A DNA stretch of 64,000 nt from positions 62,001 to 126,000 of the forward strand of contig CAIXUG010000064.1 of the NCBI GenBank assembly GCA_903922605.1, read 5' to 3'. The position numbers and the translations under genes were made by a program. Under the pieces are notes generated by a model. It was not told where the DNA came from and did no database searches. It saw nothing but the letters and a program-made list of their open reading frames with translations. Below, in pieces: positions 1 to 64,000 of the stretch; within the stretch, counting starts at the first letter, position 1, and every line of letters starts with the position of its first letter. This DNA is from an uncultured Verrucomicrobiota bacterium (lineage in GTDB: Bacteria > Verrucomicrobiota > Verrucomicrobiia > Limisphaerales > UBA9464).

Positions 1-65
1 CCGCTTTGGGCGGGGCGCGCTGCGAGAAGTCGGGTGGTTCAGCCCTTTGTTCATCCATCCGGCGG

Positions 66-170
66 TCGAAAGTGCCAGAGGACTGGCGCAGTCCAAGACG
101 CTACCGCGATCCCAAGCCCCGCCATAAAGTCCGCGAGGTATTGGAGTGCGGCGCAGCTGCGCCGCTTTGG
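66..170. repeat. Inverted pair of TCTTGGA...CTTTCG hairpin elements
   Basis: Two divergent hairpin modules. The minus-strand module (66-103) reads GTCTTGGAC, TGC, stem GCCAG, loop TCCT, stem CTGGC, then ACTTTCGA. The plus-strand module (139-170) reads TATTGGAG, TGC, an 18-base self-complementary stem at 148-165, then TTTGG. The same layout recurs at 12487-12626 with other stems. They sit directly upstream of a decayed gene. Confidence 0.6.
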
Positions 171-216
171 TTGGGGCTCCCGGCAGGAGGTCGAGCCCGC
201 CTTCCCTCCTCCTTTC

Positions 217-1307
217 CGCCCCAGAATCTCTGGCCCCACCCTGGCCCTTGCCGCCCTGCTACTGGGCCTCGCCCTGTTGACCAGTGGCTGCGGTCCCGGG
301 GAAAAGACACCGACGGTGGTCGGCACCTCCGTTGACACCTCCACCAATTTCCCCGCCCTGCCGACCCTGAACTTCACCCACGACTGGGTGCCGGAGCCCG
401 AGCATGGTGGCTACTAGGCCGCGTCACTGAAAGGCATCTGGAAAGAGCTTGGGGTGACCGTAAACGTCCTCATCGGCGGGCCGAACTCCGAGATCGAGAA
501 GCGCGTTGCGCTCGATCCCTACGGGCTCGGGATCGTGCGCGGCGATGCGGTGTTCATCGCGGTCGAGCGCGGTCTGCCCATCATCGCCGTCAACTCGTAC
601 TTCCAGCACGATCCGCAGGGCGTGATGGTCCGGGCCGATTCCCCGGTAAAAACCTTCGCGGACCTTGATGATCGCGACCTTGCCATGCAGGTCGGCGCGC
701 CGTGGCTTCTGTACCTGCAAAAGAAATACGGCCTGACGAGATCCGCGTGCGGCCGGTCACGGGCAGTGTCGCCAACTTCGTCCGCGACCCAAACTGGATC
801 ACCCAGGCCTATCCCACCAGCGAACCCTATTATGCCGCCAAGGAGGGCGTCGCCGCGCGCATGATCCAGATCAGCGACTCCGGTTTTGACCCGTACCGCG
901 TCATCATCGCCAACAAGGAACTCGTGACGGAGCACCCCGAGCTGGTCGCCAAGTTCAGTCTTGGTGCCTATCGCGGCTGGCAGGAATATTTCCGCGATCC
1001 GCAGCCCATCCACGACTACCTCCTGAAAATCTCACCCACGATGGAAATGGGCGGCATGCGCTTCAGCTATGTGAAGTTGCGCGAGCTGAAGCTGGTAGAT
1101 GGCGATCCGGCCAAGGGCGAAAGCATGGGCGCAGTCAGCCTCAGCCGCTGGGAGGAGCTCGGGAAGATCCTGCTCGACCTCGGCGTCATCAAACAGCATC
1201 TGCTCCTCTCCGATGTGGTCACCGACGCGTTTACGCCGGAAAAGTTGAACCATGATCCCACCCTACCCCCGCCGTTCTGGAGTGATGCGCCCATTCCCAC
1301 CCAATAA
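217..1307 (+). pseudogene. Broken NMT1/THI5-like ABC substrate-binding lipoprotein
   Basis: Remnant of a periplasmic substrate-binding lipoprotein of the nitrate/taurine/thiamine-precursor type. A hydrophobic stretch ending in LLTSGC (Cys codon at 289) is a lipoprotein signal. The body aligns throughout with the intact protein at 2755-3852 (both have PEHGG, NDPQG or HDPQG, PVKTFADL and GDPAKGES). Two lesions break it: an in-frame TAG at 415-417 where the paralog has Tyr, and a one-base loss near 738 that moves the frame. No convincing start codon precedes the signal, and repeat modules occupy that place, so the upstream end is approximate. Sequencing error is possible for one lesion but less likely for both. 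Confidence 0.8.
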
Positions 1308-1387
1308 GCGGGGCATCCCTGAGATCCGCCACGAGACCTGACCGACAAAAAACTGACAAATATCAGCAAACCACCGAACTTTCGTTC

Positions 1388-2758
1388 ATGCCGAAACCCG
1401 CCCGCCTGCTGCTCAAGAATATCGGTTACCTGGTCACGATGGACCCGCAACGGCGCATTTTGCGGGACGCCTGGCTGTTGGCCGAGAACGGCTTCATTGT
1501 CTCCCTCGGTACCGGGCGGCCGCCCAAGGTGAGCGGGGCAAAGTCGGTCAACGCCCGGGGCGGCATCGCGACGCCGGGGATGATCAACACGCATCACCAC
1601 ATGTTCCAGAACCTGGCGCGTGCGTTTGAGCCGATCTCGAACCTCCCGCTGCTGCCCTGGCTCGCGGGGCACATGCCGCTCTGGCGCCACTTTTCGCCCG
1701 CCGACCTGTTCGTCGCCACCCAGGTGGCCGCCGCCGAGCTCATGCTCAGCGGCTGCACGATGACGAGCGACCATCACTACCTGTTCCCGCGCGACGGCAG
1801 CCCGGAAATGTTGGACGCCGGTTTCCATGCTGCGGCCGCAATGGGTATCCGCTACGTGGGCTGTCGGGGTTCCGTGAACCAGCCCAGCGACATCATGCCC
1901 GAATGGGCCACACAGGATCTCGACGTGATCCTCGCGGACTGTCAGCGGCTGCACGACCGGTTTCACCAGCGCGGCCCGGGAGCGATGGCCCACATCGCCT
2001 TTGCGCCCTGCACCATCTTCGGCTGCAGCGGCGAGCATTATCGGGAAAGCGCGAAGCTCGCCCGGTCGCTCAAGGTGCGTCTGCACACGCACTGCGGCGA
2101 AACCATCCCCGAGAACAAGGACGCCCGCGAACGGCTGGGCGCGCGCCCCTTTGCCTACATCGCGAAACACGGCTGGGAAGGCGACGACGTGTGGCTGGCC
2201 CACGGCATCCATTTCAACGACCGCGACGTGGCACATCTCACGCGAACGAAGACGGGCATCGCACACTGCCCCTGTTCCAACATGCGCCTCGGCTCCGGCG
2301 TCTGCCGCGTGAACGATCTCCGAAAGGGTGGCAGCGCGGTCAGTCTCGGGGTGGATGGCTCGGCCTCGAACGATTCCGGCCATATGTTGAATGAGGCCCG
2401 CCTTGCCCTCCTGCTCACACGGGTCGTTCACGGGGCGGGAAGCATTACCCCGGAACAGGCGCTCGAAATGGCCACGCTCGAAGGCGCGCGCAATCTCGGT
2501 CGCACCGCCGATCTGGGCTCGCTCGAGCCCGGCAAGTGCGCCGACCTGGCGGTGTTCCCGGCGGAGGACCTGTTCAGCAATGGCGCGCACAATCCCGTCC
2601 ACGGCCTCCTGCTCTGCCACGCGCGCAACGTGGACACCCTCGTCATCCACGGCGAAGTCCGGGTCAGCGAAGGGCAGCTGGTGGGCGTGGATCTGCCGAA
2701 ACTGCTGGCGAAACATCGGAAGACCGCGCGGCGCTTCCATGACGGATACCGAAAATGA
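1388..2758 (+). CDS. 8-oxoguanine-deaminase-like amidohydrolase
   Basis: A 456-residue metal-dependent hydrolase of the ATZ/TRZ/8-oxoguanine deaminase branch of the amidohydrolase superfamily; length is normal. Metal-site motifs appear in order: HHHMFQNLARAF (about 73-84), LHTHCGET (about 234), HGIHFND (about 273), HCPCSNMRLGSG (about 293) and SLGVDGSASND (about 321). The HHMxQxLxRA pattern and the CTMTSDHHYLF segment resemble 8-oxoguanine and guanine-type deaminases. Its stop overlaps the start of the next gene (ATGA), suggesting coupling with a substrate-binding protein and a purine or related heterocycle as substrate. The exact substrate is inferred; hydroxyatrazine- or cytosine-type activity is the alternative. 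Confidence 0.8.
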   Translation: MPKPARLLLKNIGYLVTMDPQRRILRDAWLLAENGFIVSLGTGRPPKVSGAKSVNARGGIATPGMINTHHHMFQNLARAFEPISNLPLLPWLAGHMPLWRHFSPADLFVATQVAAAELMLSGCTMTSDHHYLFPRDGSPEMLDAGFHAAAAMGIRYVGCRGSVNQPSDIMPEWATQDLDVILADCQRLHDRFHQRGPGAMAHIAFAPCTIFGCSGEHYRESAKLARSLKVRLHTHCGETIPENKDARERLGARPFAYIAKHGWEGDDVWLAHGIHFNDRDVAHLTRTKTGIAHCPCSNMRLGSGVCRVNDLRKGGSAVSLGVDGSASNDSGHMLNEARLALLLTRVVHGAGSITPEQALEMATLEGARNLGRTADLGSLEPGKCADLAVFPAEDLFSNGAHNPVHGLLLCHARNVDTLVIHGEVRVSEGQLVGVDLPKLLAKHRKTARRFHDGYRK

Positions 2759-3852
2759 AGCTCAAAATTCAAAGCTCAAAGCTCCACCGGAACAATCCTC
2801 CGCACGCAACTCCCGCCAAGGAAGCGGCTACGGTCCATGAAAGCGGGATCCACCAAAGCCACCCACAACGCCAAAGACTTGGAACTTTGAGCTTTGAGCT
2901 TTGCCTTTGCTTCCTCTTGGGCCTTTCAAGCCTCCTTGCTCTCCCCACCTCCGCGGCCGAGCCGGTAAAGATCCGCTTCCACACCGACTGGTATCCCCAG
3001 CCCGAGCACGGCGGCTTTTATCACGCCTGGCTGAAGGGGTATTACAAGGAGGCTGGTCTTGACGTCGAAATCAGCCCCGGCGGGCCGCAGGCCTTCGCTG
3101 TGCCCCGCGTCGGTGCGGGCCTGGCGGACATCGGCATGGGCAGCAGCGACGACGTCCTCATCGCGAACGACCGGGGCATCCCGGCGGTGGCGATCGGCGC
3201 GACCATGCAGAACGATCCGCAGGGCCTGATGTTCCATGTCGATGATCCGGTGAAGACCTTCGCCGATCTCGAAGGCCGGGCCATTGCGGTCACGCCCGGC
3301 ACCGCCTGGTTTCCCTACCTCGTCAAAAAGTACGGGCTCAAAAAAGTGCGGGAGATCCCGCACACCTTCAGCATCGGTCCCTTCCTGAAGGACACGAACT
3401 ACATCCAGATGTGCTTCCTCACCAGCGAGCCATTTTACGCCAAGCTGGCCGGCGTGGACACCCGCGTGCTGCTCGTCTCGGACACCGGCTATGCCCCCTA
3501 CCGGGTCATCTTCACCCGCAAGGATTTTCTGGAGAAGCACCACAACGCGGTGAAGGCGTTTGTGGAGGCCAGCTATCGCGGCTGGCGCGATTACCTTGCC
3601 GATCCGTCGTTCGTGCATGCTGACCTGCGGAAGCGCAATCCCGAGCTGACGCCCGCGAAGATGGATTACTCCGCCAAGGCGCTCGTGGACTACAAGTTCG
3701 TCCTCGGTGACCCGGCCAAGGGCGAGTCGCAGGGCCTGATGCTGGCCAAACGCTGGCAGTTCCAGTTCGACACGCTCAAGGAACTCGGCGTCATCAAGGG
3801 CAAGTTCAACGTGGCCGACGCCTGGACGAGTGAGTTCATCCCCAAACCCTGA
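2755..3852 (+). CDS. NMT1/THI5-like ABC substrate-binding protein
   Basis: Periplasmic binding protein of the NMT1/SsuA-like fold, intact paralog of the pseudogene at 217-1307. The mature part begins near AEPVKIRFHTDWYPQPEHGGF, after a hydrophobic segment FLLGLSSLLALPTSA. The ATG at 2755 overlaps the amidohydrolase stop (ATGA), implying translational coupling, but this start gives an unusually long, polar 45-residue leader made partly from period-7 repeat DNA (2758-2785 and 2882-2902). A TTG at 2887 would give a normal signal peptide, so the start is unsettled. No ABC permease or ATPase follows, so its transporter must be encoded elsewhere. The ligand is unknown; pairing with the deaminase suggests a heterocyclic base. 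Confidence 0.75.
   Translation: MKLKIQSSKLHRNNPPHATPAKEAATVHESGIHQSHPQRQRLGTLSFELCLCFLLGLSSLLALPTSAAEPVKIRFHTDWYPQPEHGGFYHAWLKGYYKEAGLDVEISPGGPQAFAVPRVGAGLADIGMGSSDDVLIANDRGIPAVAIGATMQNDPQGLMFHVDDPVKTFADLEGRAIAVTPGTAWFPYLVKKYGLKKVREIPHTFSIGPFLKDTNYIQMCFLTSEPFYAKLAGVDTRVLLVSDTGYAPYRVIFTRKDFLEKHHNAVKAFVEASYRGWRDYLADPSFVHADLRKRNPELTPAKMDYSAKALVDYKFVLGDPAKGESQGLMLAKRWQFQFDTLKELGVIKGKFNVADAWTSEFIPKP
2758..2902. repeat. Opposed period-7 tracts inside a signal-peptide region
   Basis: Positions 2758-2785 are four heptads (AAGCTCA, AAATTCA, AAGCTCA, AAGCTCC). Positions 2882-2902 are GAACTTT, GAGCTTT, GAGCTTT, the inverse complement of the same word. Both lie within the reading frame of the binding protein starting at 2755. 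Confidence 0.75.
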
Positions 3853-3857
3853 AAACC

Positions 3858-4349
3858 ATGCCGGAACGCCTGGTAAAAATCGCCCTCGTCGCCGCCATCG
3901 CGCTCTACCTCGGCATCGTGGTGCTCAACAACCTGACCGATTACGGGTCGAACTTCGAGTTCGTGCGCCACGTGCTATCGATGGACACCACCTTTCCCGA
4001 CAACCGTTTGAAGTGGCGCGCTCTGACCTCGCCCGTCATCCACCACGTTTTCTATGCCACGATCATCCTCTGGGAATCGGCCAGCACCGTCGCCCTCGCT
4101 GTCGGCGCCTGGAAGCTCTGGCATAAGCGCCAGGCGCCGGCGGCGGAGTTCAATGCCGCCAAGTCGTTCGCCGTCGGTGCGCTCGGCTTCAACCTGCTTC
4201 TGTGGTTCGTCGCGTTCCTCTGCGTCGGTGGCGAATGGTTCGTGATGTGGCAGTCACAGATCTGGAACGGCCAGTCCGCCGCCTTCCGCATGTTCGCCTG
4301 CATCGGGATCGTGCTGCTCTTCCTGCGCACGCCTGATACCGATCTATAG
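3858..4349 (+). CDS. DUF2165-family small integral membrane protein
   Basis: A 163-residue membrane protein with about four hydrophobic segments (roughly residues 7-24, 55-78, 96-118 and 138-155). The segment NNLTDYGSNFEFVRHVLSMD after the first helix is typical of DUF2165, predicted inner-membrane proteins of unknown function and about this length. It starts six bases after the binding-protein stop, so it is probably the last gene of the deaminase operon. It is not a recognisable ABC permease. Confidence 0.75.
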   Translation: MPERLVKIALVAAIALYLGIVVLNNLTDYGSNFEFVRHVLSMDTTFPDNRLKWRALTSPVIHHVFYATIILWESASTVALAVGAWKLWHKRQAPAAEFNAAKSFAVGALGFNLLLWFVAFLCVGGEWFVMWQSQIWNGQSAAFRMFACIGIVLLFLRTPDTDL

Positions 4350-4369
4350 GATCTTTCCAAGGTCCAGCC

Positions 4370-4996
4370 CTAATGCTGTCGGATCATCACCGCCTGGGAC
4401 AATACTCGGGACAGGGCGGGATTCCCGGGCTGCCCATCCGCGTCAAGCAGTTGCGCCAAGTTGGTCCAAGATCCTTTCTGGATGGTTACCGCGTCAGCCA
4501 ATGGGTCCATCACGCGCAGCGCAGTCTCGCATGCATGGGCAGCCGAATCCCGGTCGATGACAGCATAGACTTCCAGATTGTCCGGCGTGTCGCACAGAAT
4601 GAGAATCCAGAGCCCATCGCGGTCGGCGGTTAGCACGGGATTTATGAATCCCCGAGACCACCGCTGCTTGGCCTGATCCATGATGGACTTTTCAGTCTCA
4701 AAGAAGCCGTAAATCTGCCTCGACGAATCGTCCGCCTCCTTGGCCCGGGCCCTTTTTCCAAAAAAGTCGAGCTGATCAGCCAGGAAATCACGACGGCTTT
4801 CGAAGTTATGAACGGTGTCGGGACTCAGCCGTCCGACGTAGGCAACTACAGTTCCCGAAGGGTCATCGACCGTGACTTCCCGCCAGCGCCCGTCATGCAA
4901 CGTCGCTGATTCCGGACAGGAACTCAGAACTCCCAGCGCGATCAAGCACGCCAGATTGCTGGCGACCCGGCGAAGCAATTGGATTGCGGGGGACAT
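4370..4996 (-). CDS. Hypothetical lipoprotein
   Basis: A 208-residue protein with a signal segment ending in LGVLSSC, a plausible lipobox, so probably lipid-anchored after Cys27. The mature part is soluble, with mixed alpha/beta character and no family I recognise. It faces the DUF2165 gene across 20 bases and is transcribed alone. Codon use matches its neighbours. Function unknown. Confidence 0.6.
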   Translation of the reverse strand: MSPAIQLLRRVASNLACLIALGVLSSCPESATLHDGRWREVTVDDPSGTVVAYVGRLSPDTVHNFESRRDFLADQLDFFGKRARAKEADDSSRQIYGFFETEKSIMDQAKQRWSRGFINPVLTADRDGLWILILCDTPDNLEVYAVIDRDSAAHACETALRVMDPLADAVTIQKGSWTNLAQLLDADGQPGNPALSRVLSQAVMIRQH

Positions 4997-5182
4997 AATA
5001 ATGGGTGCAAGTGCCCGATCGGCAGATCGGAAACCGTGCCGCCGCAGCGCTAATGCACCCGATTAACACCAGGTGACAGAGTAAACCGGAGGGCAGGTCA
5101 CCATCTCATTCTGTCCATTCTGTCATTCTTGGCTTCGTCCCCTTCCTGTTTTCCTGCTTTCCAAATTCAATCCTCTTCCCCG

Positions 5183-6475
5183 CTACTCCCGCACGATGCG
5201 CGACACCTTGTCGTTCGGCGAGCCCGTGAACCAGCCGGCGTACTCCACAAAGTAGAGCGCGCCATCCGGCCCCAGCTGCATCGCCAGCGGCCCGCCCGTG
5301 AAGCCAATGGCAAACGGCTCAGTCTTCAGCACGGTGTTGCTCACCGGCTCCACCGTGGCAAAGCGGATCCATTTGCGAACGTAGTCGGCGTAGAACATTC
5401 CGCCCTGGTACTGCGCCGGGAAGTCGTGCTGTTTGCCCATTGGGCGGTAGATCGGACCGCAGGTCGCATTCGCACCGGCCTCGTGGATCCAGGTGATCCA
5501 CGGTTCGGTCGCATCCGGCAGCGGGCACGGTCCGCCGCCAAAGGTGGAGTAGTTGGTGCCCATGCAGCGCGGCCAGCCGTAGTTATTCCCGCCGTGCAGC
5601 CAGTTGATCTCCTCCCAATCCTCCTTGCGGTCATAGCCGACTTCACCCACGTAAACGTTGCCCGTGACACTGTCGATGTTCAGCGTGTAAGGGTTGCGAT
5701 GGCCGTAGGTGAAGACCGCCGGATTCGCATCGGCGCGGCCGACAAACGGATTATCCCGGGGAATCGAGCCGTCGAGATTCAGCCGCAGCGTCTTCCCCTG
5801 CAGCGCGCTCAGCACCTGCGGCGGATTGTTGGTGTCGTTCCAGAACTTCTCCGTGTCGGAGGACACGTTGTTGTCGCCCGCCGTGATGTAGAGCATGCCA
5901 TCGCGCGGGTTGATGCCCAGCGCGCCGCCCTGGTGGAAGCCCCGCAGGCTGGGCACGGTCAGCAGGATCATTTCGGAGTCCAGCTTGAGTCCCGTGGCCC
6001 GTTCCGGGTTGTCCACGGTAAAGCGTGACACCCGGTTGCTCCAAGCGGTGGCGTTGGTCGGAGCCCAGGGGGCATAGTGCAGGTAGAGGCGGCCGTTCTT
6101 CAGGTAGTCCGGGTCAAAGTCGATCCCGTGCAATCCGCGCTCGTTCGACTCCCGCCCGGGCGTCGGTTCCCAGCAGACATTCAGCTTGGCGATGTGCTCG
6201 TGCTGCTTGGTCGCAAAATCATAGGCCCAGATGTCGCCGCGCCGGCCCGTGAACCAAAGGCGGCCGTCGGGGCAGAACTGGAGATAGACCGGCTCGGGGA
6301 TGTCGCCCATCACGAGCACCTCATAGCGGAAGCCCTTGGGCAGCTTCACGGCCTTCACGGCCTTTTCCAGCGGCGTCAGCTCCGGGACCGGGGCCGGAGC
6401 CGCGGCTGGTTTGTCTTCAGCGTGAACCACACCGGCCAGGGCCAGCAGGACGGGGAGAATCAATCGACGGAACAT
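5183..6475 (-). CDS. PQQ-dependent sugar dehydrogenase-like protein (GSDH fold)
   Basis: A 430-residue exported beta-propeller protein of the soluble aldose sugar dehydrogenase type. The signal peptide is MFRRLILPVLLALAGVVHA. Family segments include the blade motif GALGINPRDGMLYITAGDN, GKTLRLNLDGSIPRDNPF, FTYGHRNPYTLNID and LAMQLGPDGALYFVEY near the C terminus. It would oxidise aldoses with PQQ in the periplasm, although Verrucomicrobiota carry many propellers of this type without proven activity. Its start overlaps the end of the upstream MOSC gene by 16 bases, so the two are probably cotranscribed. About 190 bases downstream contain no gene. Confidence 0.8.
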   Translation of the reverse strand: MFRRLILPVLLALAGVVHAEDKPAAAPAPVPELTPLEKAVKAVKLPKGFRYEVLVMGDIPEPVYLQFCPDGRLWFTGRRGDIWAYDFATKQHEHIAKLNVCWEPTPGRESNERGLHGIDFDPDYLKNGRLYLHYAPWAPTNATAWSNRVSRFTVDNPERATGLKLDSEMILLTVPSLRGFHQGGALGINPRDGMLYITAGDNNVSSDTEKFWNDTNNPPQVLSALQGKTLRLNLDGSIPRDNPFVGRADANPAVFTYGHRNPYTLNIDSVTGNVYVGEVGYDRKEDWEEINWLHGGNNYGWPRCMGTNYSTFGGGPCPLPDATEPWITWIHEAGANATCGPIYRPMGKQHDFPAQYQGGMFYADYVRKWIRFATVEPVSNTVLKTEPFAIGFTGGPLAMQLGPDGALYFVEYAGWFTGSPNDKVSRIVRE

Positions 6476-7053
6476 GCGCGGGCTAGACTGCCCAAGCCGC
6501 TGCCGGATTCAAGACCCACGCCGATTTCCTTCGCCGCCGTCCGCAGCACCCCATCCGACAAAATACGCGCCCTCAGGCCGCCCCGCCCGCGCAACCACGC
6601 CTCCGCCCCGGGGCTCACGGCCTGGTTCATCCAGTAGCAGGGACGGCACTCCTCCACGCCCGCAAAGCGCACGCCTTGCACGGTGAACTCCCGACCGATC
6701 AACGCCAGGAGATCGCCTCCTCGTGTCAGCACGTTGCGCCGCAAGGCTGGCAATTCCAGATCGGGCAGGCCCAGTGCCTCAGCAAGGCCCAGCAGCGTTT
6801 CCTCGGCGAAGAAGGTGATCTGGCCGGGATTGTTTGGCTTGTAGTCCAGGAAACGGTCCCCCTCCAGCCCCCGGCCGGCGAGACAGCGCACGGCGGCCAG
6901 CTCGATCATCGGATGCTGCGCCGGCGGCTCGCCGTGGTGGCCGAAAAAATTATGGCCGGGCGACACCAGCAGCCGCACGACTTCGAAAGGATCGCTCACC
7001 ACCGGGCGGATTAGGGCCGGCAGGGTCGGCTGGCAAGCCCACGCTCCGTCCAA
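6460..7053 (-). CDS. MOSC-domain protein
   Basis: A 197-residue MOSC-domain protein, a fold that handles sulfur or molybdenum cofactor. The core begins at SPGHNFFGHHG and continues through GRGLEGDRFLDY, RRNVLTRGGDLLALIGREF and VEECRPCYWMNQAVSPGAEAW; the Cys in ECRPC matches the conserved MOSC cysteine. Homologs usually begin just before the SPGHNFFG segment, so GTG near 6999 is a credible alternative start to the ATG at 7053. It overlaps the PQQ dehydrogenase by 16 bases. Specific substrate unknown. Confidence 0.75.
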   Translation of the reverse strand: MDGAWACQPTLPALIRPVVSDPFEVVRLLVSPGHNFFGHHGEPPAQHPMIELAAVRCLAGRGLEGDRFLDYKPNNPGQITFFAEETLLGLAEALGLPDLELPALRRNVLTRGGDLLALIGREFTVQGVRFAGVEECRPCYWMNQAVSPGAEAWLRGRGGLRARILSDGVLRTAAKEIGVGLESGSGLGSLARACSVD

Positions 7054-7185
7054 CCGGATGGATTGTTTTCACGGCCATGCGGAAAGTGGCTCATTCACCT
7101 CATTGGCGGCCAGGCTGGAGCCCATCAATCTCCGCGCGCGAAGCTTGAGCGAATCCCCTCGCCCGGCGCACAGTCCGCCTTACTC

Positions 7186-8550
7186 GTGTACGCCGCTTTC
7201 CGTCGCTGCCTCGCTGCCCTGCCCTGCCTTTGCTTGGCGCTGACCGCGTCCGGCGCGGACATCCGCCTTCAGCGCACCGTGCTGGCGACCAACCTGCACG
7301 AACCGATCGCCCTTGATGTGGCCTCTGACGGACGCGTTTTCTTCGCCGAACGACGCGGGGCGGTGAAGTTCTGGCAGCCGGATTCCGGTGAGACCACGAC
7401 CATCGGCACACTCAATGTCTTCACCGGGCCCGAGGACGGATTGCTCGGTCTCGCGCTACATCCGGGCTTCGCGACCAATGGCTGGGTTTTCCTCTATCAC
7501 GCAACTCCCGGGGTGCTGGAGAATCGCGCCTCGCGGTTCACCTTCACCAATGGCGCGCTCGACCTGACCTCGCAGAAAATCCTGCTGCGCGTGCCCACGC
7601 TCATCCCCAAGCCCAACCACTCCGGCGGCGGCCTCGGCTTTGACGCGCAGGGCAATCTCTACGTCTCGACCGGCGACTACACCTACGCCGACAAATCCGA
7701 CGGCTTCGCACCGCTCGACCGGCGACCAGGCCACGAGCTGAACGACTCCGAGCGCACCGCCGCCAACACCGCCGATTTCCGCGGCAAGATCCTACGCATC
7801 CACCCGCAGGCCGATGGCACCTACACGATTCCCGCCGGCAACCTCTTCCCGCCCGGCACGGCCAAGGCCCTGCCGGAGATCTACGTGATGGGCTGCCGCA
7901 ATCCCTTCCGTTTCACCGTCGATCCGCACACCGGCTGGCTCTGGTGGGGTGACGTGGGACCGGATGCTCTCGGCCCGGACCCGGCGCGCGGCCCGGCGGG
8001 CTTCGACGAGTTCAACGTGGCCAAAGCCGCCGGCAACTTCGGCTGGCCCTACTTCACCGCCGACAACCGGCCCTTCACGCTCTACGACTTTGCGACCAAG
8101 ACGAGCGGCGCGGCGTTTGATCCGCAGCATCCCATCAACGACTCGCCAAACAACACCGGCCTGCGCGAACTGCCGCCCGCGCAGCCCGCCTTCCTGTGGT
8201 ATCCGCCGGGCCCGTCCTCGCGCTGGCCGGAAGTCGGTTCCGGCGCGCGCTCGGCGATGGCGGGGCCGGTGTATCACTTCGACCCGGCGCTGAAGTCCGA
8301 GCGCAAGCTGCCGGCCGAATACGACGGCGCGGCCTTCCTGTTCGAATGGGAACGCCGCTGGATCAAGGCCGCCTGGCTCGACGACGCCGGCCATCTTCGC
8401 ACGCTAAAGCCGTTCATGGCCGACGTGAAGTTCAAGCGCCCCATCTGCCTCAAGCTCGGCCCCGACGGCGCTCTCTACCTGCTCGAATGGGGCAGCAACT
8501 GGACCGACAACAAGGACGCGGCGCTGGTGCGAATCCAGGCGGTGCCGTAG
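7186..8550 (+). CDS. PQQ-dependent sugar dehydrogenase-like protein
   Basis: Second, distantly related GSDH-type propeller. I chose the GTG at 7186 because it places a normal signal peptide (RRCLAALPCLCLALTASGA) at the N terminus, giving 454 residues; an ATG at 7063 would add 41 uncharacteristic residues. Propeller segments include GLLGLALHPGFATNGWVFL, the blade GGLGFDAQGNLYVSTGDYT, MGCRNPFRFTVDP and KLGPDGALYLLEWG. Predicted to act outside the cytoplasm on sugars or related alcohols. It is divergently transcribed from the MOSC-dehydrogenase pair. No SD sequence is obvious, as for many genes here. Confidence 0.75.
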   Translation: MYAAFRRCLAALPCLCLALTASGADIRLQRTVLATNLHEPIALDVASDGRVFFAERRGAVKFWQPDSGETTTIGTLNVFTGPEDGLLGLALHPGFATNGWVFLYHATPGVLENRASRFTFTNGALDLTSQKILLRVPTLIPKPNHSGGGLGFDAQGNLYVSTGDYTYADKSDGFAPLDRRPGHELNDSERTAANTADFRGKILRIHPQADGTYTIPAGNLFPPGTAKALPEIYVMGCRNPFRFTVDPHTGWLWWGDVGPDALGPDPARGPAGFDEFNVAKAAGNFGWPYFTADNRPFTLYDFATKTSGAAFDPQHPINDSPNNTGLRELPPAQPAFLWYPPGPSSRWPEVGSGARSAMAGPVYHFDPALKSERKLPAEYDGAAFLFEWERRWIKAAWLDDAGHLRTLKPFMADVKFKRPICLKLGPDGALYLLEWGSNWTDNKDAALVRIQAVP

Positions 8551-8561
8551 CTCAATGCCGG

Positions 8562-8720
8562 TCAGGGCTTCTCCGCCACGATCTTGCCATCTCGCCAGAT
8601 GTAGATGGGCGTTCCATGAGCCCGGGCTGTCTTGCGCGCAACTTTCGCCGCCCGACGGAGAGCACGGCCAACCCCGGCAGCAAAGTCCTCAGGGGCGGGT
8701 TTTTTAGAGGAAATCTTCAT
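8562..8720 (-). CDS. 52-residue basic protein coupled to zeta-toxin-like kinase
   Basis: A 52-residue protein, MKISSKKPAPEDFAAG at the N terminus and IYIWRDGKIVAEKP at the C terminus, with an Arg/Lys/Ala-rich helix between (LRRAAKVARKTARA). Its ATG overlaps the stop of the upstream kinase frame (ATGA), so the two are translationally coupled. Gene order and size suggest the partner, perhaps antitoxin, of the zeta-like kinase; that role is inference. The intact reading frame next to a frameshifted kinase is notable. Confidence 0.65.
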   Translation of the reverse strand: MKISSKKPAPEDFAAGVGRALRRAAKVARKTARAHGTPIYIWRDGKIVAEKP

Positions 8721-9231
8721 GGTGCCTTTTGCAGCAGTTTTGGACTGCTTCCCGAACTGTCATAGACCGCCCAACTGTCTGCAAGCGAACGGTAGTGCGA
8801 ATTGAAGTTCGACCAACCACGCAGGAACCTTCGTAACACATAAGCACGCGGAACATTGTGGCCGCCTTGTTTGACCCGTGCTGCCACACGCTTTAGGGCA
8901 AATCGGCGCTTGGCAGACGCAAAAAGACGATCTCAAGGCGGTATCCATCCCTTATCCAAGCCTGCAATCGTGGAAGGTACGTAAGCCCGCTCAGAGTCGT
9001 CTCGAATGCAAAATCCGCTCGCGCTTTGGCCAGCCGGTCCAGTTCGGACAGAAACCAGCGACCCGCCGCAAGAGCGGCCAGTTCAGGCCGGAGCGGTGAA
9101 AAGCCTGCCGCCAGCAAGTCGGCATTCACGAAATGGATCACTCCGGCATCTTTCGGCAAATACTCCCGCGCGAAAGTCGTCTTTCCCGCACCGTTCGGCC
9201 CGGCGATGATGATGCAGCGAGGAGGGTTCAT
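8717..9231 (-). pseudogene. Zeta-toxin-family kinase, frameshifted
   Basis: A P-loop kinase of the zeta toxin/UNG1-kinase type. The N terminus holds the Walker A motif GPNGAGKTTF, then a conserved FVNADLLAAGFSP and FETTLSG, as in zeta proteins. The frame ends early at a TAA near 8895, just after VFLRLPSADL. Adding one base there (GATTTG-CCC) restores LKRVAARVKQGGHNVP and a C-terminal helix ending at 8717, giving about 171 residues, the normal size. So there is one frameshift, either a real inactivation or a single-base sequence error. Zeta proteins phosphorylate UDP-amino sugars; small chromosomal homologs like this are mostly untested. Confidence 0.75.
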
Positions 9232-9267
9232 GCCGATTGAAAATGGCCATTCGCGCTCACACGAAAA

Positions 9268-10602
9268 TTACAGCCCCAGCTTCCGGAAGCGGTTCTTCAC
9301 TTCCTTCAGGTGGAAGTCGATGGAGCAGAGTCCTTCCAGTTCGCCCTTCTTGAAGTGCTTGGCCACCTCGCGGTCGGCCTTCAGGACTTCCAGGAAATCC
9401 GCGTCGTCGCGGCCCGCGTGCTTCACCTCCCAGGTCTTCATGGCATTGCGCTGGACGAGCGTGTAGGCGTCCTCGCGGGTTAGCCCCTTGCGGATGAGCG
9501 CAAGGAGAACCGTTTGGCTGTTCCACATGCCCAGGCTCAGGCCAAGGTTCTTCTTCATGTTCTCGGGATAGACGAGCAGGCCATCCATCAGCCGCGTGAG
9601 CAGGCCGAACATGTAGTCGAGCAGTGTGCAGGAATCGGGGAAGATGATGCGCTCGACGCTGCTGTGGCTGATGTCGCGCTCGTGCCACAGGGCCACGTTT
9701 TCCAAGGCGGGAATGGAGTTGCCGCGGATGACGCGGGCGAGGCCGGTGAGGCGTTCCCAGGTGATGGGGTTGCGCTTGTGCGGCATGGCGCTGCTGCCTT
9801 TCTGGCCCTTGGTGAAGGGTTCCTCGGCCTCCAGCACCTCGGTGCGCTGCAGGTGGCGGAACTCGACCGCCCAATTCTCAAAACTCGCGGCGACGAGCGC
9901 CAGGGCGAGCATGAACTCGGCGTGGATGTCGCGCTGCACGACCTGTGTGGCGATGGAGGCGGGCTCCAACCCCAGGCGGCGGCAGACGCTCGCCTCGACG
10001 GCGGGTGACAGGTGGGCGTTGGTGCCGACCGCGCCGCTCAGCTTGCCGATGGCGACCACGCTGCGCACGTGCCGGAGGCGACTGAGCGCACGGACGAATT
10101 CCTCGTGCATGAGCGCCAGCTTGAGCCCGAAGGTGGTCGGCTCGCCGTGGATGCCGTGGCTGCGACCGATGCAGGGTGTCATCATGTGTTCCCGGGCGCG
10201 GCGCGCGATGACGGGCAAAAGCGTCTCGACGTCCTTGATGAGAATGTCGGCGGACTGGACCATCTGGACGGCAAAGGCGGTGTCCACGATGTCGGAACTG
10301 GTGAGGCCGAAATGCAGCCAGCGGCTCGCGGGATCATCGATCTGCTCGGCGACCGCCGTGGTGAAACCAATGACATCGTGATTGAGCGTCTTCTCCAGCT
10401 CCTTGGCGCGTTCGGTCAGGGCCTTGGTGTCGGCGAAGCATTTGTCGGCCCCCGCCTTCATCTTGGCGAAATCCGGCTTGGGCACGATACCGGCGCGCAT
10501 CAGGGCCTCACTGGCGATCAGTTCGATCTGCAGCCAGATCTTCAGGCGGTTTTCGTCGGTCCAGATGGCCCGCATTTCGGGGCGTGAGTAACGTTGAATC
10601 AC
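9268..10602 (-). CDS. purB: Adenylosuccinate lyase
   Basis: Catalyses two steps of purine synthesis: SAICAR to AICAR plus fumarate, and adenylosuccinate to AMP. The 444-residue product carries the fumarase/lyase signature GSSAMPHKRNPI (about 268-279) and the His-containing IGRSHGIHGEPTTFG segment. The GTG at 10602 is chosen because it gives the usual N terminus (IQRYSRPEMRAIW); the frame stays open upstream without family similarity. It lies head-to-head with the tRNA/rRNA methyltransferase gene. purA is in the same window (40048). Confidence 0.95.
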   Translation of the reverse strand: MIQRYSRPEMRAIWTDENRLKIWLQIELIASEALMRAGIVPKPDFAKMKAGADKCFADTKALTERAKELEKTLNHDVIGFTTAVAEQIDDPASRWLHFGLTSSDIVDTAFAVQMVQSADILIKDVETLLPVIARRAREHMMTPCIGRSHGIHGEPTTFGLKLALMHEEFVRALSRLRHVRSVVAIGKLSGAVGTNAHLSPAVEASVCRRLGLEPASIATQVVQRDIHAEFMLALALVAASFENWAVEFRHLQRTEVLEAEEPFTKGQKGSSAMPHKRNPITWERLTGLARVIRGNSIPALENVALWHERDISHSSVERIIFPDSCTLLDYMFGLLTRLMDGLLVYPENMKKNLGLSLGMWNSQTVLLALIRKGLTREDAYTLVQRNAMKTWEVKHAGRDDADFLEVLKADREVAKHFKKGELEGLCSIDFHLKEVKNRFRKLGL

Positions 10603-10867
10603 GCGCCGATCGTATCGGGAGCGGGCCGTTCGGTCGAGTGCCGGACGATTTTGCGCAAAGCGCGGGGCGCGGCTGTGTCCGCAGGACCAACCGCAGCGAC
10701 AGGATTTGCCAAGAAAGCGTCCAATTCTTTGCACCCAAATCCGGCTTCCGGAAGTTGCTGCGGGTGGGCCTGGCCACACCCGCGTTCCAACCGCTCCAGG
10801 CGTTTGTCCGATAGCCGCGAATCATTTTCCGCTCCGTCGGCGCGCCTTTGTGCGTCATCCTCACGGC

Positions 10868-12046
10868 ATGATTCCGGCTGAATCCTCGGCTTCTGCCCCG
10901 CCCACGTCGTCCCGCCGACACGTGGGTGACCGCGTGACCCTCGACATTCATGATCTCGCCTTCGGTGGCGAAGGGGTCGGGCGCGTCGATGACTTCGTGG
11001 TGTTCGTGCCCTTCGTGTGCCCCGGCGAACGCGTCGAGGTGAAGCTCACGGAGGTGAAGAAGAGCTTTGCGCGCGGCCAGCTCGTGCGGCTGCTCAGCAC
11101 CGCGCCCGAACGCGTCGAGCCGCGCTGCGAGTACTTCGGCGAATGCGGCGGCTGCCAGTATCAGCACCTCGACTACGCCGCGCAGCTCCGCTGGAAGCAC
11201 AAGCAGATCGCCGATCTCTTCCAGCGTGTGGGCGGCTTCGACGGGGCACTGGTGCAACCGGTGATTCCCTGCCCCGCGCCTTATGGCTACCGCAACCGCA
11301 TCATGGTCCGCAGCCAGTGGAACGGGCCGGCGCAGAAGCTGAACCTCGGTTTCATCCGGGCCGACTGCGGCCTCGTCTGCGACATCACCTCGTGCGCCAT
11401 CGCCGAGCCCAAGCTGAACGAGGCCATCACCCAGTGGCGGCGCAACCCGCCCCCGAAAGGCGGCATCAAGACGCTGCTGCGCATCCCGCCCGAGGGTTGG
11501 GTGGTGCCGGAGCACAGTTTCTTCCAGAACAACTTCTTCCTGCTGCCTGCGCTGCTGAATGGCACCCGGGCACGGCTCCGCGACGCCGGCACGCGCCACC
11601 TCATCGACGCCTACTGCGGTGTGGGCTACTTCAGCCTGTCGCTGGCAGACGCGGTGGATTCCTTCCTCGGCGTGGAGCTGGATGCGCCCGCGATCCGGGC
11701 CGCCCGGGAAAACCAGTCGCGCCGGGGCATCACCAACGGCGAATACGTGGCCGGCGACACCGACGAGCTGCTGCCCTCGCTACTGTCCAAGCTGGACCCG
11801 GCGAAAACTGCCGTGCTGCTGGACCCGCCGCGTGTCGGCTGCCGTCCTCCGAGTCTGCACGTGCTGCGCGAAACCGGCCCCGCGCAGATCCTGTACGTGA
11901 GCTGCCACCCCGCGACGCTCGCCCGCGATCTCAAGCTGCTGTGCGCCGACGGCCGCTACCGGCTCGCCAATGTGGAACCGTTCGACATGTTCCCGCAGAC
12001 CCAGCACGTGGAGTGCGTGGCAGACCTGCGGCTGGTGGGACAATGA
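10868..12046 (+). CDS. RlmD/TrmA-family RNA (uracil-5-)-methyltransferase
   Basis: SAM-dependent m5U methyltransferase of the TrmA/RlmC/RlmD family, 392 residues. An N-terminal TRAM-like beta barrel (VGDRVTLDIHDLAFGGEGVG) is followed by iron-sulfur cysteines in CEYFGECGGCQYQHLDY and a later VCDITSC. The SAM motif is IDAYCGVGYFSLSLAD and the catalytic Cys lies in LYVSCHPATLARDL. ATG 10868 starts just before the TRAM domain. Whether the target is 23S rRNA or tRNA cannot be told from sequence. Its stop overlaps the next start (ATGA). Confidence 0.88.
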   Translation: MIPAESSASAPPTSSRRHVGDRVTLDIHDLAFGGEGVGRVDDFVVFVPFVCPGERVEVKLTEVKKSFARGQLVRLLSTAPERVEPRCEYFGECGGCQYQHLDYAAQLRWKHKQIADLFQRVGGFDGALVQPVIPCPAPYGYRNRIMVRSQWNGPAQKLNLGFIRADCGLVCDITSCAIAEPKLNEAITQWRRNPPPKGGIKTLLRIPPEGWVVPEHSFFQNNFFLLPALLNGTRARLRDAGTRHLIDAYCGVGYFSLSLADAVDSFLGVELDAPAIRAARENQSRRGITNGEYVAGDTDELLPSLLSKLDPAKTAVLLDPPRVGCRPPSLHVLRETGPAQILYVSCHPATLARDLKLLCADGRYRLANVEPFDMFPQTQHVECVADLRLVGQ

Positions 12047-12408
12047 AAGCCAAACCCAAACCCACGTCCGTGGACGGGTATCTTGCCTCCCTGAACGACG
12101 AGCAGCGCGTGACGCTGGAAAAACTGCGGAAGACCATCCGCGCGGCCGCGCCGCAGGCCGATGAATGCATCAGCTACAATATCCCGGCCTACCGGCAGAA
12201 TGGTCGTCTGCTGGTCGCCTTTGCCGCCGCCAAGAAGCATTGCTCGTTCTTTCCGGGTGCCCTGCCAGTGACCACCCACAAGGCCGAACTCAAGGGTTAC
12301 AGCACCAGCAAGGGCACGGTCCGCTTTCCGCCTGATCAGCCTCTACCGGCCGCGTTGGTCCGAAAGCTGGTGAAGACCCGGATTGCGGAACGGGGAACAG
12401 CCTCATGA
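12043..12408 (+). CDS. DUF1801 (YdhG-like) protein
   Basis: A 121-residue DUF1801 protein. Family marks are SVDGYLASLNDEQRVTLEKL, DECISYNIPAYRQNGRLLVAF and a basic C-terminal LVRKLVKTRIAE. It overlaps the methyltransferase stop by four bases, so is likely coupled. The family includes B. subtilis FraH/YdhG, proposed as an iron chaperone; function here is unknown. A second DUF1801 gene lies at 43589. Confidence 0.8.
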   Translation: MKAKPKPTSVDGYLASLNDEQRVTLEKLRKTIRAAAPQADECISYNIPAYRQNGRLLVAFAAAKKHCSFFPGALPVTTHKAELKGYSTSKGTVRFPPDQPLPAALVRKLVKTRIAERGTAS

Positions 12409-12486
12409 GTCCGGACCGACCGCTAGGTAACCGCCTCGGGCGAACAATAGCTTCGACTTGACATAAGGGTGCGACGAACACGTTGG

Positions 12487-12626
12487 CATCTTGGAGCAAT
12501 GGTGGCTTGCCACCGCTTTCGGCCCCCGACTGCGCTGGCGAATCAGGACCAAGGTTTGTCCACTCCATCGCGAGCATTCGAAAGCGGCGTCTGCGCTCCG
12601 CTCCGCCGCGCGCACTCCAAGACGCT
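12487..12626. repeat. Inverted pair of TCTTGGAG...CTTTCG hairpin elements
   Basis: Plus-strand module 12487-12522: CATCTTGGAG, CAAT, stem GGTGGC, TT, stem GCCACC, GCTTTCGG. Minus-strand module 12588-12626: AGCGTCTTGGAGTGCGC, stem GCGGCG, a 14-base loop, stem CGCCGC, TTTCGA. The flanks match the modules at 66-170 while the stems differ but stay complementary. The 315-base gap between genes (12409-12723) holds nothing else I recognise. Confidence 0.65.
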
Positions 12627-12723
12627 CGCGCGCTCACCGATTGCCCCACGACCTCGCCCACCTAAAGGCTTATCAGGTTCAGGGGCGCAATTTGCGGCTT
12701 TTTTCAGGTCGTGGACTCACTCC

Positions 12724-13059
12724 TCAGACCGGCACCAAATCCTTGTCCTCCTGCTCCTCGGTCACCTCAGCCTCGTCGGTGTTGTAGTGCAGCGGGGCGA
12801 AACGTTCCGAATTGAAGCCGAGCTCGCCATTCAGGCCGGTCCGCAGCGCCGGATCGGACGGGTTGCGGATTTCTTCCAGCAGCACGCCGATCTCGCCGTC
12901 CTTCTGTCCGCTCTCGGCCTTCGTGAGGTTGCCACGGCCGATGTAGATTGCGCGGACGGTGTACACCGAATCCTTCTTCGGGAGCTGGGCAAACAGCTCA
13001 TGGGCGAGCGGCGGAAACTCGTCGTTGATACAGACCACTTTTTGACCCTTCTGAAACAT
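12724..13059 (-). CDS. Conserved hypothetical protein, 111 residues
   Basis: A small soluble protein starting MFQKGQKVVCINDEFPPLA, with a beta-rich middle (VYTVRAIYIGRG, IGVLLEEIRNP) and an acidic C-terminal tail (TEEQEDKDLVPV). The N-terminal pattern KGxKVVCIND recalls small SH3-barrel-like phage and bacterial proteins, but I cannot name a family. It stands alone, facing the repeat-bearing gap. The C-terminal acid patch is encoded right at the gap edge. Confidence 0.55.
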   Translation of the reverse strand: MFQKGQKVVCINDEFPPLAHELFAQLPKKDSVYTVRAIYIGRGNLTKAESGQKDGEIGVLLEEIRNPSDPALRTGLNGELGFNSERFAPLHYNTDEAEVTEEQEDKDLVPV

Positions 13060-13234
13060 GCGCGGGGATTTTTAAGGCTAAAAAGGCGTGGCGCCAGTCC
13101 AAGGTGAGTCAATTCCGCCGTTGCCTGCCCCCGGGATTTCTGCGAAAGCGTCGGTCCGACGTGAGCCCGTCGCACGTCTTGCCGTGAAGATTCGGCAACG
13201 TTTTCCGCGATGGGCGCCGTCAGTTTCCCTGCCC

Positions 13235-13759
13235 ATGAAGTCCCTAAATTCGAAAATTGCCGCCACCCTTGCGGCCCTGTCCCTGTTCAGCCTGAGTGCT
13301 GTTTCGGCCCTCGCCCAGACCGCCACCAACGTCATTTCCACCAACACTCCCGCCCTCAAGCACACGAAGCCCAAGGCGGACAAAAAGGAGAAGACCGATG
13401 ACGCGACGAAGGCCAAGATTTACCCCTTCCACGGCACCGTCGCCTCGGTAGACAAAAAGGCCCTGACCATCACCCTGGCGGGCAAGGAAAAGCCCCGCGT
13501 GATCACGGTCGGCTCCAAGACCCTCATCGAGAAGGACGGCAAGCCGGCCACCTTCAGCCAGGTCGCCGTCGGTGACTACGCCAAGGGCCGCTTGGAAAAG
13601 GATGGCGAGAAAGAGGTCCTGGTGAAGGCCACTTTCGGACCGGCTCCCGAAAAGAAGGCCGGCGAGGCCAAGCCGGCCAAAAAGGCGAAGGCCGCCGCGA
13701 CAACGCCGGCACCTGTGCCCGCAGCCGCACCCGCTCCGACGGCCACGGATACGAAGTAA
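13235..13759 (+). CDS. Exported Lys/Ala-rich protein with an OB-like core
   Basis: A 174-residue secreted or periplasmic protein. Residues 1-27 form a signal peptide ending near VSALA. The core (about 68-140) has FHGTVASVDKKALTITLAG and VGDYAKGRLEKDGEKEVLVK, resembling the small beta barrels of DUF5666-type proteins. The last 35 residues are low-complexity Lys, Ala and Pro. A strong terminator follows. Function unknown; a cell-envelope or nucleic-acid-adhering role would be guesswork. Confidence 0.6.
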   Translation: MKSLNSKIAATLAALSLFSLSAVSALAQTATNVISTNTPALKHTKPKADKKEKTDDATKAKIYPFHGTVASVDKKALTITLAGKEKPRVITVGSKTLIEKDGKPATFSQVAVGDYAKGRLEKDGEKEVLVKATFGPAPEKKAGEAKPAKKAKAAATTPAPVPAAAPAPTATDTK

Positions 13760-13778
13760 TCCGTCACTACTTTGAACA

Positions 13779-13811
13779 GCGGCCGTCCTGATTCCAGGTC
13801 GGCCGCTTTTT
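13779..13811 (+). terminator. Intrinsic terminator after the OB-like protein
   Basis: GCGGCCG and CGGCCGC arms (13779-13785 and 13800-13806) enclose a 14-base loop and are followed directly by a T run. Confidence 0.8.
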
Positions 13812-13930
13812 CATTTTCCGGAACCCCGCGTTGGAAACTGTTGCCGAAATTCCGCTACCGGCGTGTTCTTCCGTATACGACAACTTCCCCGCACATTGTT
13901 TGAAGCAACCCTTCTGAAAGCACACGACCT

Positions 13931-15016
13931 ATGGGCCTGATCGACTATCTCAAGACGCAGCTGCTGGAAATCATCCAGTGGGAGGATGACTCGCGCGACA
14001 CCATCTCCTGGCGCTTCCCCGACCAGGACAAGGAGATCAAGCGCGGCGCGCAGCTCATCGTCCGTGAATCACAGACGGCGCAGTTCATCTACGCCGGCGC
14101 GTTTGGTGACACCTTCGGGCCGGGCATGCACTCGCTCGTCACCGATAACATCCCGATCCTCTCCACGCTCAAGGGCTGGAAGTACGGCTTCGAAAGCCCC
14201 TTCAAGGCCGATGTCTATTTCGTCAACACGCGCCTGTTCACCGGCAACAAGTGGGGCACGAGCAACCCCATCATGCTCCGCGACGCCGACTTCGGCATCG
14301 TCCGGGCGCGGGCCTTCGGCACCTACGACTTCAAGGTCGTGGAGGTGAAGACCTTCCTCAAAGAGGTCGCCGGTACTGACGCGCATTTCCGGCTGGAGGA
14401 GTTTCAGGACACGATGCGCTCGCGGCTCGTGAGCGCGTTCACGGATGCGCTCGCGTCGAGCAAGGTGCCGGTGCTCGACATCGCCACGCGCTACACCGAG
14501 CTCGGGGAGGCGTTGCTGCCCGTGCTGAATCCGATCCTCACCGCCAAGTACGGCCTGGAGCTCGGCAGCTTCATCGTTGAGAACGTGAGCGTGCCGCCCG
14601 AGGTGGAGCAGGCCATCGACAAGCGCAGCAGCATGGCCGCCATCGGCAACCTGAACGACTACGTGAAGCTCCAGTTCGCCGAAAGCCTCGGTAAGAACCA
14701 GGGCACCGGGACCGCCGGCAGTGCGGCCGAGCTCGCCATGGGGTTTGGTCTCGCGGGCCAGCTCATGAACCAGCCCGGCGGAATGCTCGGTGGGCCCCAG
14801 GGCACGCCGCCAGCCGCGCCGACCGCTCCGTCCGGTGGTGCCACGGCCGCTTCGGCCATGCCGGAACTGCTTTCGCCCGCCGAGGTCGCGCAAAAGCTCG
14901 GCGTGGGTGAGGCCGACGTGCTGGCCTCCCTCGCCGACGGCTCGCTGAAGGGCAAGAAGATCGGCAGCCAGTGGCGCATCACGAAGCAGGCGCTGGAAGA
15001 GTTCCTGAAGAGCTGA
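13931..15016 (+). CDS. SPFH/virion-core-like protein with C-terminal excisionase-type HTH
   Basis: A 361-residue cytoplasmic protein. Residues 1-270 match the YdjI/virion-core-like SPFH group: IQWEDDSRDTISWRFPD, QLIVRESQTAQFIYAG, FGPGMHSLVTDNIPIL, then FIVENVSVPPEVEQAIDKRS. A Gly/Pro/Ala linker (about 271-308) leads to a C-terminal module of about 50 residues, LLSPAEVAQKLGVGEADVL to WRITKQALEEFL, which reads as a MerR/excisionase helix-turn-helix. Relatives often end in a zinc ribbon or GYF-like domain, so this ending is unusual. SPFH proteins scaffold membrane or large protein assemblies; the HTH may bind DNA or simply be an adaptor. Confidence 0.8.
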   Translation: MGLIDYLKTQLLEIIQWEDDSRDTISWRFPDQDKEIKRGAQLIVRESQTAQFIYAGAFGDTFGPGMHSLVTDNIPILSTLKGWKYGFESPFKADVYFVNTRLFTGNKWGTSNPIMLRDADFGIVRARAFGTYDFKVVEVKTFLKEVAGTDAHFRLEEFQDTMRSRLVSAFTDALASSKVPVLDIATRYTELGEALLPVLNPILTAKYGLELGSFIVENVSVPPEVEQAIDKRSSMAAIGNLNDYVKLQFAESLGKNQGTGTAGSAAELAMGFGLAGQLMNQPGGMLGGPQGTPPAAPTAPSGGATAASAMPELLSPAEVAQKLGVGEADVLASLADGSLKGKKIGSQWRITKQALEEFLKS

Positions 15017-15042
15017 CCGACACTCGTCGAAGGACAAAACAC

Positions 15043-15076
15043 AAACGGCCCGGCCGCATCAGCGACCGGGCCGTTT
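15043..15076. terminator. Bidirectional terminator between SPFH and PVC genes
   Basis: AAACGGCCCGG (15043-15053) pairs perfectly with CCGGGCCGTTT (15066-15076). The arms end in A and T tracts, so the hairpin can stop transcription from both converging genes. Confidence 0.8.
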
Positions 15077-15090
15077 GCCTGTAAATCAGA

Positions 15091-18000
15091 TCACTTCGTC
15101 GAGGCGAGGAATTCGACGAGGTTCCGCAGCTCCTGCTTGGTCAGCACGGTGCCGAAGCCTTCAGGCATGCCGCTCAGGCCCTTTTCGCGGCTCTCAATGT
15201 CGGATTTCTTCAGCTTGAGGATGCCATCTTCCGGCGAGTTGATCTCCAGAATCTCGGGCGTCTCCGACTTGATGACACCGGCGTAGGCCGTGCCGTTCTT
15301 CACCGTCACCAGCACGCTCTCAAAGCCTTGCGCGATCTCGGCGTTGGGATAGAGCACCGAGCGCACGATGTAGTCCCGCCCCTTGCGCCCCACGACGCCG
15401 GTCAGGTCGGGTCCGACCTCGCCACCTTCACCGCTGACCTTGTGGCAGCGCATGCAGCTGACCTCGGCCTTTTCGAAGAACACCTTCTTGCCATCCTCGG
15501 CATTGCCACCGAGCAGACAGACCTTCCACGGGTTGATGTCGAACTCCTTCGCCTTGGGCAATGCCGCCTCGTACTTGGCCACCAAAGGCTTGAGCGCCGG
15601 GCGCGCCGTGGCCGCATCCAGCACATCGAGCTGCAGTTCCGAGGTGACCTTGCCGGCCAGCAGGTCGTTCATCCATTGGCCCAGGAATTCGTCGGCCGAA
15701 GTCCCGGGCACTTTCGCGATCGTCGCGAAGGCATTCTGCTTCTCCGAAAGGGAGCCGGAGGCAATGACACCGGCCAGCTTGGCCACAGGATCATTCGCCA
15801 TCGCAGGACCTCTCCCGGTGGCCGCCGCGAGCGGCGGGGCATCCACGCTGAGTTTCACCGCCGTTTTGCGGACGAGTTCTTCGGAATCGTTCTGGGCCGC
15901 CGCCAGGGCCGGCCCGTACTCCGGCGTCTGCATCTTCGACAGCGCGGTCAGCGCCGCCGCCCGGGTCTTGGCAACGCCCCGCTTCTCGATGACCAGTTTG
16001 GCCAGCGCCTCCGAGGCGGACACCGACTTCAGTTCGCCCGCCGCGCGGGCGGCGGCAGTCCGGACGTCATCCGGCGCGCTCGCCAGAAGTTGCGGCAGCA
16101 CCGGCTGCAGCGCGTCACCCGGCAGCTTCGCGTCCCGCGCGAATGCGGTGGGACGCCACAGGCCGGTCACGCGGTCACGGCCGGAATTCTTCGGCCACTC
16201 GCCCAGCGCATCCAACGCCTCGGCGCGCAGCTCCTCGGGGAAGGCGTCGTTGGTGGCGAAGTTCGCCAAACGGGCGGCGGTCTCCTTGGTGCCGAAGCGG
16301 TAGTTGGCATTGAGCGCGCGGCGGATGAACGGGCGGCGATGCGGCTGCAGTTTGCCGGGCCAGAGGTCCGGCCCGCCCAGCTTCGCGGCCAGCAGGTCCA
16401 TCGCGCCCGAGATGGGCTCGTCGTTGATGGCCCGGGCGGCTTCCGTGACGATCTTGGGATTGCTGTCGTCGAGGAACACACCGATCTCATTCCGCTGCAG
16501 ACGGCGCAGCGCGAGCAGCACGCCCATGCGGATGCCGTCATCGGGGTTCTTCACCGCCGCCAACAGGGTGTCGATGTCGTTCACCGCGACCAGCGCGGTG
16601 ACGGCCGCATAGCGGATGTGCGGGTCCTGATCCGCATTCGCCTTGAGCTGCGCGAAGAGAGTCGGCACCGCCTCGCGCCGGCCCAGCTTGCCAAGCGCGA
16701 TCGTCGCCAGCGCCTGCACGTGCAGGTCGGCATCCGTCGTGCCCTTCACGAGGATATCATACGCTTTGAGATAGCCGGCGTCGCCCAGGACGCGGGCGGC
16801 GTTGGCCCGGACGTGGGCATCGGCATCCGCCATGAGCGGCAGGAGCGCGTCGAGTTCGGGAGTCGAAAGATCGCGCCGGGCTTTGTGGGCCCGGGCCTCG
16901 ATCTGGCCGAGCGCCCAGATGGCGTGCAGCCGCGCATGAACCTCGTTGCCGGCCCGGGTCAGCTTGATCAATGCCGGCACGCTCTTCTCACCGCGGGCCG
17001 CGAGTTCGAACTGCGCCCCCTGCCGGACGCGGTAGTTGGCATGTGCCAGCAGCTTCAGCAGTTCGCCGTCCTTGCGCTGGGCAAAGCCGGCCTTCAGCAG
17101 CGCCTGCGTGTCCTTCACGCCGGCCGCGCCGATGGTGGTCGGGTCGAAGAAACGGTAGATGCGGCCCTTGCCGACCGGCTCCCAGCCGTCCACCCAGTCC
17201 AGCACCCAGAAGGCGCCGTCCGGGCCCCACTTCGCATCGGTCGCCTCGATGGCCCAGACCATTTTCTTGTCATCGACGATCTCAAAGCTCGCGCCCTTGG
17301 GCTTGTGTTTGAAGCTCCACACGCCGGAGCCGGCCCCGCTGCCCCGGAAATCGCAGAGCGTGTAGGTGCCCTGCCATTCCGGCCCGAGCCCGGTACCCGG
17401 ATAATAGCTCACACCCGACGGGCCGGCGGCGATGTTCTTGATCGGCGGGGTCAGGAAGGCCGGCTGGGCGTCATTCTGCGGATACCACATCTTCTCCGAG
17501 TTCCATGGGCCGCGTGCGTTCGGCTGTTCGAGAAACTGCCAACCCACCCGCCAGCCGCTGTCGCCGCTCTCCATCAGCCAGGTCCAGCGGGACTGGTCAC
17601 CACCGTCGGAATTGTTGTCACCGGTGAAAACGTCGCCCCATTCATCAAACACGAGCTGCTGCGGATTCCGCAGACCACGGTAGAACATCTCCATTTCGGA
17701 GCCATCGGGGTTGCAACGGAAGACTCCGCCGCAGTCGGGGTTGCCGACGAGGTGCCCCTCGGTTTGGAGCATCGAGGCGCGGTCGCCGATGCTGAAATAA
17801 AGCTTCCCGTCCGGCCCCCAGGCCAGCCCGTGCAGGTCGTGGCCGAGAAAACCGACTCGGATGCCGTGCCCGTAGCTGATGCTCTGGCGTGAATCCGCCA
17901 CGCCATCGCCGTCCTCGTCATGCAGCTTCCAGATGTTCGGGATGTTGGCGAACCAGAGATCCTTGCCCCGTGCCAGCACGCCGGACGCAACGCCGTCCAG

Positions 18001-18507
18001 CGGGGTTGCAAAATTCTCGGCGTACACCACCGAGAAATCCGCCTTGCCCACGCCCTTGGTATCGCGCAGCAGCCGGACGATCTCCGTGTTCTTGTAGTAG
18101 CCCTTCATCTCCTCGTCGGTAAGATGACGCTTCATTTCCGCGAGGCGATCCTCCACGGACTTGCTGGCCAGATCCTCATCCAGCCAGGGCATGATGCCGC
18201 GGATATCGGGCACGCCGCGCCACGCGCGGAAGGATTCGGCGACGAACACCCGGCCATCGTCCACCAGGTCAAACGCAACCCCGTGCGCCACGATGGGTTC
18301 GGCCGCCCACAGCTCGCCTTTCCAGCCGGTCGGAATCTGGAAGCGCTTCAGGTTCTTCTCCCCCTCATCCGAGGCGGGGGCCAGTTTCGGAGCATCGAAA
18401 CTGCCCTGCGGCCCCAGTTTGTGCTGGGCCAGGGCGGGCACGGCGGCGGCGAACGCCAGCGCGCCAAAAATGGCGCGCCGGATCATCTGTCTTGCGGTCA
18501 ACGGCAT
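15091..18507 (-). CDS. PVC-type membrane-bound dehydrogenase with HEAT repeats and CxxCH heme site
   Basis: A 1138-residue exported redox protein typical of Planctomycetota and Verrucomicrobiota. After a signal peptide ending near VPALA, residues 50-500 form a beta-propeller dehydrogenase domain (LHGLAWGPDGKLYFSIGDR, GLRNPQQLVFDEWGDVFTGD, GPDGAFWVLDWVDGWEPVG). Residues 500-960 are Ala/Leu-rich HEAT-like repeats. The C terminus holds the heme-binding domain with CMRCH near residue 1017, then GPDLTGVVGRKGRDYIVRS. It probably oxidises a sugar or alcohol and passes electrons to a c-type heme in the periplasm. The substrate is unknown. It ends at a shared terminator and is monocistronic. Confidence 0.92.
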   Translation of the reverse strand: MPLTARQMIRRAIFGALAFAAAVPALAQHKLGPQGSFDAPKLAPASDEGEKNLKRFQIPTGWKGELWAAEPIVAHGVAFDLVDDGRVFVAESFRAWRGVPDIRGIMPWLDEDLASKSVEDRLAEMKRHLTDEEMKGYYKNTEIVRLLRDTKGVGKADFSVVYAENFATPLDGVASGVLARGKDLWFANIPNIWKLHDEDGDGVADSRQSISYGHGIRVGFLGHDLHGLAWGPDGKLYFSIGDRASMLQTEGHLVGNPDCGGVFRCNPDGSEMEMFYRGLRNPQQLVFDEWGDVFTGDNNSDGGDQSRWTWLMESGDSGWRVGWQFLEQPNARGPWNSEKMWYPQNDAQPAFLTPPIKNIAAGPSGVSYYPGTGLGPEWQGTYTLCDFRGSGAGSGVWSFKHKPKGASFEIVDDKKMVWAIEATDAKWGPDGAFWVLDWVDGWEPVGKGRIYRFFDPTTIGAAGVKDTQALLKAGFAQRKDGELLKLLAHANYRVRQGAQFELAARGEKSVPALIKLTRAGNEVHARLHAIWALGQIEARAHKARRDLSTPELDALLPLMADADAHVRANAARVLGDAGYLKAYDILVKGTTDADLHVQALATIALGKLGRREAVPTLFAQLKANADQDPHIRYAAVTALVAVNDIDTLLAAVKNPDDGIRMGVLLALRRLQRNEIGVFLDDSNPKIVTEAARAINDEPISGAMDLLAAKLGGPDLWPGKLQPHRRPFIRRALNANYRFGTKETAARLANFATNDAFPEELRAEALDALGEWPKNSGRDRVTGLWRPTAFARDAKLPGDALQPVLPQLLASAPDDVRTAAARAAGELKSVSASEALAKLVIEKRGVAKTRAAALTALSKMQTPEYGPALAAAQNDSEELVRKTAVKLSVDAPPLAAATGRGPAMANDPVAKLAGVIASGSLSEKQNAFATIAKVPGTSADEFLGQWMNDLLAGKVTSELQLDVLDAATARPALKPLVAKYEAALPKAKEFDINPWKVCLLGGNAEDGKKVFFEKAEVSCMRCHKVSGEGGEVGPDLTGVVGRKGRDYIVRSVLYPNAEIAQGFESVLVTVKNGTAYAGVIKSETPEILEINSPEDGILKLKKSDIESREKGLSGMPEGFGTVLTKQELRNLVEFLASTK

Positions 18508-18607
18508 AAAGTCGGCGACAATATTGTCAGAAAGGCCGGACGCAAGCTACAGCTATGGATTCAACAGAATGGCTAAGGCAGCCAATGATGGCACCTATTC
18601 AACTATT

Positions 18608-18637
18608 CAAATCAACGAATTCGGATTCGTTGATTTG
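18608..18637. promoter_or_regulatory. Perfect 13+13 inverted repeat upstream of metF
   Basis: Arms CAAATCAACGAAT and ATTCGTTGATTTG flank a TCGG centre, 40 bases before the metF ATG. A palindrome this long and AT-rich in GC-rich DNA suggests an operator. ArsR-type SAM/SAH regulators control metF in other bacteria; linking one to this site is inference. It could also form an RNA hairpin. Confidence 0.6.
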
Positions 18638-18677
18638 TATCTTGATCCAACTCGCCCTTCAGGCATACATCTTGCCC

Positions 18678-19571
18678 ATGATCTCGCTGATCCGTGACCT
18701 CCATGCAGCCGCCCGGGCCTCAGGCAAACCGGCGGTCTCCATCGAGTTTTTCCCGCCCAAGACCGATGAGGGCGACCGGAACCTGTTCGAGAAGACCCTC
18801 CCGGCCCTGCTCACCATCAAGCCGGCCTACTGCTCCGTGACCTACGGCGCCGGCGGCACCACGCGGGACAAGACGCTTACCATCGTCGAGCGCATCCAGA
18901 AGGAGTTCGACCTCACGACGATGATGCACCTCACGTGCGTCAACGCCACCCAGGCCGAACTGGCGGCCGTCATTGCCGATGCCCGGGCCCGGGGCGTCCG
19001 CAACATCCTCGCATTGCGGGGTGATCCGCCGGCCGGAGCCGCCGAATGGACCGCCACCGAGGGTGGCTTCCGCTACTCCCGCGAACTCGTCGCCTACCTC
19101 CATCAGCTCGGCGGCTTCACCATCGGTACGGCCGGATTCCCGGAAGGCCATATCGCCCAGACCGGCGGCAAAGAGGTGGATTGGGGCTTCCTCGCCGACA
19201 AAATCCGCGCCGGAACCGACTTCGTGGTCACGCAGCTTTTCTTCGACAACGCCGACTTCCTGCGGATGCGCGACCATCTGGCGAAGAAGCTGGGCGTGAA
19301 CGTGCCGATCATCCCCGGTCTGCTCCCGGTGCTGGCCCGCGGCCAGACCAAGAAATTCACCGCGCTATGCGGGGCGGCATTGCCCGCTCCGTTCGTAGCC
19401 CGCCTCGATGAACTGGGCGACAATGATGCCGCCGTGACCCAGTTTGGCATCGAATACTGCGTGAAGCAGGCCGAGGAACTTATCCGCGAGGGCGTTCCCG
19501 GCATCCATTTCTACACGTTGAACAAGCCCTACTCGACCGTGCAGGTCGTAAAAGCGTTGGGGTTGGCCTGA
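18678..19571 (+). CDS. metF: 5,10-methylenetetrahydrofolate reductase
   Basis: Reduces methylene-THF to methyl-THF for methionine synthesis, using FAD and NAD(P)H. The 297-residue protein has the family opening VSIEFFPPKTDEGDRNLF with the catalytic Glu, YCSVTYGAGGTTRDKT, HLTCVN, NILALRGDPP, and VTQLFFDNADFLRMRD. The ATG at 18678 gives the standard length; an upstream in-frame ATG would read through the inverted repeat. No SAM riboswitch is visible. Period-7 repeat DNA follows the stop. Confidence 0.95.
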   Translation: MISLIRDLHAAARASGKPAVSIEFFPPKTDEGDRNLFEKTLPALLTIKPAYCSVTYGAGGTTRDKTLTIVERIQKEFDLTTMMHLTCVNATQAELAAVIADARARGVRNILALRGDPPAGAAEWTATEGGFRYSRELVAYLHQLGGFTIGTAGFPEGHIAQTGGKEVDWGFLADKIRAGTDFVVTQLFFDNADFLRMRDHLAKKLGVNVPIIPGLLPVLARGQTKKFTALCGAALPAPFVARLDELGDNDAAVTQFGIEYCVKQAEELIREGVPGIHFYTLNKPYSTVQVVKALGLA

Positions 19572-19580
19572 GCCGTTTTG

Positions 19581-19739
19581 GGGTCCCGGGTCCCGAGTCC
19601 GAGGTCCAAAGTCTTCAGTCCCGGGGCTGAGGTCTTGGGTAGGAAATTCAAAGCTCAAAGCTCAAACGCGGAAGAGATGAGCCACTTTCCTCACTCCTCA
19701 CTCGCAATTCGCAATTCGTCACTCCCTTCATCCTTCACT
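19581..19739. repeat. Degenerate heptad-repeat tract
   Basis: From 19581, nine heptads (GGGTCCC, GGGTCCC, GAGTCCG, AGGTCCA and so on) keep GTC at positions 3-5 in seven of nine. From 19644 come AAATTCA, AAGCTCA, AAGCTCA. From 19691 come TCACTCC, TCACTCG, CAATTCG, CAATTCG, TCACTCC, CTTCATC, CTTCACT, unbroken in register. The end overlaps the last codons of the permease. Confidence 0.8.
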
Positions 19740-22415
19740 TCGCAGAATCTCCAAGGGCGGTTGGTCGGCGATTCCCCGGCTGGTGATTAGGCCGACTAGT
19801 ACGGTCAGTACGGTCACTCCGGCGACCGCCAGAACCGGTGGCCAGGGGGCCAAGGCGTAGTCGGCCTTGAAGGCGAATTTCGCCAGCGCCCAACTGGCGG
19901 TGACAGCCAGCCCCGCCCCGGTGATCCCGGACAGCAGTCCCAGCGTGGCGTATTCGGCGAAGAGGATTTTGCGGATTTGTACGCGGGTCGCGCCGAGGGT
20001 GCGGAGCAGGATGGCCTCCTGCATCCGCTGCCAGCGCCCGCTGATGATGGCTCCCGCGAGCACGATGAGACCAGTCACCACCGTGAACAGCGCCATGAAG
20101 CGGATGACGAAGCCCACCTTGGTAAGGATGCCATCGAGGGTCTGCAGCACCAACGTGAGGTCAATGGCGCTGACGTTGGGGAAAGCTTTCACCAACTCCC
20201 GCTGCATCCGGGCGGATTCGGCGGAACCGGCCACATGCGTGGCCACGACGTGCATGGCCGGGGCGTCTTCCAGCACGCCGGCAGGGAACACGACGAAGAA
20301 GTTCGGCCGCACCTGCCGCCAGTCCACCTTGCGCAGACTGGCCACACGGCAGGCCACCGGCACGCCCTGGATGTCGAAGGTCAGGTCGTCGTCGAGGCCG
20401 ACCTGGAGTTCCTTCGCAATGCCGTCTTCGACGGAAACAGGGACGCGAGCCAGTGAGCCAGTAAGCGAGGGAGCCAGTGGGTCAGAAGTGGACGCGGTAG
20501 GCAGACCACTCTGGCTTTCTGGCTTACTGGCTTTCTCACCTGCCTTCCCCGAGTCAGACTGGCTGAACACGGGTACGAACGTCCCCGCCACAATCTCCTC
20601 GCTGTCCACGAGGTTCGTGCGCCAGGTCGAACGGTATTCGCGGCGCAGCACCCACTCGGGAATGTGTTTTGATTTGTCCTGCGCCAACGTCTCGGTGGAC
20701 ACGCCTTTGATCGATTTCAGGCGCATGGTCACGATGGGGGCCTGGTCGAGCACCGGCAGATTCTGTGCCTGCAACAGGGCGATGACACCGTCCCGCTGGT
20801 CCGGCTGGATGTCGAAGAGGATGGCGTTGGGTTTCGCGCCGTTGCCCGGGGGGAAGAGCTGGGTCAGGAGCGTATCGCGCACCAGATTCAGCGTGAGGAT
20901 GAGAAACGTGCCGAGGCCGAGCGACAGCAGCAGGAGCGTGGTGCGATTTTGCGGACGATGCAGGCTGGCCAACCCCTGCCGCCACACAAAGGGCAGCGAC
21001 CGGGGCGTCAGCCGGCGCGCCAGCCAGACCACCAACTGGGACACACCGGCCAGCAGCGCGAAGGCGGCCGCCAAACCGGCGGCAAAGGCCAGCCCTTCGC
21101 GGGGACGTTCGGTCTGGGCCATCGCAAAGACGGTCACCGCGAGAACAATCAGGGCGATCACCACGGCGCGGACCGGATCGCGTGGTACCAGCCAGCTCCG
21201 AAGCTTTCCAACGGTCCCACGGTCACCGGCCTCGTTACCCACCTCAAAGGCCGCCCGAATCGCCGCGAGCGGACTCACGCGCCGGACTTCGAGCAGCGGC
21301 AGCAGCGCGAACAGCACGCAGATGGCGAAACCGGCGGCCGTCGCCTCGATGGCCGCTCCCCACGCGAAGTGCGGGGCGAATGCGAAGGGCACAAAGCTCG
21401 CCACGAGGGCCGGCAGCCGTTGCGCCACGAGCGCACCGAGGGCCACGCCGGCCAATGAACCGATGGCTCCCAATGCCAGCCCCTGCGCGAGATAGATGCC
21501 AAAGGTATCGGCCAGTGGCGCGCCGAGACAGCGCAGCACCGCGACATTCGGCAGCTTCTGCCGCACATGCACATGAATGGCGCTCGCGATGCCAACCGCG
21601 CCCAAGAGCAGCGCCACGAGCGCCACGAGGTTCAGGAAGCGGTAGAGGTTCCCGAGGGCCTCGCCCAGATCCTTCTGGCGCTTCTTCACCGTGTCGAAGT
21701 CGAGCCGCAACCGGGTGAATTCCGGTTCGAGCGGTTTGGTCAGCGCCTCGATGTCGGTGTTTTCCGAAAAGCGGAAATGCACGCGATAACGGGCCAGCGA
21801 ACCGCCCTTGAGCAACTCCGTTTTGGGCAGATCAGCGGCGGGCAAATAGAGGCGCGGCGCAATGGTCGCAAAGGCCACGCCATCACCGGGCACCTTGCGC
21901 AGGGCTCCCAGAATATGGAAGGAGGCGGCCCCCAATTTGACGGTATCACCGGGCTTGGCGTCGAACTGCTGCAAAACGCCTTCCTCGATCAACAGGCCTT
22001 TGCCCGCGCGAAACTCGGCGGCGGCGGAGGCCGGTTCCGTTTCCAACTGGCCGTAAAACGGGAAACCACCGCTGATCGCCCGGGCATTGACCAGCCGGGT
22101 GCCGTTGGTCAGCACCAGCATCGTGGAAAAACTGGTCTCTCGCGCCGTCTCACCCCCCAACCGCGCGATCATCGCTTCCGCTTCCGGGGAAAAAGGCTGG
22201 CGGGCGGTGATGACCAGGTCCGCGCCGAGCAGGGCCTTGGACTGCTGTTGGATGGCCTGTTCCAGGTTGCGCCCGAGCGAACCGATGGCCACGAGCGCGG
22301 CGATGCCCAATGAAATGCTACTGGAAAAGAGCAGCAGACGGCGGCGCGACGAACGCGTGTCGCGCCAGGCCATCAGCCAGGTCCAGCGGGAGAACAGCGC
22401 GCGCAGCCACTTCAT
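19728..22415 (-). CDS. FtsX/MacB-type ABC transporter permease (YbbP-like)
   Basis: An 895-residue inner-membrane protein with the layout of YbbP-type permeases: an N-terminal helix (about 30-48), a periplasmic MacB_PCD domain, three helices about 260-390, further helices about 420-500, a second periplasmic domain, and three C-terminal helices (about 745-890). It would couple an ABC ATPase, not present here, to lipid or lipoprotein extraction or export. Residues about 618-656 are a low-complexity Ser/Pro/Ala segment encoded by period-8 repeat DNA, interrupting the second periplasmic domain in frame. YbbA-like ATPase is usually adjacent; here hicB lies upstream instead. Confidence 0.82.
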   Translation of the reverse strand: MKWLRALFSRWTWLMAWRDTRSSRRRLLLFSSSISLGIAALVAIGSLGRNLEQAIQQQSKALLGADLVITARQPFSPEAEAMIARLGGETARETSFSTMLVLTNGTRLVNARAISGGFPFYGQLETEPASAAAEFRAGKGLLIEEGVLQQFDAKPGDTVKLGAASFHILGALRKVPGDGVAFATIAPRLYLPAADLPKTELLKGGSLARYRVHFRFSENTDIEALTKPLEPEFTRLRLDFDTVKKRQKDLGEALGNLYRFLNLVALVALLLGAVGIASAIHVHVRQKLPNVAVLRCLGAPLADTFGIYLAQGLALGAIGSLAGVALGALVAQRLPALVASFVPFAFAPHFAWGAAIEATAAGFAICVLFALLPLLEVRRVSPLAAIRAAFEVGNEAGDRGTVGKLRSWLVPRDPVRAVVIALIVLAVTVFAMAQTERPREGLAFAAGLAAAFALLAGVSQLVVWLARRLTPRSLPFVWRQGLASLHRPQNRTTLLLLSLGLGTFLILTLNLVRDTLLTQLFPPGNGAKPNAILFDIQPDQRDGVIALLQAQNLPVLDQAPIVTMRLKSIKGVSTETLAQDKSKHIPEWVLRREYRSTWRTNLVDSEEIVAGTFVPVFSQSDSGKAGEKASKPESQSGLPTASTSDPLAPSLTGSLARVPVSVEDGIAKELQVGLDDDLTFDIQGVPVACRVASLRKVDWRQVRPNFFVVFPAGVLEDAPAMHVVATHVAGSAESARMQRELVKAFPNVSAIDLTLVLQTLDGILTKVGFVIRFMALFTVVTGLIVLAGAIISGRWQRMQEAILLRTLGATRVQIRKILFAEYATLGLLSGITGAGLAVTASWALAKFAFKADYALAPWPPVLAVAGVTVLTVLVGLITSRGIADQPPLEILRSEG
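20447..20542. repeat. Period-8 repeat DNA inside the permease gene
   Basis: On the plus strand GAGCCAGT, GAGCCAGT, AAGCGAGG, GAGCCAGT, GGGTCAGA occupy 20447-20486, and CTGGCTTT, CTGGCTTA, CTGGCTTT, CTCACCTG occupy 20511-20542. The two tracts are roughly inverse complements. Similar octads lie at 42731-42762 between genes. Confidence 0.75.
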
Positions 22416-22484
22416 GCGCGCAGGTTAGCGGGGAAACTGGTCCGCGCCACCCCAGGGTACAGACCCAGCAGCAACCCAACCCGC

Positions 22485-22880
22485 TCAGCTCCCGGCGGTC
22501 GCCAATGGCTGGCGGGCATGGCCGACTCTCTGGGCGGAGAATAATTCGTGCGGAAAAACGGGCTGCTGTTTGACGTGCTGCTCCAAGATTCGCGGCACGA
22601 TTTCATTGATCGCCGCCTGCAGGGCCAACTGAAACTGGGCTGCCGCCGCCCGCTGCATTTCATCGCGCAGTTTTTCGTAATCCTGCTTTGTCAGCGGGGG
22701 CGGAATTTGCCGGCCCTTTTCCTTCGCGGTCGCAATCCATTCAGCCACCACTTCGGACAGATTATGCAACGCCTGTTCTTGGGTTTCCCCATCGGCCATG
22801 CAGCCGGGCAACTCTCCCACCATTGCCAGGAAGGCTTCATCCTCTGTGCTCCACACGATTTGGACAGAATATGGGTTCAT
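22485..22880 (-). CDS. hicB: HicB-like antitoxin
   Basis: A 131-residue HicB-family protein. The partially degraded RNase H-like core is seen as YSVQIVWSTEDEAFLAMVGELPGCMADGETQEQALHNLSEVVAEWI. The C-terminal half is longer than in minimal HicB and Gln/Ala-rich; no clear ribbon-helix-helix or HTH is evident, so autoregulation is uncertain. It follows hicA by three bases, the toxin-first order common for hicAB. It should neutralise the HicA mRNA interferase. Confidence 0.75.
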   Translation of the reverse strand: MNPYSVQIVWSTEDEAFLAMVGELPGCMADGETQEQALHNLSEVVAEWIATAKEKGRQIPPPLTKQDYEKLRDEMQRAAAAQFQLALQAAINEIVPRILEQHVKQQPVFPHELFSAQRVGHARQPLATAGS

Positions 22881-22883
22881 CCG

Positions 22884-23132
22884 CTAAAGCTGGTAATTCC
22901 TGATGACTTCCGCGACTTGCCTGACTTGGTAAGGCTTTGCCTTTCCATCACTTCTGGGCTGTAAAACGAGAATTTCAAAGACACCTTCCCGCACGAATTT
23001 CACATGGCTGCCCTTGCCCTGTTTCCGCTCAAAATTCAAAGCGCGCAGCAATCCGCATAAGTCATCAAAATGGACATTTGCATTGGAAGTGCCACTTAGG
23101 ATGCGTTCTTTGATTTTGTCGTGTTTGCTCAC
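22884..23132 (-). CDS. hicA: HicA-like mRNA interferase toxin
   Basis: An 82-residue HicA-type dsRBD-like toxin. Family features are the opening SKHDKIKERILSGTSNANVHFDDLCGLL split around the first helix, then the catalytic-His segment GKGSHVKFVREG and the ending KAKPYQVRQVAEVIRNY. I chose GTG 23132 because homologs begin MSKHEK; a TTG at 23147 would add five residues. Expected to cleave mRNA when free of HicB. Confidence 0.8.
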   Translation of the reverse strand: MSKHDKIKERILSGTSNANVHFDDLCGLLRALNFERKQGKGSHVKFVREGVFEILVLQPRSDGKAKPYQVRQVAEVIRNYQL

Positions 23133-23518
23133 TCGGCTGCCAGCCAAGGCTTCATGGCTTTCGAGTCACGTCAACCCAAATGAATCCTACAGAATTTATC
23201 TCACTGACCCAAGGTAGCAGAAAAATTGCGAGTAGCAGCAAGGAACATCTTTCCAGCAGCCATCCAATGGCCTGCGGCTTAGTCGTGAATGCCCGTCGAA
23301 AGACAACTGCAATCCCTATTTGGTTTCAAATCGACGTAAAAGCCATCGGAAAATACGGCTACTCCTTAAGACTGCCATGCAAACGCATCATCACTGGAAC
23401 ACAATTTTTCGCGAAGCGACTGGCTTGAGGAACGCTGGTTTCGACACGATTGCTTTAAGTTTGCGGTTCCTCACTTGGCTTCTGCGCCAGCATCCGTAGT
23501 TTCGTGCCACTTCCGCGC
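23133..23518. other. 386-base gap without a recognisable gene
   Basis: Lower GC than the surroundings. Short open frames exist, but none has a start signal or family similarity. It must hold the divergent promoters of hicAB and the CotH gene; I cannot place them with confidence. Confidence 0.5.
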
Positions 23519-26500
23519 ATGACACGAATCCGTCTCTGGCTGACCGCCTTGCTTGCCCTCGTGACGTTATCGTCACAGGTGCGGGCCGTTGACTTGGTGC
23601 CTGTTCAGTCCCAATGGCGCTATCTGAAGGGAACCGCCGAGGCCTCTTCACCGGACGCGACCGCGTGGCGCCAGCCCGGCTTCAACAACGCCGGCTGGCT
23701 GAGCGGCCCGGCCACCTTCTGGTATGGCGACGTCTTCACCGGAACGCAGATCACCGACATGCAGAACAACTACTCCTCGTTGTTCTTCCGGACGAAATTC
23801 ACGGTGGTCAATCCCGCCGACATTGCGCAACTGGTGCTGCACGCCCAGTGCGACGACGGCTTCATCGTGTGGATCAACGGACACGAGGTGGCGCGTTATA
23901 ACGTCCCGGACGGGGATCTGCCCTACAACGCCTTCGCCCTCGTCGCCGTCAGTCCCGATCCGGCGGTGTTCAATGACTATTTGCTCGCGGACCCGAAGAC
24001 CACGTTGGTCGCGGGCGAAAACGTCATGGCCGTGCACGTCTTCAACGTGGCCCTGACCAGCAGCGACATCGTCTGGGACGCGGCCTTGCAGGCCACCTTC
24101 GACGAGACCGCACCGACCATCGCCCATCTTTATCCCACCGCCGGCGCGACGGTGCGTGAACTGGCCACCGTCGAGGTGGAATTCAGCGAGGCGGTGACGG
24201 GCGTGGATGCGGGCGACCTGCTGATCAATGGCGTTGCCGCGAGCGCCGTTTCCGCAGTCAGCCCGGCGCAGTACGTCTTCAGCTTTCCCAAAGCGGCCGC
24301 CGGCCAGGTCACGGTGGCCTTCAGCAAGGGACATGGCATCACCGACCTCGCCGGCACGCCGCATCCGTTTGGCGGAGGTTCGTGGACCTACACCGTCACC
24401 CCCGACCTGATTCCCCCGGGCATGGAGATCAGCGAGTTCATGGCCGACAATCAGAAGGGCATCCGCGATGAGGACGGCGATCGTACCGACTGGATCGAAA
24501 TCCATAACGGCACGACCGAAACCCTGTCGTTGACCGGCTGGGCACTGACAGACACCGCCTCGGACCTGGCCAAATGGCAGTTCCCGCCGCTGACTCTGCC
24601 CGCCAACGCCTACCTGCTCGTCTATGCCTCGGGCAAAAACCGGACGAATGCCGCCGCCCCGCTGCACACCAGCTTCAAACTCGGCAGCAGCGGCGGCTAT
24701 CTGGCACTGGTGACACCGGGCGGCGAAGTCATGTCGGAGTTCAGCCCGACCTACCCACCCCAGCGGGCGGATGTCAGCTATGGCCGGGCCACCGGGGCGC
24801 CCAATGTCACGGGCTATTTTGTCAAACCAACCCCCGGAGCGGCCAACACGACCGGCGGGGCCGGCTTTGCGCCGGACGTGATCTTTTCCACTGCGGGCGG
24901 GACTTTCACGACCGCCTTTCAGCTCACCCTGTCCCTGGGCGATACCAACAGCAGCGCGGTCATTCACTACACGACCAACGATACGCTGCCCGATACGAAC
25001 AGTCCCGCCTACACCGGGCCGATCAGCATCGGCAATCCCATGCGAATCCGGGCGCGGGCCTTCGCCGACGGATTGCTGCCCGGCACACCGCACAGTGAAA
25101 CCTATCTGCGCATGGCGCCCGCCCTGGCCACGTTCACTTCGGATCTGCCCATCATGGTCATCCATAATTTCGGTGCCGGGCGCCCGCCCGACACCGGTTC
25201 GCAGAACGGACAGTTTGAAGTCTATGAGCCGGTCAACGGTGTCACCTCGCTCACCAATGCGCCGGTCTTCACCAGCCGCGTCGGCATCGGGGCGCGCGGT
25301 TCCAGCACGCTCGGCGACGCGAAAGTGAACATGAGCCTCGAACTCCATGACGAGTTTGACGCCAGCCTCAATTACCAGCTGCTGGGCCTCCCGGCGGAAT
25401 CCGACTGGGTGCTTTACGGGCCGGACGCCTTCGAGCCGGTGCTGATCCACAATCCCTTCATGCACCAGCTCAGCCGCGACATCGGGCGCTACTCGCCCCG
25501 TACCCGGTTCGTGGAGGTGTACCTGGTGACCAGTTCGGTCCAGTCGCAGGTGACTTCGACGACCTACTTCGGAATCTACGTGCTCGAAGAAAAGATCAAG
25601 CGCGGCAAGGACCGCGTGGATATTGACGAAGTCCTGCCCCAATTCACCAAATCTCCCCAGATCACCGGCGGCTACATGATGAAGATCGACCGGCCCGGAC
25701 CGGGCGAAAGCGGCTTCTACGCGGCCAACCAGGGCATCATCTACGTCGATCCCAAGGAGCGGGAAATCACCCTGCCGGAATGGTCCGCCCAGCATCAGTA
25801 CCTCCAGAATTACATGAACGCCTTTGGCAACGTCCTGTACGGGGCCAACTGGACGAACCCCACCAACGGCTACGCCGCCTACCTCGATCCCGACTCGTGG
25901 ATCGACCACCATCTGCTGAACATCCTCGCGCTCAACGTGGACGCCCTGCGCCTGAGCGCGAACTTTTATAAGCCGCGCAGCGGACGCCTGGAATTTGGCC
26001 CGCTGTGGGACTTCGACCGGTCCCTGGGTTCCACCGACGGACGCGACTTCAATCCGCGGCTGTGGAGCGGCCAGCAGGGGGGCGGCACCGACTTCTTCAA
26101 CGAGACGACCCAGGCCTGGTGGGGCCGGCTGTTCCGCGACCTGGAATTTTACCAGCGCTATATCGACCGCTATCAGGCACTGCGCCAGAATCAGTTCTCC
26201 ACGACCAACCTGTGGCGGCTGACCGACAGCATGGTCAGCCAGATCCGCCTGGCCCAGCCCCGTGAACGGACGCGCTGGGGCGGCAATTACCGGACCGCCA
26301 GCGGCGGCGGCGGGGGCACCTATGCCACCGAGGTGCAGTGGATGAAGAACTGGCTCTCCAACCGCGTGTCGTTCATCGACAGCCAGTTCGTGCGGCCGGT
26401 GGGCATTACGACACCGGGAGGACCGTTCACCAACACCACTCAGGTCACCCTCAGCAGCGCGACCGTCGGCACCACCTATTACACGCTCGATGGCAGCGAT

Positions 26501-28585
26501 CCGCGACTGCCCGGCGGCGGCCTGTCGCCCAAGGCCAAGACGTATGACGGCACGCCCATCCAGCTGAGCGCGAACGCCCGCATCGTCGCCCGGGTGCAAA
26601 ATCCGGCGCACACCGCCCTCACCGGTGTCGAGAAGCCGCCGCTGATCTCGAAATGGTCGGGCCCCGTGGTTGACACCTTCTACAACACCATGCCGCCGCT
26701 GCTCGTGACGGAAATCATGTTCCATCCGCCGGCGCCCCCGGCGGGTTCGACCAATTCGGCGGGCGATTTTGAGTTCATCGAGCTGAAGAACACCTCCAAC
26801 CATTCCCTGAGCCTGGTCGGCTTCCAGATCGCCGGCGCAGTCTCGTTCACGTTCCCGGCCAATGGCCCCCTGACCACCCTCGGGCCGGGCGGCCGCACCC
26901 TGGTCGTGCACAACCGAGCCGCATTCCTCACGCGCTACCCCACGGCACCGGGCATTGCCGGCGAATACACCGGCCAGCTTTCCAACGGCAACGGGCACAT
27001 CCGCGTGATCGGACCGTTGCAGGAGCCGGTGAGCGACTTCGCCTACGATGACGGCTGGGCACCGCTGGCGGATGGCTTCGGCTTTTCGCTCGTGCTGCGT
27101 GGCGAGAGAATACCCCCCGATCGGCTCGGTGAGCCGGCCAGTTGGAGGCTCAGCGCGAAGGTCGGGGGTTCGCCGGGAACGCCCGATCCCCTCCCCGTAA
27201 GCGTCCAACCGGTGCTCGTCAACGAGACGCTGGCCAACAGTCAGGCACCCCTGCTCGACAGTGTGGAACTCATCAACGCCGGCGCCGCGGCCCAGGACAT
27301 CGGCGGCTGGTGGCTCACGGATGACTATCACACGCCGCAGAAGTACCGCTTGCCTGCCACCACCGTGATTCCGGCCGGAGGTTACGCCGTGCTCGATGAA
27401 AACCAGTTCCGCCCCGGGGGCAACGGCAACATCGGCTTCTCCTTCAGCTCGCAGGGCGACGAGGCCCATCTGTTTTCCGCAGACGCCACTGGCGAACTCA
27501 CGGGCTATCATCACGGCCTGAGTTTCGGAGCCTCGTTTTCCGGCTTCAGCTTTGGCCGGCTGGTAACCAGCGAGGGACGCGAGCATTTCGTCCCCCAATC
27601 CGCGCGTTCCTTCGGCAGCGCCAACCTCGGACCACAGGTCGGGCCGGTGATCGTCTCGGAAATCAACTATCATCCGGCCGACAACGGCACCACCAACAAC
27701 ACGGCGGACGAGTTCATCGAGCTGCGGAACATCTCCGCCGGCCCGGTGTCGCTCTTCGATCCGGCGCACACGACCAACCGCTGGCGGTTGCGCGGGGCGG
27801 TGGACTTCGATTTCCCCACCGACGTGACCATCCCGAGCGGAGAGTTTGCCCTGGTCATCAGCTTTGATCCGGCCACGAATGCCACCCAGCTCGCCGCGTT
27901 CCGCAGCCGCTTCAATCCGCCGGCCGCCACCCCGATCATCGGCCCCTGGCAGGGTGCCCTGAACAACGCGGGGGATTCAGTCCGCCTGCTGGCACCCGAC
28001 GCGCCGGTGGCTGGCAACGATACGCCGCCTTACGTGGTGATCGATGAGATCGAATACCAGCCAACCCCACCGTGGCCGACCGAGGCATCCGGCACCGGCA
28101 ACTCGTTGCAGCGCATCGCCAGCCGACAGTACGGCGATGAACCCAACAACTGGTTTGCCGCCGCCCCGAGTGCCGGATTGCCCAATCTGCCCAGCGACTT
28201 CCTGGGTACCGACGCTGATGGTGATGGCCTCCCTGACGAATGGGAAACCGCGCAGGGCCTTGATCCCCATTCCGCCATTGGTGATGACGGTGCGAATGGC
28301 GATCCGGATGGGGATGGCTTCACTAATGCGCAGGAATTCGTTGCCGGCACCAATCCGAAAGACCCGGCCAGCCGGCTTCAGCTCAGCCCCGTCGCGGACG
28401 ACGACCGGACGCTGAGCTTCCAGGCCCAAGCCGGTCACAGTTACACCATCCGGACCCGCTCCAGCCTGCAAGATGAGCCTTGGCAGGTCTTGAAATCATT
28501 TCCGGCGCAACAGGTTCCGGCCGTTCTTGAATTTGACGCTCCCAAAACCGAAAGCGCGCGCTTCTACCAGCTTTCGACCCCCTGA
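23519..28585 (+). CDS. Giant secreted CotH-kinase/lamin-tail-domain protein
   Basis: A 1688-residue secreted protein after a signal peptide ending SSQVRA. Order: a beta-sandwich opening (about 25-195, WRYLKGTAEASSPD, DDGFIVWINGHEVARY), a bacterial Ig-like domain (about 200-300), a lamin-tail domain (ISEFMADNQ), a chitobiase-C-like domain, the CotH kinase region (about 540-960; VLEEKIKRGKDRVDI and GPLWDFDRSLGS), another chitobiase-like domain (YYTLDGSDPR), three further lamin-tail domains (LLVTEIMFHPP, LVNETLANS, VIVSEINYHP), and calcium-binding type repeats (DADGDGLPDEWE, DPDGDGFTNAQEF). CotH phosphorylates spore-coat proteins in Bacillus; in Verrucomicrobiota the role is unknown. ATG 23519 is preferred to GTG 23504. 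Confidence 0.88.
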   Translation: MTRIRLWLTALLALVTLSSQVRAVDLVPVQSQWRYLKGTAEASSPDATAWRQPGFNNAGWLSGPATFWYGDVFTGTQITDMQNNYSSLFFRTKFTVVNPADIAQLVLHAQCDDGFIVWINGHEVARYNVPDGDLPYNAFALVAVSPDPAVFNDYLLADPKTTLVAGENVMAVHVFNVALTSSDIVWDAALQATFDETAPTIAHLYPTAGATVRELATVEVEFSEAVTGVDAGDLLINGVAASAVSAVSPAQYVFSFPKAAAGQVTVAFSKGHGITDLAGTPHPFGGGSWTYTVTPDLIPPGMEISEFMADNQKGIRDEDGDRTDWIEIHNGTTETLSLTGWALTDTASDLAKWQFPPLTLPANAYLLVYASGKNRTNAAAPLHTSFKLGSSGGYLALVTPGGEVMSEFSPTYPPQRADVSYGRATGAPNVTGYFVKPTPGAANTTGGAGFAPDVIFSTAGGTFTTAFQLTLSLGDTNSSAVIHYTTNDTLPDTNSPAYTGPISIGNPMRIRARAFADGLLPGTPHSETYLRMAPALATFTSDLPIMVIHNFGAGRPPDTGSQNGQFEVYEPVNGVTSLTNAPVFTSRVGIGARGSSTLGDAKVNMSLELHDEFDASLNYQLLGLPAESDWVLYGPDAFEPVLIHNPFMHQLSRDIGRYSPRTRFVEVYLVTSSVQSQVTSTTYFGIYVLEEKIKRGKDRVDIDEVLPQFTKSPQITGGYMMKIDRPGPGESGFYAANQGIIYVDPKEREITLPEWSAQHQYLQNYMNAFGNVLYGANWTNPTNGYAAYLDPDSWIDHHLLNILALNVDALRLSANFYKPRSGRLEFGPLWDFDRSLGSTDGRDFNPRLWSGQQGGGTDFFNETTQAWWGRLFRDLEFYQRYIDRYQALRQNQFSTTNLWRLTDSMVSQIRLAQPRERTRWGGNYRTASGGGGGTYATEVQWMKNWLSNRVSFIDSQFVRPVGITTPGGPFTNTTQVTLSSATVGTTYYTLDGSDPRLPGGGLSPKAKTYDGTPIQLSANARIVARVQNPAHTALTGVEKPPLISKWSGPVVDTFYNTMPPLLVTEIMFHPPAPPAGSTNSAGDFEFIELKNTSNHSLSLVGFQIAGAVSFTFPANGPLTTLGPGGRTLVVHNRAAFLTRYPTAPGIAGEYTGQLSNGNGHIRVIGPLQEPVSDFAYDDGWAPLADGFGFSLVLRGERIPPDRLGEPASWRLSAKVGGSPGTPDPLPVSVQPVLVNETLANSQAPLLDSVELINAGAAAQDIGGWWLTDDYHTPQKYRLPATTVIPAGGYAVLDENQFRPGGNGNIGFSFSSQGDEAHLFSADATGELTGYHHGLSFGASFSGFSFGRLVTSEGREHFVPQSARSFGSANLGPQVGPVIVSEINYHPADNGTTNNTADEFIELRNISAGPVSLFDPAHTTNRWRLRGAVDFDFPTDVTIPSGEFALVISFDPATNATQLAAFRSRFNPPAATPIIGPWQGALNNAGDSVRLLAPDAPVAGNDTPPYVVIDEIEYQPTPPWPTEASGTGNSLQRIASRQYGDEPNNWFAAAPSAGLPNLPSDFLGTDADGDGLPDEWETAQGLDPHSAIGDDGANGDPDGDGFTNAQEFVAGTNPKDPASRLQLSPVADDDRTLSFQAQAGHSYTIRTRSSLQDEPWQVLKSFPAQQVPAVLEFDAPKTESARFYQLSTP

Positions 28586-28640
28586 ACCAGCGATAGCCGG
28601 TCTTCAGCGAGCTGCCGGCAGCTTGCCGGCAGAGGGTGCG

Positions 28641-28660
28641 GACGGACGGACGGACGGGAG
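28641..28660 (+). repeat. Tandem GGAC tetranucleotide
   Basis: Four to five copies of GGAC follow a G/C-rich inverted repeat (GCTGCCGGCAG, TTGCCGGCAG) just after the CotH gene. The hairpin at 28610-28632 has no T run, so terminator function is uncertain. Confidence 0.5.
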
Positions 28661-28785
28661 GAAAGCTCTCCCATCGCCGGCTGCGACAACCCCCTGCCCC
28701 GGTAACATCTGCCGGAGCGAAAGCTCCCAAAAAATGGCATGAACACTGCGCGCTTTCGCGGCCCGTGCTAAGGTTTCCTCGTCTC

Positions 28786-31700
28786 ATGCGCATTGTCTTT
28801 CGAGCGGTCGCCGCCCTGCTGTTGGCAGCGGCTGTGACCGTGGCCGTTCGCCGGTCATCCCCCCATTCTCCAACCGAACACGCTGGAATAAGCCAGCCTA
28901 CGGCATTGGCCAGTGCCGCCCTCCCGGCTTCACCTGCGCCACCGGCAGTCCAACGCCCAATCTGGACCAATGAGGTCCGGCTGATGCCTTCGGCTGAGCT
29001 CCGCTGGCACGCCGCGATGCCGGAGCCTGATTTCGCGCATTTTCGCGATTGGACCGACCGCTATCTGGCCGCCGACTCGGCCGGCAAGGCAGAGCTGACC
29101 ACCGAGGGAGTGGCCAAAGCCAAGGCGCGTCGGGAAGATATGGCGGCCCTGATCCGCCAGGATCCGCGCCGGGCGTTGGAATTGGCAGTGCCCGTCGGCC
29201 TCCGGTCGGCCCTGCCGACGGAAGTCGTTGCCCAGCTGGAACAACGCGTGGATGGCCGGGGCGAACTGGCCGTGCTCGGAGCCACGCCGGGACCGGACGC
29301 GGGGGCGGATTTTGAATCCTTCTTTCGCACGGCGGCGGTCAACGGAGACCGGTTCCGGGCCTACGTCTATGGCCGTCGTGATGGCGACCCGACCCGTTTT
29401 GACATCCCCTTGCACGGCATCGCGCTCGACGGGCAGCTCGCCGTCGATGAAAACCCGCTGCGCGTACTGGATGCGGCCGAAGCAGCACCCATCCTGGCGC
29501 GCGATCCGGTGTGCGCAGTCTCCGGGCTGGCCGCCGCCAGTTTCGGTGAGGCGGTGGCGGTGGACAACGGTTCCCAAACCCTCGTGCTCTGTTCCCCCGC
29601 CCATGCGGAACTGCTGAACGAACAGCTGATCCTGGCCGAATCCGGTGGCAGCGGTCTGGCCACCCCCAACGGCAGCCCGTTGCCGGCCTCGGCCTACACG
29701 GAGGGGGTGAAGCGGCTCCTGTTCATCCGCGTGGACTTTTCGGACCTCGCAGGCGCGCCGTTCAGCGACACGACGGGCACCAATCTCACCAAGAATCTCA
29801 GCCAGTTTTATCAGGATCAGTCGTATGCCCGCACCAGCTTCAAGTTGATCGGTGCTGGCTCGGCGATCACGCCGACGCTGCGGATGCCCAAGACGGCGAA
29901 GTACTACGGCACCAACGACGCGGCGCTGCTGATGACCGACGCGCGCAACGCCGCGACCACGGCGGGCTTTCCCCAGGGCAGCTTCGATTTCGACCTGATC
30001 TGCTTCGGCGCCGTGCCGGGTTTCAACTTCGCCGGTCTCGGTTATGTGGGCGGACGCGGCTGCTGGATCCGGGCGGCCTTTGACACGGCGGCGGGCGTGC
30101 CGGGGCATGAGCTGGGGCACAACTACGGGCTGAACCACGCCAACTTCTGGGACACCGGAGGCGTGAGCGCGACGGCGGCCAACGGCAACAACGTGGAATA
30201 CGGCGACCCCTTCGACACGATGGGAAATGCCACCGCCGGCAAGCGGCACTTCAACGCCCGCAGCAAGGCGTTGCTGAACTGGCTGGTAGCCGCCGGTGTG
30301 CGGACCATCACCACCAACGGCACCTACCGCGTCTTCGCGATGGACGCGACCAACGCGACCGGCATCCGGGCGCTGAAGCTCGCCCGCAACGCCAAGACCA
30401 ACTACTGGTTCGAGTTCCGCCAGCTCTTCACCGACAACCGCTGGCTGATGAGCGGACTGGGCGTGCGCTGGGGCCGCTCCGACAACAACCAGCAAAGCCT
30501 CCTGCTGGACACGACTCCCGGCTCGGCCGACGCCAAGGACGACTCTGCCGTGGTGATTGGCCGGACGTTCGACGATCCGGCGATCAATCTGCACGTCACG
30601 CCCATTGGCAAAGGTGGCACGGTGCCGGAATCGCTGGATGTCGTGGTCATGATCGGCGCGTTTCCCAGCAACCAGCCGCCCACGCTGGCCATCAAGGCCT
30701 CAACGGCGGCCCTGGCCGTCAATGCCACCGTGACTTTTACCGCCACGGCGGCGGATGCGGATGGGGATCCGTTGGCCTATTATTGGGATTTCGGCGACGG
30801 AACCTTCGGCAACAACAGCACGACCGCCCAGAAGAGCTGGGCCACCGCCGGAGAATACCTGGTGCGCTGCACCACCACCGACATGAAGGGCGGCACTGCC
30901 AGCGACTCGGTGGTGGTGCGCGTCGGCAGCCCGACCACCGTCCGGCTGGCAGGGCGTGTCCTGCACGACGGCCAGCCGTTCGAGGGCGTACGCGTGTCGG
31001 TCTCGAACACCAAGCTCACTTACACCGACAGCGACGGCACCTACCTGCTGGTCGGCCTGGCCAAGGGCACCTACACGGTGACGGCGGCGGCGGAAGGGCT
31101 GCTCTTCACCAAGAACGGCTTCACGAATCCTCTGAACGTGACGGCCAACCGGACTGGCATCAATTTCAACGCCTCCCTGCCGGGCGACCTGGAAATGGTG
31201 ACACTCGTGCCTTCCGGGTCGGAATGGCTCTTCTCCGACCAGGGCAAGGATCTGGGCACCACATGGCAGGCGAGCGCCTTCGACGATTCGCTCTGGCGCA
31301 AGGGCGCGGCCCTTCTGGGTTACGGCGACCCCGGCGTGGTAACGACCCTGGATTTTGGCCCCGACCCCAATGCCAAGTACATCACCTCGTATTTCCGGCA
31401 CGCCTTTATCGTGGATGATCCGACCCGCTTCCTCGCGGTCACACTCGGACTGCTGCGGGACGACGGCGGCGTGGTTTACCTGAACGGCAAGGAGGTCTTC
31501 CGCAGCAACATGCCCACGGGAACCGTGAACTTTGGCACCCTGGCCTCCACCACGGTGGGCGGCACCGATGAACGGACATTTTTCGAGACCGATCTCAATG
31601 CCGCCAGTTTTGTGAAGGGAACCAACACCCTGGCGGTGGAAATCCACCAGTCGGTCGCCACCAGTTCGGACCTCAGCTTTGACCTCCAGCTCACCGCCTT

Positions 31701-31932
31701 GGTAGCCCCACCCTTGGTGCCTCCGGTGCTGACCTTCTCACCGGCCACGGGCGGTGGCTTGCGGATCAGCTGGCCCGTCAGCTATGTGGGCTGGCACGTG
31801 GAGACCGCCTCCCAGTTGGGCGAAGCCGCCTCGTGGCAGGTGGCCGATGCAACGGTAGAAAACGGTGGCGGGGAGCAATTTGTCATCCTGCCGCTGGCCG
31901 ACACGGCCCGCTTTTACCGGCTGGCACACTGA
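28786..31932 (+). CDS. Secreted M11-like metalloprotease with PKD and carboxypeptidase-regulatory domains
   Basis: A 1048-residue exported zinc protease. The N-terminal hydrophobic segment (about 5-22) is a signal or anchor; a propeptide-like region follows. The catalytic site is HELGHNYGLNH (441-451), the extended zinc motif of metzincin/gametolysin-like (M11) peptidases. After it come a PKD domain (about 625-715, YYWDFGDGTFG), a carboxypeptidase-regulatory fold (about 720-800, GRVLHDGQPFEGVRVS), and a C-terminal beta sandwich (about 805-970, DDGGVVYLNGKEVFRSNMP) that resembles the N-terminal domain of the CotH protein. ATG 28786 gives the shortest plausible N terminus. Substrate unknown. 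Confidence 0.85.
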   Translation: MRIVFRAVAALLLAAAVTVAVRRSSPHSPTEHAGISQPTALASAALPASPAPPAVQRPIWTNEVRLMPSAELRWHAAMPEPDFAHFRDWTDRYLAADSAGKAELTTEGVAKAKARREDMAALIRQDPRRALELAVPVGLRSALPTEVVAQLEQRVDGRGELAVLGATPGPDAGADFESFFRTAAVNGDRFRAYVYGRRDGDPTRFDIPLHGIALDGQLAVDENPLRVLDAAEAAPILARDPVCAVSGLAAASFGEAVAVDNGSQTLVLCSPAHAELLNEQLILAESGGSGLATPNGSPLPASAYTEGVKRLLFIRVDFSDLAGAPFSDTTGTNLTKNLSQFYQDQSYARTSFKLIGAGSAITPTLRMPKTAKYYGTNDAALLMTDARNAATTAGFPQGSFDFDLICFGAVPGFNFAGLGYVGGRGCWIRAAFDTAAGVPGHELGHNYGLNHANFWDTGGVSATAANGNNVEYGDPFDTMGNATAGKRHFNARSKALLNWLVAAGVRTITTNGTYRVFAMDATNATGIRALKLARNAKTNYWFEFRQLFTDNRWLMSGLGVRWGRSDNNQQSLLLDTTPGSADAKDDSAVVIGRTFDDPAINLHVTPIGKGGTVPESLDVVVMIGAFPSNQPPTLAIKASTAALAVNATVTFTATAADADGDPLAYYWDFGDGTFGNNSTTAQKSWATAGEYLVRCTTTDMKGGTASDSVVVRVGSPTTVRLAGRVLHDGQPFEGVRVSVSNTKLTYTDSDGTYLLVGLAKGTYTVTAAAEGLLFTKNGFTNPLNVTANRTGINFNASLPGDLEMVTLVPSGSEWLFSDQGKDLGTTWQASAFDDSLWRKGAALLGYGDPGVVTTLDFGPDPNAKYITSYFRHAFIVDDPTRFLAVTLGLLRDDGGVVYLNGKEVFRSNMPTGTVNFGTLASTTVGGTDERTFFETDLNAASFVKGTNTLAVEIHQSVATSSDLSFDLQLTALVAPPLVPPVLTFSPATGGGLRISWPVSYVGWHVETASQLGEAASWQVADATVENGGGEQFVILPLADTARFYRLAH

Positions 31933-31959
31933 GGCCAAAGAAAACGCCCGCACACGCAG

Positions 31960-31985
31960 GAGCCGACGTGAGGCGGCTCAGTTTT
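31960..31985 (+). terminator. Possible terminator after metalloprotease
   Basis: GAGCCG and CGGCTC arms with an eight-base loop, followed by AGTTTT. Weaker than the other terminators in the window. Confidence 0.5.
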
Positions 31986-32047
31986 CCCGGGGAGAAAATG
32001 GCCAATCGTCGCCTCGTCTCCGACGTGCGCCGGGTGTTTGAATGGCG

Positions 32048-32209
32048 TTAACGCCCTTCGGTCATGGGCGCAGGCAGGCTGTTTTCCGAGCCTTTCGGCG
32101 CGTTCCAAGGGCGTGAAGAAAGCTCATCGTCCGACTTGCAGCCAACAGCCAGCAGAGAAAGACCGGCCAGCACCAGCAAGAGGAGGGGAAAACGAGGCAC
32201 GGACTTCAT
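32048..32209 (-). CDS. 53-residue lipoprotein, copy 1
   Basis: A short predicted lipoprotein: signal MKSVPRFPLLLLVLAGLSLL, lipobox LLAVGC, and a 30-residue mature part CKSDDELSSRPWNAPKGSEN with C-terminal MTEGR. It is a clear duplicate of the 53-residue protein at 32396. The Asp after CKS may influence Lol sorting. Too small for an enzyme; probably an envelope accessory. Function unknown. Confidence 0.7.
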   Translation of the reverse strand: MKSVPRFPLLLLVLAGLSLLAVGCKSDDELSSRPWNAPKGSENSLPAPMTEGR

Positions 32210-32296
32210 GGTCAACCAATAGAGGATCTTGTCGCCCTGGCCAACTGCAACCTCATCCGGTTTCCGGCCTGGCAGCTGATTGACGATGCGGCCCAC
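32210..32296 (-). pseudogene. Duplicated 3' fragment of the coiled-coil membrane protein
   Basis: Directly upstream of lipoprotein copy 1, in the same frame, the DNA encodes RIVNQLPGRKPDEVAVGQGDK-ILY, matching SIANLLPDWKQGDVAVAEGDK-FLY at the end of the protein at 32564. The stop found there is replaced by TGG. The lipoprotein gene was therefore duplicated together with the tail of its upstream neighbour. Confidence 0.75.
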
Positions 32297-32350
32297 GAAG
32301 GTTTTGTGCTCAGTCGGGGCCTCTTGGGCCGCATTTGCATCGCCAAAACA

Positions 32351-32381
32351 AAAACGCCGACGGGTTGTCCGTCGGCGTTTT
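32351..32381 (-). terminator. Terminator between the two lipoprotein copies
   Basis: AAAACGCCGAC pairs with GTCGGCGTTTT around a nine-base loop, with T/A tracts on both sides. It closes the operon ending at 32396 and separates copy 1, which then needs its own promoter or read-through. Confidence 0.8.
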
Positions 32382-32395
32382 TTAAATTGTCGGGT

Positions 32396-32557
32396 TTAGC
32401 GCCCCTCAGTCATGGAAGCCGGGAGGCCGTTTTCCCAGCTCTTCGGTGTGTTCCAAGGCCGGGCCGACAGGTCATCGTCGGATTTGCATCCCGTGACCAG
32501 CAGCGAAAGCCCGGCCAGAGTTAACCAGAGCAGAAAAAGGCGGCTCACTGACTTCAT
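32396..32557 (-). CDS. 53-residue lipoprotein, copy 2
   Basis: Predicted lipoprotein starting MKSVSRLFLLWLTLAGLSLL with lipobox LLVTGC and mature part CKSDDDLSARPWNTPKSWEN ending MTEGR. Same length as copy 1 and about 70% identical. It starts six bases after the stop of the coiled-coil membrane protein, so the two form an operon and may work together at the envelope. Mature part is rich in Trp, Pro and Asp. No known family. Confidence 0.75.
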   Translation of the reverse strand: MKSVSRLFLLWLTLAGLSLLVTGCKSDDDLSARPWNTPKSWENGLPASMTEGR

Positions 32558-32563
32558 GCTGGA

Positions 32564-33319
32564 TCAATAGAGGAACTTGTCGCCTTCCGCAACTGCGACA
32601 TCACCCTGCTTCCAATCCGGCAGCAGATTGGCGATCGAGCGGTTCTTCTCGACACTGACGATGCGGGCCTTGCCGATGAGCTTGTCACCATGGCGGACCA
32701 TCACCACGCCGTGCTCCTTGGCACCCTGATCTTCGCCGGCGTCGAGCAGCACAAAGTCCCATTTGGCGTCCACGGCAAGGATGCTGCCCTTCAGGCCGGG
32801 CATCTCGACGAGCTTCTCGCTGTTGTCCTCGTAGCGGCTGAGCCGGGACCGGAGGCTGGCGATGTCGCGGATGAAGATTTTCTTCTCGTCGCTCAGGGCG
32901 TTGCGGGCCTCATTGGCATCACGCAGATCGGTCTGCAGCTTGACGACCTGATCGGGCTGGACACCCAGGGCCTGCCAACGGGCGAGCTCCTGGTTGGCCT
33001 CGTTGCGCTCCTTGCTGGCCTTGCTCAGATCCGTGGCCAGCTTGTCGGCCCGGGTCTTCTGCATGGTCGCGTCGTTGGAGGCGGTTTCGAGGGCCGACTT
33101 GGTTTCCGACAGCTCCTTGCCCGCCTTCTCGGCGTTGGCCTTGGCCAGCTTGGCGTCGGCTTCGGCCTTCCCCCGGGCGGCGGTTTCCGCCGTAAGCTTA
33201 TTCTGGGTGTCGCCCAATGTGGCGGTTTGCTGCTCGATGGCAGGCTTGGTGACAACGAAGTTGACGACCAGTGCGGCGATGCCGGCCACCAGTGCGAGAA
33301 CAAGAGCAAGACGAAGCAT
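32564..33319 (-). CDS. Membrane-anchored coiled-coil protein with C-terminal beta domain
   Basis: A 251-residue protein with one N-terminal membrane helix (about 3-23), a long Ala/Lys/Glu-rich coiled coil (about 28-165), and a small C-terminal beta domain (about 175-251, GSILAVDAKWDFVLLDAGEDQ, KLIGKARIVSVEKN, QGDVAVAEGDKFLY). The layout, though not the sequence, resembles MreC-like envelope scaffolds. It is cotranscribed with the small lipoprotein copy 2. Function unknown; a structural envelope role is likely. Confidence 0.65.
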   Translation of the reverse strand: MLRLALVLALVAGIAALVVNFVVTKPAIEQQTATLGDTQNKLTAETAARGKAEADAKLAKANAEKAGKELSETKSALETASNDATMQKTRADKLATDLSKASKERNEANQELARWQALGVQPDQVVKLQTDLRDANEARNALSDEKKIFIRDIASLRSRLSRYEDNSEKLVEMPGLKGSILAVDAKWDFVLLDAGEDQGAKEHGVVMVRHGDKLIGKARIVSVEKNRSIANLLPDWKQGDVAVAEGDKFLY

Positions 33320-33520
33320 GACTAAGGCGAGTTGAAAATTGTGACGGCACGACGCTACGGGTGCCCCGTAAAGGTGTCAACGTTCGCTTGCGTGAACGTG
33401 ACGGACGGATTTTCGGACGGCAGCAACGGGTGACCCGGAGACCCCGGAAATTACGGCTGAGCCACGGGAAAAGAGTCGGCGCAGCCGCTCGAAAATTAGC
33501 CGGATCGTTGCATTTGTTGC

Positions 33521-33549
33521 TTGTCAGGTCTGGGATTCAGGAGTTTAAA
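33521..33549 (+). promoter_or_regulatory. Promoter of TonB receptor 1
   Basis: TTGTCA (33521-33526), a 17-base spacer, and TTTAAA (33544-33549). Receptor 2 has the same elements with the same spacing, which makes this a strong prediction. Initiation is expected near 33556. Confidence 0.75.
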
Positions 33550-33552
33550 GCC

Positions 33553-33641
33553 TTCGTAAGCATGGCCAACCAAACTTGGCCATGGTGTGCAAACCCATAA
33601 TGCGGCCGTCCAAACTCCGGCCGCGGTTCTGTTACAACCGT
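33553..33641 (+). ncRNA. Structured mRNA leader of TonB receptor 1
   Basis: Hairpin 1: nine pairs between 33561-33569 and 33576-33584 with loop CCAAAC. Hairpin 2: GCGGCCG (33602-33608) with CGGCCGC (33618-33624), loop TCCAAACTC. The leader is about 90% identical to the one before receptor 2, and most changes keep pairing (A-U to G-U). An indel between the hairpins breaks any reading frame, so it is not conserved as coding DNA. It may be a cis-regulatory RNA; no known riboswitch class is recognised. Confidence 0.6.
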
Positions 33642-36600
33642 ATGAACTACACAGCCTGCCAACCGTCAACCCGTGTCGATTTCTATCGGCGCGCACTCCT
33701 CGTGGGCCTCGGTGCCCAGCTCATCGCCCCCTCCGCCTTTCTGCTGGCGGAAGACGCCTCCACCAAGGCGCCGGCCGAGATGAAGAAGACCGTCATCACC
33801 GGTTCCCTGATCCCCACCGCGGACACCGTCGGAACCTCCCCGATTGAGACGATCAGCAGCGCCGACATCCAGAAAGTGGGCGGTACGGACATCCTGCAGA
33901 CGTTGAAGGCCCTGAGCACCTCGTTCATGGGCAACGGCAACATCGGGCAGTCGCTGAACAACGGCGGTTTCGGCGAGGCCTATCTGGCCATCCGCAACCT
34001 GCCCACCCTGATCCTGGTCGACGGGAAACGGGTGAACATCAGCGCCTTCAGCACCTATGTCGGCACCTTCTCGGTCGATCTGAACACCATTCCGGTGGCC
34101 ATGGTCGACCGCATTGAAGTCCTGAAGGACGGCGCCTCGACCACGTACGGCTCGGATGCCATCGGCGGCGTCATCAACATCATCACCAAGCAGGGTTGGA
34201 ACGGCGCCGAGGTTTCCGGCCGCTACGGTTTTGGCCTCGACAAGGGGGTTTCCAATGAGGCCCGCGGCTCCGCCGTGATCGGTTACGCGAAAGACCAGAC
34301 GCGCCTCACCGTGGGCGCCAATTACTACTACTCCGACCCGATCTATGCCGGGGACCGGGGTCTCGCCGCCCTCGGGGTCAACGAGCTCGCGGCGGCGGGC
34401 TTGAACGCGCCCAGCTACATCAGCGGCAACTATCCCGGACGGGCGGGCAATTACATTCTGGCCGGCTCCCCCCTGGCGGTGGGCGCGCCCGGATACAGGG
34501 CGGGGCTGAACGCGCCGCCGATCGTCAGTGGCGGACCCTTTGCCTCGGTTGCCGATTACAACGCCGCCGCCTTCCAACAGCTGGGATATGATCCCTATAT
34601 CCTCATCAATTCGACGCCGGCCAGCCAGGCCCTGGGGGGATCGAAAACCATTTTCAACACGACCGATCTCCACCCGGTGACCATCCAGCGTCAGGATCGT
34701 CGGAACGTGGTCGGCAATCTGGAACAGGACCTGTTCCAGGACCACCTCACCTTCTACGCCCAGCTGCTTTACTCCAAGACCGAGAGCCTGGCCCAGCTGG
34801 CCCCGTCACCGGTCAGTTCACTGGGCCTCTACAATCTGTTCGTGCCGGCCAACAATCCGTACAACCCCTTCGGAACGGACACGGGACTGGGCGCCGCGGC
34901 AAACTACGGCATCCGCACCCGCCTGATCGAGACTGGCAACCGTCAGTTCAACACCGACTCCGATGCGCTTCACGCCGTGGCCGGGTTCAAGGGCGATGTC
35001 TTCGAAGACAAATACCACTATGACATCAGCGTCGATTACAGCCGGACGCAGCAGGAGCAGGTCCAGAACAGCGCCGGCTCACCGGCGCTGAACCTGGCGA
35101 TGACGCCCCTGGCCGGGTCGAGCACGCTGAGCCAGTTGAAGGATTCCAGCGGAAACTACGTGCCGCTCTACAATATCTTTGCGCTTCCGGGCTTCAACAG
35201 CCCCCAGACGATCAAGGCCATCACCGCCTCCGGTTTCCAGACGGGCTTCTCCGACCTGCTCGCCGTGGAAGGAACCATGCGGGGGGAAATCTTTGACCTG
35301 CCCGCCGGACCGTTGCAACTGGCCGTCGGTGGCCAGTATGTCGGCGAGAGCCTCAGCCTGGCCTCCGATCCCCTGCTCGCCTCCGGAAATCTCATCGGCC
35401 TGGGCAGTTACCCGATCTTTCCCGGTGGCAACCGCGACCGTGTGGCGGGGTTCGTCGAGGCGGCCATCCCACTCACCTCCCCCCAGCAGGGGATCCCGGG
35501 ATTGTACCGGTTCGACCTTTCGGCCTCCGGACGCATTGAGTACTTGGATTCATTGAACAACTCCAAGTCCTCAACCGTTCCCAAGGTGGGCTTCCGCTGG
35601 CAGCCGCTGGACGAGCAGGTGACCATCGCCGGCACCTATTCCCAGGGCTTCGTGGTGCCGGCACTCACCCAGCTTTACGGGCCGGCCGTGTCAAGCGACC
35701 CCTACATCGTCCTGCCGGATGATACCAACGGATTCAAACCCTCGGCGACCCAGAACGGACAGGTCAATTTCCTGAGCAACTCCGACCTGGGGCCGGCCTC
35801 CTCCGAGACGTTCACGACCAGCCTCACCTATTCCCCGAAGCAGATCAAAAATCTGACCCTGGAAGTCAGCTATTATCACATCACTGAGACGGATGTGGCC
35901 TTTTACCCCACCGCCACCGCCGTGGCGGCCGATCTCAACCAGAATGGCGCGGCGTCCACCTGGGTGAACAACCCGAATCTTCATGGCGCCCCCATTTACC
36001 TCGACCAGAACAACAACCCCTATGTGCCCACGGCGGGGGTCCAGTCCACCTACATCAATGCCAGCAACGTCGGGATATTCAACCTCCCCCTCATGCCGGG
36101 TGGCGCGCTGCGGACCCAGGGCTTTGATGTGTCGGGCGACTACCTGCTGGATACCGGAGCGGCGGGCACGATCCGGTTCTTTGCCCAGGCGAACATCCTG
36201 CTCACCTACGAAATCAAGCTGCCGGGCGGTTCGGAATACCTGAACTACAAGGGGCAATATACCGACACCCAGGCCGTGGCCGCTCCCCAGGGGATGATCC
36301 CGAACTACAACATCACGGCCGGCTTCACGTGGAGCTACCGGGATTTCGACTACACGGTCGTCGCGCACTATCTGCCCGGAGTGATCGACTTGGGCGACCT
36401 CCATCCCTCGGTGGGTGCGCCGGCCAATGATTTCACGGCCAGCGGAGCCGCCTGGCATGTGCCGGCCTACTACAAGATCGACATGCAGCTCGCCTACACG
36501 TTCAAGAGCCCCGAGAAGAAGTGGTATGACAATACCCGCGTCGCGGTCGGCCTGAACAACGTGACCGACGAGCAGCCCAAGCTGATCGCCTCATCCTCCG

Positions 36601-36674
36601 AGGACAACACCGACAAGTCGTCTTACGACATCATCGGCCGTTTCCTCTACGTCGAGGTTTCCAAGAAGTTCTGA
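33642..36674 (+). CDS. TonB-dependent outer-membrane receptor 1
   Basis: A 1010-residue TonB-dependent receptor. The signal peptide contains STRVDFYRRALLVGLGAQL and ends near LLAEDA. The plug (about 50-180) shows VITGSLIPT, AIRNLPTLILVDGKR, VDRIEVLKDGASTTYGSDAIGG and INIITK. The remainder is a 22-strand-type barrel closing with YVEVSKKF and the usual terminal Phe. It would import a large scarce nutrient, perhaps a glycan or metal chelate, using TonB/ExbBD encoded elsewhere. ATG 33642 is chosen because the upstream leader has a frame-breaking indel relative to its paralog; ATG 33600 is the alternative. Body diverges strongly from receptor 2. Confidence 0.9.
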   Translation: MNYTACQPSTRVDFYRRALLVGLGAQLIAPSAFLLAEDASTKAPAEMKKTVITGSLIPTADTVGTSPIETISSADIQKVGGTDILQTLKALSTSFMGNGNIGQSLNNGGFGEAYLAIRNLPTLILVDGKRVNISAFSTYVGTFSVDLNTIPVAMVDRIEVLKDGASTTYGSDAIGGVINIITKQGWNGAEVSGRYGFGLDKGVSNEARGSAVIGYAKDQTRLTVGANYYYSDPIYAGDRGLAALGVNELAAAGLNAPSYISGNYPGRAGNYILAGSPLAVGAPGYRAGLNAPPIVSGGPFASVADYNAAAFQQLGYDPYILINSTPASQALGGSKTIFNTTDLHPVTIQRQDRRNVVGNLEQDLFQDHLTFYAQLLYSKTESLAQLAPSPVSSLGLYNLFVPANNPYNPFGTDTGLGAAANYGIRTRLIETGNRQFNTDSDALHAVAGFKGDVFEDKYHYDISVDYSRTQQEQVQNSAGSPALNLAMTPLAGSSTLSQLKDSSGNYVPLYNIFALPGFNSPQTIKAITASGFQTGFSDLLAVEGTMRGEIFDLPAGPLQLAVGGQYVGESLSLASDPLLASGNLIGLGSYPIFPGGNRDRVAGFVEAAIPLTSPQQGIPGLYRFDLSASGRIEYLDSLNNSKSSTVPKVGFRWQPLDEQVTIAGTYSQGFVVPALTQLYGPAVSSDPYIVLPDDTNGFKPSATQNGQVNFLSNSDLGPASSETFTTSLTYSPKQIKNLTLEVSYYHITETDVAFYPTATAVAADLNQNGAASTWVNNPNLHGAPIYLDQNNNPYVPTAGVQSTYINASNVGIFNLPLMPGGALRTQGFDVSGDYLLDTGAAGTIRFFAQANILLTYEIKLPGGSEYLNYKGQYTDTQAVAAPQGMIPNYNITAGFTWSYRDFDYTVVAHYLPGVIDLGDLHPSVGAPANDFTASGAAWHVPAYYKIDMQLAYTFKSPEKKWYDNTRVAVGLNNVTDEQPKLIASSSEDNTDKSSYDIIGRFLYVEVSKKF

Positions 36675-36698
36675 TTCCGGCTGCACGCCAAACATACA

Positions 36699-36730
36699 GG
36701 GCCGGTCCTTAAGGACCGGCCTTTTTCTTT
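36699..36730 (+). terminator. Terminator of TonB receptor 1
   Basis: Arms GGGCCGGTCCTT and AAGGACCGGCC followed by TTTTTCTTT. The terminator of receptor 2 has almost the same sequence. Confidence 0.85.
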
Positions 36731-36857
36731 AGGGCAAGCCCGGCATCTGTCCTCATCAAAAACCCCTTTCCGAGAACTGCACCCGGGCAGTCGGAATAAT
36801 TTCCGGCGCAGGCGAATCCGGCGGCCGGAAAATTCACCTGCCCGCCGGATTTCCTGC

Positions 36858-36886
36858 TTGTCACCTTTCCGATTCAGGGCTTTATA
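36858..36886 (+). promoter_or_regulatory. Promoter of TonB receptor 2
   Basis: TTGTCA (36858-36863), a 17-base spacer, and TTTATA (36881-36886), equivalent to the promoter at 33521. Confidence 0.75.
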
Positions 36887-36889
36887 GCC

Positions 36890-36979
36890 TTCGTAAGCAT
36901 GGCCACCCAAACTTGGCCGTGGTGTACAAACACACAAATGCGGCCGTCCAAACTCCGGTCGCTGTTCTGTTACAACTGT
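36890..36979 (+). ncRNA. Structured mRNA leader of TonB receptor 2
   Basis: Counterpart of 33553-33641. Hairpin 1 (36898-36921) keeps eight pairs, one as G-U, and the CCAAAC loop. Hairpin 2 keeps GCGGCCG opposite CGGTCGC with one G-U pair and the same TCCAAACTC loop. The leader starts a few bases after the predicted transcription start. Confidence 0.6.
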
Positions 36980-39835
36980 ATGAACTACACAGCCTACCAC
37001 CCGTCAACCCGTGTCGATTTCTATCGGCGCGCCCTCCTCGTGGGCCTGGGAGCCCAGCTTCTCGCCCCCGCCGCAATCCTGCTGGCGGAAGACGCGTCCA
37101 CCAACGCGCCGATGGAGATGAAGAAGACCATCATCATCGGTTCCAACATCCCCACCGCCGAGACCGAAACCGCCCAGCCCGTCGACATCTATGACCGGGC
37201 CAAGATTGACCGGATGGGTGTGACCACCGTGAACGACCTGCTCCAGCGCGTGCCCCAGGCCAGCGCGGCCGGATTGAACGGCAACAACGGGGGCACCGGC
37301 TTTGCCTCGGGCGCAACTGGGGTTTCCCTCCGTGGCCTGGGTTTGAATGCCACGCTCATCCTGTTGAACGGCCGGCGGATCGCCCCCTATGGCTTCGCGG
37401 ACAATGGGACCGACGCGTTTGTCGATCTGAACGCACTGCCCCTCGAGGCGATCGAATCGGTCGAAATCCTGAAAGCCGGCAATTCCGCCCTCTACGGCGC
37501 CGACGCCATCGCCGGCGTCATCAACATCAAGACCCGGAAGGATTACCGCGGTGGCGAACTGGATTTCTTCTACGGCAACACGCAGCATCAGGACGCATCG
37601 ACCGTGAAGGGCTCCATCACGTTTGGGGCCGGCAATGACAAGACCGACGTGATGATCGTGGCGGACTATTATCACCAGAACGACCTGTTCAACCGGGACC
37701 GCCCCTTCTCGGCGATCAACAACCTGGCACCGTTGGGTGGTGCCAACCTGGGCAGTTCCTACGTTTATCCCGGCCGTTTCACGGTGCCGAGAAGCGCACC
37801 AGGACTGGCCGGCACCCCTTACGCCGCGGCGACCGGCTCCATCACGCTGGTGCCGCCGATCGACACCAACGGTTCGGCCCCCGCCGGCAGCTACCATCCG
37901 TTCACCGACGCCGACCGTTATAACTTCAACTCGTCGTCCCAGGCGCTCCCCCGCTCGGAACGCATGGGCGTGTTCGGCACCTTCAACCACAAGATTTTCG
38001 ACGAAAAGGTCGAGGCCTTTGGTGAAATCATGTTCCGCCATCTGGATGAGCACATTGAGCTCGCACCCTCAACGCTTGACCTCTCGGGCTCGGGCAGCGG
38101 CCAGGGCATTCCCTTGGGCACGGTGACCATCGACCAGGGCGTGCGCACGGTGGGCAACCAGCTCGTCATTCCCGCTTCCAATCCCTTCAATCCGTTCGGG
38201 GTGGACCTCTCCACCGGACGCGAGCGCATGGTGGAGGCCGGCAACCGCACTTACGACATCGACACGGACGCCTACCGGTTTGTCGGCGGGTTGCGGGGCG
38301 AGATCAACGAGCACTTCAGCTACGAGACGGCGGTCCTCTACAATCGCGCCCAGACGATCGACAACGCGCACGCCCTCAGCCTGAATGCGATCCAGGCGGC
38401 CCTGAATGACACCAACCCCGCCACGGCCCTGAACCTGTTCGGCGGGCCAAGCGCACCGAACAATCCCGACACGATCAACGGGATCAAGGTCAGGACCACG
38501 GAGATCGGCACCACCGAGCTGCTGTCCTGGGATGCCAAGTTCTATGGTGATGTGTTCACCCTGCCCGGCGGCACCGTGCAATATGCGGCCGGCGTCGAGT
38601 ATCGGACCGAGCAGTTCTCCGACCGCCATGACCAGCTCCAGCTGGATGGCGCCATCGTCGGCCAGACTCCTTCGCTGGACAACTCAGGCCGCCGCGATGT
38701 GACCAGCGCCTACGTGGAAAGCCGCATCCCCATCACCGGGCCGAAGTGGAACGTGCTGCCCTTCTATCGGTTGGACATCACGGCGGCGGGACGGCTGGAC
38801 CACTATAGCGACTTCGGCACTTCAGAAGTCCCCAACGTCGGCATTGAGTGGCGTCCCTTCAACGAGGAATTGCTGCTCCGGGCCTCGTACTCGGAGAATT
38901 TCCGTCCGGCCTCGCTGCAGCAGCTCTTCAACCACGCCCTGGACGCCCTCAGCGGGACACCGTTCACCGATCCGCTCCGGGGTACTCCGGTGCAGGAAGT
39001 TAACCTCAAGAGTGGCGGCAATCCCAACTTGCAGCCGGAAACCGCCTCCCAATGGACGGCCGGCCTGGTGTATACCCCGGCGTTTGCCAAGGGCCTGAAA
39101 GCCTCGGTGGACTGGCTGCAAATCAAGCGGGTGAACGAAATTGGCACGACCTCCGACTATTTCGGCTACGACTATGTGGCCGTACAGCCCGGACGATATA
39201 CCCGGGCACCGTATGAGGGCGATGCCGCCTTCATGGCCTCCAATCCCGGCTTGCCCCTGCCCGCAATCGACCCCGCCACTGGACAGCGCGCGGGTGAGCT
39301 GCTGTCGCTGAATGACTCCTACGCCAACCTCGGCGCCACCATCTCCGACTACATTGACTTCGGACTCAATTATGAGCTGCCGACCGACACGGCCGGAACA
39401 TGGTCCTTCGGCCTCAACTCCACGTATCTGCTCAGCTTCCGCATCCTGGACCCGGCCTCCGGAACATATCTTCCGCAGGACGGACAGGTCTATTACAGCG
39501 GCACGGACGGCCTGCCCAAGTGGCGGACCACGGCCAGCGCGTTCTGGAACTATCGCAAGTTCGAGATCGGCATCTTCGCGAACTACATTGGTGAAGTCGA
39601 CTACAGCAATCCGGTCACCGGCGACCCCATGACCGTGGATGGCTTCCTGACGTTCGATGTGCAGGCATCCTACAAGCTGCCGTGGGACGTCAAGGTCACC
39701 GTCGGTGTCAACAACATCGCCGATTCGGCCCCGCCGCTCTATGTCGGTGAGAGCAACAGCAACTTCGCCTACCTGAGCAGCCTCGAGAGCCCGCTCCAGC
39801 GTTACTACTACTTCTCGCTCCAGAAGAAGTTCTGA
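36980..39835 (+). CDS. TonB-dependent outer-membrane receptor 2
   Basis: A 951-residue TonB-dependent receptor with a signal peptide nearly identical to that of receptor 1 (STRVDFYRRALLVGLGAQL). The plug reads IIIGSNIPT, DLLQRVPQASAAG, VSLRGLGLNATLILLNGRR, VEILKAGNSALYGADAIAGV. The barrel ends YYYFSLQKKF with terminal Phe. Plug and barrel differ markedly from receptor 1, and it is about 60 residues shorter, so the ligand is probably different. Promoter, leader, signal peptide and terminator match receptor 1, suggesting exchangeable receptor bodies in a common expression frame. ATG 36938 is an alternative start. Confidence 0.9.
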   Translation: MNYTAYHPSTRVDFYRRALLVGLGAQLLAPAAILLAEDASTNAPMEMKKTIIIGSNIPTAETETAQPVDIYDRAKIDRMGVTTVNDLLQRVPQASAAGLNGNNGGTGFASGATGVSLRGLGLNATLILLNGRRIAPYGFADNGTDAFVDLNALPLEAIESVEILKAGNSALYGADAIAGVINIKTRKDYRGGELDFFYGNTQHQDASTVKGSITFGAGNDKTDVMIVADYYHQNDLFNRDRPFSAINNLAPLGGANLGSSYVYPGRFTVPRSAPGLAGTPYAAATGSITLVPPIDTNGSAPAGSYHPFTDADRYNFNSSSQALPRSERMGVFGTFNHKIFDEKVEAFGEIMFRHLDEHIELAPSTLDLSGSGSGQGIPLGTVTIDQGVRTVGNQLVIPASNPFNPFGVDLSTGRERMVEAGNRTYDIDTDAYRFVGGLRGEINEHFSYETAVLYNRAQTIDNAHALSLNAIQAALNDTNPATALNLFGGPSAPNNPDTINGIKVRTTEIGTTELLSWDAKFYGDVFTLPGGTVQYAAGVEYRTEQFSDRHDQLQLDGAIVGQTPSLDNSGRRDVTSAYVESRIPITGPKWNVLPFYRLDITAAGRLDHYSDFGTSEVPNVGIEWRPFNEELLLRASYSENFRPASLQQLFNHALDALSGTPFTDPLRGTPVQEVNLKSGGNPNLQPETASQWTAGLVYTPAFAKGLKASVDWLQIKRVNEIGTTSDYFGYDYVAVQPGRYTRAPYEGDAAFMASNPGLPLPAIDPATGQRAGELLSLNDSYANLGATISDYIDFGLNYELPTDTAGTWSFGLNSTYLLSFRILDPASGTYLPQDGQVYYSGTDGLPKWRTTASAFWNYRKFEIGIFANYIGEVDYSNPVTGDPMTVDGFLTFDVQASYKLPWDVKVTVGVNNIADSAPPLYVGESNSNFAYLSSLESPLQRYYYFSLQKKF

Positions 39836-39864
39836 TCCCGGCTTTTGGCCTCAGGCCATTCTCA

Positions 39865-39896
39865 GGGCCGGTCCTCATGGACCGGCCTTTTTCTTT
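39865..39896 (+). terminator. Terminator of TonB receptor 2
   Basis: GGGCCGGTCC and GGACCGGCC arms with a CAT-containing loop, then TTTTTCTTT. It closely matches the terminator at 36699. Confidence 0.85.
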
Positions 39897-39939
39897 GGGA
39901 CGTCCCCGCCCGCCCGACGCCCTTCCGGCAAGCCGGGCA

Positions 39940-39967
39940 TTGACACCCGGCCCGACCTTTCTACGCT
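39940..39967 (+). promoter_or_regulatory. Promoter of purA
   Basis: TTGACA (39940-39945), a 16-base spacer, and TACGCT (39962-39967). Initiation would fall around 39974, so the RNA begins at or inside the first leader hairpin. Confidence 0.6.
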
Positions 39968-39970
39968 CCC

Positions 39971-40017
39971 CCGGTAAATACCGGTTCGCAGCCCCGATTT
40001 ACTTTCGGGGCTTTTTG
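39971..40017 (+). promoter_or_regulatory. purA leader with candidate transcription attenuator
   Basis: Hairpin CCGGT-AAAT-ACCGG (39971-39984) is followed by a complete intrinsic terminator, AGCCCCGA (39990-39997), loop TTTACTT, TCGGGGCT (40005-40012) and a T run. The receptor gene upstream already has its own terminator, so this one lies in the purA leader. GTAAAT of the first hairpin (39974-39979) is complementary to ATTTAC at the top of the second (39997-40002). Confidence 0.6.
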
Positions 40018-40047
40018 TTGCCGGCGCATCTCACAAAATACGCATAC

Positions 40048-41319
40048 ATGGCCAATACGATTCTCGTCGGCGCCCAATGGGGCGACGAAGGCAAGGGCAA
40101 GATCATCGACGTGCTCACCGAGCAGGCCGAGATCGTCGTCCGCACCCAGGGCGGCAACAACGCCGGGCACACCGTTTACGTCGGGCCCGTCAAATACGTC
40201 CTGCACCTCATTCCCAGCGGCATCCTGCGGGCCGACAAGGTCTGCGTGATCGGTAACGGCGTCGTGCTGGACCCGGTGAGCCTCGTGGGCGAGATCGACG
40301 GCCTGGAAAAGCTCGGAGTGAAGGTGAACCCACAGAACCTGCTCATTTCCGAGACCGCCCACGTCGTTTTCCCCTGGCACCGTGAGCTGGACGGCCAGCG
40401 CGAGGTCCGCAAGGGCAAGCAGAAGATCGGCACAACCAAGCGCGGCATCGGCCCGACCTACGGCGACAAGGCCGCTCGCGTGGGCCTGCGCGTGATCGAC
40501 ATCCTCAACCCCAAGCGCTTCGCCGAGAAACTGCGTGAGCGGCTCGACGAGAACAACGAGGTGCTCAAGGCCTTGGGCGCGCACCAGTTGGACTACGACC
40601 AGCTCCTGGCCGACTACTCCAAGGCCGCCGACCGGCTCCGTCCGTTCGTCACCAACACGGTCATTTACCTGCACAAGGCCACCCGCCGCCACGCCAACAT
40701 CCTGTTCGAAGGCGCGCAGGGCACCTTCCTTGACCTCGACCACGGCACCTACCCGTTTGTCACCTCCTCGAACACAACCTCCGGCGGCGCCTGCACCGGT
40801 TCGGGCGTGCCCCCGAACCGCATGGACCGCGTGGTCGGTGTGATGAAGGCCTACACCACCCGCGTGGGTGAGGGGCCGTTGCCGACAGAAAATGCCGAGA
40901 TCTCCGACCTGCTCCACGGCATGGGCCGCGAATTTGGCGCCACCACCGGCCGGGCACGCCGGTGCGGCTGGTTTGACGCCGTCGCCACGCGGCATGCCGC
41001 GATGGTCAATGGCATTGATGAGCTGGCCATCACCAACATCGACGGCCTGGACTCGCTCAAGACCATCAAGGTCTGCACCGGCTACCGTGTCGATGGCCAG
41101 TTGCTCGACTACGTTCCCGCCGATTGCGAAGTGCTCGCCCGCTGCGAACCGGTGTTCCAGGAGTTCCCCGGCTGGCAGACCTCGACCGAGCAGATCACCT
41201 CCTGGGAGGCGCTGCCGGTAAACTGCCGCCACTACCTGCTGACCCTGGCGCAGCTCACCAACGCCCGCCTCACCATTGCCAGCGTCGGTCCCGCCCGCGA
41301 ACAGACGATGTTTCTCTAG
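40048..41319 (+). CDS. purA: Adenylosuccinate synthetase
   Basis: Joins IMP and aspartate with GTP to form adenylosuccinate, the first committed step to AMP. The 423-residue enzyme shows the signature QWGDEGKGKIIDVL near the start, GGNNAGHTVYV, KRGIGPTYGDKAAR, EGAQGTFLDLDHGTYPFVTSS (split by the P-loop-like site) and RVGEGPLPTE. ATG 40048 gives the standard N terminus MANTILVGAQWG. Expression probably depends on the terminator in its leader. Its product is handled by PurB at 9268. Confidence 0.96.
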   Translation: MANTILVGAQWGDEGKGKIIDVLTEQAEIVVRTQGGNNAGHTVYVGPVKYVLHLIPSGILRADKVCVIGNGVVLDPVSLVGEIDGLEKLGVKVNPQNLLISETAHVVFPWHRELDGQREVRKGKQKIGTTKRGIGPTYGDKAARVGLRVIDILNPKRFAEKLRERLDENNEVLKALGAHQLDYDQLLADYSKAADRLRPFVTNTVIYLHKATRRHANILFEGAQGTFLDLDHGTYPFVTSSNTTSGGACTGSGVPPNRMDRVVGVMKAYTTRVGEGPLPTENAEISDLLHGMGREFGATTGRARRCGWFDAVATRHAAMVNGIDELAITNIDGLDSLKTIKVCTGYRVDGQLLDYVPADCEVLARCEPVFQEFPGWQTSTEQITSWEALPVNCRHYLLTLAQLTNARLTIASVGPAREQTMFL

Positions 41320-41369
41320 GTCTCGGATCACGCCTTGCCCGGCGGCACCGCCCGAAGCACATTCCCTCC

Positions 41370-41936
41370 ATGGAATCGCCCGCCCAGCGGCCGTTTATTA
41401 CCGTCGAGGAATACCTTGAGGGTGAGCCTGCCAGCACCGTCCGCCACGAGTACATCGGCGGCGCGGTCTATGCGATGGCGGGCGGCAGCAAGGAGCACAA
41501 CCAGATCTGCGGGAATTTTTACTTGGCCTTGGACCGCCATTTTGGCGACGCCAACGCCTGCCGGGTGTTCTTCAACGATCTCAAAGTCCGCCTCCTCATC
41601 AGCGGGGAGGACATCTTCTACTACCCGGACGTGGCCGTTGCCTGCGACCCGCGCGATACCGACTCGCATTCCCTGCGCTTTCCCCGGCTGATCGTCGAAG
41701 TGCTGTCACCCACCACCGAACAGACCGACCGCCGGGAAAAGCTCCTGGCCTACCGCACCATCCCCACGTTGGAGGAATACGTCATCGTCGCACAGGATCG
41801 GATCGAGGTGACGCTGTTCCGACGGGCGGAGGGCTGGCAGTCAGCCACCTTCACCCAACTCGACCAGACCGTACGGCTGGCCTCGGTGGATTTGGAACTG
41901 CCCGTGGCGGCGATCTATCGGCGCATCTTCGCATGA
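41370..41936 (+). CDS. Uma2-family (DUF820) putative nuclease
   Basis: A 188-residue PD-(D/E)XK-like Uma2 protein. Typical segments are FITVEEYLEGEP, RHEYIGGAVYAMAGGSKEHNQI, YYPDVAVACDP (the Asp of the nuclease core), RLIVEVLSPTTEQTDRREKLLAYRTIPTL (the E-V motif and helix) and a terminal IYRRIFA. The family is abundant in cyanobacteria and Verrucomicrobiota and largely uncharacterised. Its stop overlaps the uppS start (ATGA), so the two are coupled, an odd partnership. Confidence 0.82.
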   Translation: MESPAQRPFITVEEYLEGEPASTVRHEYIGGAVYAMAGGSKEHNQICGNFYLALDRHFGDANACRVFFNDLKVRLLISGEDIFYYPDVAVACDPRDTDSHSLRFPRLIVEVLSPTTEQTDRREKLLAYRTIPTLEEYVIVAQDRIEVTLFRRAEGWQSATFTQLDQTVRLASVDLELPVAAIYRRIFA

Positions 41937-42667
41937 GCGCCGACCCCAAGCTCTCCGCCGCCGCGCAGGCGAACCTGCCGCAACACGTCGCCGTCATCAT
42001 GGATGGCAACGGTCGCTGGGCCAAGCAGCGCCACCTGCCGCGCGTCGAGGGCCACCGCAACGGGGTCGAGTCCGTGCGCAACATCGTGCGCGCCTGCGGC
42101 GAGATCGGCGTGAAATACCTCACGCTTTACGCTTTCTCCGTGGAGAACTGGAACCGCCCCAAGGACGAGGTGGACACGCTGATGAAGTATCTCGCGCGGT
42201 TCCTGAAGAACGAGATCGGCGAACTGAACCGCAGCAACGTTCGCCTCGAGGCCATCGGCCAGATCTGGCGCCTGCCGGAAGCCGTCCAGCAGCAGCTGGA
42301 GAAGACCAAGGCCGCCCTCGCCAAGAACAACGGTCTTACCCTCATCCTCGCCCTCAGTTATGGCGGGCGCACGGAGATCGTCGAGGCGATCCGCACCATT
42401 GCCGAGAAGGTCAAGACGGGCTCGATCGAGGCCGCCGAGATCAATGAGCGCGTGCTGGCCGAGCACCTCTATACCCGCCATTTCCCCGATCCCGACCTGC
42501 TCATCCGCACGAGCGGCGAGATGCGCGTGAGCAACTTCCTGCTCTGGCAGATCAGCTATTCCGAGTTCGTGGTCACCCCGACGCTCTGGCCCGATTTCCG
42601 CAAAGCGCAGCTCTTTGAGGCGCTGGAGGAGTACGCCCGCCGTCACCGCCGCTTCGGCGGACTGTAA
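41933..42667 (+). CDS. uppS: Undecaprenyl diphosphate synthase
   Basis: cis-Prenyltransferase that extends FPP with isopentenyl diphosphate to make the C55 lipid carrier for cell wall and surface polymers. The 244-residue product has HVAVIMDGNGRWAKQR with the catalytic Asp, GHRNGVESVRNI, LTLYAFSVENWNRPKDEV, and the C-terminal DLLIRTSGEMRVSNFLLWQ. Translation is coupled to the upstream Uma2 gene by ATGA. Repeat DNA follows the stop. Confidence 0.95.
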   Translation: MSADPKLSAAAQANLPQHVAVIMDGNGRWAKQRHLPRVEGHRNGVESVRNIVRACGEIGVKYLTLYAFSVENWNRPKDEVDTLMKYLARFLKNEIGELNRSNVRLEAIGQIWRLPEAVQQQLEKTKAALAKNNGLTLILALSYGGRTEIVEAIRTIAEKVKTGSIEAAEINERVLAEHLYTRHFPDPDLLIRTSGEMRVSNFLLWQISYSEFVVTPTLWPDFRKAQLFEALEEYARRHRRFGGL

Positions 42668-42676
42668 GCGGGAAGA

Positions 42677-42762
42677 ATTTCGACTTTCGAGTTTCGAACG
42701 GCGCGCGAACTGTCGGAGGCGGCTCGTTCCTGGCTCACTGACCCACTCACTCACTCACTCAC
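42677..42762. repeat. Heptad and octad repeat tracts after uppS
   Basis: 42677-42697: ATTTCGA, CTTTCGA, GTTTCGA (period 7). 42731-42762: TGGCTCAC, TGACCCAC, TCACTCAC, TCACTCAC (period 8), followed by CTGCTTCT. The octads share vocabulary with those inside the permease gene at 20447-20542. Confidence 0.75.
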
Positions 42763-42859
42763 CTGCTTCTTTCCTCCTTCCTCTTGCGTGAGCCGCCGTT
42801 TTCGGCGGAAAGTTGCCGCACCGGCACGAACCACCGGTTCCAGTTTCCTCCCTGCTACC

Positions 42860-43582
42860 ATGGCCAAAGTCATCGCTGAAATGCTTGTCGAGTCCGTGAA
42901 GATGGAACTTCCGGATGTCAAAACCGTCCGCTTCCAGTGGCCTGAGGGCTACGATCCGGGTGATTTTAAGACCGGCCAGTTCATCACCGTCTATTGGCCG
43001 CACAAGACCAAGTACAAGCGCGCCTACTCGCTCAGCTCCTCCGGCCTCGACAAGGGCCACTACGAGGTGACCGTGAAGCGCGACGGCAAGATGGGCACCA
43101 GCATCGTGGACTGGGTCGAGACCGGCGATAAGTTGTTCGTCATCCCACCGGCCGGGCGCTTCCTCCCCGTGTTCGAGCCACCGGGCAAGCACCTCATCTG
43201 CGTGGCAGGCGGCTCGGGTGTCACGCCCTTCCGCGGCTTCGTGCGAGAAGCGACGAGGCGCAACCTCGATACGCACATCACCGTGCTCTACACGGTCAAA
43301 ACCACCTCCGACATCATCTTTGAGGAGGAATTCCACGCCCTGGAGGCGGAGAATCCGCGCTTCAAGTTCCACGTCACCTGCACCCGGCTCGCCCCGGAAC
43401 ACCCGTGGACCGGCCGGCGCGGACGCATCACGCCCGACTGGGTGAAGAGCTTCGTGACCGACGCGGCGAACACCGTGTTCTACGCCTGCGGCACCAACGA
43501 GATGGTCGCCGCCGTCGAACACCTCGTCCTCCACGATTTGGGGCTGCCCAAGGAGCAGATGAAGCTGGAGAAGTGGGGCTGA
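42860..43582 (+). CDS. Ferredoxin reductase-like FAD/NAD(P) oxidoreductase
   Basis: A 240-residue FNR-superfamily reductase. The flavin motif is KRAYSLSSSG, the GTSIVDWV segment binds phosphate, and the nucleotide site is CVAGGSGVTPFRGFVREA with FYACGTNEMV near the end. It has no iron-sulfur or heme domain, so it probably passes electrons between NAD(P)H and a separate ferredoxin or oxygenase partner. ATG 42860 leaves a normal N terminus. The next gene begins six bases after its stop. Confidence 0.85.
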   Translation: MAKVIAEMLVESVKMELPDVKTVRFQWPEGYDPGDFKTGQFITVYWPHKTKYKRAYSLSSSGLDKGHYEVTVKRDGKMGTSIVDWVETGDKLFVIPPAGRFLPVFEPPGKHLICVAGGSGVTPFRGFVREATRRNLDTHITVLYTVKTTSDIIFEEEFHALEAENPRFKFHVTCTRLAPEHPWTGRRGRITPDWVKSFVTDAANTVFYACGTNEMVAAVEHLVLHDLGLPKEQMKLEKWG

Positions 43583-43588
43583 CCCTCC

Positions 43589-43942
43589 GTGACCTCCAAG
43601 GCTCAAAGCGTGGATGAGTTTCTGGCCGACCTTCCGGCTGTGAAACGCACCATGCTGGAGCCCCTGCGGAAGGCCGTCAACAAGGCAGCCCCCAAGGCCG
43701 TCGAGTCCATGGATTACGGCATGCCCTGCTGGAAGCACGGCGAGGAAATGCTCTGCGCCCTCAACGCGCAGAAAAATTATTTCGCGTTCTACATCGGCTC
43801 GTCCGCGCACGCGGCCTGCGCCGAACTGCTGCAGGGACTGGACTGTGGCAAAAGCTGCATCCGGTTCAAGCGGGCGGAGCAGTTGCCGGCCACTTCGGTC
43901 ACGAAGCTGGTGAAGGCACGGCTGGCCAACTGGCCAGATTGA
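43589..43942 (+). CDS. DUF1801 protein
   Basis: A 117-residue DUF1801 protein with SVDEFLADLPAVKRTMLEPL, VESMDYGMPCWKHGEEMLCAL, YFAFYIGSS and the basic ending SVTKLVKARLANWPD. It begins at a GTG six bases after the reductase stop, so they are probably cotranscribed. Second copy of this family in the window; the two share fold but modest identity. Function unknown; the family includes a proposed iron chaperone. Confidence 0.8.
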   Translation: MTSKAQSVDEFLADLPAVKRTMLEPLRKAVNKAAPKAVESMDYGMPCWKHGEEMLCALNAQKNYFAFYIGSSAHAACAELLQGLDCGKSCIRFKRAEQLPATSVTKLVKARLANWPD

Positions 43943-43950
43943 TTTACGCC

Positions 43951-44817
43951 ATGTTGCCGCGTTTCACTCGGGTCGCCGTCACGGTCGCCACTGCGTTGCT
44001 TTTCCTTTTTCGATGCGCGCACGCCCCGACCTCGCCCCCTTACCGAACCGTCACTCAGCTTAACCGCCACCACCCGATCTCGATCATCTACGTCGATGAG
44101 GCGAGCCAAAAGGCCCTGGGCAAGTTCCCGATTGATCGCCGCTACTTTGGCGAACTGGTTGCGCGGCTCTCACCAGCGAAGCCCCGCTTCGTGGTGCTGA
44201 AATTCTTCTTCACCGATCCGCGTCCTGGCGATGCGGCGCTGATTCGCGCCCTCCAGTCGGCGACCAATGTGCTGACCCAGTTCGGTGGTGTGCCCCAGGA
44301 TGAGGGCTATTCGGTGGCCCAGCTCGCCCGCTGGTCGCGCGGCTCGAACACATTTTCCTTCCCTGATTTTCCGCACGCCTGGCCGCCGACGCCGGAACTT
44401 GCAAAATCTTTCACCGCCGCCGGCACCGTGAACCTGAGCGCCGACCACGGAGTCTACCTGGTCACCAGCATCCGAGGGATCGTTTACCCGTCACTTCCAC
44501 TCGCGGTATTGGAGCAGGAGTTGGGCACGCCCGCGGTTGTCCAGCGTGACCACGTGGTGGTGGGAAAGGTCAGTGTGCCGCTGAGACCGGATGGAACCTT
44601 TATCTTCGACCTGTCCGAGCCGGGCAAGCTCTACCCGACCTACTCGTTCGTCGAGGTGCTCACCGGCCGCGTGCCGGCCACCACGTTCACCAACCAGATC
44701 GTGCTCGTCTTTGCCAAGACACCCGACGCGCCAGTGTTCCAGCTCGGCTATCCGCAGCCCCACGACGCCGCCGAATTGATGGCCGACACCATCAATACAG
44801 TTTTGAAACAGTTCTGA
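43951..44817 (+). CDS. CHASE2-like exported protein
   Basis: A 288-residue protein with a hydrophobic N terminus (about 6-21) ending LFLFRCAHA, which could be a signal peptide or lipobox-like. The body resembles CHASE2 sensor domains: ISIIYVDEASQKALGKFPIDRRYFGELVARL, VVLKFFFTDPRPGDAALIRAL, IVYPSLPLAVLEQELG, and a C-terminal IVLVFAKTPDAP segment. CHASE2 domains normally precede membrane helices and a signalling output; both are missing here, so it is a stand-alone sensor-like domain. Binding partner unknown. Confidence 0.6.
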   Translation: MLPRFTRVAVTVATALLFLFRCAHAPTSPPYRTVTQLNRHHPISIIYVDEASQKALGKFPIDRRYFGELVARLSPAKPRFVVLKFFFTDPRPGDAALIRALQSATNVLTQFGGVPQDEGYSVAQLARWSRGSNTFSFPDFPHAWPPTPELAKSFTAAGTVNLSADHGVYLVTSIRGIVYPSLPLAVLEQELGTPAVVQRDHVVVGKVSVPLRPDGTFIFDLSEPGKLYPTYSFVEVLTGRVPATTFTNQIVLVFAKTPDAPVFQLGYPQPHDAAELMADTINTVLKQF

Positions 44818-44923
44818 GGGCGGTTAAGCCACCCCCGTGGATAGAACCGTCCACCTGCAGCGCCCCCTGAAATGGATGAAGGCGTCGTTGGCAAACGGAA
44901 GTCTCGAATGCTAAACTGCCGCC

Positions 44924-45157
44924 ATGACGACGACCTTTGCGGTCAACACTGACGAGCTGGATGAGCGGTTTCTCGCCAGCGTGAAGGCCATGTTTCCCCA
45001 TCAAACCGTCGAGATCGCCGTAAGCAACCCGACCGAGATGGACGAGACGGAATACCTGCTCAGCACGCCCGCCAACCGGGAACGGCTGCTCAAAGCCATC
45101 GCCGACGTAGAGGCTGGACGCAACATCGTGATCCCCGACCAGTCCCTGTTTCGATGA
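44924..45157 (+). CDS. Antitoxin of a YoeB-type pair
   Basis: A 77-residue protein, MTTTFAVNTDELDERFLASV at the N terminus and SLFR at the end, rich in Glu and Asp. Residues EIAVSNPTEMDETEYLLSTPANRERLLKAI read as a helix that could wrap a RelE/YoeB-fold toxin. The four-base ATGA overlap with the toxin gene is the usual coupled antitoxin-first layout. It does not look like a classical YefM Phd-fold from sequence alone. Confidence 0.75.
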   Translation: MTTTFAVNTDELDERFLASVKAMFPHQTVEIAVSNPTEMDETEYLLSTPANRERLLKAIADVEAGRNIVIPDQSLFR

Positions 45158-45411
45158 GGGAGGTCACGTTCCAAAAGGAAGCGTTTGACGAGTTCACCGC
45201 TTGGGCTTCCCAGGATGTCAAGGCCTTTGAACGGCTCACGCGGCTGATCCGCGAATCGGCCCGTGATCCCTTTACTGGCATCGGCAAGCCCGAGCCGCTG
45301 CGCTACAATCTAAAGGGTTGTTGGTCCCGTAGGCTGACGGATGAGCATCGTCTGGTTTACCGCGTGAACGACACCTCTCTGACCATTGTCTCCTGCCGTT
45401 TTCACTACTGA
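45154..45411 (+). CDS. yoeB: Txe/YoeB-family mRNA interferase toxin
   Basis: An 85-residue RelE-superfamily toxin of the Txe/YoeB branch. The family landmarks are FDEFTAWASQDVKAFERLTRLI, GIGKPEPLRYNLKGCWSRRLTDEHRLVYRV and the C-terminal CRFHY, which contains the catalytic His-Tyr. It would cleave mRNA at the ribosome. Its TGA overlaps the ATG of gcvT (TGATG), so a toxin-antitoxin pair is fused to the head of the glycine cleavage operon. Confidence 0.88.
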   Translation: MREVTFQKEAFDEFTAWASQDVKAFERLTRLIRESARDPFTGIGKPEPLRYNLKGCWSRRLTDEHRLVYRVNDTSLTIVSCRFHY

Positions 45412-46547
45412 TGAACCCTCTGAAACGCACCCCGCTTTTCGCCGCGCACCAGAAGCTCGGCGGCAAACTTATCGAATTCGGCGGCTGGGAAATGCCCGTC
45501 CAGTATTCGTCCATCGTCGATGAGCACCTGTGTGTCCGGCGCGCCGCCGGCGTCTTCGACATCTGCCACATGGGCGAGGCCCTCGTCACCGGACCGGGCG
45601 CGGAAGCGTTCCTCAACGAGACGCTGACCAATGACGTCCGCAAGCTCACCGTTGGGCTCGGCCAGTATTCCCAGATGTGCAATGAACATGGCGGCACTGT
45701 GGACGACCTTTACGTCTACCGTCTCGCGCCGATGGAGTTCCTGCTCATCATCAACGCCAGCCGGATCGACATCGATGTCGCCACCTTGCAGGAACGCCTC
45801 TGCGCCTCCCCGCACCGCTCCGGCGTGATCTTCGAGAATGCCTCCGACCGCCTGGGGGCCATTGCGATCCAAGGACCGCGCGTGGCCGGCTTCATCGACC
45901 AGCTTTTCCTCGGCCCTTCACTGGCCGGCACGGTGGTGAATGCCGCCAGTGAGCTGAAGAAAAACCAGATCGGCGCATGGAACTGGGCCGGGCAGCGCAT
46001 CTGGGTCGCCCGCACGGGCTACACCGGCGAGGATGGCTTCGAGGTCGTCGCGCCGGCCGCCCTCGTGGAGGACATCTGGTTCAAGGCGCTCGCGGCCGGA
46101 CACACGGCGTGCATCCAGCCCATCGGGCTCGGCGCGCGCGATACGCTGCGCACCGAGGTTTGCTACCCGCTTTACGGTCACGAACTCGACGAACAGACCT
46201 CGCCCATCGAGGCCGGCCTCGGTTTCTTTGTCTCCTTCGACAAGGGCGATTTCGTGGGCCGCACCGCGCTGCTGGAACAGAAGACCGACGGCACGAAGAA
46301 GAAATCCGTCGCCTTCAAGATGGCCGAGAAGTCCGCCCCGCCCCGCCCCGGCTACGCGATCTTCTCCGGCGGTCAGAAGGTCGGCGACGTCGTGAGCGGC
46401 ACGCAAAGCCCCTCGCTCAACCTCGGCATCGGCCTCGGCTACGTGCCGCCCGAACTCGTCGTATCCGGCACCAAGCTTGAGATTGAGATCCGCGGCCGCC
46501 GCTTTGCCGCCGAAGTGGTGAAGAAGCCCATCTACCGCAAAGCCTGA
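45411..46547 (+). CDS. gcvT: Aminomethyltransferase, glycine cleavage T protein
   Basis: Transfers the aminomethyl carbon of glycine from lipoyl-GcvH to tetrahydrofolate, yielding methylene-THF, which MetF (18678) can use. The 378-residue protein has KRTPLFAAHQKLGGKLIEFGGWEMPVQY split over its opening, FDICHMGE, the folate-site NASRID, and RTGYTGEDGFEV. Its ATG shares one base with the yoeB stop. gcvH follows 38 bases later; the P protein gene is not in the window. Confidence 0.95.
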   Translation: MNPLKRTPLFAAHQKLGGKLIEFGGWEMPVQYSSIVDEHLCVRRAAGVFDICHMGEALVTGPGAEAFLNETLTNDVRKLTVGLGQYSQMCNEHGGTVDDLYVYRLAPMEFLLIINASRIDIDVATLQERLCASPHRSGVIFENASDRLGAIAIQGPRVAGFIDQLFLGPSLAGTVVNAASELKKNQIGAWNWAGQRIWVARTGYTGEDGFEVVAPAALVEDIWFKALAAGHTACIQPIGLGARDTLRTEVCYPLYGHELDEQTSPIEAGLGFFVSFDKGDFVGRTALLEQKTDGTKKKSVAFKMAEKSAPPRPGYAIFSGGQKVGDVVSGTQSPSLNLGIGLGYVPPELVVSGTKLEIEIRGRRFAAEVVKKPIYRKA

Positions 46548-46585
46548 TTGACCCCCGTGCAACGACCTTCCCACACTCTCCCCAC

Positions 46586-46972
46586 ATGAGCTCGCAAGTG
46601 CCCGCCGATCTTCGTTACGCCAAGTCTCACGAATGGGTCCGCCTCGCCGGCGACGTGGCCACCGTGGGCATCACCGACCACGCGCAGCACGAGCTGACGG
46701 ACGTGGTGTTCGTCGAGCTGCCCGCCGCAGGCCGCAAAGTGAAGGCCGGGGAAAGCATCGCGGTCGTGGAGTCGGTTAAAACCGCCAGCGACATCTACTC
46801 GCCCGTCAGCGGCGAGATCATCGCGGTGAACCAGGCCGTGGCCGACAATCCGGGCCTCGTGAACTCCGCCCCCTACGCCGAGGGCCATTTCCTGCAGATC
46901 CGCCTCAGCGATCCTACCGAGGCCGCCGCCCTGCTCAGCCCCGCCGACTACGCCAAGCAGATCGGCGCGTAG
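46586..46972 (+). CDS. gcvH: Glycine cleavage H protein
   Basis: Lipoyl carrier of the glycine cleavage system, 128 residues. The lipoylated Lys is in VVESVKTASDIYSPVSGEI (about residue 63), and the opening RYAKSHEWVRLAGDVATVGI is typical. It follows gcvT with a 38-base gap. A period-7 repeat tract begins 40 bases after its stop, in place of gcvP, so the decarboxylase must be encoded elsewhere. Confidence 0.95.
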   Translation: MSSQVPADLRYAKSHEWVRLAGDVATVGITDHAQHELTDVVFVELPAAGRKVKAGESIAVVESVKTASDIYSPVSGEIIAVNQAVADNPGLVNSAPYAEGHFLQIRLSDPTEAAALLSPADYAKQIGA

Positions 46973-47012
46973 GCGGGCACCTCGTCTTTTGAAAGTATCG
47001 GAATGACCGGCA

Positions 47013-47054
47013 TTCAACGTTGAACGTCCAACGTTGAACGTTGGACGTTCAAAG
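47013..47054. repeat. Six in-register heptads after gcvH
   Basis: TTCAACG, TTGAACG, TCCAACG, TTGAACG, TTGGACG, TTCAAAG. Alternate heptads are partly self-complementary, so the tract can also fold. Similar words appear at 55474-55494. Confidence 0.85.
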
Positions 47055-47063
47055 CCACAGCCT

Positions 47064-47531
47064 CTACCCGTTCCGGAACCGCTGCCGCTCCTTGCGGTTG
47101 TAGGTCTTCAGGTCGAAGGCCATTTCATCCAGCGCCCCGTTGACCTGCGCGATGAAGGTCGTGCAGCTCGATGCGAGTCCGCCGAAGCCGATCACCGTGT
47201 CGCGTTCCGCGTGATCATCGGTCACGACCAGCACCTCGCCGAACTCCTTCAGCCGGTAGGCGGCGCGTTCGATCAGGTCATCCGCCGTCTTCCCGTCGCG
47301 GGAAAAAAGCACCTCGACATCCCGGGTGGACGGCAGCTTCGCCGTGCCCGGCGCCGCGCCCTGCCCGTCGAACACGATCGTGATCGGCGTGTGCGTGGCG
47401 TCGCGGTACTGCGTGAGCCGGGCCACCAGCGCCTCGCGGGCGGCGGCGGAATGGCGCGCCATGCCCGGGGCGAGTTCAGGCCAGCCATGGAGCAGGCTGT
47501 AACCATCGACGAGGATGCGGACCAGTGGCAC
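47064..47531 (-). CDS. NYN-domain (YacP-like) putative RNase
   Basis: A 155-residue PIN-like NYN nuclease of the YacP/Rae1 type. Acidic-site segments are VRILVDGYSLLHGWPEL, TITIVFDGQGAAPGT (ITIVFDG), DVEVLFSRDGKTADDLIERA and VLVVTDDHAERD. Rae1 in Bacillus cleaves mRNA in the ribosomal A site; activity here is inferred. It is divergent from the LAB_N gene. Confidence 0.8.
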   Translation of the reverse strand: MPLVRILVDGYSLLHGWPELAPGMARHSAAAREALVARLTQYRDATHTPITIVFDGQGAAPGTAKLPSTRDVEVLFSRDGKTADDLIERAAYRLKEFGEVLVVTDDHAERDTVIGFGGLASSCTTFIAQVNGALDEMAFDLKTYNRKERQRFRNG

Positions 47532-47697
47532 GGCGGAAGTGTGCTCCGAAGCCCCGGTCGCATGAAGCCGAATGCGCCGGCAAACCCGGGCACGGACGAT
47601 CGCAAACGATACGGGGGTTAACTCCGCCGTTCCAGCCTTGCCCCGAAAGCATCATTGCCCCAAGGCTCTGGCGGTGAGCTTGGAAGACCTGCAGCAT

Positions 47698-48081
47698 ATG
47701 TTTTTCTACGGGGACCATTTTCTCGGCATTACCTGGAATGCCTGGAAAGTGGTCGGCTGGCTGGCCAACGCCGCCTTTGCCTCGCGTTTCATCGTGCAAT
47801 GGTACGCCACGGAGAGGCTCCGGCAGGTCGTCGTACCCGTCGCCTTCTGGTGGCTGAGCATCTTCGGCTCACTGTTGCTGCTGGCGTACTCCCTCTACCG
47901 GCACGATTCGGTGTTCATCTTCGCCAACGCCTTCAACTGGATCCCCTATATTCGCAACCTTGTGATCCACAAACGGCATGTGCGCGCCCACATCGAATGT
48001 CGGGTCTGCCTGAAGGTGAACCCGCCCGGCTCGCGCTTCTGCTCGGAATGCGGCAAAGGGCTGCCTCTGGCCCCTACCTGA
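47698..48081 (+). CDS. LAB_N-domain membrane protein with C-terminal zinc ribbon
   Basis: A 127-residue protein. Its first 90 residues match the lipid A disaccharide synthase N-terminal domain (LAB_N): a helix (WKVVGWLANAAFASRFIVQWYA), RLRQVVVPVAFWWLSIFGSLLLLAYSLYR and the ending FNWIPYIRNLVI. A four-Cys ribbon CRVCLKVNPPGSRFCSECG (about 101-119) follows. LAB_N proteins are SMR/PQ-loop-like with roles in lipid A or glycan handling. ATG 47698 has a GGAAG about ten bases upstream; GTG 47674 would add eight residues. The zinc ribbon is not usual for this family. Confidence 0.72.
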   Translation: MFFYGDHFLGITWNAWKVVGWLANAAFASRFIVQWYATERLRQVVVPVAFWWLSIFGSLLLLAYSLYRHDSVFIFANAFNWIPYIRNLVIHKRHVRAHIECRVCLKVNPPGSRFCSECGKGLPLAPT

Positions 48082-48106
48082 AGCATCGGTGCGGACGAAA
48101 CCGGAC

Positions 48107-48457
48107 TTATTTCTTCGCGCCGCCCGTGGACAGGCCGGAGGACGCCAACGGCTGCAGGTTGAACCGGGCCAGCACGTTGCTGGCATAGGCCGGGTGGGCG
48201 GCACCAAACTTCTGCAGCTCGGTCACAATCGCCAGCACTTCCGGATTCCGCTTCTGGGCCTCGATGATATAGGGCTTCTGAGCTTCCATCTGCCGATACA
48301 GCACCTTGTCGTTGCGGTAGATGAAAACGCCCAAGCTCAGGGTGATAACCATGAGCCCGCACAGGCAGAGCCAGACCACTGAGACCAACTGGGCCACTTC
48401 GTCACGCAGCGCCTTGGTTTCCGAACTGTCAGAGGAGGGTTCGCGCAGGTCGTCCAT
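48107..48457 (-). CDS. Small single-helix membrane protein A
   Basis: A 116-residue protein with a polar N terminus (MDDLREPSSDSSETKALRDE), one membrane helix (about 29-50), then a helical periplasmic or cytoplasmic tail (VLYRQMEAQKPYIIEAQKRN) ending GGAKK. The start at 48457 lies four bases after the stop of the neighbouring membrane protein; ATG 48487 would overlap it. The pair looks cotranscribed at the end of the dap-folK group. No known family. Confidence 0.55.
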   Translation of the reverse strand: MDDLREPSSDSSETKALRDEVAQLVSVVWLCLCGLMVITLSLGVFIYRNDKVLYRQMEAQKPYIIEAQKRNPEVLAIVTELQKFGAAHPAYASNVLARFNLQPLASSGLSTGGAKK

Positions 48458-48461
48458 GGGA

Positions 48462-48746
48462 TCAGCGGGTTGATTTCGCCGGCGCATTGGTGGTGAGCTT
48501 GATTCCCAGGCGGTTTAGCAATGGGCTCAATGCCGTCCCCACGCCGGGATTGGCCTGCCCATACTCGACCGACATGCCGACCAGTGTTTCAATGACCCGG
48601 CTGTTTTGCTGAAAAGCCGCCAGGGCGTTGTTGTTTTGCTCCAGCTCACGCGCATAAATGACGTGAAAAGCACACAGGGCGGCCAAGGCAACGGCCACCA
48701 CCAACTGACAGCCTGCAAGGAGGGCCAGAGTCGAAGTTTTTTTCAT
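48462..48746 (-). CDS. Small single-helix membrane protein B
   Basis: A 94-residue protein: an N-terminal helix (about 6-26), then a helical stretch ELEQNNNALAAFQQNSRVIE and ending in LTTNAPAKSTR. It pairs with membrane protein A; both have one helix followed by a Gln/Asn-rich helical tail and similar endings (NPGVGTALSPLLNRLGI, HPAYASNVLARFNL), so they may be distant relatives or partners. Function unknown. Confidence 0.55.
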   Translation of the reverse strand: MKKTSTLALLAGCQLVVAVALAALCAFHVIYARELEQNNNALAAFQQNSRVIETLVGMSVEYGQANPGVGTALSPLLNRLGIKLTTNAPAKSTR

Positions 48747-48803
48747 GTGCGAACGCCACACAGCCTAATCCCGCCGCCGCCCATTCCAAGGTTTTTCCCC
48801 GGT

Positions 48804-49310
48804 TCAGGCCAGTCGCCGGAAATCCGGATCAGGCGGCAGTCCCGCGAGCAATTCTCTCACGGTGCGCGACTGTCCCGGAAGCACCAGGCCGGGAGCGAGT
48901 TCCGCCAGCGGCTCCAGCACGAAACGCCGCCTGTGGGCCCGGGGATGCGGCAGCGCCAACGCCAGCGAATCGCGCCGCTCGTCACCCCAGGCGATCAGGT
49001 CCAGATCGAGCAGACGCGACTCGTTCAGCACCTTCTTCGGTTGGCGGCCAAACTCACGCTCGGCCGCCTGAAGTTTCGCCAGCAGGGTTTCCGGTGTTTC
49101 CCCCGGAAGCGGGGTGAACAACGCCACGGCATTGACGAACAGGGGCGAGCCGGGCGGGCAATCCACCGGTGTGCTCTGCCACAAGGAGGAACGGCGTAGC
49201 GGCCCTTCAGCCAGGCTACCGAGCCAAACCAGAGCCGCCCGCACCTGAGCAACGGGGTCGCCGAGATTCGATCCCACTGCCACCACCGCCTCGCGGCCGG
49301 CCAATTTCAT
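48804..49310 (-). CDS. folK: HPPK, folate-pathway pyrophosphokinase
   Basis: 2-amino-4-hydroxy-6-hydroxymethyldihydropteridine pyrophosphokinase, the step before FolP (62860). The 168-residue protein has VAVGSNLGDPVAQVRAAL, PLFVNAVALF, ESRLLDLDLIAWGD and LALPHPRAHRRRFVLEPL, covering the ATP- and pterin-binding site. ATG 49310 follows the dapB stop by ten bases, so it is the third gene of a dapA-dapB-folK group. folP is separate here, 14 kb away. Confidence 0.92.
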   Translation of the reverse strand: MKLAGREAVVAVGSNLGDPVAQVRAALVWLGSLAEGPLRRSSLWQSTPVDCPPGSPLFVNAVALFTPLPGETPETLLAKLQAAEREFGRQPKKVLNESRLLDLDLIAWGDERRDSLALALPHPRAHRRRFVLEPLAELAPGLVLPGQSRTVRELLAGLPPDPDFRRLA

Positions 49311-49320
49311 TGGGCCTGCC

Positions 49321-50055
49321 TCATTTGAGCCCGAGCACGTTCTGCATGTCGTAGATACCCGGTGCGCGTCCGACCACCCATTGAGCGGCGCGCAAGGCAC
49401 CATTGGCGAAAGTGTCGCGGCTGCTGGCCTTGTGGGTCAGTTCCACGCGCTCGCCGTTGGCGGCAAAAATGACCGTGTGATCGCCGACCACATCCCCGCC
49501 CCGGATCGCGTGGATGCCGATCTCGGAATCCGTGCGCTCGCCGACGATGCCGTGCCGGCCGTGCCGCAGCGCCTCTGCCAGCTGCACTTTCCGCACCTCG
49601 CCGAGAATCTCCAGCAAGGTCGTGGCCGTGCCGCTGGGTGCATCCTTCTTGAGCCGGTGGTGCATCTCGACCACTTCGAGGTCAAAAGACGGCCCGAGAA
49701 TTTCCGCCGCCTTGCGCGTGAGCCAGAAGAGGGTGTTCACGCCGGTCGAGTAGTTCGAGGCCCAGACCATCGGCACCTTGGGCGCGTGCGCCCGGATGGC
49801 CGCCTTCTCCGCCTCAGAGTGGCCGGTCGTGCCGATGACCAATGCCTTGCCTGCCTCGGCACAGGCGGCGGCCACGCCGGCCGTGGCGTCGTGAAAGCTG
49901 AAGTCGATGACCGCGTCGGCCTGCGGCAGGATCACCAGCAAGTCGTCCCCTTGGTCCACCGTGGCGATCACCTGAAGTCCCGGAATGCGGGCGGCACAGG
50001 CAATGAGTGCCTGTCCCATGCGGCCCTTGGAGCCGTTGATGATGAGTCTTGTCAT
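49321..50055 (-). CDS. dapB: 4-hydroxy-tetrahydrodipicolinate reductase
   Basis: Second enzyme of the diaminopimelate/lysine branch, feeding peptidoglycan. The 244-residue protein has the opening LIINGSKGRMGQALI (Rossmann), DAVIDFSFHDA, VIGTTGHSEAEKAAI, ASNYSTGVNTLFWL and the signature EVVEMHHRLKKDAPSGTA with catalytic His and Lys. ATG 50055 is the standard start. A 140-base gap separates it from dapA, with no obvious terminator. Confidence 0.95.
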   Translation of the reverse strand: MTRLIINGSKGRMGQALIACAARIPGLQVIATVDQGDDLLVILPQADAVIDFSFHDATAGVAAACAEAGKALVIGTTGHSEAEKAAIRAHAPKVPMVWASNYSTGVNTLFWLTRKAAEILGPSFDLEVVEMHHRLKKDAPSGTATTLLEILGEVRKVQLAEALRHGRHGIVGERTDSEIGIHAIRGGDVVGDHTVIFAANGERVELTHKASSRDTFANGALRAAQWVVGRAPGIYDMQNVLGLK

Positions 50056-50195
50056 AAAGTAAGAAAGTGCAGTGGAACGCCTATGGCGCGCAATCGCCCC
50101 GCCGGCAAGCCAGGCAACGGTGAATCTGGCACCGCTGCGGCAGCTCAACCCGCGAGTCGATCACCGGGTCGCGCAGCACGCTTCCCGGGCCTGCT

Positions 50196-51074
50196 TCATT
50201 TCAGCAGCCCGAGCTCCGCGATGGTCGCCTTCATGATCTCGCGCATCTTCGGCGTGGCCGGCACGAGTGGCAGCCGGACCTCCTCGGTCATCATGCCCAT
50301 GAGGGCCAGCGCGGCCTTGGCCGGAACCGGATTCGTCTCAAGGAACAGGTTCTTGAACAGCGGATAGAGCGCCGTGTGCAGCCGCAGCGCGCCCTTGGCA
50401 TCGCCGGCCGCAAACTTCGCCACCATGGTGCTCACCTGCTTCGGCGCAACATTGGACGCCACGCTGATGACACCGTGCGCCCCGACCACCATGAACGGCA
50501 GCGTCAGGGAGTCGTCACCGCTCAGGATGATGAACTTCGGGCCACAGGCAGCGGCGAGCTGGCTCACGCGATCAGCGTTTCCGCCCGCCTCTTTGATGCC
50601 GACGATGTTCGGAAAATCCTTCGCCAGCCGCTGCGTCGTATCGATGCCAATCTCGATGCCACAGCGTCCCGGAATGCTGTACAGCAGGATGGGGAGCTTC
50701 GTGGACGTGGCGATGGCCTTGAAGTGCTGGTAAACCCCCTCCTGCGACGGCTTGTTGTAATACGGCGCGACCTGCAGCGAGCCATCCGCCCCGACGGCCT
50801 CGGCCTTCTTGGTGAGTTCGATGGCCTCCTTCGTGGAGTTCGCGCCCGTGCCCGCCACGACCTTGACCTTGCCGCCGGCGAACTTCACCGCCAGCTCGAC
50901 CACGCGGATGTGTTCATCGTAGTCGAGCGTGGGCGACTCGCCGGTGGTGCCCACCGGCACAATGCCGTCCACGCCACCCTTGATCTGCGATTTGACGAGC
51001 TTCTCGAGTGCGGCCTCATCAAGCAGGCCGTTTCGGAAGGGCGTGACAATCGCGGTATAGGTGCCGGTAAACAT
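50196..51074 (-). CDS. dapA: 4-hydroxy-tetrahydrodipicolinate synthase
   Basis: Condenses pyruvate and aspartate semialdehyde, the first step of the DAP/lysine branch. The 292-residue TIM-barrel enzyme has IVPVGTTGESPTL, VVAGTGANSTKEAI, APYYNKPSQEGVYQHF (Schiff-base barrel face), LYSIPGRCGIEI and GIKEAGGNADRV with the catalytic Lys. ATG 51074 matches family starts. The palindromic element at 51169-51301 lies just upstream, in the likely promoter region. Confidence 0.95.
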   Translation of the reverse strand: MFTGTYTAIVTPFRNGLLDEAALEKLVKSQIKGGVDGIVPVGTTGESPTLDYDEHIRVVELAVKFAGGKVKVVAGTGANSTKEAIELTKKAEAVGADGSLQVAPYYNKPSQEGVYQHFKAIATSTKLPILLYSIPGRCGIEIGIDTTQRLAKDFPNIVGIKEAGGNADRVSQLAAACGPKFIILSGDDSLTLPFMVVGAHGVISVASNVAPKQVSTMVAKFAAGDAKGALRLHTALYPLFKNLFLETNPVPAKAALALMGMMTEEVRLPLVPATPKMREIMKATIAELGLLK

Positions 51075-51168
51075 AACGAAAACGGGCCGGAACATCGGCA
51101 ACGCGGGACGCTTTGGAAAGGGATTTTGTGCTGGGGCCTTTCGGAGACGGACTGAGGCACGCTCTGTC

Positions 51169-51301
51169 GTAGCGCAGAATTGTATTCTGCCGTATCGCCG
51201 AGTTGCACTCGGCAGGGCTTGAATATCGGTCACGCACCCTGCCCACCGTTGCGTCTGCGGATTGCAAATCCGCGACACAGCAGAATACAATTCTGCGCTA
51301 C
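51169..51301. repeat. Four-palindrome inverted (REPIN-like) element
   Basis: Four 17-base palindromes, each with 7-base arms and a 3-base centre: P1 51174-51190 (GCAGAAT/TGT/ATTCTGC), P2 51197-51213 (GCCGAGT/TGC/ACTCGGC), P3 51257-51273 (GCGGATT/GCA/AATCCGC), P4 51280-51296 (GCAGAAT/ACA/ATTCTGC). GTAGC before P1 and GCTAC after P4 complete a perfect 22-base terminal inverted repeat. P1-P2 and P3-P4 are both six bases apart. P2 and P3 differ by compensating changes. Confidence 0.85.
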
Positions 51302-51362
51302 CTGCGCTGATCATTCATCTCGCGGATTGAGCCGCAGCGGTCTGGAAGGCCATGCTCGGCCC

Positions 51363-52418
51363 ATGTTACGAACGCTCCCTTCGCTCGGCTGTGCCCTGCT
51401 CGGCAGCCTGCTGCTGGTTGCCTTGGCCGGTTGTGTCACCGCACCGCAGCCAGCCGTACGCCCGATGATCGGCGAGTCGGTCGTCTTCATTGGCGAGGAG
51501 CCGGCGGCCCTGGCCTTCCGTCCGCTGGCATCGGCGACCTTCACCGTTCGGAGCACCTACCGACCCGGCACCAACACGGTGGACTATGTCGCCGGTCGCG
51601 ACTATTCGGTCGATTTCACCAACGGCACATTGCGCCGAGTTCCGGGCTCGCGCCTGCCGGATTTCCGCAGGAACATGCTATTTGGCCAGACGGAATTCGA
51701 CCATTCGAAGTTCCCAGGCTTCGGCAACAACGGCTTCTTCGCCTTCGTGGATTACTCGTTCAGCGCGACCAACGCCTGGCCGTTGCCCGCGTCTCCCACG
51801 CCGCTGCTGCCCAAATCGGCAGCCAAACTGCGTGCCGGCGGTGAGTTCAGGCTGGTGGCCTTTGGCGACAGCATCACGGCGGGCGGTGACGCGACCCAAC
51901 CGGGACTGATCTTCTGGAACCGCTGGGCCGACGCGTTGCGCGCTGAACATCCTCAGGCGCACATCACGGCGATCAATGGCGCGACCGGCGGCGACAGCAC
52001 GGTGCAGGGACTCGCACGCCTGCAGGCCAAGGTACTGGACCAGCACCCCGACCTCATGCTGATCGGCTTCGGCATGAATGACCACAACAAAGGTGGGGTG
52101 CCTGTGCCGCAGTTCGCCGCCAACCTGAAGGAGCTGATCACACGCATCCGCACCACGACCGGAGCGGAAGTGGTGCTTTTCTCCGCGTTTCCACCCAACC
52201 CGCACTGGAAATACGGCTCGCATCACATGGAGGATTACGCGGCCGTCACGGAGCAGGTCGCCCACGACACCGGCTGCGCCTTCGCGGATGTGTTTCATCC
52301 TTGGCAGACCTTCGCGTCGCGAAAGAAGCCCGAAGACCTGCTCGCCAACGACATCAACCATCCGAATGACTTCGGCCATTGGATCTATTTCGAGGCACTG
52401 AACGGGCTTGGGCTTTGA
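51363..52418 (+). CDS. SGNH/GDSL hydrolase lipoprotein
   Basis: A 351-residue lipoprotein (signal ending LLVALAGC) with an N-terminal beta-rich region (about 30-150) and a C-terminal SGNH hydrolase fold. Block I is VAFGDSITAGG with the Ser, block II includes NGATGGDSTVQG, block III is GFGMNDHN, and block V is NDINHPNDFGH with Asp and His. It would de-esterify surface or environmental substrates such as acetylated polysaccharide. ATG 51363 directly precedes the signal. The repeat element lies 60 bases upstream. Confidence 0.85.
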   Translation: MLRTLPSLGCALLGSLLLVALAGCVTAPQPAVRPMIGESVVFIGEEPAALAFRPLASATFTVRSTYRPGTNTVDYVAGRDYSVDFTNGTLRRVPGSRLPDFRRNMLFGQTEFDHSKFPGFGNNGFFAFVDYSFSATNAWPLPASPTPLLPKSAAKLRAGGEFRLVAFGDSITAGGDATQPGLIFWNRWADALRAEHPQAHITAINGATGGDSTVQGLARLQAKVLDQHPDLMLIGFGMNDHNKGGVPVPQFAANLKELITRIRTTTGAEVVLFSAFPPNPHWKYGSHHMEDYAAVTEQVAHDTGCAFADVFHPWQTFASRKKPEDLLANDINHPNDFGHWIYFEALNGLGL

Positions 52419-52510
52419 AAATTCAGAGCTCCAAATTCAAAACTGGGGCGGCATACCACAGGTCTCTTGGCGTGAATTCGAAACGCGAAATTCGGAACTC
52501 GAAATTCTCC
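52419..52510. repeat. Heptad-repeat tracts after SGNH gene
   Basis: 52419-52446: AAATTCA, GAGCTCC, AAATTCA, AAACTGG. 52476-52510: ATTCGAA, ACGCGAA, ATTCGGA, ACTCGAA, ATTCTCC. Period 7, same word style as 2758-2785 and 19644-19671. Confidence 0.75.
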
Positions 52511-52592
52511 CCGGTTCGCTCCTTGACCGGCTTCCGCGACAGGCATACCACCACATCATAGTTCCCAAAGATTTCCGCCTGCCCCAGCGCCT

Positions 52593-54161
52593 ATGAATGC
52601 ACCCAAGTCCCGTCGTGAATTTCTCGCCGATGTCGGCCGCGGCATGCTGGTCGCCACGGTGGGCGGCGGGCTCGCCACCGAACTTGGCCTTGCCCCGGCC
52701 TTTGCCGCCGACGTGCCCGACACGCTCGACTTCGGCGCGCTCGAACCGCTCGTGCGGCTCATGCAGGAGACGCCGGCGAGCCGGATTCTGCCCGCCCTCG
52801 TCACCCAGTTGAAATCCGGGGCTGATCTGCGCCGCCTGGTCGCCGCCGCCGCGCTGGCCAACGCCCGCACCTTCGGTGGGGAGGACTACATCGGCTTCCA
52901 CACGATGATGGCCCTCTCGCCCGCGCTGCACATGGCGGGTGAACTGCCCGAGGCGCAGGCGGCGCTGCCTGTCTTCAAGGTGCTCTACCGCAACACCAGC
53001 CGCATCGAGGTCCACGGCGGCCGCAAGGACGAGGTGCTGCATCCGGTGACGCCCGCACCGCTCGCCGCCGGCCAGTCCGGGGGCGAAGTTCTGCGCGAGG
53101 CCGTCCATCGCAAGGACGTCAATGCGGCCGAACAGACTCTCGCCACGCTTGCGCAGACCAGTCCGGAGGAGGCGTTCAACCAGCTTCTCCACACCGTGCA
53201 AGAAGACACCGAGGTCCACCGCGTGGTGCTGCCCTACCGCGCCTGGGACCTGCTGGATCTGGTCGGCAAGGAACATGCCCACACGATGCTCCGTCAGTCG
53301 GTCCGGTACTGCGTGAAGAACGAATCCTGGTCCGCCGCCGCCGAGCGCAGCGAGCCGCGCATCCTCCTGCCCAAGCTGCTGGAGGAGCACAGGCTGCTCG
53401 ACCGCACACCCGGCACCCGAACCGCCGAGGACAAGTGGGTGGATGAACTCAGCCAGACCATCTTCCAATCCACGCCCGCGCAGGCCGCCGCCGCCGCCGC
53501 GGCGGCGCTGGCCGAAGGGTGTGCCCCGGCAGCCGTCGGTGAGGCGGTTGCCCTCGCGGCCAACCAGCTCATCCTCCGCGACTTCGGCCGCCGGCCCCAG
53601 GATGAAATCACCGGCAAACCGATGGGCAGCGTCCATGGCGACAGCATCGGCGTTCACGCGAGCGATTCCGCGTGCGCCTGGCGCAACCTCGCCCGCGTGA
53701 GCAATGCCCGGAACACCTTCGCCTGCCTCATTCTCGGGGCCTACCAGGTCGCGCTGGACCGCACCAATCGCGGCGGGGATTTCCTCCATTGGGAGCCGCT
53801 GCCGCTGGCCGTCCACCGTGCCCAGATCAAAATCACCGACGCGGACGCGCTTCTGCGCGAGACCGACGAGGCCATCCGGGGGAACCTTCAGGCCCATGCT
53901 GCCGCCCTCGTATCCCGCTACGGCGAGCTCGGCCACCCGCCGCGCGCGGTATTTGACCTGATGCTGCGGTATGCCATCAGCGAGGATGGGGCGCTGCACG
54001 CGGAAAAATACTACCACACCGTGACTGACGAATTCGCCTCGACCCGCCCCGCCTTCCGCTGGCGGCAGCTCGTTTCGCTGGCCCGGGTCACCGCAAGCGA
54101 ATACGGGCGCCCTGCCGCTGGCATGGCCGAAGCGCGGGAAGTGCTCAAGCTGAGCGCTTGA
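52593..54161 (+). CDS. Tat-exported protein of unknown function
   Basis: A 522-residue protein with a Tat signal (SRREFLADVG, hydrophobic GGGLATELGLA, cleavage near AFAA). The mature part is mostly helical. Conserved-looking segments are HRVVLPYRAWDLLDLVGKEHAHTMLRQSVRY with several His, SVHGDSIGVHASDSACAWRNLAR, and GGDFLHWEPLPLAVHRAQIKITD. The His/Asp/Glu clusters could bind a folded metal cofactor, consistent with Tat export, but no family is recognised. It lies between SGNH and ThuA proteins, all exported. Confidence 0.65.
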   Translation: MNAPKSRREFLADVGRGMLVATVGGGLATELGLAPAFAADVPDTLDFGALEPLVRLMQETPASRILPALVTQLKSGADLRRLVAAAALANARTFGGEDYIGFHTMMALSPALHMAGELPEAQAALPVFKVLYRNTSRIEVHGGRKDEVLHPVTPAPLAAGQSGGEVLREAVHRKDVNAAEQTLATLAQTSPEEAFNQLLHTVQEDTEVHRVVLPYRAWDLLDLVGKEHAHTMLRQSVRYCVKNESWSAAAERSEPRILLPKLLEEHRLLDRTPGTRTAEDKWVDELSQTIFQSTPAQAAAAAAAALAEGCAPAAVGEAVALAANQLILRDFGRRPQDEITGKPMGSVHGDSIGVHASDSACAWRNLARVSNARNTFACLILGAYQVALDRTNRGGDFLHWEPLPLAVHRAQIKITDADALLRETDEAIRGNLQAHAAALVSRYGELGHPPRAVFDLMLRYAISEDGALHAEKYYHTVTDEFASTRPAFRWRQLVSLARVTASEYGRPAAGMAEAREVLKLSA

Positions 54162-54268
54162 GCGGAGATAGGAGCTAGGAAGTACCGGCCGGTGGGCCCG
54201 TTCGGCATGCCTTTCAAAGAAGTTGCTGACCAGCGGCCCGGATCAGGGGCAGACTCGCATCCACGCAC

Positions 54269-55459
54269 ATGAAACGACTTCTTCTCGCCTGCTTCCTGGC
54301 CGCGACTTCGCTCTTCGCGGCGGACCTCAGCTCGCTCAACGGCATCTGGATCGTCAAATCGGCCGAGGCCAATGGCAGCCCCGTGACCAGCGATGGGCTT
54401 GATTCCATTGTGCTGACGCTCAAAGACGGCACTTACGAGTATGCCAGCGCTGAAGGCACCGCCAAAGGCAAGTTCTCCGTGGATTTCTCCAAAAACCCGG
54501 CGACGATGGATGCGACCGAGACCGAAGGGCAGAATGTGGGCCGAACGATCGTGGCGATCACCGAGCTGACGGCCGATGGCTGGCGGGCCAATTACGCCTT
54601 CGGCGGCGGCGATCGGCCCACCGAGTTCAAGACCGCGCAGGACAGCGGCCAGGTGCTGACCACCTACAAGCGAAAGCCCGGCACCGAGCCTGCCGTGAAG
54701 CCGTTGCGGGTGTTGCTGCTCGCCGGCGGCTGCTGCCACGACTACGAACACCAGAAGGACATTCTGAAGACCGGCCTGGAAGCCCGCGCCAATGTCACGG
54801 TGGACTTCATCTTCACGCCCGACGGCAGCACCAAGCCGCCGCTGCCCATCTACGGAAAGCCCGACTATGCCGCCGGCTATGACGTCGTGCTGCACGACGA
54901 ATGCGCGTCGGACATCAACGAACCGGCCGTGATCGAAGGGGTGCTGAAACCCCACCGCGACGGCATCCCGGCGGTGAACCTCCATTGCGCGATGCACTGC
55001 TACCGCATTGGCAATCCTGGCGAGCCCGCCTTGCCCGGCGGCCCGCGTGCCATGTGGTTTGACTATCTCGGCCTGCAATCCAGCGGTCACGGAGCCCAGA
55101 AGCCGATCGCGATCACCTTCCTGGATCCCGACAGCCCGATCACCAAGAGCCTGGGAAATTGGACGACCGTCAACGAGGAGCTGTACAACAACATCCAGGT
55201 CTGGGGGAACACCAAGCCCCTCGCGCGCGGCAAACAGGATGCCGGCGACCGGCCCGGCCAGAACGACACCACGGTCGTCTGGACCCACGAATACGGCCCG
55301 AAACACACGCGCGTCTTCTCCACCACCATCGGCCACAACAACGCGACGGTCAGCGACCCGCGCTATCTCGACCTCGTCACCCGCGGCCTGCTCTGGGCCA
55401 CGGGCCACCTCACCGCCGACGGCAAGCCCGCCTCGGGTTACGGACCCGGTGGCAAGTGA
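54269..55459 (+). CDS. ThuA-domain protein with N-terminal lipocalin-like domain
   Basis: A 396-residue exported protein (signal ending LFA). Residues 20-135 are a small beta barrel (LSSLNGIWIVKSAEANG, SIVLTLKDGTYEYASAEG) resembling the planctomycete TIGR03067 domain. Residues 150-390 are a ThuA-like glutamine-amidotransferase fold (VLLLAGGCCHDYEHQKD, AVNLHCAMHCYR, TVVWTHEYGPKHTRVFSTTIGH), found with carbohydrate catabolism in this phylum. Probably handles a glycan product in the periplasm; reaction unknown. Confidence 0.82.
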   Translation: MKRLLLACFLAATSLFAADLSSLNGIWIVKSAEANGSPVTSDGLDSIVLTLKDGTYEYASAEGTAKGKFSVDFSKNPATMDATETEGQNVGRTIVAITELTADGWRANYAFGGGDRPTEFKTAQDSGQVLTTYKRKPGTEPAVKPLRVLLLAGGCCHDYEHQKDILKTGLEARANVTVDFIFTPDGSTKPPLPIYGKPDYAAGYDVVLHDECASDINEPAVIEGVLKPHRDGIPAVNLHCAMHCYRIGNPGEPALPGGPRAMWFDYLGLQSSGHGAQKPIAITFLDPDSPITKSLGNWTTVNEELYNNIQVWGNTKPLARGKQDAGDRPGQNDTTVVWTHEYGPKHTRVFSTTIGHNNATVSDPRYLDLVTRGLLWATGHLTADGKPASGYGPGGK

Positions 55460-55803
55460 AGCGCGGGACTATTCTGGACGTTGAACGTTCAACTCGGATG
55501 TCCCAATTAAACCCCAGTCGGTGTTCTTCCGATAGGGAATGAAGGGCGTGCCAGGTGGCAGGCGAAAAATAAGGGCCGATTCCACCCATCCTCTGGCCGG
55601 TTCAGGACAATATTGGGGTCGTGAAGGACAAAAAAGTCGCTTTGGTGTTTGGCGTGGGAACTGCCATAGTCACGCCTGTTGTTTCACGGCAATTTTCGGC
55701 ATGGTCCAACTGGGTCGCTGCTTCGGCGGTGGCAATTTCGGATCGGAAGCCGGCTGTGAATGTTTGTCTTTGAATCATTGGCTTAAAAACCAGTCCGCCT
55801 TAC
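55460..55803. other. 344-base gap
   Basis: Contains three heptads at 55474-55494 (CTGGACG, TTGAACG, TTCAACT) related to the tract at 47013. I see no gene or clear promoter in the rest; the promoter of the desaturase should lie at its right end. Confidence 0.5.
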
Positions 55804-56784
<981 letters not shown>

Positions 56785-56803
56785 CCGATCTTTCGACGAT
56801 TAC

Positions 56804-56840
56804 AACCGGGGTTTCGCCAGCGAAACTCCGGTTTTCCGTT
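56804..56840 (+). terminator. Terminator after desaturase
   Basis: AACCGG-GGTTTCGC pairs with GCGAAAC-CCGGTT (one mismatch), followed by TTCCGTT. Confidence 0.6.
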
Positions 56841-56875
56841 AAAACCCTCAGATAAACCCCGATTCTCCGGCCCCG

Positions 56876-58168
56876 ATGCCCCGCCCACGCCTCGCCATCG
56901 TCGGTACCGGGATCGCCGGCCTGAGTGCGGCATGGTTTCTCCGCGACCGCTACGCGCTGACGCTGTTCGAGCGGGCGGATTATCTCGGCGGTCACACCAA
57001 TACCATCGACGTCGCCGAGCAGGGCCGGCAGGTCGCCTTCGACACCGGGTTCATGGTGTTCAACCGTGTCACCTATCCGAACCTCTGCCGGTTCTTTGCG
57101 CAGCTGGAGGTGCCGGTGAAGCCCACGGACATGAGCTTCAGCGTGCAGCACGTGCCCCGGGGCCTGGAGTTCTGCGGTTCCAGCCTGAACCACCTGTTTG
57201 CCCAGCGGAAAAACCTGCTCCGACCGTCGTTCTACCGCCTGCTGCTCGCCATCAACCGCTTCAACGCGGAGGCCGTCCCCGCCCTCACCGATCCGCGCTG
57301 GGCGGATACGACGGTGGGCGATTACGTGCGCGCGCGCGGCTATGGCGAAGACTTCCTCGATTGCTATCTCGTGCCGATGAGCAGCGCGGTGTGGAGCACG
57401 CCGCCGGACCTGATGCTGGAGTTCCCCGCCGTCACGCTCCTGCGGTTCTTCCACAACCACGGCTTCCTTGGGCTGAGCACGCAACATCCCTGGTGGACGG
57501 TGGACGGTGGGGCCCGCGAATACGTGCGTCGGCTGCGCCCCATCCTGGAACGGGCGGGCGCAGAGCTTCGCCCCAATTCTCCCGTCACCCAAGTCACGCG
57601 ACTGGCCGGCGGCGGAGCGTCGGTAACGGCAGCCGATGGAACGATGGGAGTCTTCGACAAGGTGATTCTCGCCTGCCACGGCGATCAAGCTCTGCAATTG
57701 CTGGCCAATGCGGACGCGGACGAACGCCGCTTGCTGGGCGAGTTCCACTACCAGCCCAACCTCGCCACCATCCATACCGACACCTCGGTGATGCCCCGGG
57801 CACGACTCGCGTGGTCGGCTTGGAATTACCGCATCGAATCCGCACCTGGTGGCGTCACGCGACCGCAGACCATCTACTGGATGAACAAGCTCCAAGGCGT
57901 GAGCGACCGGGAGAACTATTTTGTGTCCATCAACGGAGAAGCCTCGGTGAACCCGGCGAAAATCATCCGCCAGATCGCTTACGAGCATCCGCTGTTCAGC
58001 CTGGGAGCGATGCGGGCGCAGGCCGAATTGCCGGGGTTGAACCGGCGCTCTCCCGATCAGGCGGTTTACTTCGCGGGCAGCTACTTCCGCTACGGGTTCC
58101 ACGAGGATGCCTTCACCTCCGGCTTGGACTGCGCCCGCGCCGTGACCGGCGAACCGCTATGGGATTGA
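56876..58168 (+). CDS. FAD-dependent amine oxidase-like oxidoreductase
   Basis: A 430-residue flavoprotein beginning with the Rossmann motif RLAIVGTGIAGLSAAWFL. The NAD(P)-binding-like family opening continues with LGGHTNTIDV and FDTGFMVFN; C-terminal FAD contact is YFAGSYFRYGFHEDAFTSGL. Close relatives are often encoded beside cyclopropane-fatty-acid synthase or DUF1365 genes and thought to act on modified acyl chains. Those genes are not here; a desaturase is upstream. Cytoplasmic. Substrate unknown. Confidence 0.82.
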   Translation: MPRPRLAIVGTGIAGLSAAWFLRDRYALTLFERADYLGGHTNTIDVAEQGRQVAFDTGFMVFNRVTYPNLCRFFAQLEVPVKPTDMSFSVQHVPRGLEFCGSSLNHLFAQRKNLLRPSFYRLLLAINRFNAEAVPALTDPRWADTTVGDYVRARGYGEDFLDCYLVPMSSAVWSTPPDLMLEFPAVTLLRFFHNHGFLGLSTQHPWWTVDGGAREYVRRLRPILERAGAELRPNSPVTQVTRLAGGGASVTAADGTMGVFDKVILACHGDQALQLLANADADERRLLGEFHYQPNLATIHTDTSVMPRARLAWSAWNYRIESAPGGVTRPQTIYWMNKLQGVSDRENYFVSINGEASVNPAKIIRQIAYEHPLFSLGAMRAQAELPGLNRRSPDQAVYFAGSYFRYGFHEDAFTSGLDCARAVTGEPLWD

Positions 58169-58613
58169 GTGCTGCCTTCCGGGGAGGGCCTTTGGGTACT
58201 GATTTCAGGTCATCCCGAAATTGGGACGCCAAATCCCAAGGCCATGAATCCTGCGGTCAGAAAACGATTTCGGGATTGGCCCGATTCGGCGCAAAATCCG
58301 CGCTCCTGGCAGTTTCGTGAGTTTCCCGGTGCCTCGTCAGCGAGGTGGGCACGCTTCGTGCGGATGCCCGTCCCAGCATGTTTTGCACATTAATTCGTCC
58401 CGAAATCGGGACGCTTCCGCTCAAGGAAAAAAAGGGGCGCACTCCTGGTCGGATTGGTGCGGTATCCCGCTTCATTGGGGCGAAATATGCCTTACCCGAC
58501 CCTCATCGCAGTTTACTGAATTTCCCTGAAACCCCCGTCGTCGGGGCGTGTCATCCATCGGAAGCAAAGACTCGTTTGACCCTCAGATGCAAAAACCCCA
58601 CGCTGTGCGAATC
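58169..58613. promoter_or_regulatory. 445-base gap with three CCCGAAAT motifs
   Basis: No gene is recognisable. Near-palindromes CCCGAAATTGGG (58214) and GTCCCGAAATCGGGAC (58397-58412), plus ATTTCGGG (58267), recur upstream of the TolC gene. They could be operators or a small repeat. Confidence 0.45.
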
Positions 58614-60101
58614 ATGAAGTTTCACCCGCTGCTGACCGCCGCCTTGTTGTCGGCGTCCGCTGGCGTGACGTTTGCCGATACGGTCACGCAAAGGCCGGTC
58701 TCGCTCGAAGATTGCGTCGTTGAGGCGCTGCAGCGAAACCTGAGCCTTCGGATAGCCCGCTTTGCCCCCCAGGTCGCCCGGCTGACGCTGAGCACCGATT
58801 ACGCGCCTTACGACCCCACGTTCAGCGCCCGGGCCGGCCAGGCATTTTCGGGCAGCCCGCCCCAGACGAGCCCCAGCGGTGCCATCATCGGCGCGAACAA
58901 CACCTGGGTGGACACCTATCAGGCGGGCCTGGCAGGCGCCCTGCCCACGGGTCTGAACTACAGTTTGACGGGGAACGCGAATCGCAGCCAGACGCCCGAT
59001 TCTTTCAACCCCAACTTCATCTACACCCCCTCCGCCTCGGTCAACCTCACCCAGCCGTTGCTGAGGAACATGTGGATTGACGCGACGCGGCTGAACATCT
59101 CGCTCGACAAGCTGGCCCTGAAATCCAGCGAACAGGCGGTCCGCGCTCAGGTGCTCGACACCTTGCTGAGTGTCGAGCTGGGCTATTATTCGTTGATTTC
59201 CGCGCTCGAAAATGTCCGGGTCTCGCAGAAGGCGCTGGAAGTTTCCGAACGGTTCCTTTTCGAGACCAAGAAGCGCGTCGAGGTGGGCAGCCTGGCCCCG
59301 CTGGATGCAAAGCAGGCGGAATCCGAGGTGGCCCGCAACCAGGCTGCGCTCGTCACCGCCCGCCAAAACGCCGGGGATGCCGAGCGGGTGCTTAAAAGGC
59401 TGGTCGATGACGACTTCGCCGCGCACGCGGACCAGATGCTGACCCCCACCGAAAAGCTGAACCACATTCCCAGCGTGCAGAGCCGGGCGGATAGCTGGTC
59501 CCACGCCTTTGAAATGCGGCCGGACTACGTGCAGCAGAAGCTGCTGCTGCAGCAGGACAAAATCACCCTCCGCTTCACCCGCAACCAGATCTTCCCCCAG
59601 CTCGACCTCAGCGGCTCCTATGGCGTTTCGGCCAACGACCCGACGCTGGGAAGCTCCATCCTCGAACTCGGCCAGAGGAACAACCCGAACTACTCCTGGG
59701 GCGTGCGATTCTCGGTCCCGTTGAGCAACCTGGCGGCCCGCAACGCCTACAAGCAGGCCAAGCTCACCCAGCAGCAGCAACTGCTGACGTTCAAGCAACT
59801 GGAGCAGACAATCATGATCGCCGTGGACAATGACATCCGGGCGATCGAGGGCTATCGCGAGGGGATCGTGGCCACCAAGGAGGCCCGCATCTATGCCGAG
59901 GCCGCACTGGATGCCGAGCAGAAGAAACTGGAGAGCGGCAAGAGCACCAATTATCAGGTGCTCCAGATCCAGCGTGACCTGACGACGGCCGAAAAGGACG
60001 AGATCGACGCGCTGGCCAACTACAACAAGGCCCTGGCACAACTGGCCCACGACGAAGGCTCCACTTTGGAACGGCTGAAAGTGAAGCTGGACATCCGCTG
60101 A
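58614..60101 (+). CDS. TolC-family outer-membrane channel protein
   Basis: A 495-residue outer-membrane efflux protein. The signal peptide ends near AGVTFADT. The TolC repeat opens with SLEDCVVEALQRNLSLRIAR. Two long helical segments (about 200-290 and 390-490) and the AEKDEIDALANYNKALAQLAHDEG ending, split by strands, fit the trimeric channel-tunnel. No inner-membrane pump or adaptor is next to it, so the efflux partners lie elsewhere. ATG 58614 gives a normal signal. Confidence 0.88.
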   Translation: MKFHPLLTAALLSASAGVTFADTVTQRPVSLEDCVVEALQRNLSLRIARFAPQVARLTLSTDYAPYDPTFSARAGQAFSGSPPQTSPSGAIIGANNTWVDTYQAGLAGALPTGLNYSLTGNANRSQTPDSFNPNFIYTPSASVNLTQPLLRNMWIDATRLNISLDKLALKSSEQAVRAQVLDTLLSVELGYYSLISALENVRVSQKALEVSERFLFETKKRVEVGSLAPLDAKQAESEVARNQAALVTARQNAGDAERVLKRLVDDDFAAHADQMLTPTEKLNHIPSVQSRADSWSHAFEMRPDYVQQKLLLQQDKITLRFTRNQIFPQLDLSGSYGVSANDPTLGSSILELGQRNNPNYSWGVRFSVPLSNLAARNAYKQAKLTQQQQLLTFKQLEQTIMIAVDNDIRAIEGYREGIVATKEARIYAEAALDAEQKKLESGKSTNYQVLQIQRDLTTAEKDEIDALANYNKALAQLAHDEGSTLERLKVKLDIR

Positions 60102-60131
60102 GCGAAAACCGTCGCCAGCGATCGGAAAGGC

Positions 60132-60167
60132 AAAACGGCCACACTTCTGGGTGTGGCCGTTTGTTTT
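60132..60167. terminator. Terminator between tolC-like gene and glmM
   Basis: AAAACGGCCACAC pairs with GTGTGGCCGTTT around a five-base loop; A/T tracts at both ends allow it to work in both directions. Confidence 0.8.
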
Positions 60168-60197
60168 GGAGCAACCGGTTTGCTTGCCAGGACAGAT

Positions 60198-61586
60198 TCA
60201 GGAGACCGCACCGACCTGACGGCGCACCGAGTCGCAGATGGTGCTCGACCAGCGTTCCAATTCGGACTGGTCGGGCCCTTCCACGAGCAGGCGGGCCTTG
60301 GGCTCGGTACCGGAATAGCGGAGCAGCACGCGCCCGCCCTTGGGCTTGAGCTCCGCCTCGGCCTTGGCAACCAGATCCAGCACCTCGTCGAGGTCCGCAA
60401 ACGGCGTCTTTACACGCACTTTCACGTTGGAAACCAGCTGCGGATACCGTGTCCAGCAGCGGGCGAGACGGGAAAGGGCCTCGCCCCGCGTCTTCATCGC
60501 GCTGAGAATCTGCAGGGCGGCCACCAGGCCGTCACCGGTCGTGCTGTGATCGCGGAAGATCATGTGACCGCTCTGCTCGCCGCCCAGATTGTACCCCTCG
60601 CTCAGCATCGCATCGATCACGTTCTTGTCGCCCACGGGTGTACGGATGACCGTGCCGCCGGACTTCTGGATGGCGGCATCAAGACCGGCGTTGCTCATCA
60701 CGGTGGCGACCAGCGTCTTCTTGTTCAGGGTTCCCTCCGCCAGCATCTGGACGCCGGAGATGGCCATGATGTCGTCGCCGTCGATGAGGCGGCCCTGCTC
60801 GTCGCACAGCAGCACGCGGTCGGCGTCGCCATCGTGCGCGATGCCGATGTCGGCCCGGTACTCGCGGACCTTCTGGCAGAGGTTTTGCGGGTGCATCGAA
60901 CCGCACTCCTGATTGATGTTCGTGCCGTTGGGCTGGGTGCCGAAGACGATCAGTTCGGCCCCGAGCTCCTGCAGCACCGCCGGGGTCGTCTTGTAGGAGG
61001 CGCCATGGGCGCAATCGATGACGATGCGCATGCCCTCCAGGGTCATGCCGCGCGGGAAGCTTGCCTTGGCGTGCTCGACGTAGCGGCCGATGGCGTCGTC
61101 GATGCGGTAGGCCTTGCCGATCTCGTTGGCGGTCGGGCGGATGTTTTCAATCTCGCCGCTGAACACGAGGTCTTCGATCTGGTCCTCGACCAGGTCGTCC
61201 AGCTTGTAGCCGTCCGGGCGGAAAAACTTGATGCCGTTGTCATCGTACGGATTGTGCGAGGCCGTGATGACGATGCCCGCGTCAGCCCGCAAGGAGCGGG
61301 TGACATAGGCCACCCCGGGAGTGGGCAGCGGCCCGATGAAAATCACATCCACCCCCATGGACAGGACGCCGGAGGAAAGCGCGTTTTCGAGCATGTAGCC
61401 GGAGAGACGCGTGTCCTTGCCGATGACGATGCGGTAGCGGACGCGGTTGCGCGCCGGCCCGTGCAGGTTCTTGAAGACGTGCGCCGCCGCCCGACCGAGC
61501 TTGAGGGCGGTTTCCGCCGTCACCGGCTCGACGTTGGCCCGGCCGCGGACACCGTCCGTGCCGAAAATGCGTTTGTTATGGGACAT
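60198..61586 (-). CDS. glmM: Phosphoglucosamine mutase
   Basis: Converts glucosamine-6-phosphate to glucosamine-1-phosphate for UDP-GlcNAc, hence peptidoglycan and lipid A. The 462-residue protein has RIFGTDGVRGRANVEP, the phosphoserine loop ITASHNPYDDNGIKFF, the metal loop AHDGDADRVLLCDEQG and the sugar loop GGEQSGHMIF. It is last in the cdaA-cdaR-glmM chain, the same order as in Firmicutes, where CdaR and GlmM control the cyclase. Confidence 0.95.
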   Translation of the reverse strand: MSHNKRIFGTDGVRGRANVEPVTAETALKLGRAAAHVFKNLHGPARNRVRYRIVIGKDTRLSGYMLENALSSGVLSMGVDVIFIGPLPTPGVAYVTRSLRADAGIVITASHNPYDDNGIKFFRPDGYKLDDLVEDQIEDLVFSGEIENIRPTANEIGKAYRIDDAIGRYVEHAKASFPRGMTLEGMRIVIDCAHGASYKTTPAVLQELGAELIVFGTQPNGTNINQECGSMHPQNLCQKVREYRADIGIAHDGDADRVLLCDEQGRLIDGDDIMAISGVQMLAEGTLNKKTLVATVMSNAGLDAAIQKSGGTVIRTPVGDKNVIDAMLSEGYNLGGEQSGHMIFRDHSTTGDGLVAALQILSAMKTRGEALSRLARCWTRYPQLVSNVKVRVKTPFADLDEVLDLVAKAEAELKPKGGRVLLRYSGTEPKARLLVEGPDQSELERWSSTICDSVRRQVGAVS

Positions 61587-61600
61587 AGACAGGATTCGAA

Positions 61601-62023
61601 CTAACGGGACGAAGGTAGGGGCGAAGGGGGCAGACGCTCAATCTGGACTTCTGCCGGCGTGACCGACAGCACCTGGGTGTCCGCCGGCGCATAGACATGG
61701 ATGGAGCGGGTCATGCGCGATTCCGAAGCCTCCACCAGATTCACATATACCTCGAGATCCTGCGGGCGCGCCTTGACCAGGGCGGTGGGATCGCCCCGCA
61801 GCTTGACCGACACCGTGGCCGGACTCACCTCGTAGTGGCCGAGATCGGCGGCGGGCGTCAGCACGGTGATGGGCAGTCCGTCGAAGGTGCGCTCTTCCGT
61901 GCCCAGCTCGGGGCCAGGGCCATTGAGCGCGATGCCGGAATGGACCGCGAACCAGATCAGGGAGGCCAGCAGCAGCGAGAAAATCTTCTGCCAGCGGTTG
62001 TGCGTGAAGAGATGCTTCAGCAT
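61601..62023 (-). CDS. cdaR: YbbR-domain protein, CdaR-like
   Basis: A 140-residue protein with an N-terminal membrane helix (about 11-33) and one YbbR domain (FDGLPITVLTPAADLGHYEVS, VSVKLRGDPTALVKARPQDL, VTPAEVQIERLPPSPLPSSR). CdaR in Bacillus has several YbbR repeats; one here is short but usual outside Firmicutes. Lies four bases after cdaA and 15 before glmM, so probably regulates the diadenylate cyclase from the membrane. Confidence 0.82.
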   Translation of the reverse strand: MLKHLFTHNRWQKIFSLLLASLIWFAVHSGIALNGPGPELGTEERTFDGLPITVLTPAADLGHYEVSPATVSVKLRGDPTALVKARPQDLEVYVNLVEASESRMTRSIHVYAPADTQVLSVTPAEVQIERLPPSPLPSSR

Positions 62024-62026
62024 GGC

Positions 62027-62863
62027 TCAGTCCGGGTTGAAGGCCTTGCCACTTTGCAGGCGCTGCGCAAAGGTCCGAACCCGCTGCAGCCAGCTGCGCT
62101 GCTCCGTTTTGCGAACGATTACCGAAGTCAGATAGGCGCGCAGCTCCTCGACGGAGATCGACTTGCAGAACGAACCCCGGTGGGCATAGGAAATCGCCCC
62201 CGTCTCTTCCGACACAACGACGCAGATCGCATCCGTCTCCTCGCTCAGGCCGATGGCCGCCCGGTGCCGCGTGCCCACGGATTTCGGCAGGTCCTGCCGC
62301 TGCGTCAGCGGGAAGATGCACGCCGCCTTGAGGATGCGTCCGTCGCGCACGATCACCCCGCCGTCGTGGATCGCATTGTTCGGGAAGAAGATCGTCTCCA
62401 TCATCTCCGGCGTCAGCTCGCAATCCACGTTGATGCCGCCTTCGACCGCCTCGGCGAGCTGCTGGTTCTGCTCCAGCGCGATCAGCGCGCCGATCCGCAC
62501 CGGGGCCAGGCGGTCCACGGTCTGGATGATTTCCTCGACGTATTCGCGCTGCTCGCGGGCGGTGTTGAAGAGCGGCAGGTTGCCCAATTCGGCCAGGATG
62601 CGCCGGAGCTCGGGTTGGAAGATCACGACCACCGCGATGGCCAGCACGCTGAAGAACTGCCCCAGCAGCACGTTCAGGACGTTCAGGCTGAGCACCCGGG
62701 TGACGATCGTGAGCGTGAGCAGCAGCGCGAGGAAGCCGGTGACCACGGGCGCGCCGCGCGTGCCCCGGACGAACAGGAACGCGGAATAGATCCCGACCGT
62801 GAGAATCAGGATCTCAACAGCGGGTCGCCAACCGACCTGAATCCATGGCCAGATGTGGTTCAC
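62027..62863 (-). CDS. cdaA: Diadenylate cyclase
   Basis: Makes cyclic di-AMP, which controls potassium and osmotic balance. The 278-residue protein has three N-terminal membrane helices (about 12-30, 38-58, 63-83) and the DAC domain with NNAIHDGGVIVRDGRI, GTRHRAAIGLSEETDAICVVVSEETGAISYA. The usual DGA motif reads DGG, a small change next to the catalytic Asp; RHR is intact. ATG overlaps the folP stop by four bases. Order cdaA-cdaR-glmM is preserved. Confidence 0.92.
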   Translation of the reverse strand: MNHIWPWIQVGWRPAVEILILTVGIYSAFLFVRGTRGAPVVTGFLALLLTLTIVTRVLSLNVLNVLLGQFFSVLAIAVVVIFQPELRRILAELGNLPLFNTAREQREYVEEIIQTVDRLAPVRIGALIALEQNQQLAEAVEGGINVDCELTPEMMETIFFPNNAIHDGGVIVRDGRILKAACIFPLTQRQDLPKSVGTRHRAAIGLSEETDAICVVVSEETGAISYAHRGSFCKSISVEELRAYLTSVIVRKTEQRSWLQRVRTFAQRLQSGKAFNPD

Positions 62864-63732
62864 TCGTCTGATTTGTCCGCGCGCCGGGCGAGGATCGCCT
62901 CGGTCATGCGCAGGGTCTGCACTGTGGCGGCCACGTCATGGGTCCGGAACAGCTGTACCCCCTGCCCGACCGCCCAGGCCGTACCGGCGAGGCTTCCCGG
63001 AAGACGATGCGTGGTCTCCGCTCCGAGCAGCTTGCCAAGAAAGGATTTCCGCGACACTCCCACGAGTAACGGACGGTCCAAGGTTTTAAATTCCGCCAGC
63101 CGGGCAAGCAAATCCAAATTATGCTCCAATGTCTTCCCGAAACCGAAGCCCGGGTCGAGCACGACCTGCTCCGGGGAGACGCCGGCAGCGGCCAGTTGCG
63201 CCAGGCAGGTGACGAAGAACGCCTTCACCTCACCCACCACGTCCCCGTAATGCGGTTCCAGCTGCATGGTCTGCGGCGTGCCCTGCATGTGCATCGCCAC
63301 GTAACCGGCGCCGGCTTCCGCCACGGCCGCCCACATCTCCGGCCGCAGCTGCGTCGCCGCAATGTCGTTCACGATGGCGGCCCCGGCTGCCAACGCCGCG
63401 CGAGCGACCGCCGGTTTCTGGGTGTCAATGGACAGGGGCACGCTCACCCGCCCACTCAGCGCCTCGATCACCGGCAGCACGCGTCGCAGTTCCTCCTCCA
63501 CGGAGACGAGGGCAGCGCCCGGCCGGGTGGATTCGCCGCCCACATCCAGAATGTCCGCGCCCTCGGCGACCAGTTGCAGCGCGTGCTCCACCGCCGCCTG
63601 CGGCTCCAGAAACTGGCCGCCGTCGGAAAACGAGTCGGGCGTGATGTTCACCACGCCCATGACCAGCGCGGGCCGTGGAAACACGAACCGGAACCGCCGC
63701 CCCTGCCACACCCGTTCCGTGTTCTCAGACAT
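62860..63732 (-). CDS. folP: Dihydropteroate synthase
   Basis: Condenses the FolK product with p-aminobenzoate to dihydropteroate; target of sulfonamides. The 290-residue TIM barrel has LVMGVVNITPDSFSDGGQFL, DILDVGGESTRPGA, AAIVNDIAATQL, VVLDPGFGFGKTLEHNL and LLVGVSRKSFLG. It precedes cdaA with a four-base overlap; this folP-cdaA coupling is frequent in the phylum. The upstream VOC gene ends four bases before it. Confidence 0.95.
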   Translation of the reverse strand: MSENTERVWQGRRFRFVFPRPALVMGVVNITPDSFSDGGQFLEPQAAVEHALQLVAEGADILDVGGESTRPGAALVSVEEELRRVLPVIEALSGRVSVPLSIDTQKPAVARAALAAGAAIVNDIAATQLRPEMWAAVAEAGAGYVAMHMQGTPQTMQLEPHYGDVVGEVKAFFVTCLAQLAAAGVSPEQVVLDPGFGFGKTLEHNLDLLARLAEFKTLDRPLLVGVSRKSFLGKLLGAETTHRLPGSLAGTAWAVGQGVQLFRTHDVAATVQTLRMTEAILARRADKSDE

Positions 63733-63736
63733 TGGC

Positions 63737-64000
63737 TCAGTAAGTCTGATTCGCCGCCGCTGCCGCCACTCCGCGCTGGATCAGCTCGATCTCATAGCCT
63801 TCCGGCGCGTCCACGAACGCGAAACCGCCGCTGCCATCGGGCCGCATCGTTGGGCCGTCGGAATATTTCAGCCCCAGCGCCGCCAGGTGTTTGCCAAACT
63901 CCTCCAGTGAATCCACCTGGAAGGCCAAGTGGGTGAGATCGGGCTGCACCTCCACGGGGCCGGAGTTGGGAAAGTGGCACAGCTCGATGGTCTCCTCGCT
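63737..64000 (-). CDS. VOC/glyoxalase-family protein, partial
   Basis: C-terminal 87 residues of a lactoylglutathione-lyase-like VOC protein; the gene continues beyond the right edge. Visible are ETIELCHFPNSGP, THLAFQVDSLEEFGKHLAAL, PDGSGGFAFVDAPEGYEIEL (with a metal-ligand Glu) and the end IQRGVAAAAANQTY. It is probably the first or an early gene of the folP-cdaA operon. Substrate cannot be assigned without the N-terminal half. Confidence 0.8.
   Translation of the reverse strand, partial: SEETIELCHFPNSGPVEVQPDLTHLAFQVDSLEEFGKHLAALGLKYSDGPTMRPDGSGGFAFVDAPEGYEIELIQRGVAAAAANQTY

Follow-up and report, generated by a model that had tools for sequence, protein, structure and literature searches.

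Two tandem TonB-dependent receptor genes of a Verrucomicrobiota genome: a 5' block most likely homogenised between paralogues and a probably functional hairpin leader

Two genes for TonB-dependent receptors, here called A and B, stand in tandem in the genome of an uncultured Verrucomicrobiota bacterium. They have in common a stretch of about 310 bp with 85-90% identity, which covers the promoter, a leader with two hairpins, the signal peptide, and the TonB-box region. The explanation that we favour as a whole, with somewhat more belief than doubt, has three parts: the genes occupy a slot that accepts different receptors, their front ends were homogenised, and the hairpin is kept as RNA and acts as a shield of the mRNA 5' end.

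We analyzed a stretch of 64 kb (the window) of an assembly of 5.3 Mb that is 95.8% complete. This own genome is designated G000, and its sister genome G004. Both proteins were classified as TonB-dependent receptors by domain matches above the cut-offs: A by the Plug domain, and B by the Plug domain and the PF00593 barrel, which is absent from the list of matches of A at E 0.001. The two proteins were not assigned to the SusC/RagA family, because TIGR04056 gives 27 and 32.8 bits for A and B, respectively, against a cut-off of 368.25. The features are listed in Table 1.

Table 1. Features of the receptor locus (positions in the window)
Feature	Position	Strand	Basis
Coiled-coil protein gene ("coil"), left border of the slot	32564..33319	-	adjoins receptor(s) in relatives
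Promoter of A, TTGTCA-17-TTTAAA	-35 33521-33526, -10 33544-33549	+	sequence read
Leader of A	33550..33641	+	R1 model match 33550-33644, 123 bits; model built from that leader
Hairpin 1 of A, CATGGCCAA / TTGGCCATG, loop CCAAAC	33561..33584	+	
Upstream ORF of A, MANQTWPWCANP then stop	33562..33600	+	read from sequence
Hairpin 2 of A, GCGGCCG / CGGCCGC, loop TCCAAACTC	33602..33624	+	
TonB-dependent receptor A, 1010 aa	33642..36674	+	Plug PF07715 E 7.3e-16
Terminator of A	36700..36726	+	exact pattern search, own genome
Promoter of B, TTGTCA-17-TTTATA	-35 36858-36863, -10 36881-36886	+	sequence read
Leader of B	36887..36979	+	R1 model match 36887-36982, 120 bits; model built from that leader
Hairpin 1 of B	36898..36921	+	
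Hairpin 2 of B, one G-U pair	36940..36962	+	
TonB-dependent receptor B, 951 aa	36980..39835	+	Plug E 1.8e-24; barrel PF00593 E 7.5e-35
Terminator of B	39866..39892	+	exact pattern search, own genome
purA (adenylosuccinate synthetase), right border of the slot	40048..41319	+	PF00709 E 1.3e-179

A DNA search of the own genome aligned the blocks of A and B across query bases 4-222 of 226 with 89% identity. In windows of 30 columns, A and B match at 20-29 positions over 33500-33828; the identity then drops to 9/30 at 33829-33858 and stays at 10-17/30 through 34083. The block thus extends to about codon 60 of both genes, with the border in A near 33828. In the signal block (residues 1-56) 41 of 55 residues are identical, and the remaining protein beyond residue 56 shows 27-35% identity. 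Of the 14 receptor genes picked within the genus by the signal core RR..L..GLG.QL, 12 are preceded by CTTGTC; the other two encode C-type receptors, which have the core but neither such a promoter nor the hairpin. The terminator pattern GGCCGGTCC-4-GGACCGGCC-TTTTT has exactly two matches in the 5.3 Mb assembly (control 0), which rules out a terminator common throughout the genome. Between A and B, the terminators are nearly the same in both G000 and G004, which does not hold for the relatives G005 and G007.

Most of these shared parts had been named in the initial annotation, and they were recovered here: the two promoters (33521-33549 and 36858-36886), the leaders of about 90 bases at about 90% identity (8 of 92 gap-free columns differ, plus one 1-nt indel), the near-identical signal peptides, and the common terminator. 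It had also called the bodies far less alike. This is correct (about 30% identity over 1068 aligned columns), yet the bodies are not unrelated.

The 5' block and the bodies have conflicting trees. In the 5'-block tree, A and B of G000 and G004 cluster together with support of 100/99.9; forcing an A clade costs 94 lnL (p 3e-52), and a forced B clade gives p 3.4e-5. The body tree groups the receptors by type with support of 99-100, and a paralogue clade of G000/G004 is rejected for the bodies (p 4e-8). The groups for these tests were named after the identity tables had been inspected; the truncated A of G001 was excluded from the body tree, and the C-types from both trees. One segment thus follows the genome and the other the gene, both with support, which is the pattern of concerted evolution in the ancestor of G000 and G004. 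As the bodies follow type but the 5' block groups by genome, the block was homogenised between the paralogues, almost certainly by gene conversion, before these two genomes split, and this is the sole homogenisation event that the comparisons establish firmly. A second conversion, in G005, is only suggested by block identities of 74% between its A and B vs 60% between its B and that of G007. The B genes of G005, G007, and G001 can be kept together in the 5'-block tree (AU 0.42), so that no second event is demanded. The A body of G005 sides with G000 rather than G007 (AU 7e-7), unlike purA, coil, and B, which put G005 beside G007.

As judged from gene order, the interval between coil and purA is a slot for receptors of differing body type, which may be single, paired, or absent. 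The coil gene adjoins one or more receptors in G000, G004, G005, G007, and G001, and also in G014 and G020 (53% identity of coil). A receptor lies immediately 5' of purA in seven of the 30 family purA loci examined. The order is coil-A-B-purA in G000 and G004, and coil-B-A-purA in G007 and likewise, across a contig break, in G005; G001 has coil-B-A followed by the contig end. A D-type receptor adjoins purA in G002 and G003 and coil in G014 and G020, and an A-type receptor adjoins purA in G008. In G027 and G033 (genus g7), coil stands about 1.2 kb from purA with no receptor between them. This is not an "empty" slot: the 1.2 kb contain a prepilin-like gene, some 300-350 aa long. The proposal of an expression cassette with interchangeable receptors, made in the initial annotation, holds as evolutionary history, given the tree conflict and the variation of order and type in the slot.

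Both hairpins are paired in all four leaders of G000 and G004 (60 of 60 cells). Of the stem pairs, two vary, and they change only to wobbles (U-A to U-G and G-C to G-U), in agreement with the previous statement that leader changes mostly preserve pairing; the A-T pair that closes hairpin 1 of copy A is missing in the other three leaders. The loops present CCAAAC and TCCAAACTC, and a further CAAAC lies in the linker between the hairpins, as had been claimed.

The A leaders of G000 and G004 are identical at 87 of 92 positions vs 471 of 547 four-fold sites (p 0.026), and the B leaders at 90 of 93 vs 392 of 496 (Fisher 6.5e-6). The stems are unchanged (30/30) in each of these orthologue comparisons, and their change is not significantly slower than that of the rest of the leader. 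Between A and B, the leader changes more slowly than four-fold sites in G004 (p 5e-4); in G000 it is not significantly slower (84/92 vs 28/35, p 0.12). The best stem begins 8-15 nt past the -10 element, near a presumed start site, in 14 of 15 leaders, the near-copies G004_B and G021 being omitted; shuffling of 13 leaders (without G004_A, G000_B, G004_B, and G021) puts a stem there in 13-27% of cases. Similarly spaced 5' stem-loops with different stems occur in three genera. The stem beats shuffles at p<0.05 in six of the 15 leaders and in four of a further 35 receptor leaders (33 from outside the slot and two C-type, with hand-chosen start codons). Over hand-chosen leaders, stem strength gives p 4e-4 (seven leaders), and folding energy p 8e-4 (eight) or 5e-3 (ten). 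Double compensatory changes were found in two of six counted pairs between G007_B and G001_B, where the MAFFT alignment leaves the lower stem out of register and only six of about ten pairs are counted, and in one of seven pairs in genus g2. This covariation is not significant, as 137 and 166 of 500 sets with shuffled 3' letters, respectively, reach it. G003 disrupts the simple stem of G002. Since the leader changes slower than synonymous sites and a 5' stem-loop recurs, we regard the leader as probably functional.

No other site of the own genome, which encodes seven Plug-domain receptors, carries the leader according to DNA and covariance searches. A covariance model built from four close sequences, which misses diverged leaders of the same slot, was run against 50 family genomes with the stricter filters of Infernal. 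It returned the four G000/G004 leaders and 12 weak matches (E from 0.028 to 9.7), the best of which is a terminator hairpin. Rfam has no matches in the window, and its three sub-threshold matches at 33400-37200 do not overlap the leaders. Outside the genus, 22 upstream regions of family loci were read, and the layout was judged present in five (three of g2 and two of g8); CTTGTC occurs within 260 nt in six of the remaining 17, and in four of 22 regions read in order-level relatives (245 genomes). Therefore the cis-regulatory RNA of a receptor regulon proposed in the initial annotation is unsupported by the DNA search, the receptor N-termini, or the covariance search, with a model that is blind to diverged leaders. 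The check by covariance model that it had suggested gave, at the model's sensitivity, no copies beyond the pairs of G000 and G004, and the covariation in relatives is present but thin. A narrower reading stands, namely a 5' hairpin that occurs in diverged forms in three genera with similar spacing and few compensatory changes. Titles and abstract openings of the literature yielded nothing describing this receptor pair or locus.

The likeness of A and B could be explained without any exchange, by purifying selection or convergence on a promoter, leader, and signal peptide that both need. The leader is indeed under constraint, and the signal core is common to 14 of the genus's receptor genes, though they were picked by it. 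Constraint alone is insufficient, because it would act across species too, and the block is 89% identical between A and B inside G000 but only 55% between the A genes of G000 and G005, whose A bodies are 84% identical. Synonymous sites are also alike: A and B match at 28 of 35 four-fold sites of the block in G000 and, more weakly, at 19 of 32 in G004 (in the bodies, at 75 of 160 and 68 of 151). The tree tests for G000/G004 reject this account, and constraint on the signal peptide leaves the terminator likeness in these two genomes, unlike G005 and G007, unexplained; we consider it very improbable. Equally improbable is conservation of the leader through translation, whether into a leader peptide or into an extended receptor N-terminus (MxxQTWPWC...). 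The frame of copy B is open from 36899 into the receptor (ORF 36899-39835), and the four leaders agree in eight of its first nine residues. In copy A, a one-base indel ends the frame, so that the equivalent upstream ATG is followed by a stop after 12 codons, a correction to the initial annotation. The four in-frame substitutions all alter the residue (Leu/His, Pro/Ser, Arg/Leu, Arg/Cys), and such an ORF is absent from the 13 other listed leaders. Together with the indel, these facts rule out coding as the main cause.

The inverted repeats might instead be DNA operators of a dimeric regulator. They sit immediately 3' of the promoter; the 9-bp arms of hairpin 1 of A form a perfect inverted repeat, and four related leaders have CCGGCC/GGCCGG in common. 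However, the gap between the arms ranges from 6 to 20 nt, the arm sequences differ among lineages, and the two stem changes in the own leaders preserve RNA wobble pairs yet break the DNA palindrome, which makes operators unlikely. A docking site is somewhat more likely but still doubtful: the CCAA(A)C loops would be bound by an RNA-binding protein, e.g., an RRM protein, or by a small RNA, for joint control of the receptors. CCAAAC or CAAAC is displayed in both loops and the linker, CCAA occurs in hairpin loops of ten A/B-type leaders of the genus and of G008 and G021, and G015 has CAAACC. The own genome, at 95.8% completeness, encodes two RRM proteins and has no Hfq match, and FopS/RbpB act at the susC translation start region according to the available part of PMC11697453. 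On the other hand, the D-type loops lack CCAA (TAACC in G002/G003, CCCAG in G014/G020), and the leader was found at no other gene of the own genome or the 50 family genomes at the model's sensitivity. Loops and single-stranded parts alike are rich in C and A throughout, and the motif may therefore reflect composition. A broader proposal, which we hold as tentative at best, makes the slot an active exchange locus: the 5' block, with the terminator in G000/G004, would serve as homology arms for swapping bodies within and between Verrucomicrobia, and the loops would give each body the same post-transcriptional control, perhaps via RRM proteins in a cell with no recognisable Hfq.

In the favoured explanation, A and B are old paralogues within the coil-purA slot. 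As the tree conflict shows, recombination between them in the G000/G004 ancestor, by gene conversion or by an exchange that leads to an equal result, replaced the first ~310 bp of one paralogue, from promoter to TonB-box region, by those of the other, so that two bodies are now expressed from one and the same front end. This front end consists of a sigma-70-like promoter followed by a short leader. In most relatives the hairpin of the leader begins 8-15 nt past the -10 element, and the sequence left between it and the start codon is rich in C and A and mostly unpaired. Selection has probably retained the hairpin as RNA, a reading that the data support but do not prove. Most likely it would protect the 5' end of the mRNA against decay of the RppH/RNase E type in the manner of ompA-class stem-loops (an RNase E/G gene is present in the own genome) and keep the ribosome-loading stretch open. 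That the leader is an ompA-like 5' stabiliser or a translation element is our guess, with position as the ground for the stabiliser role. For a 5'-end shield, the two hairpins of G000/G004 are more than is needed. Recombination would thus move ligand-specific bodies apart from the generic parts for making, exporting, and energising a receptor.

Uptake receptors need changeable ligand specificity with expression, export, and TonB coupling intact. The locus suggests a simple route to this: the front end is homogenised, while the bodies are kept distinct, reordered, and apparently passed between species. It also offers a small leader RNA in a bacterium without recognisable Hfq.

Several known systems are comparable. 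In the invertible outer-membrane loci and shufflons of Bacteroides, as far as the descriptions at hand go, surface proteins likewise undergo recombination; here the shared blocks are direct repeats and only assemblies were read, with Pfam scans of 11 chosen window proteins as the scope for recombinases. RbpB/FopS on SusC mRNAs of Bacteroides thetaiotaomicron, in the accessible portion of the same report, would be similar in post-transcriptional control of TonB-type receptors at the translation start, here hypothetical, in a genome with RRM proteins, but the receptors here are not SusC, and their leader was found in two copies only. Secondary structure at the 5' end stabilises mRNA since RppH and RNase E require single-stranded 5' ends, as stated in the part of PMC3997798 available to us. 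Stabilisers of the ompA/papA class, within that same part, share with our leaders a stem-loop near the 5' end (here presumed) of an outer-membrane protein mRNA, though G000 and G004 carry two hairpins. The homA/homB and babA/babB genes of Helicobacter pylori are, as here, paralogous outer-membrane protein genes with segment-wise concerted evolution: one segment groups by strain, which is attributed to gene conversion, and another by gene (PMC2795765, as far as its available text goes). In that text the converted part is the 3' segment (segment 3), whereas in our pair conversion affected the 5' part, promoter and leader included; unlike the H. pylori case as described there, the A and B terminators are also alike, and receptor order and type vary at the locus.

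The proteins of the tandem TonB-dependent receptor genes A and B of genome G000 (5.3 Mb, 90 contigs) are only 30% identical over 1068 aligned columns. The DNA from about 33500 to 33828, upstream of and within gene A, agrees with its B counterpart in 20-29 of every 30 columns; past 33828 this drops abruptly to 9-17. The shared 5' block includes the promoter, a two-hairpin leader, the signal peptide and an MKKTVITGS.IPTA stretch that, by position only, is where one would look for a TonB box. The terminators are also alike, and their pattern is absent elsewhere in G000. The initial annotation described exactly this, i.e., common promoters, leaders, signal peptides and terminators around far less similar receptor bodies. 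Matches in named records were Verrucomicrobia MAGs at five of six loci and Novosphingobium (a 24% match) at the sixth.

Positions of the genes, in nucleotides of the window
Gene	Position	Description
Receptor A	33642-36674	TonB-dependent receptor, tandem with B
Receptor B	36980-39835	TonB-dependent receptor, tandem with A
1693-aa protein	23504-28585	carries CotH kinase and lamin-tail domains and precedes the coil-purA interval

Orthologous A/B pairs are present in the sister genome G004 and in G005, G007 and G001, all of the same genus. Under simple conservation the A blocks of different species would be alike, but they are not: the 5' block of G000 A is 55% identical to that of G005 A and 89% identical to that of G000 B. 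The bodies reverse this pattern (84% between the A bodies of G000 and G005, about 30% between A and B). In a tree of the 5' block (17 rows, 268 columns), A and B of G000 and G004 are united with support 100/99.9; of the clades specified once the identity tables were known, an A clade is rejected with p 3e-52 and a B clade with p 3.4e-5. For the bodies, a quick tree (16 rows and 986 columns, without the truncated A of G001) joins A with A and B with B and rejects a G000/G004 paralogue clade, specified in the same way (p 4e-8); the long-branch warning at its deep between-type joins has no bearing on this grouping. Sharing of the 5' block through recombination is shown. Homogenisation by gene conversion or an equivalent exchange, before G000 and G004 split, is the natural reading. 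The G005 blocks lean the same way, though less strongly (74% between A and B, 60% between its B and G007 B), and no such event is demanded by the tree test (AU 0.42). The conflict between the two trees upholds, as history, the earlier idea of interchangeable receptors behind a common front end.

A and B are flanked by a divergent coiled-coil gene (coil) and purA. The layout of this slot, obtained by tblastn of 16 stretches, is coil-A-B-purA in G000 and G004, and coil-B-A-purA in G007 and, across a contig break, in G005; in G001 coil-B-A runs to the end of the contig. Receptors of a third type (D) adjoin purA in G002 and G003 and coil in G014 and G020 (genus g8), and an A-type adjoins purA in G008 (genus g2). 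For G015, G021, G010 and the C-type receptors of G007 and G006, neither border gene was found by tblastn within the DNA read. We found purA in 44 family genomes and read 30 loci up to 1.5 kb upstream, three of them shorter (73, 516 and 1021 bases). A receptor lies directly 5' of purA in seven (six of the own genus and G008), neither receptor nor coil was found there in 21, and in the remaining two (G027 and G033, genus g7) coil is about 1.2 kb from purA with a prepilin-like gene between. This gene, in the place of the receptors, starts with FTL(I/V)ELLVV(I/V)AIIAIL(V/A)AMLLPAL (L181, L187). Thus one genus has coil and purA as neighbours with no receptor between them, and in the own genus they hold one or two receptors of varied types and in both orders. 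The G005 A body is placed with G000, not G007 (AU 7e-7), in conflict with purA (92% identity to G007 vs 87% to G000), coil (85% vs 68%) and the B body (87% vs 68%), which suggests that a receptor body has passed from one species to another.

That the leader is constrained is well supported. Leaders of orthologues exceed four-fold sites in identity for both A (87/92 vs 471/547, p 0.026) and B (90/93 vs 392/496, p 6.5e-6). All 30 stem positions are unchanged in both comparisons, with no significant rate difference between stems and the rest of the leader. Comparing A with B within a genome, the excess over four-fold sites is significant in G004 (p 5e-4) but not in G000 (p 0.12).

A hairpin formed by the RNA close to its presumed 5' end is supported, though less firmly, since the arms differ together, the gaps between them vary, and the changes in the own leaders (G000/G004), all of them wobble changes, retain pairing. 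Diverged relatives retain the layout but not the sequence: CTTGTC is followed by a leader with a stem. Of 15 leaders, 14 have their best uninterrupted stem beginning 8-15 nt past the -10 position (loops of 6-20 nt); in shuffles of 13 leaders the best stem falls in this range 13-27% of the time. The exception by this measure, G001 B, has a longer interrupted stem beginning 4 nt past -10. Stem strength is unremarkable singly (p<0.05 against shuffles in 6/15 slot leaders and 4/35 other receptor leaders); combined, it gives 4e-4 over seven chosen leaders and 2e-4 over ten, and folding energy gives 8e-4 over eight chosen and 5e-3 over ten chosen. The covariation expected in relatives is thin: two compensatory G-C to A-U pairs with the loop retained between G007 B and G001 B, and one change in g2, the few sequences giving no significance by shuffle control. 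The G002 stem is broken in G003.

The -10 elements of G007 B (TTTGGC) and G001 B (TTTTGG) are poor at spacing 17. The spacer of the B promoter holds an inverted repeat, perfect in G001 (CCGGCAATTGCCGG, L015) and near-perfect in G007 (L014), that is absent from the other slot promoters listed; it is a possible repressor site.

The initial annotation also proposed a regulon-wide leader RNA, and the searches do not support it. No over-threshold Rfam match was obtained for the leader. Run on 50 family genomes, a covariance model built from the four leaders of G000 and G004 returned these four at 119-123 bits and 12 further matches at E 0.028 to 9.7, the best of which (G007) is a terminator-like hairpin; the model also misses diverged leaders of the same slot.

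The hairpin would protect the 5' end of the mRNA: 5' secondary structure is reported to stabilise transcripts because RppH and RNase E require single-stranded 5' ends (PMC3997798), and G000 has an RNase E/G gene. The main rival would be a leader bound by protein, in the way RbpB is reported to act on SusC mRNA in Bacteroides (PMC11697453), since the G000 genome (95.8% complete) has two RRM-domain proteins (G000:C18:53312, G000:C14:5497) and no match to Hfq. The A/B-type loops of the genus carry CCAA; as D-type loops are without it and the loops are C/A-rich in any case, the motif is weak evidence for a bound protein.

At other loci, the start codon of a different TonB-dependent receptor is preceded at 8-10 nt by the inverted repeat GCCGGTC-11-GACCGGC in all five genomes read (L063, L064, L066, L068 and L069 in G000, G004, G005, G001 and G007; last base T in L064), with a ATGGCGGAGG stretch about 100 nt upstream. 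Rfam gave no family match at four of these loci (L063, L066, L068, L069), and the repeat may act as an operator or belong to a riboswitch-like leader. Two other receptor homologues, L108 (G061) and L135 (G228), each have one in-frame stop (TGA and TAG, respectively) and are perhaps pseudogenes or assembly errors.

No title or abstract opening in the literature searched describes the coil-A-B-purA locus. The nearest precedent we found is homA/homB of H. pylori, for which segment-wise concerted evolution is reported, with babA/babB cited alongside (PMC2795765). Unlike homA/homB, as far as that account describes them, the block apparently converted here runs from promoter to signal peptide, and it sits in a slot where receptor order and type vary.
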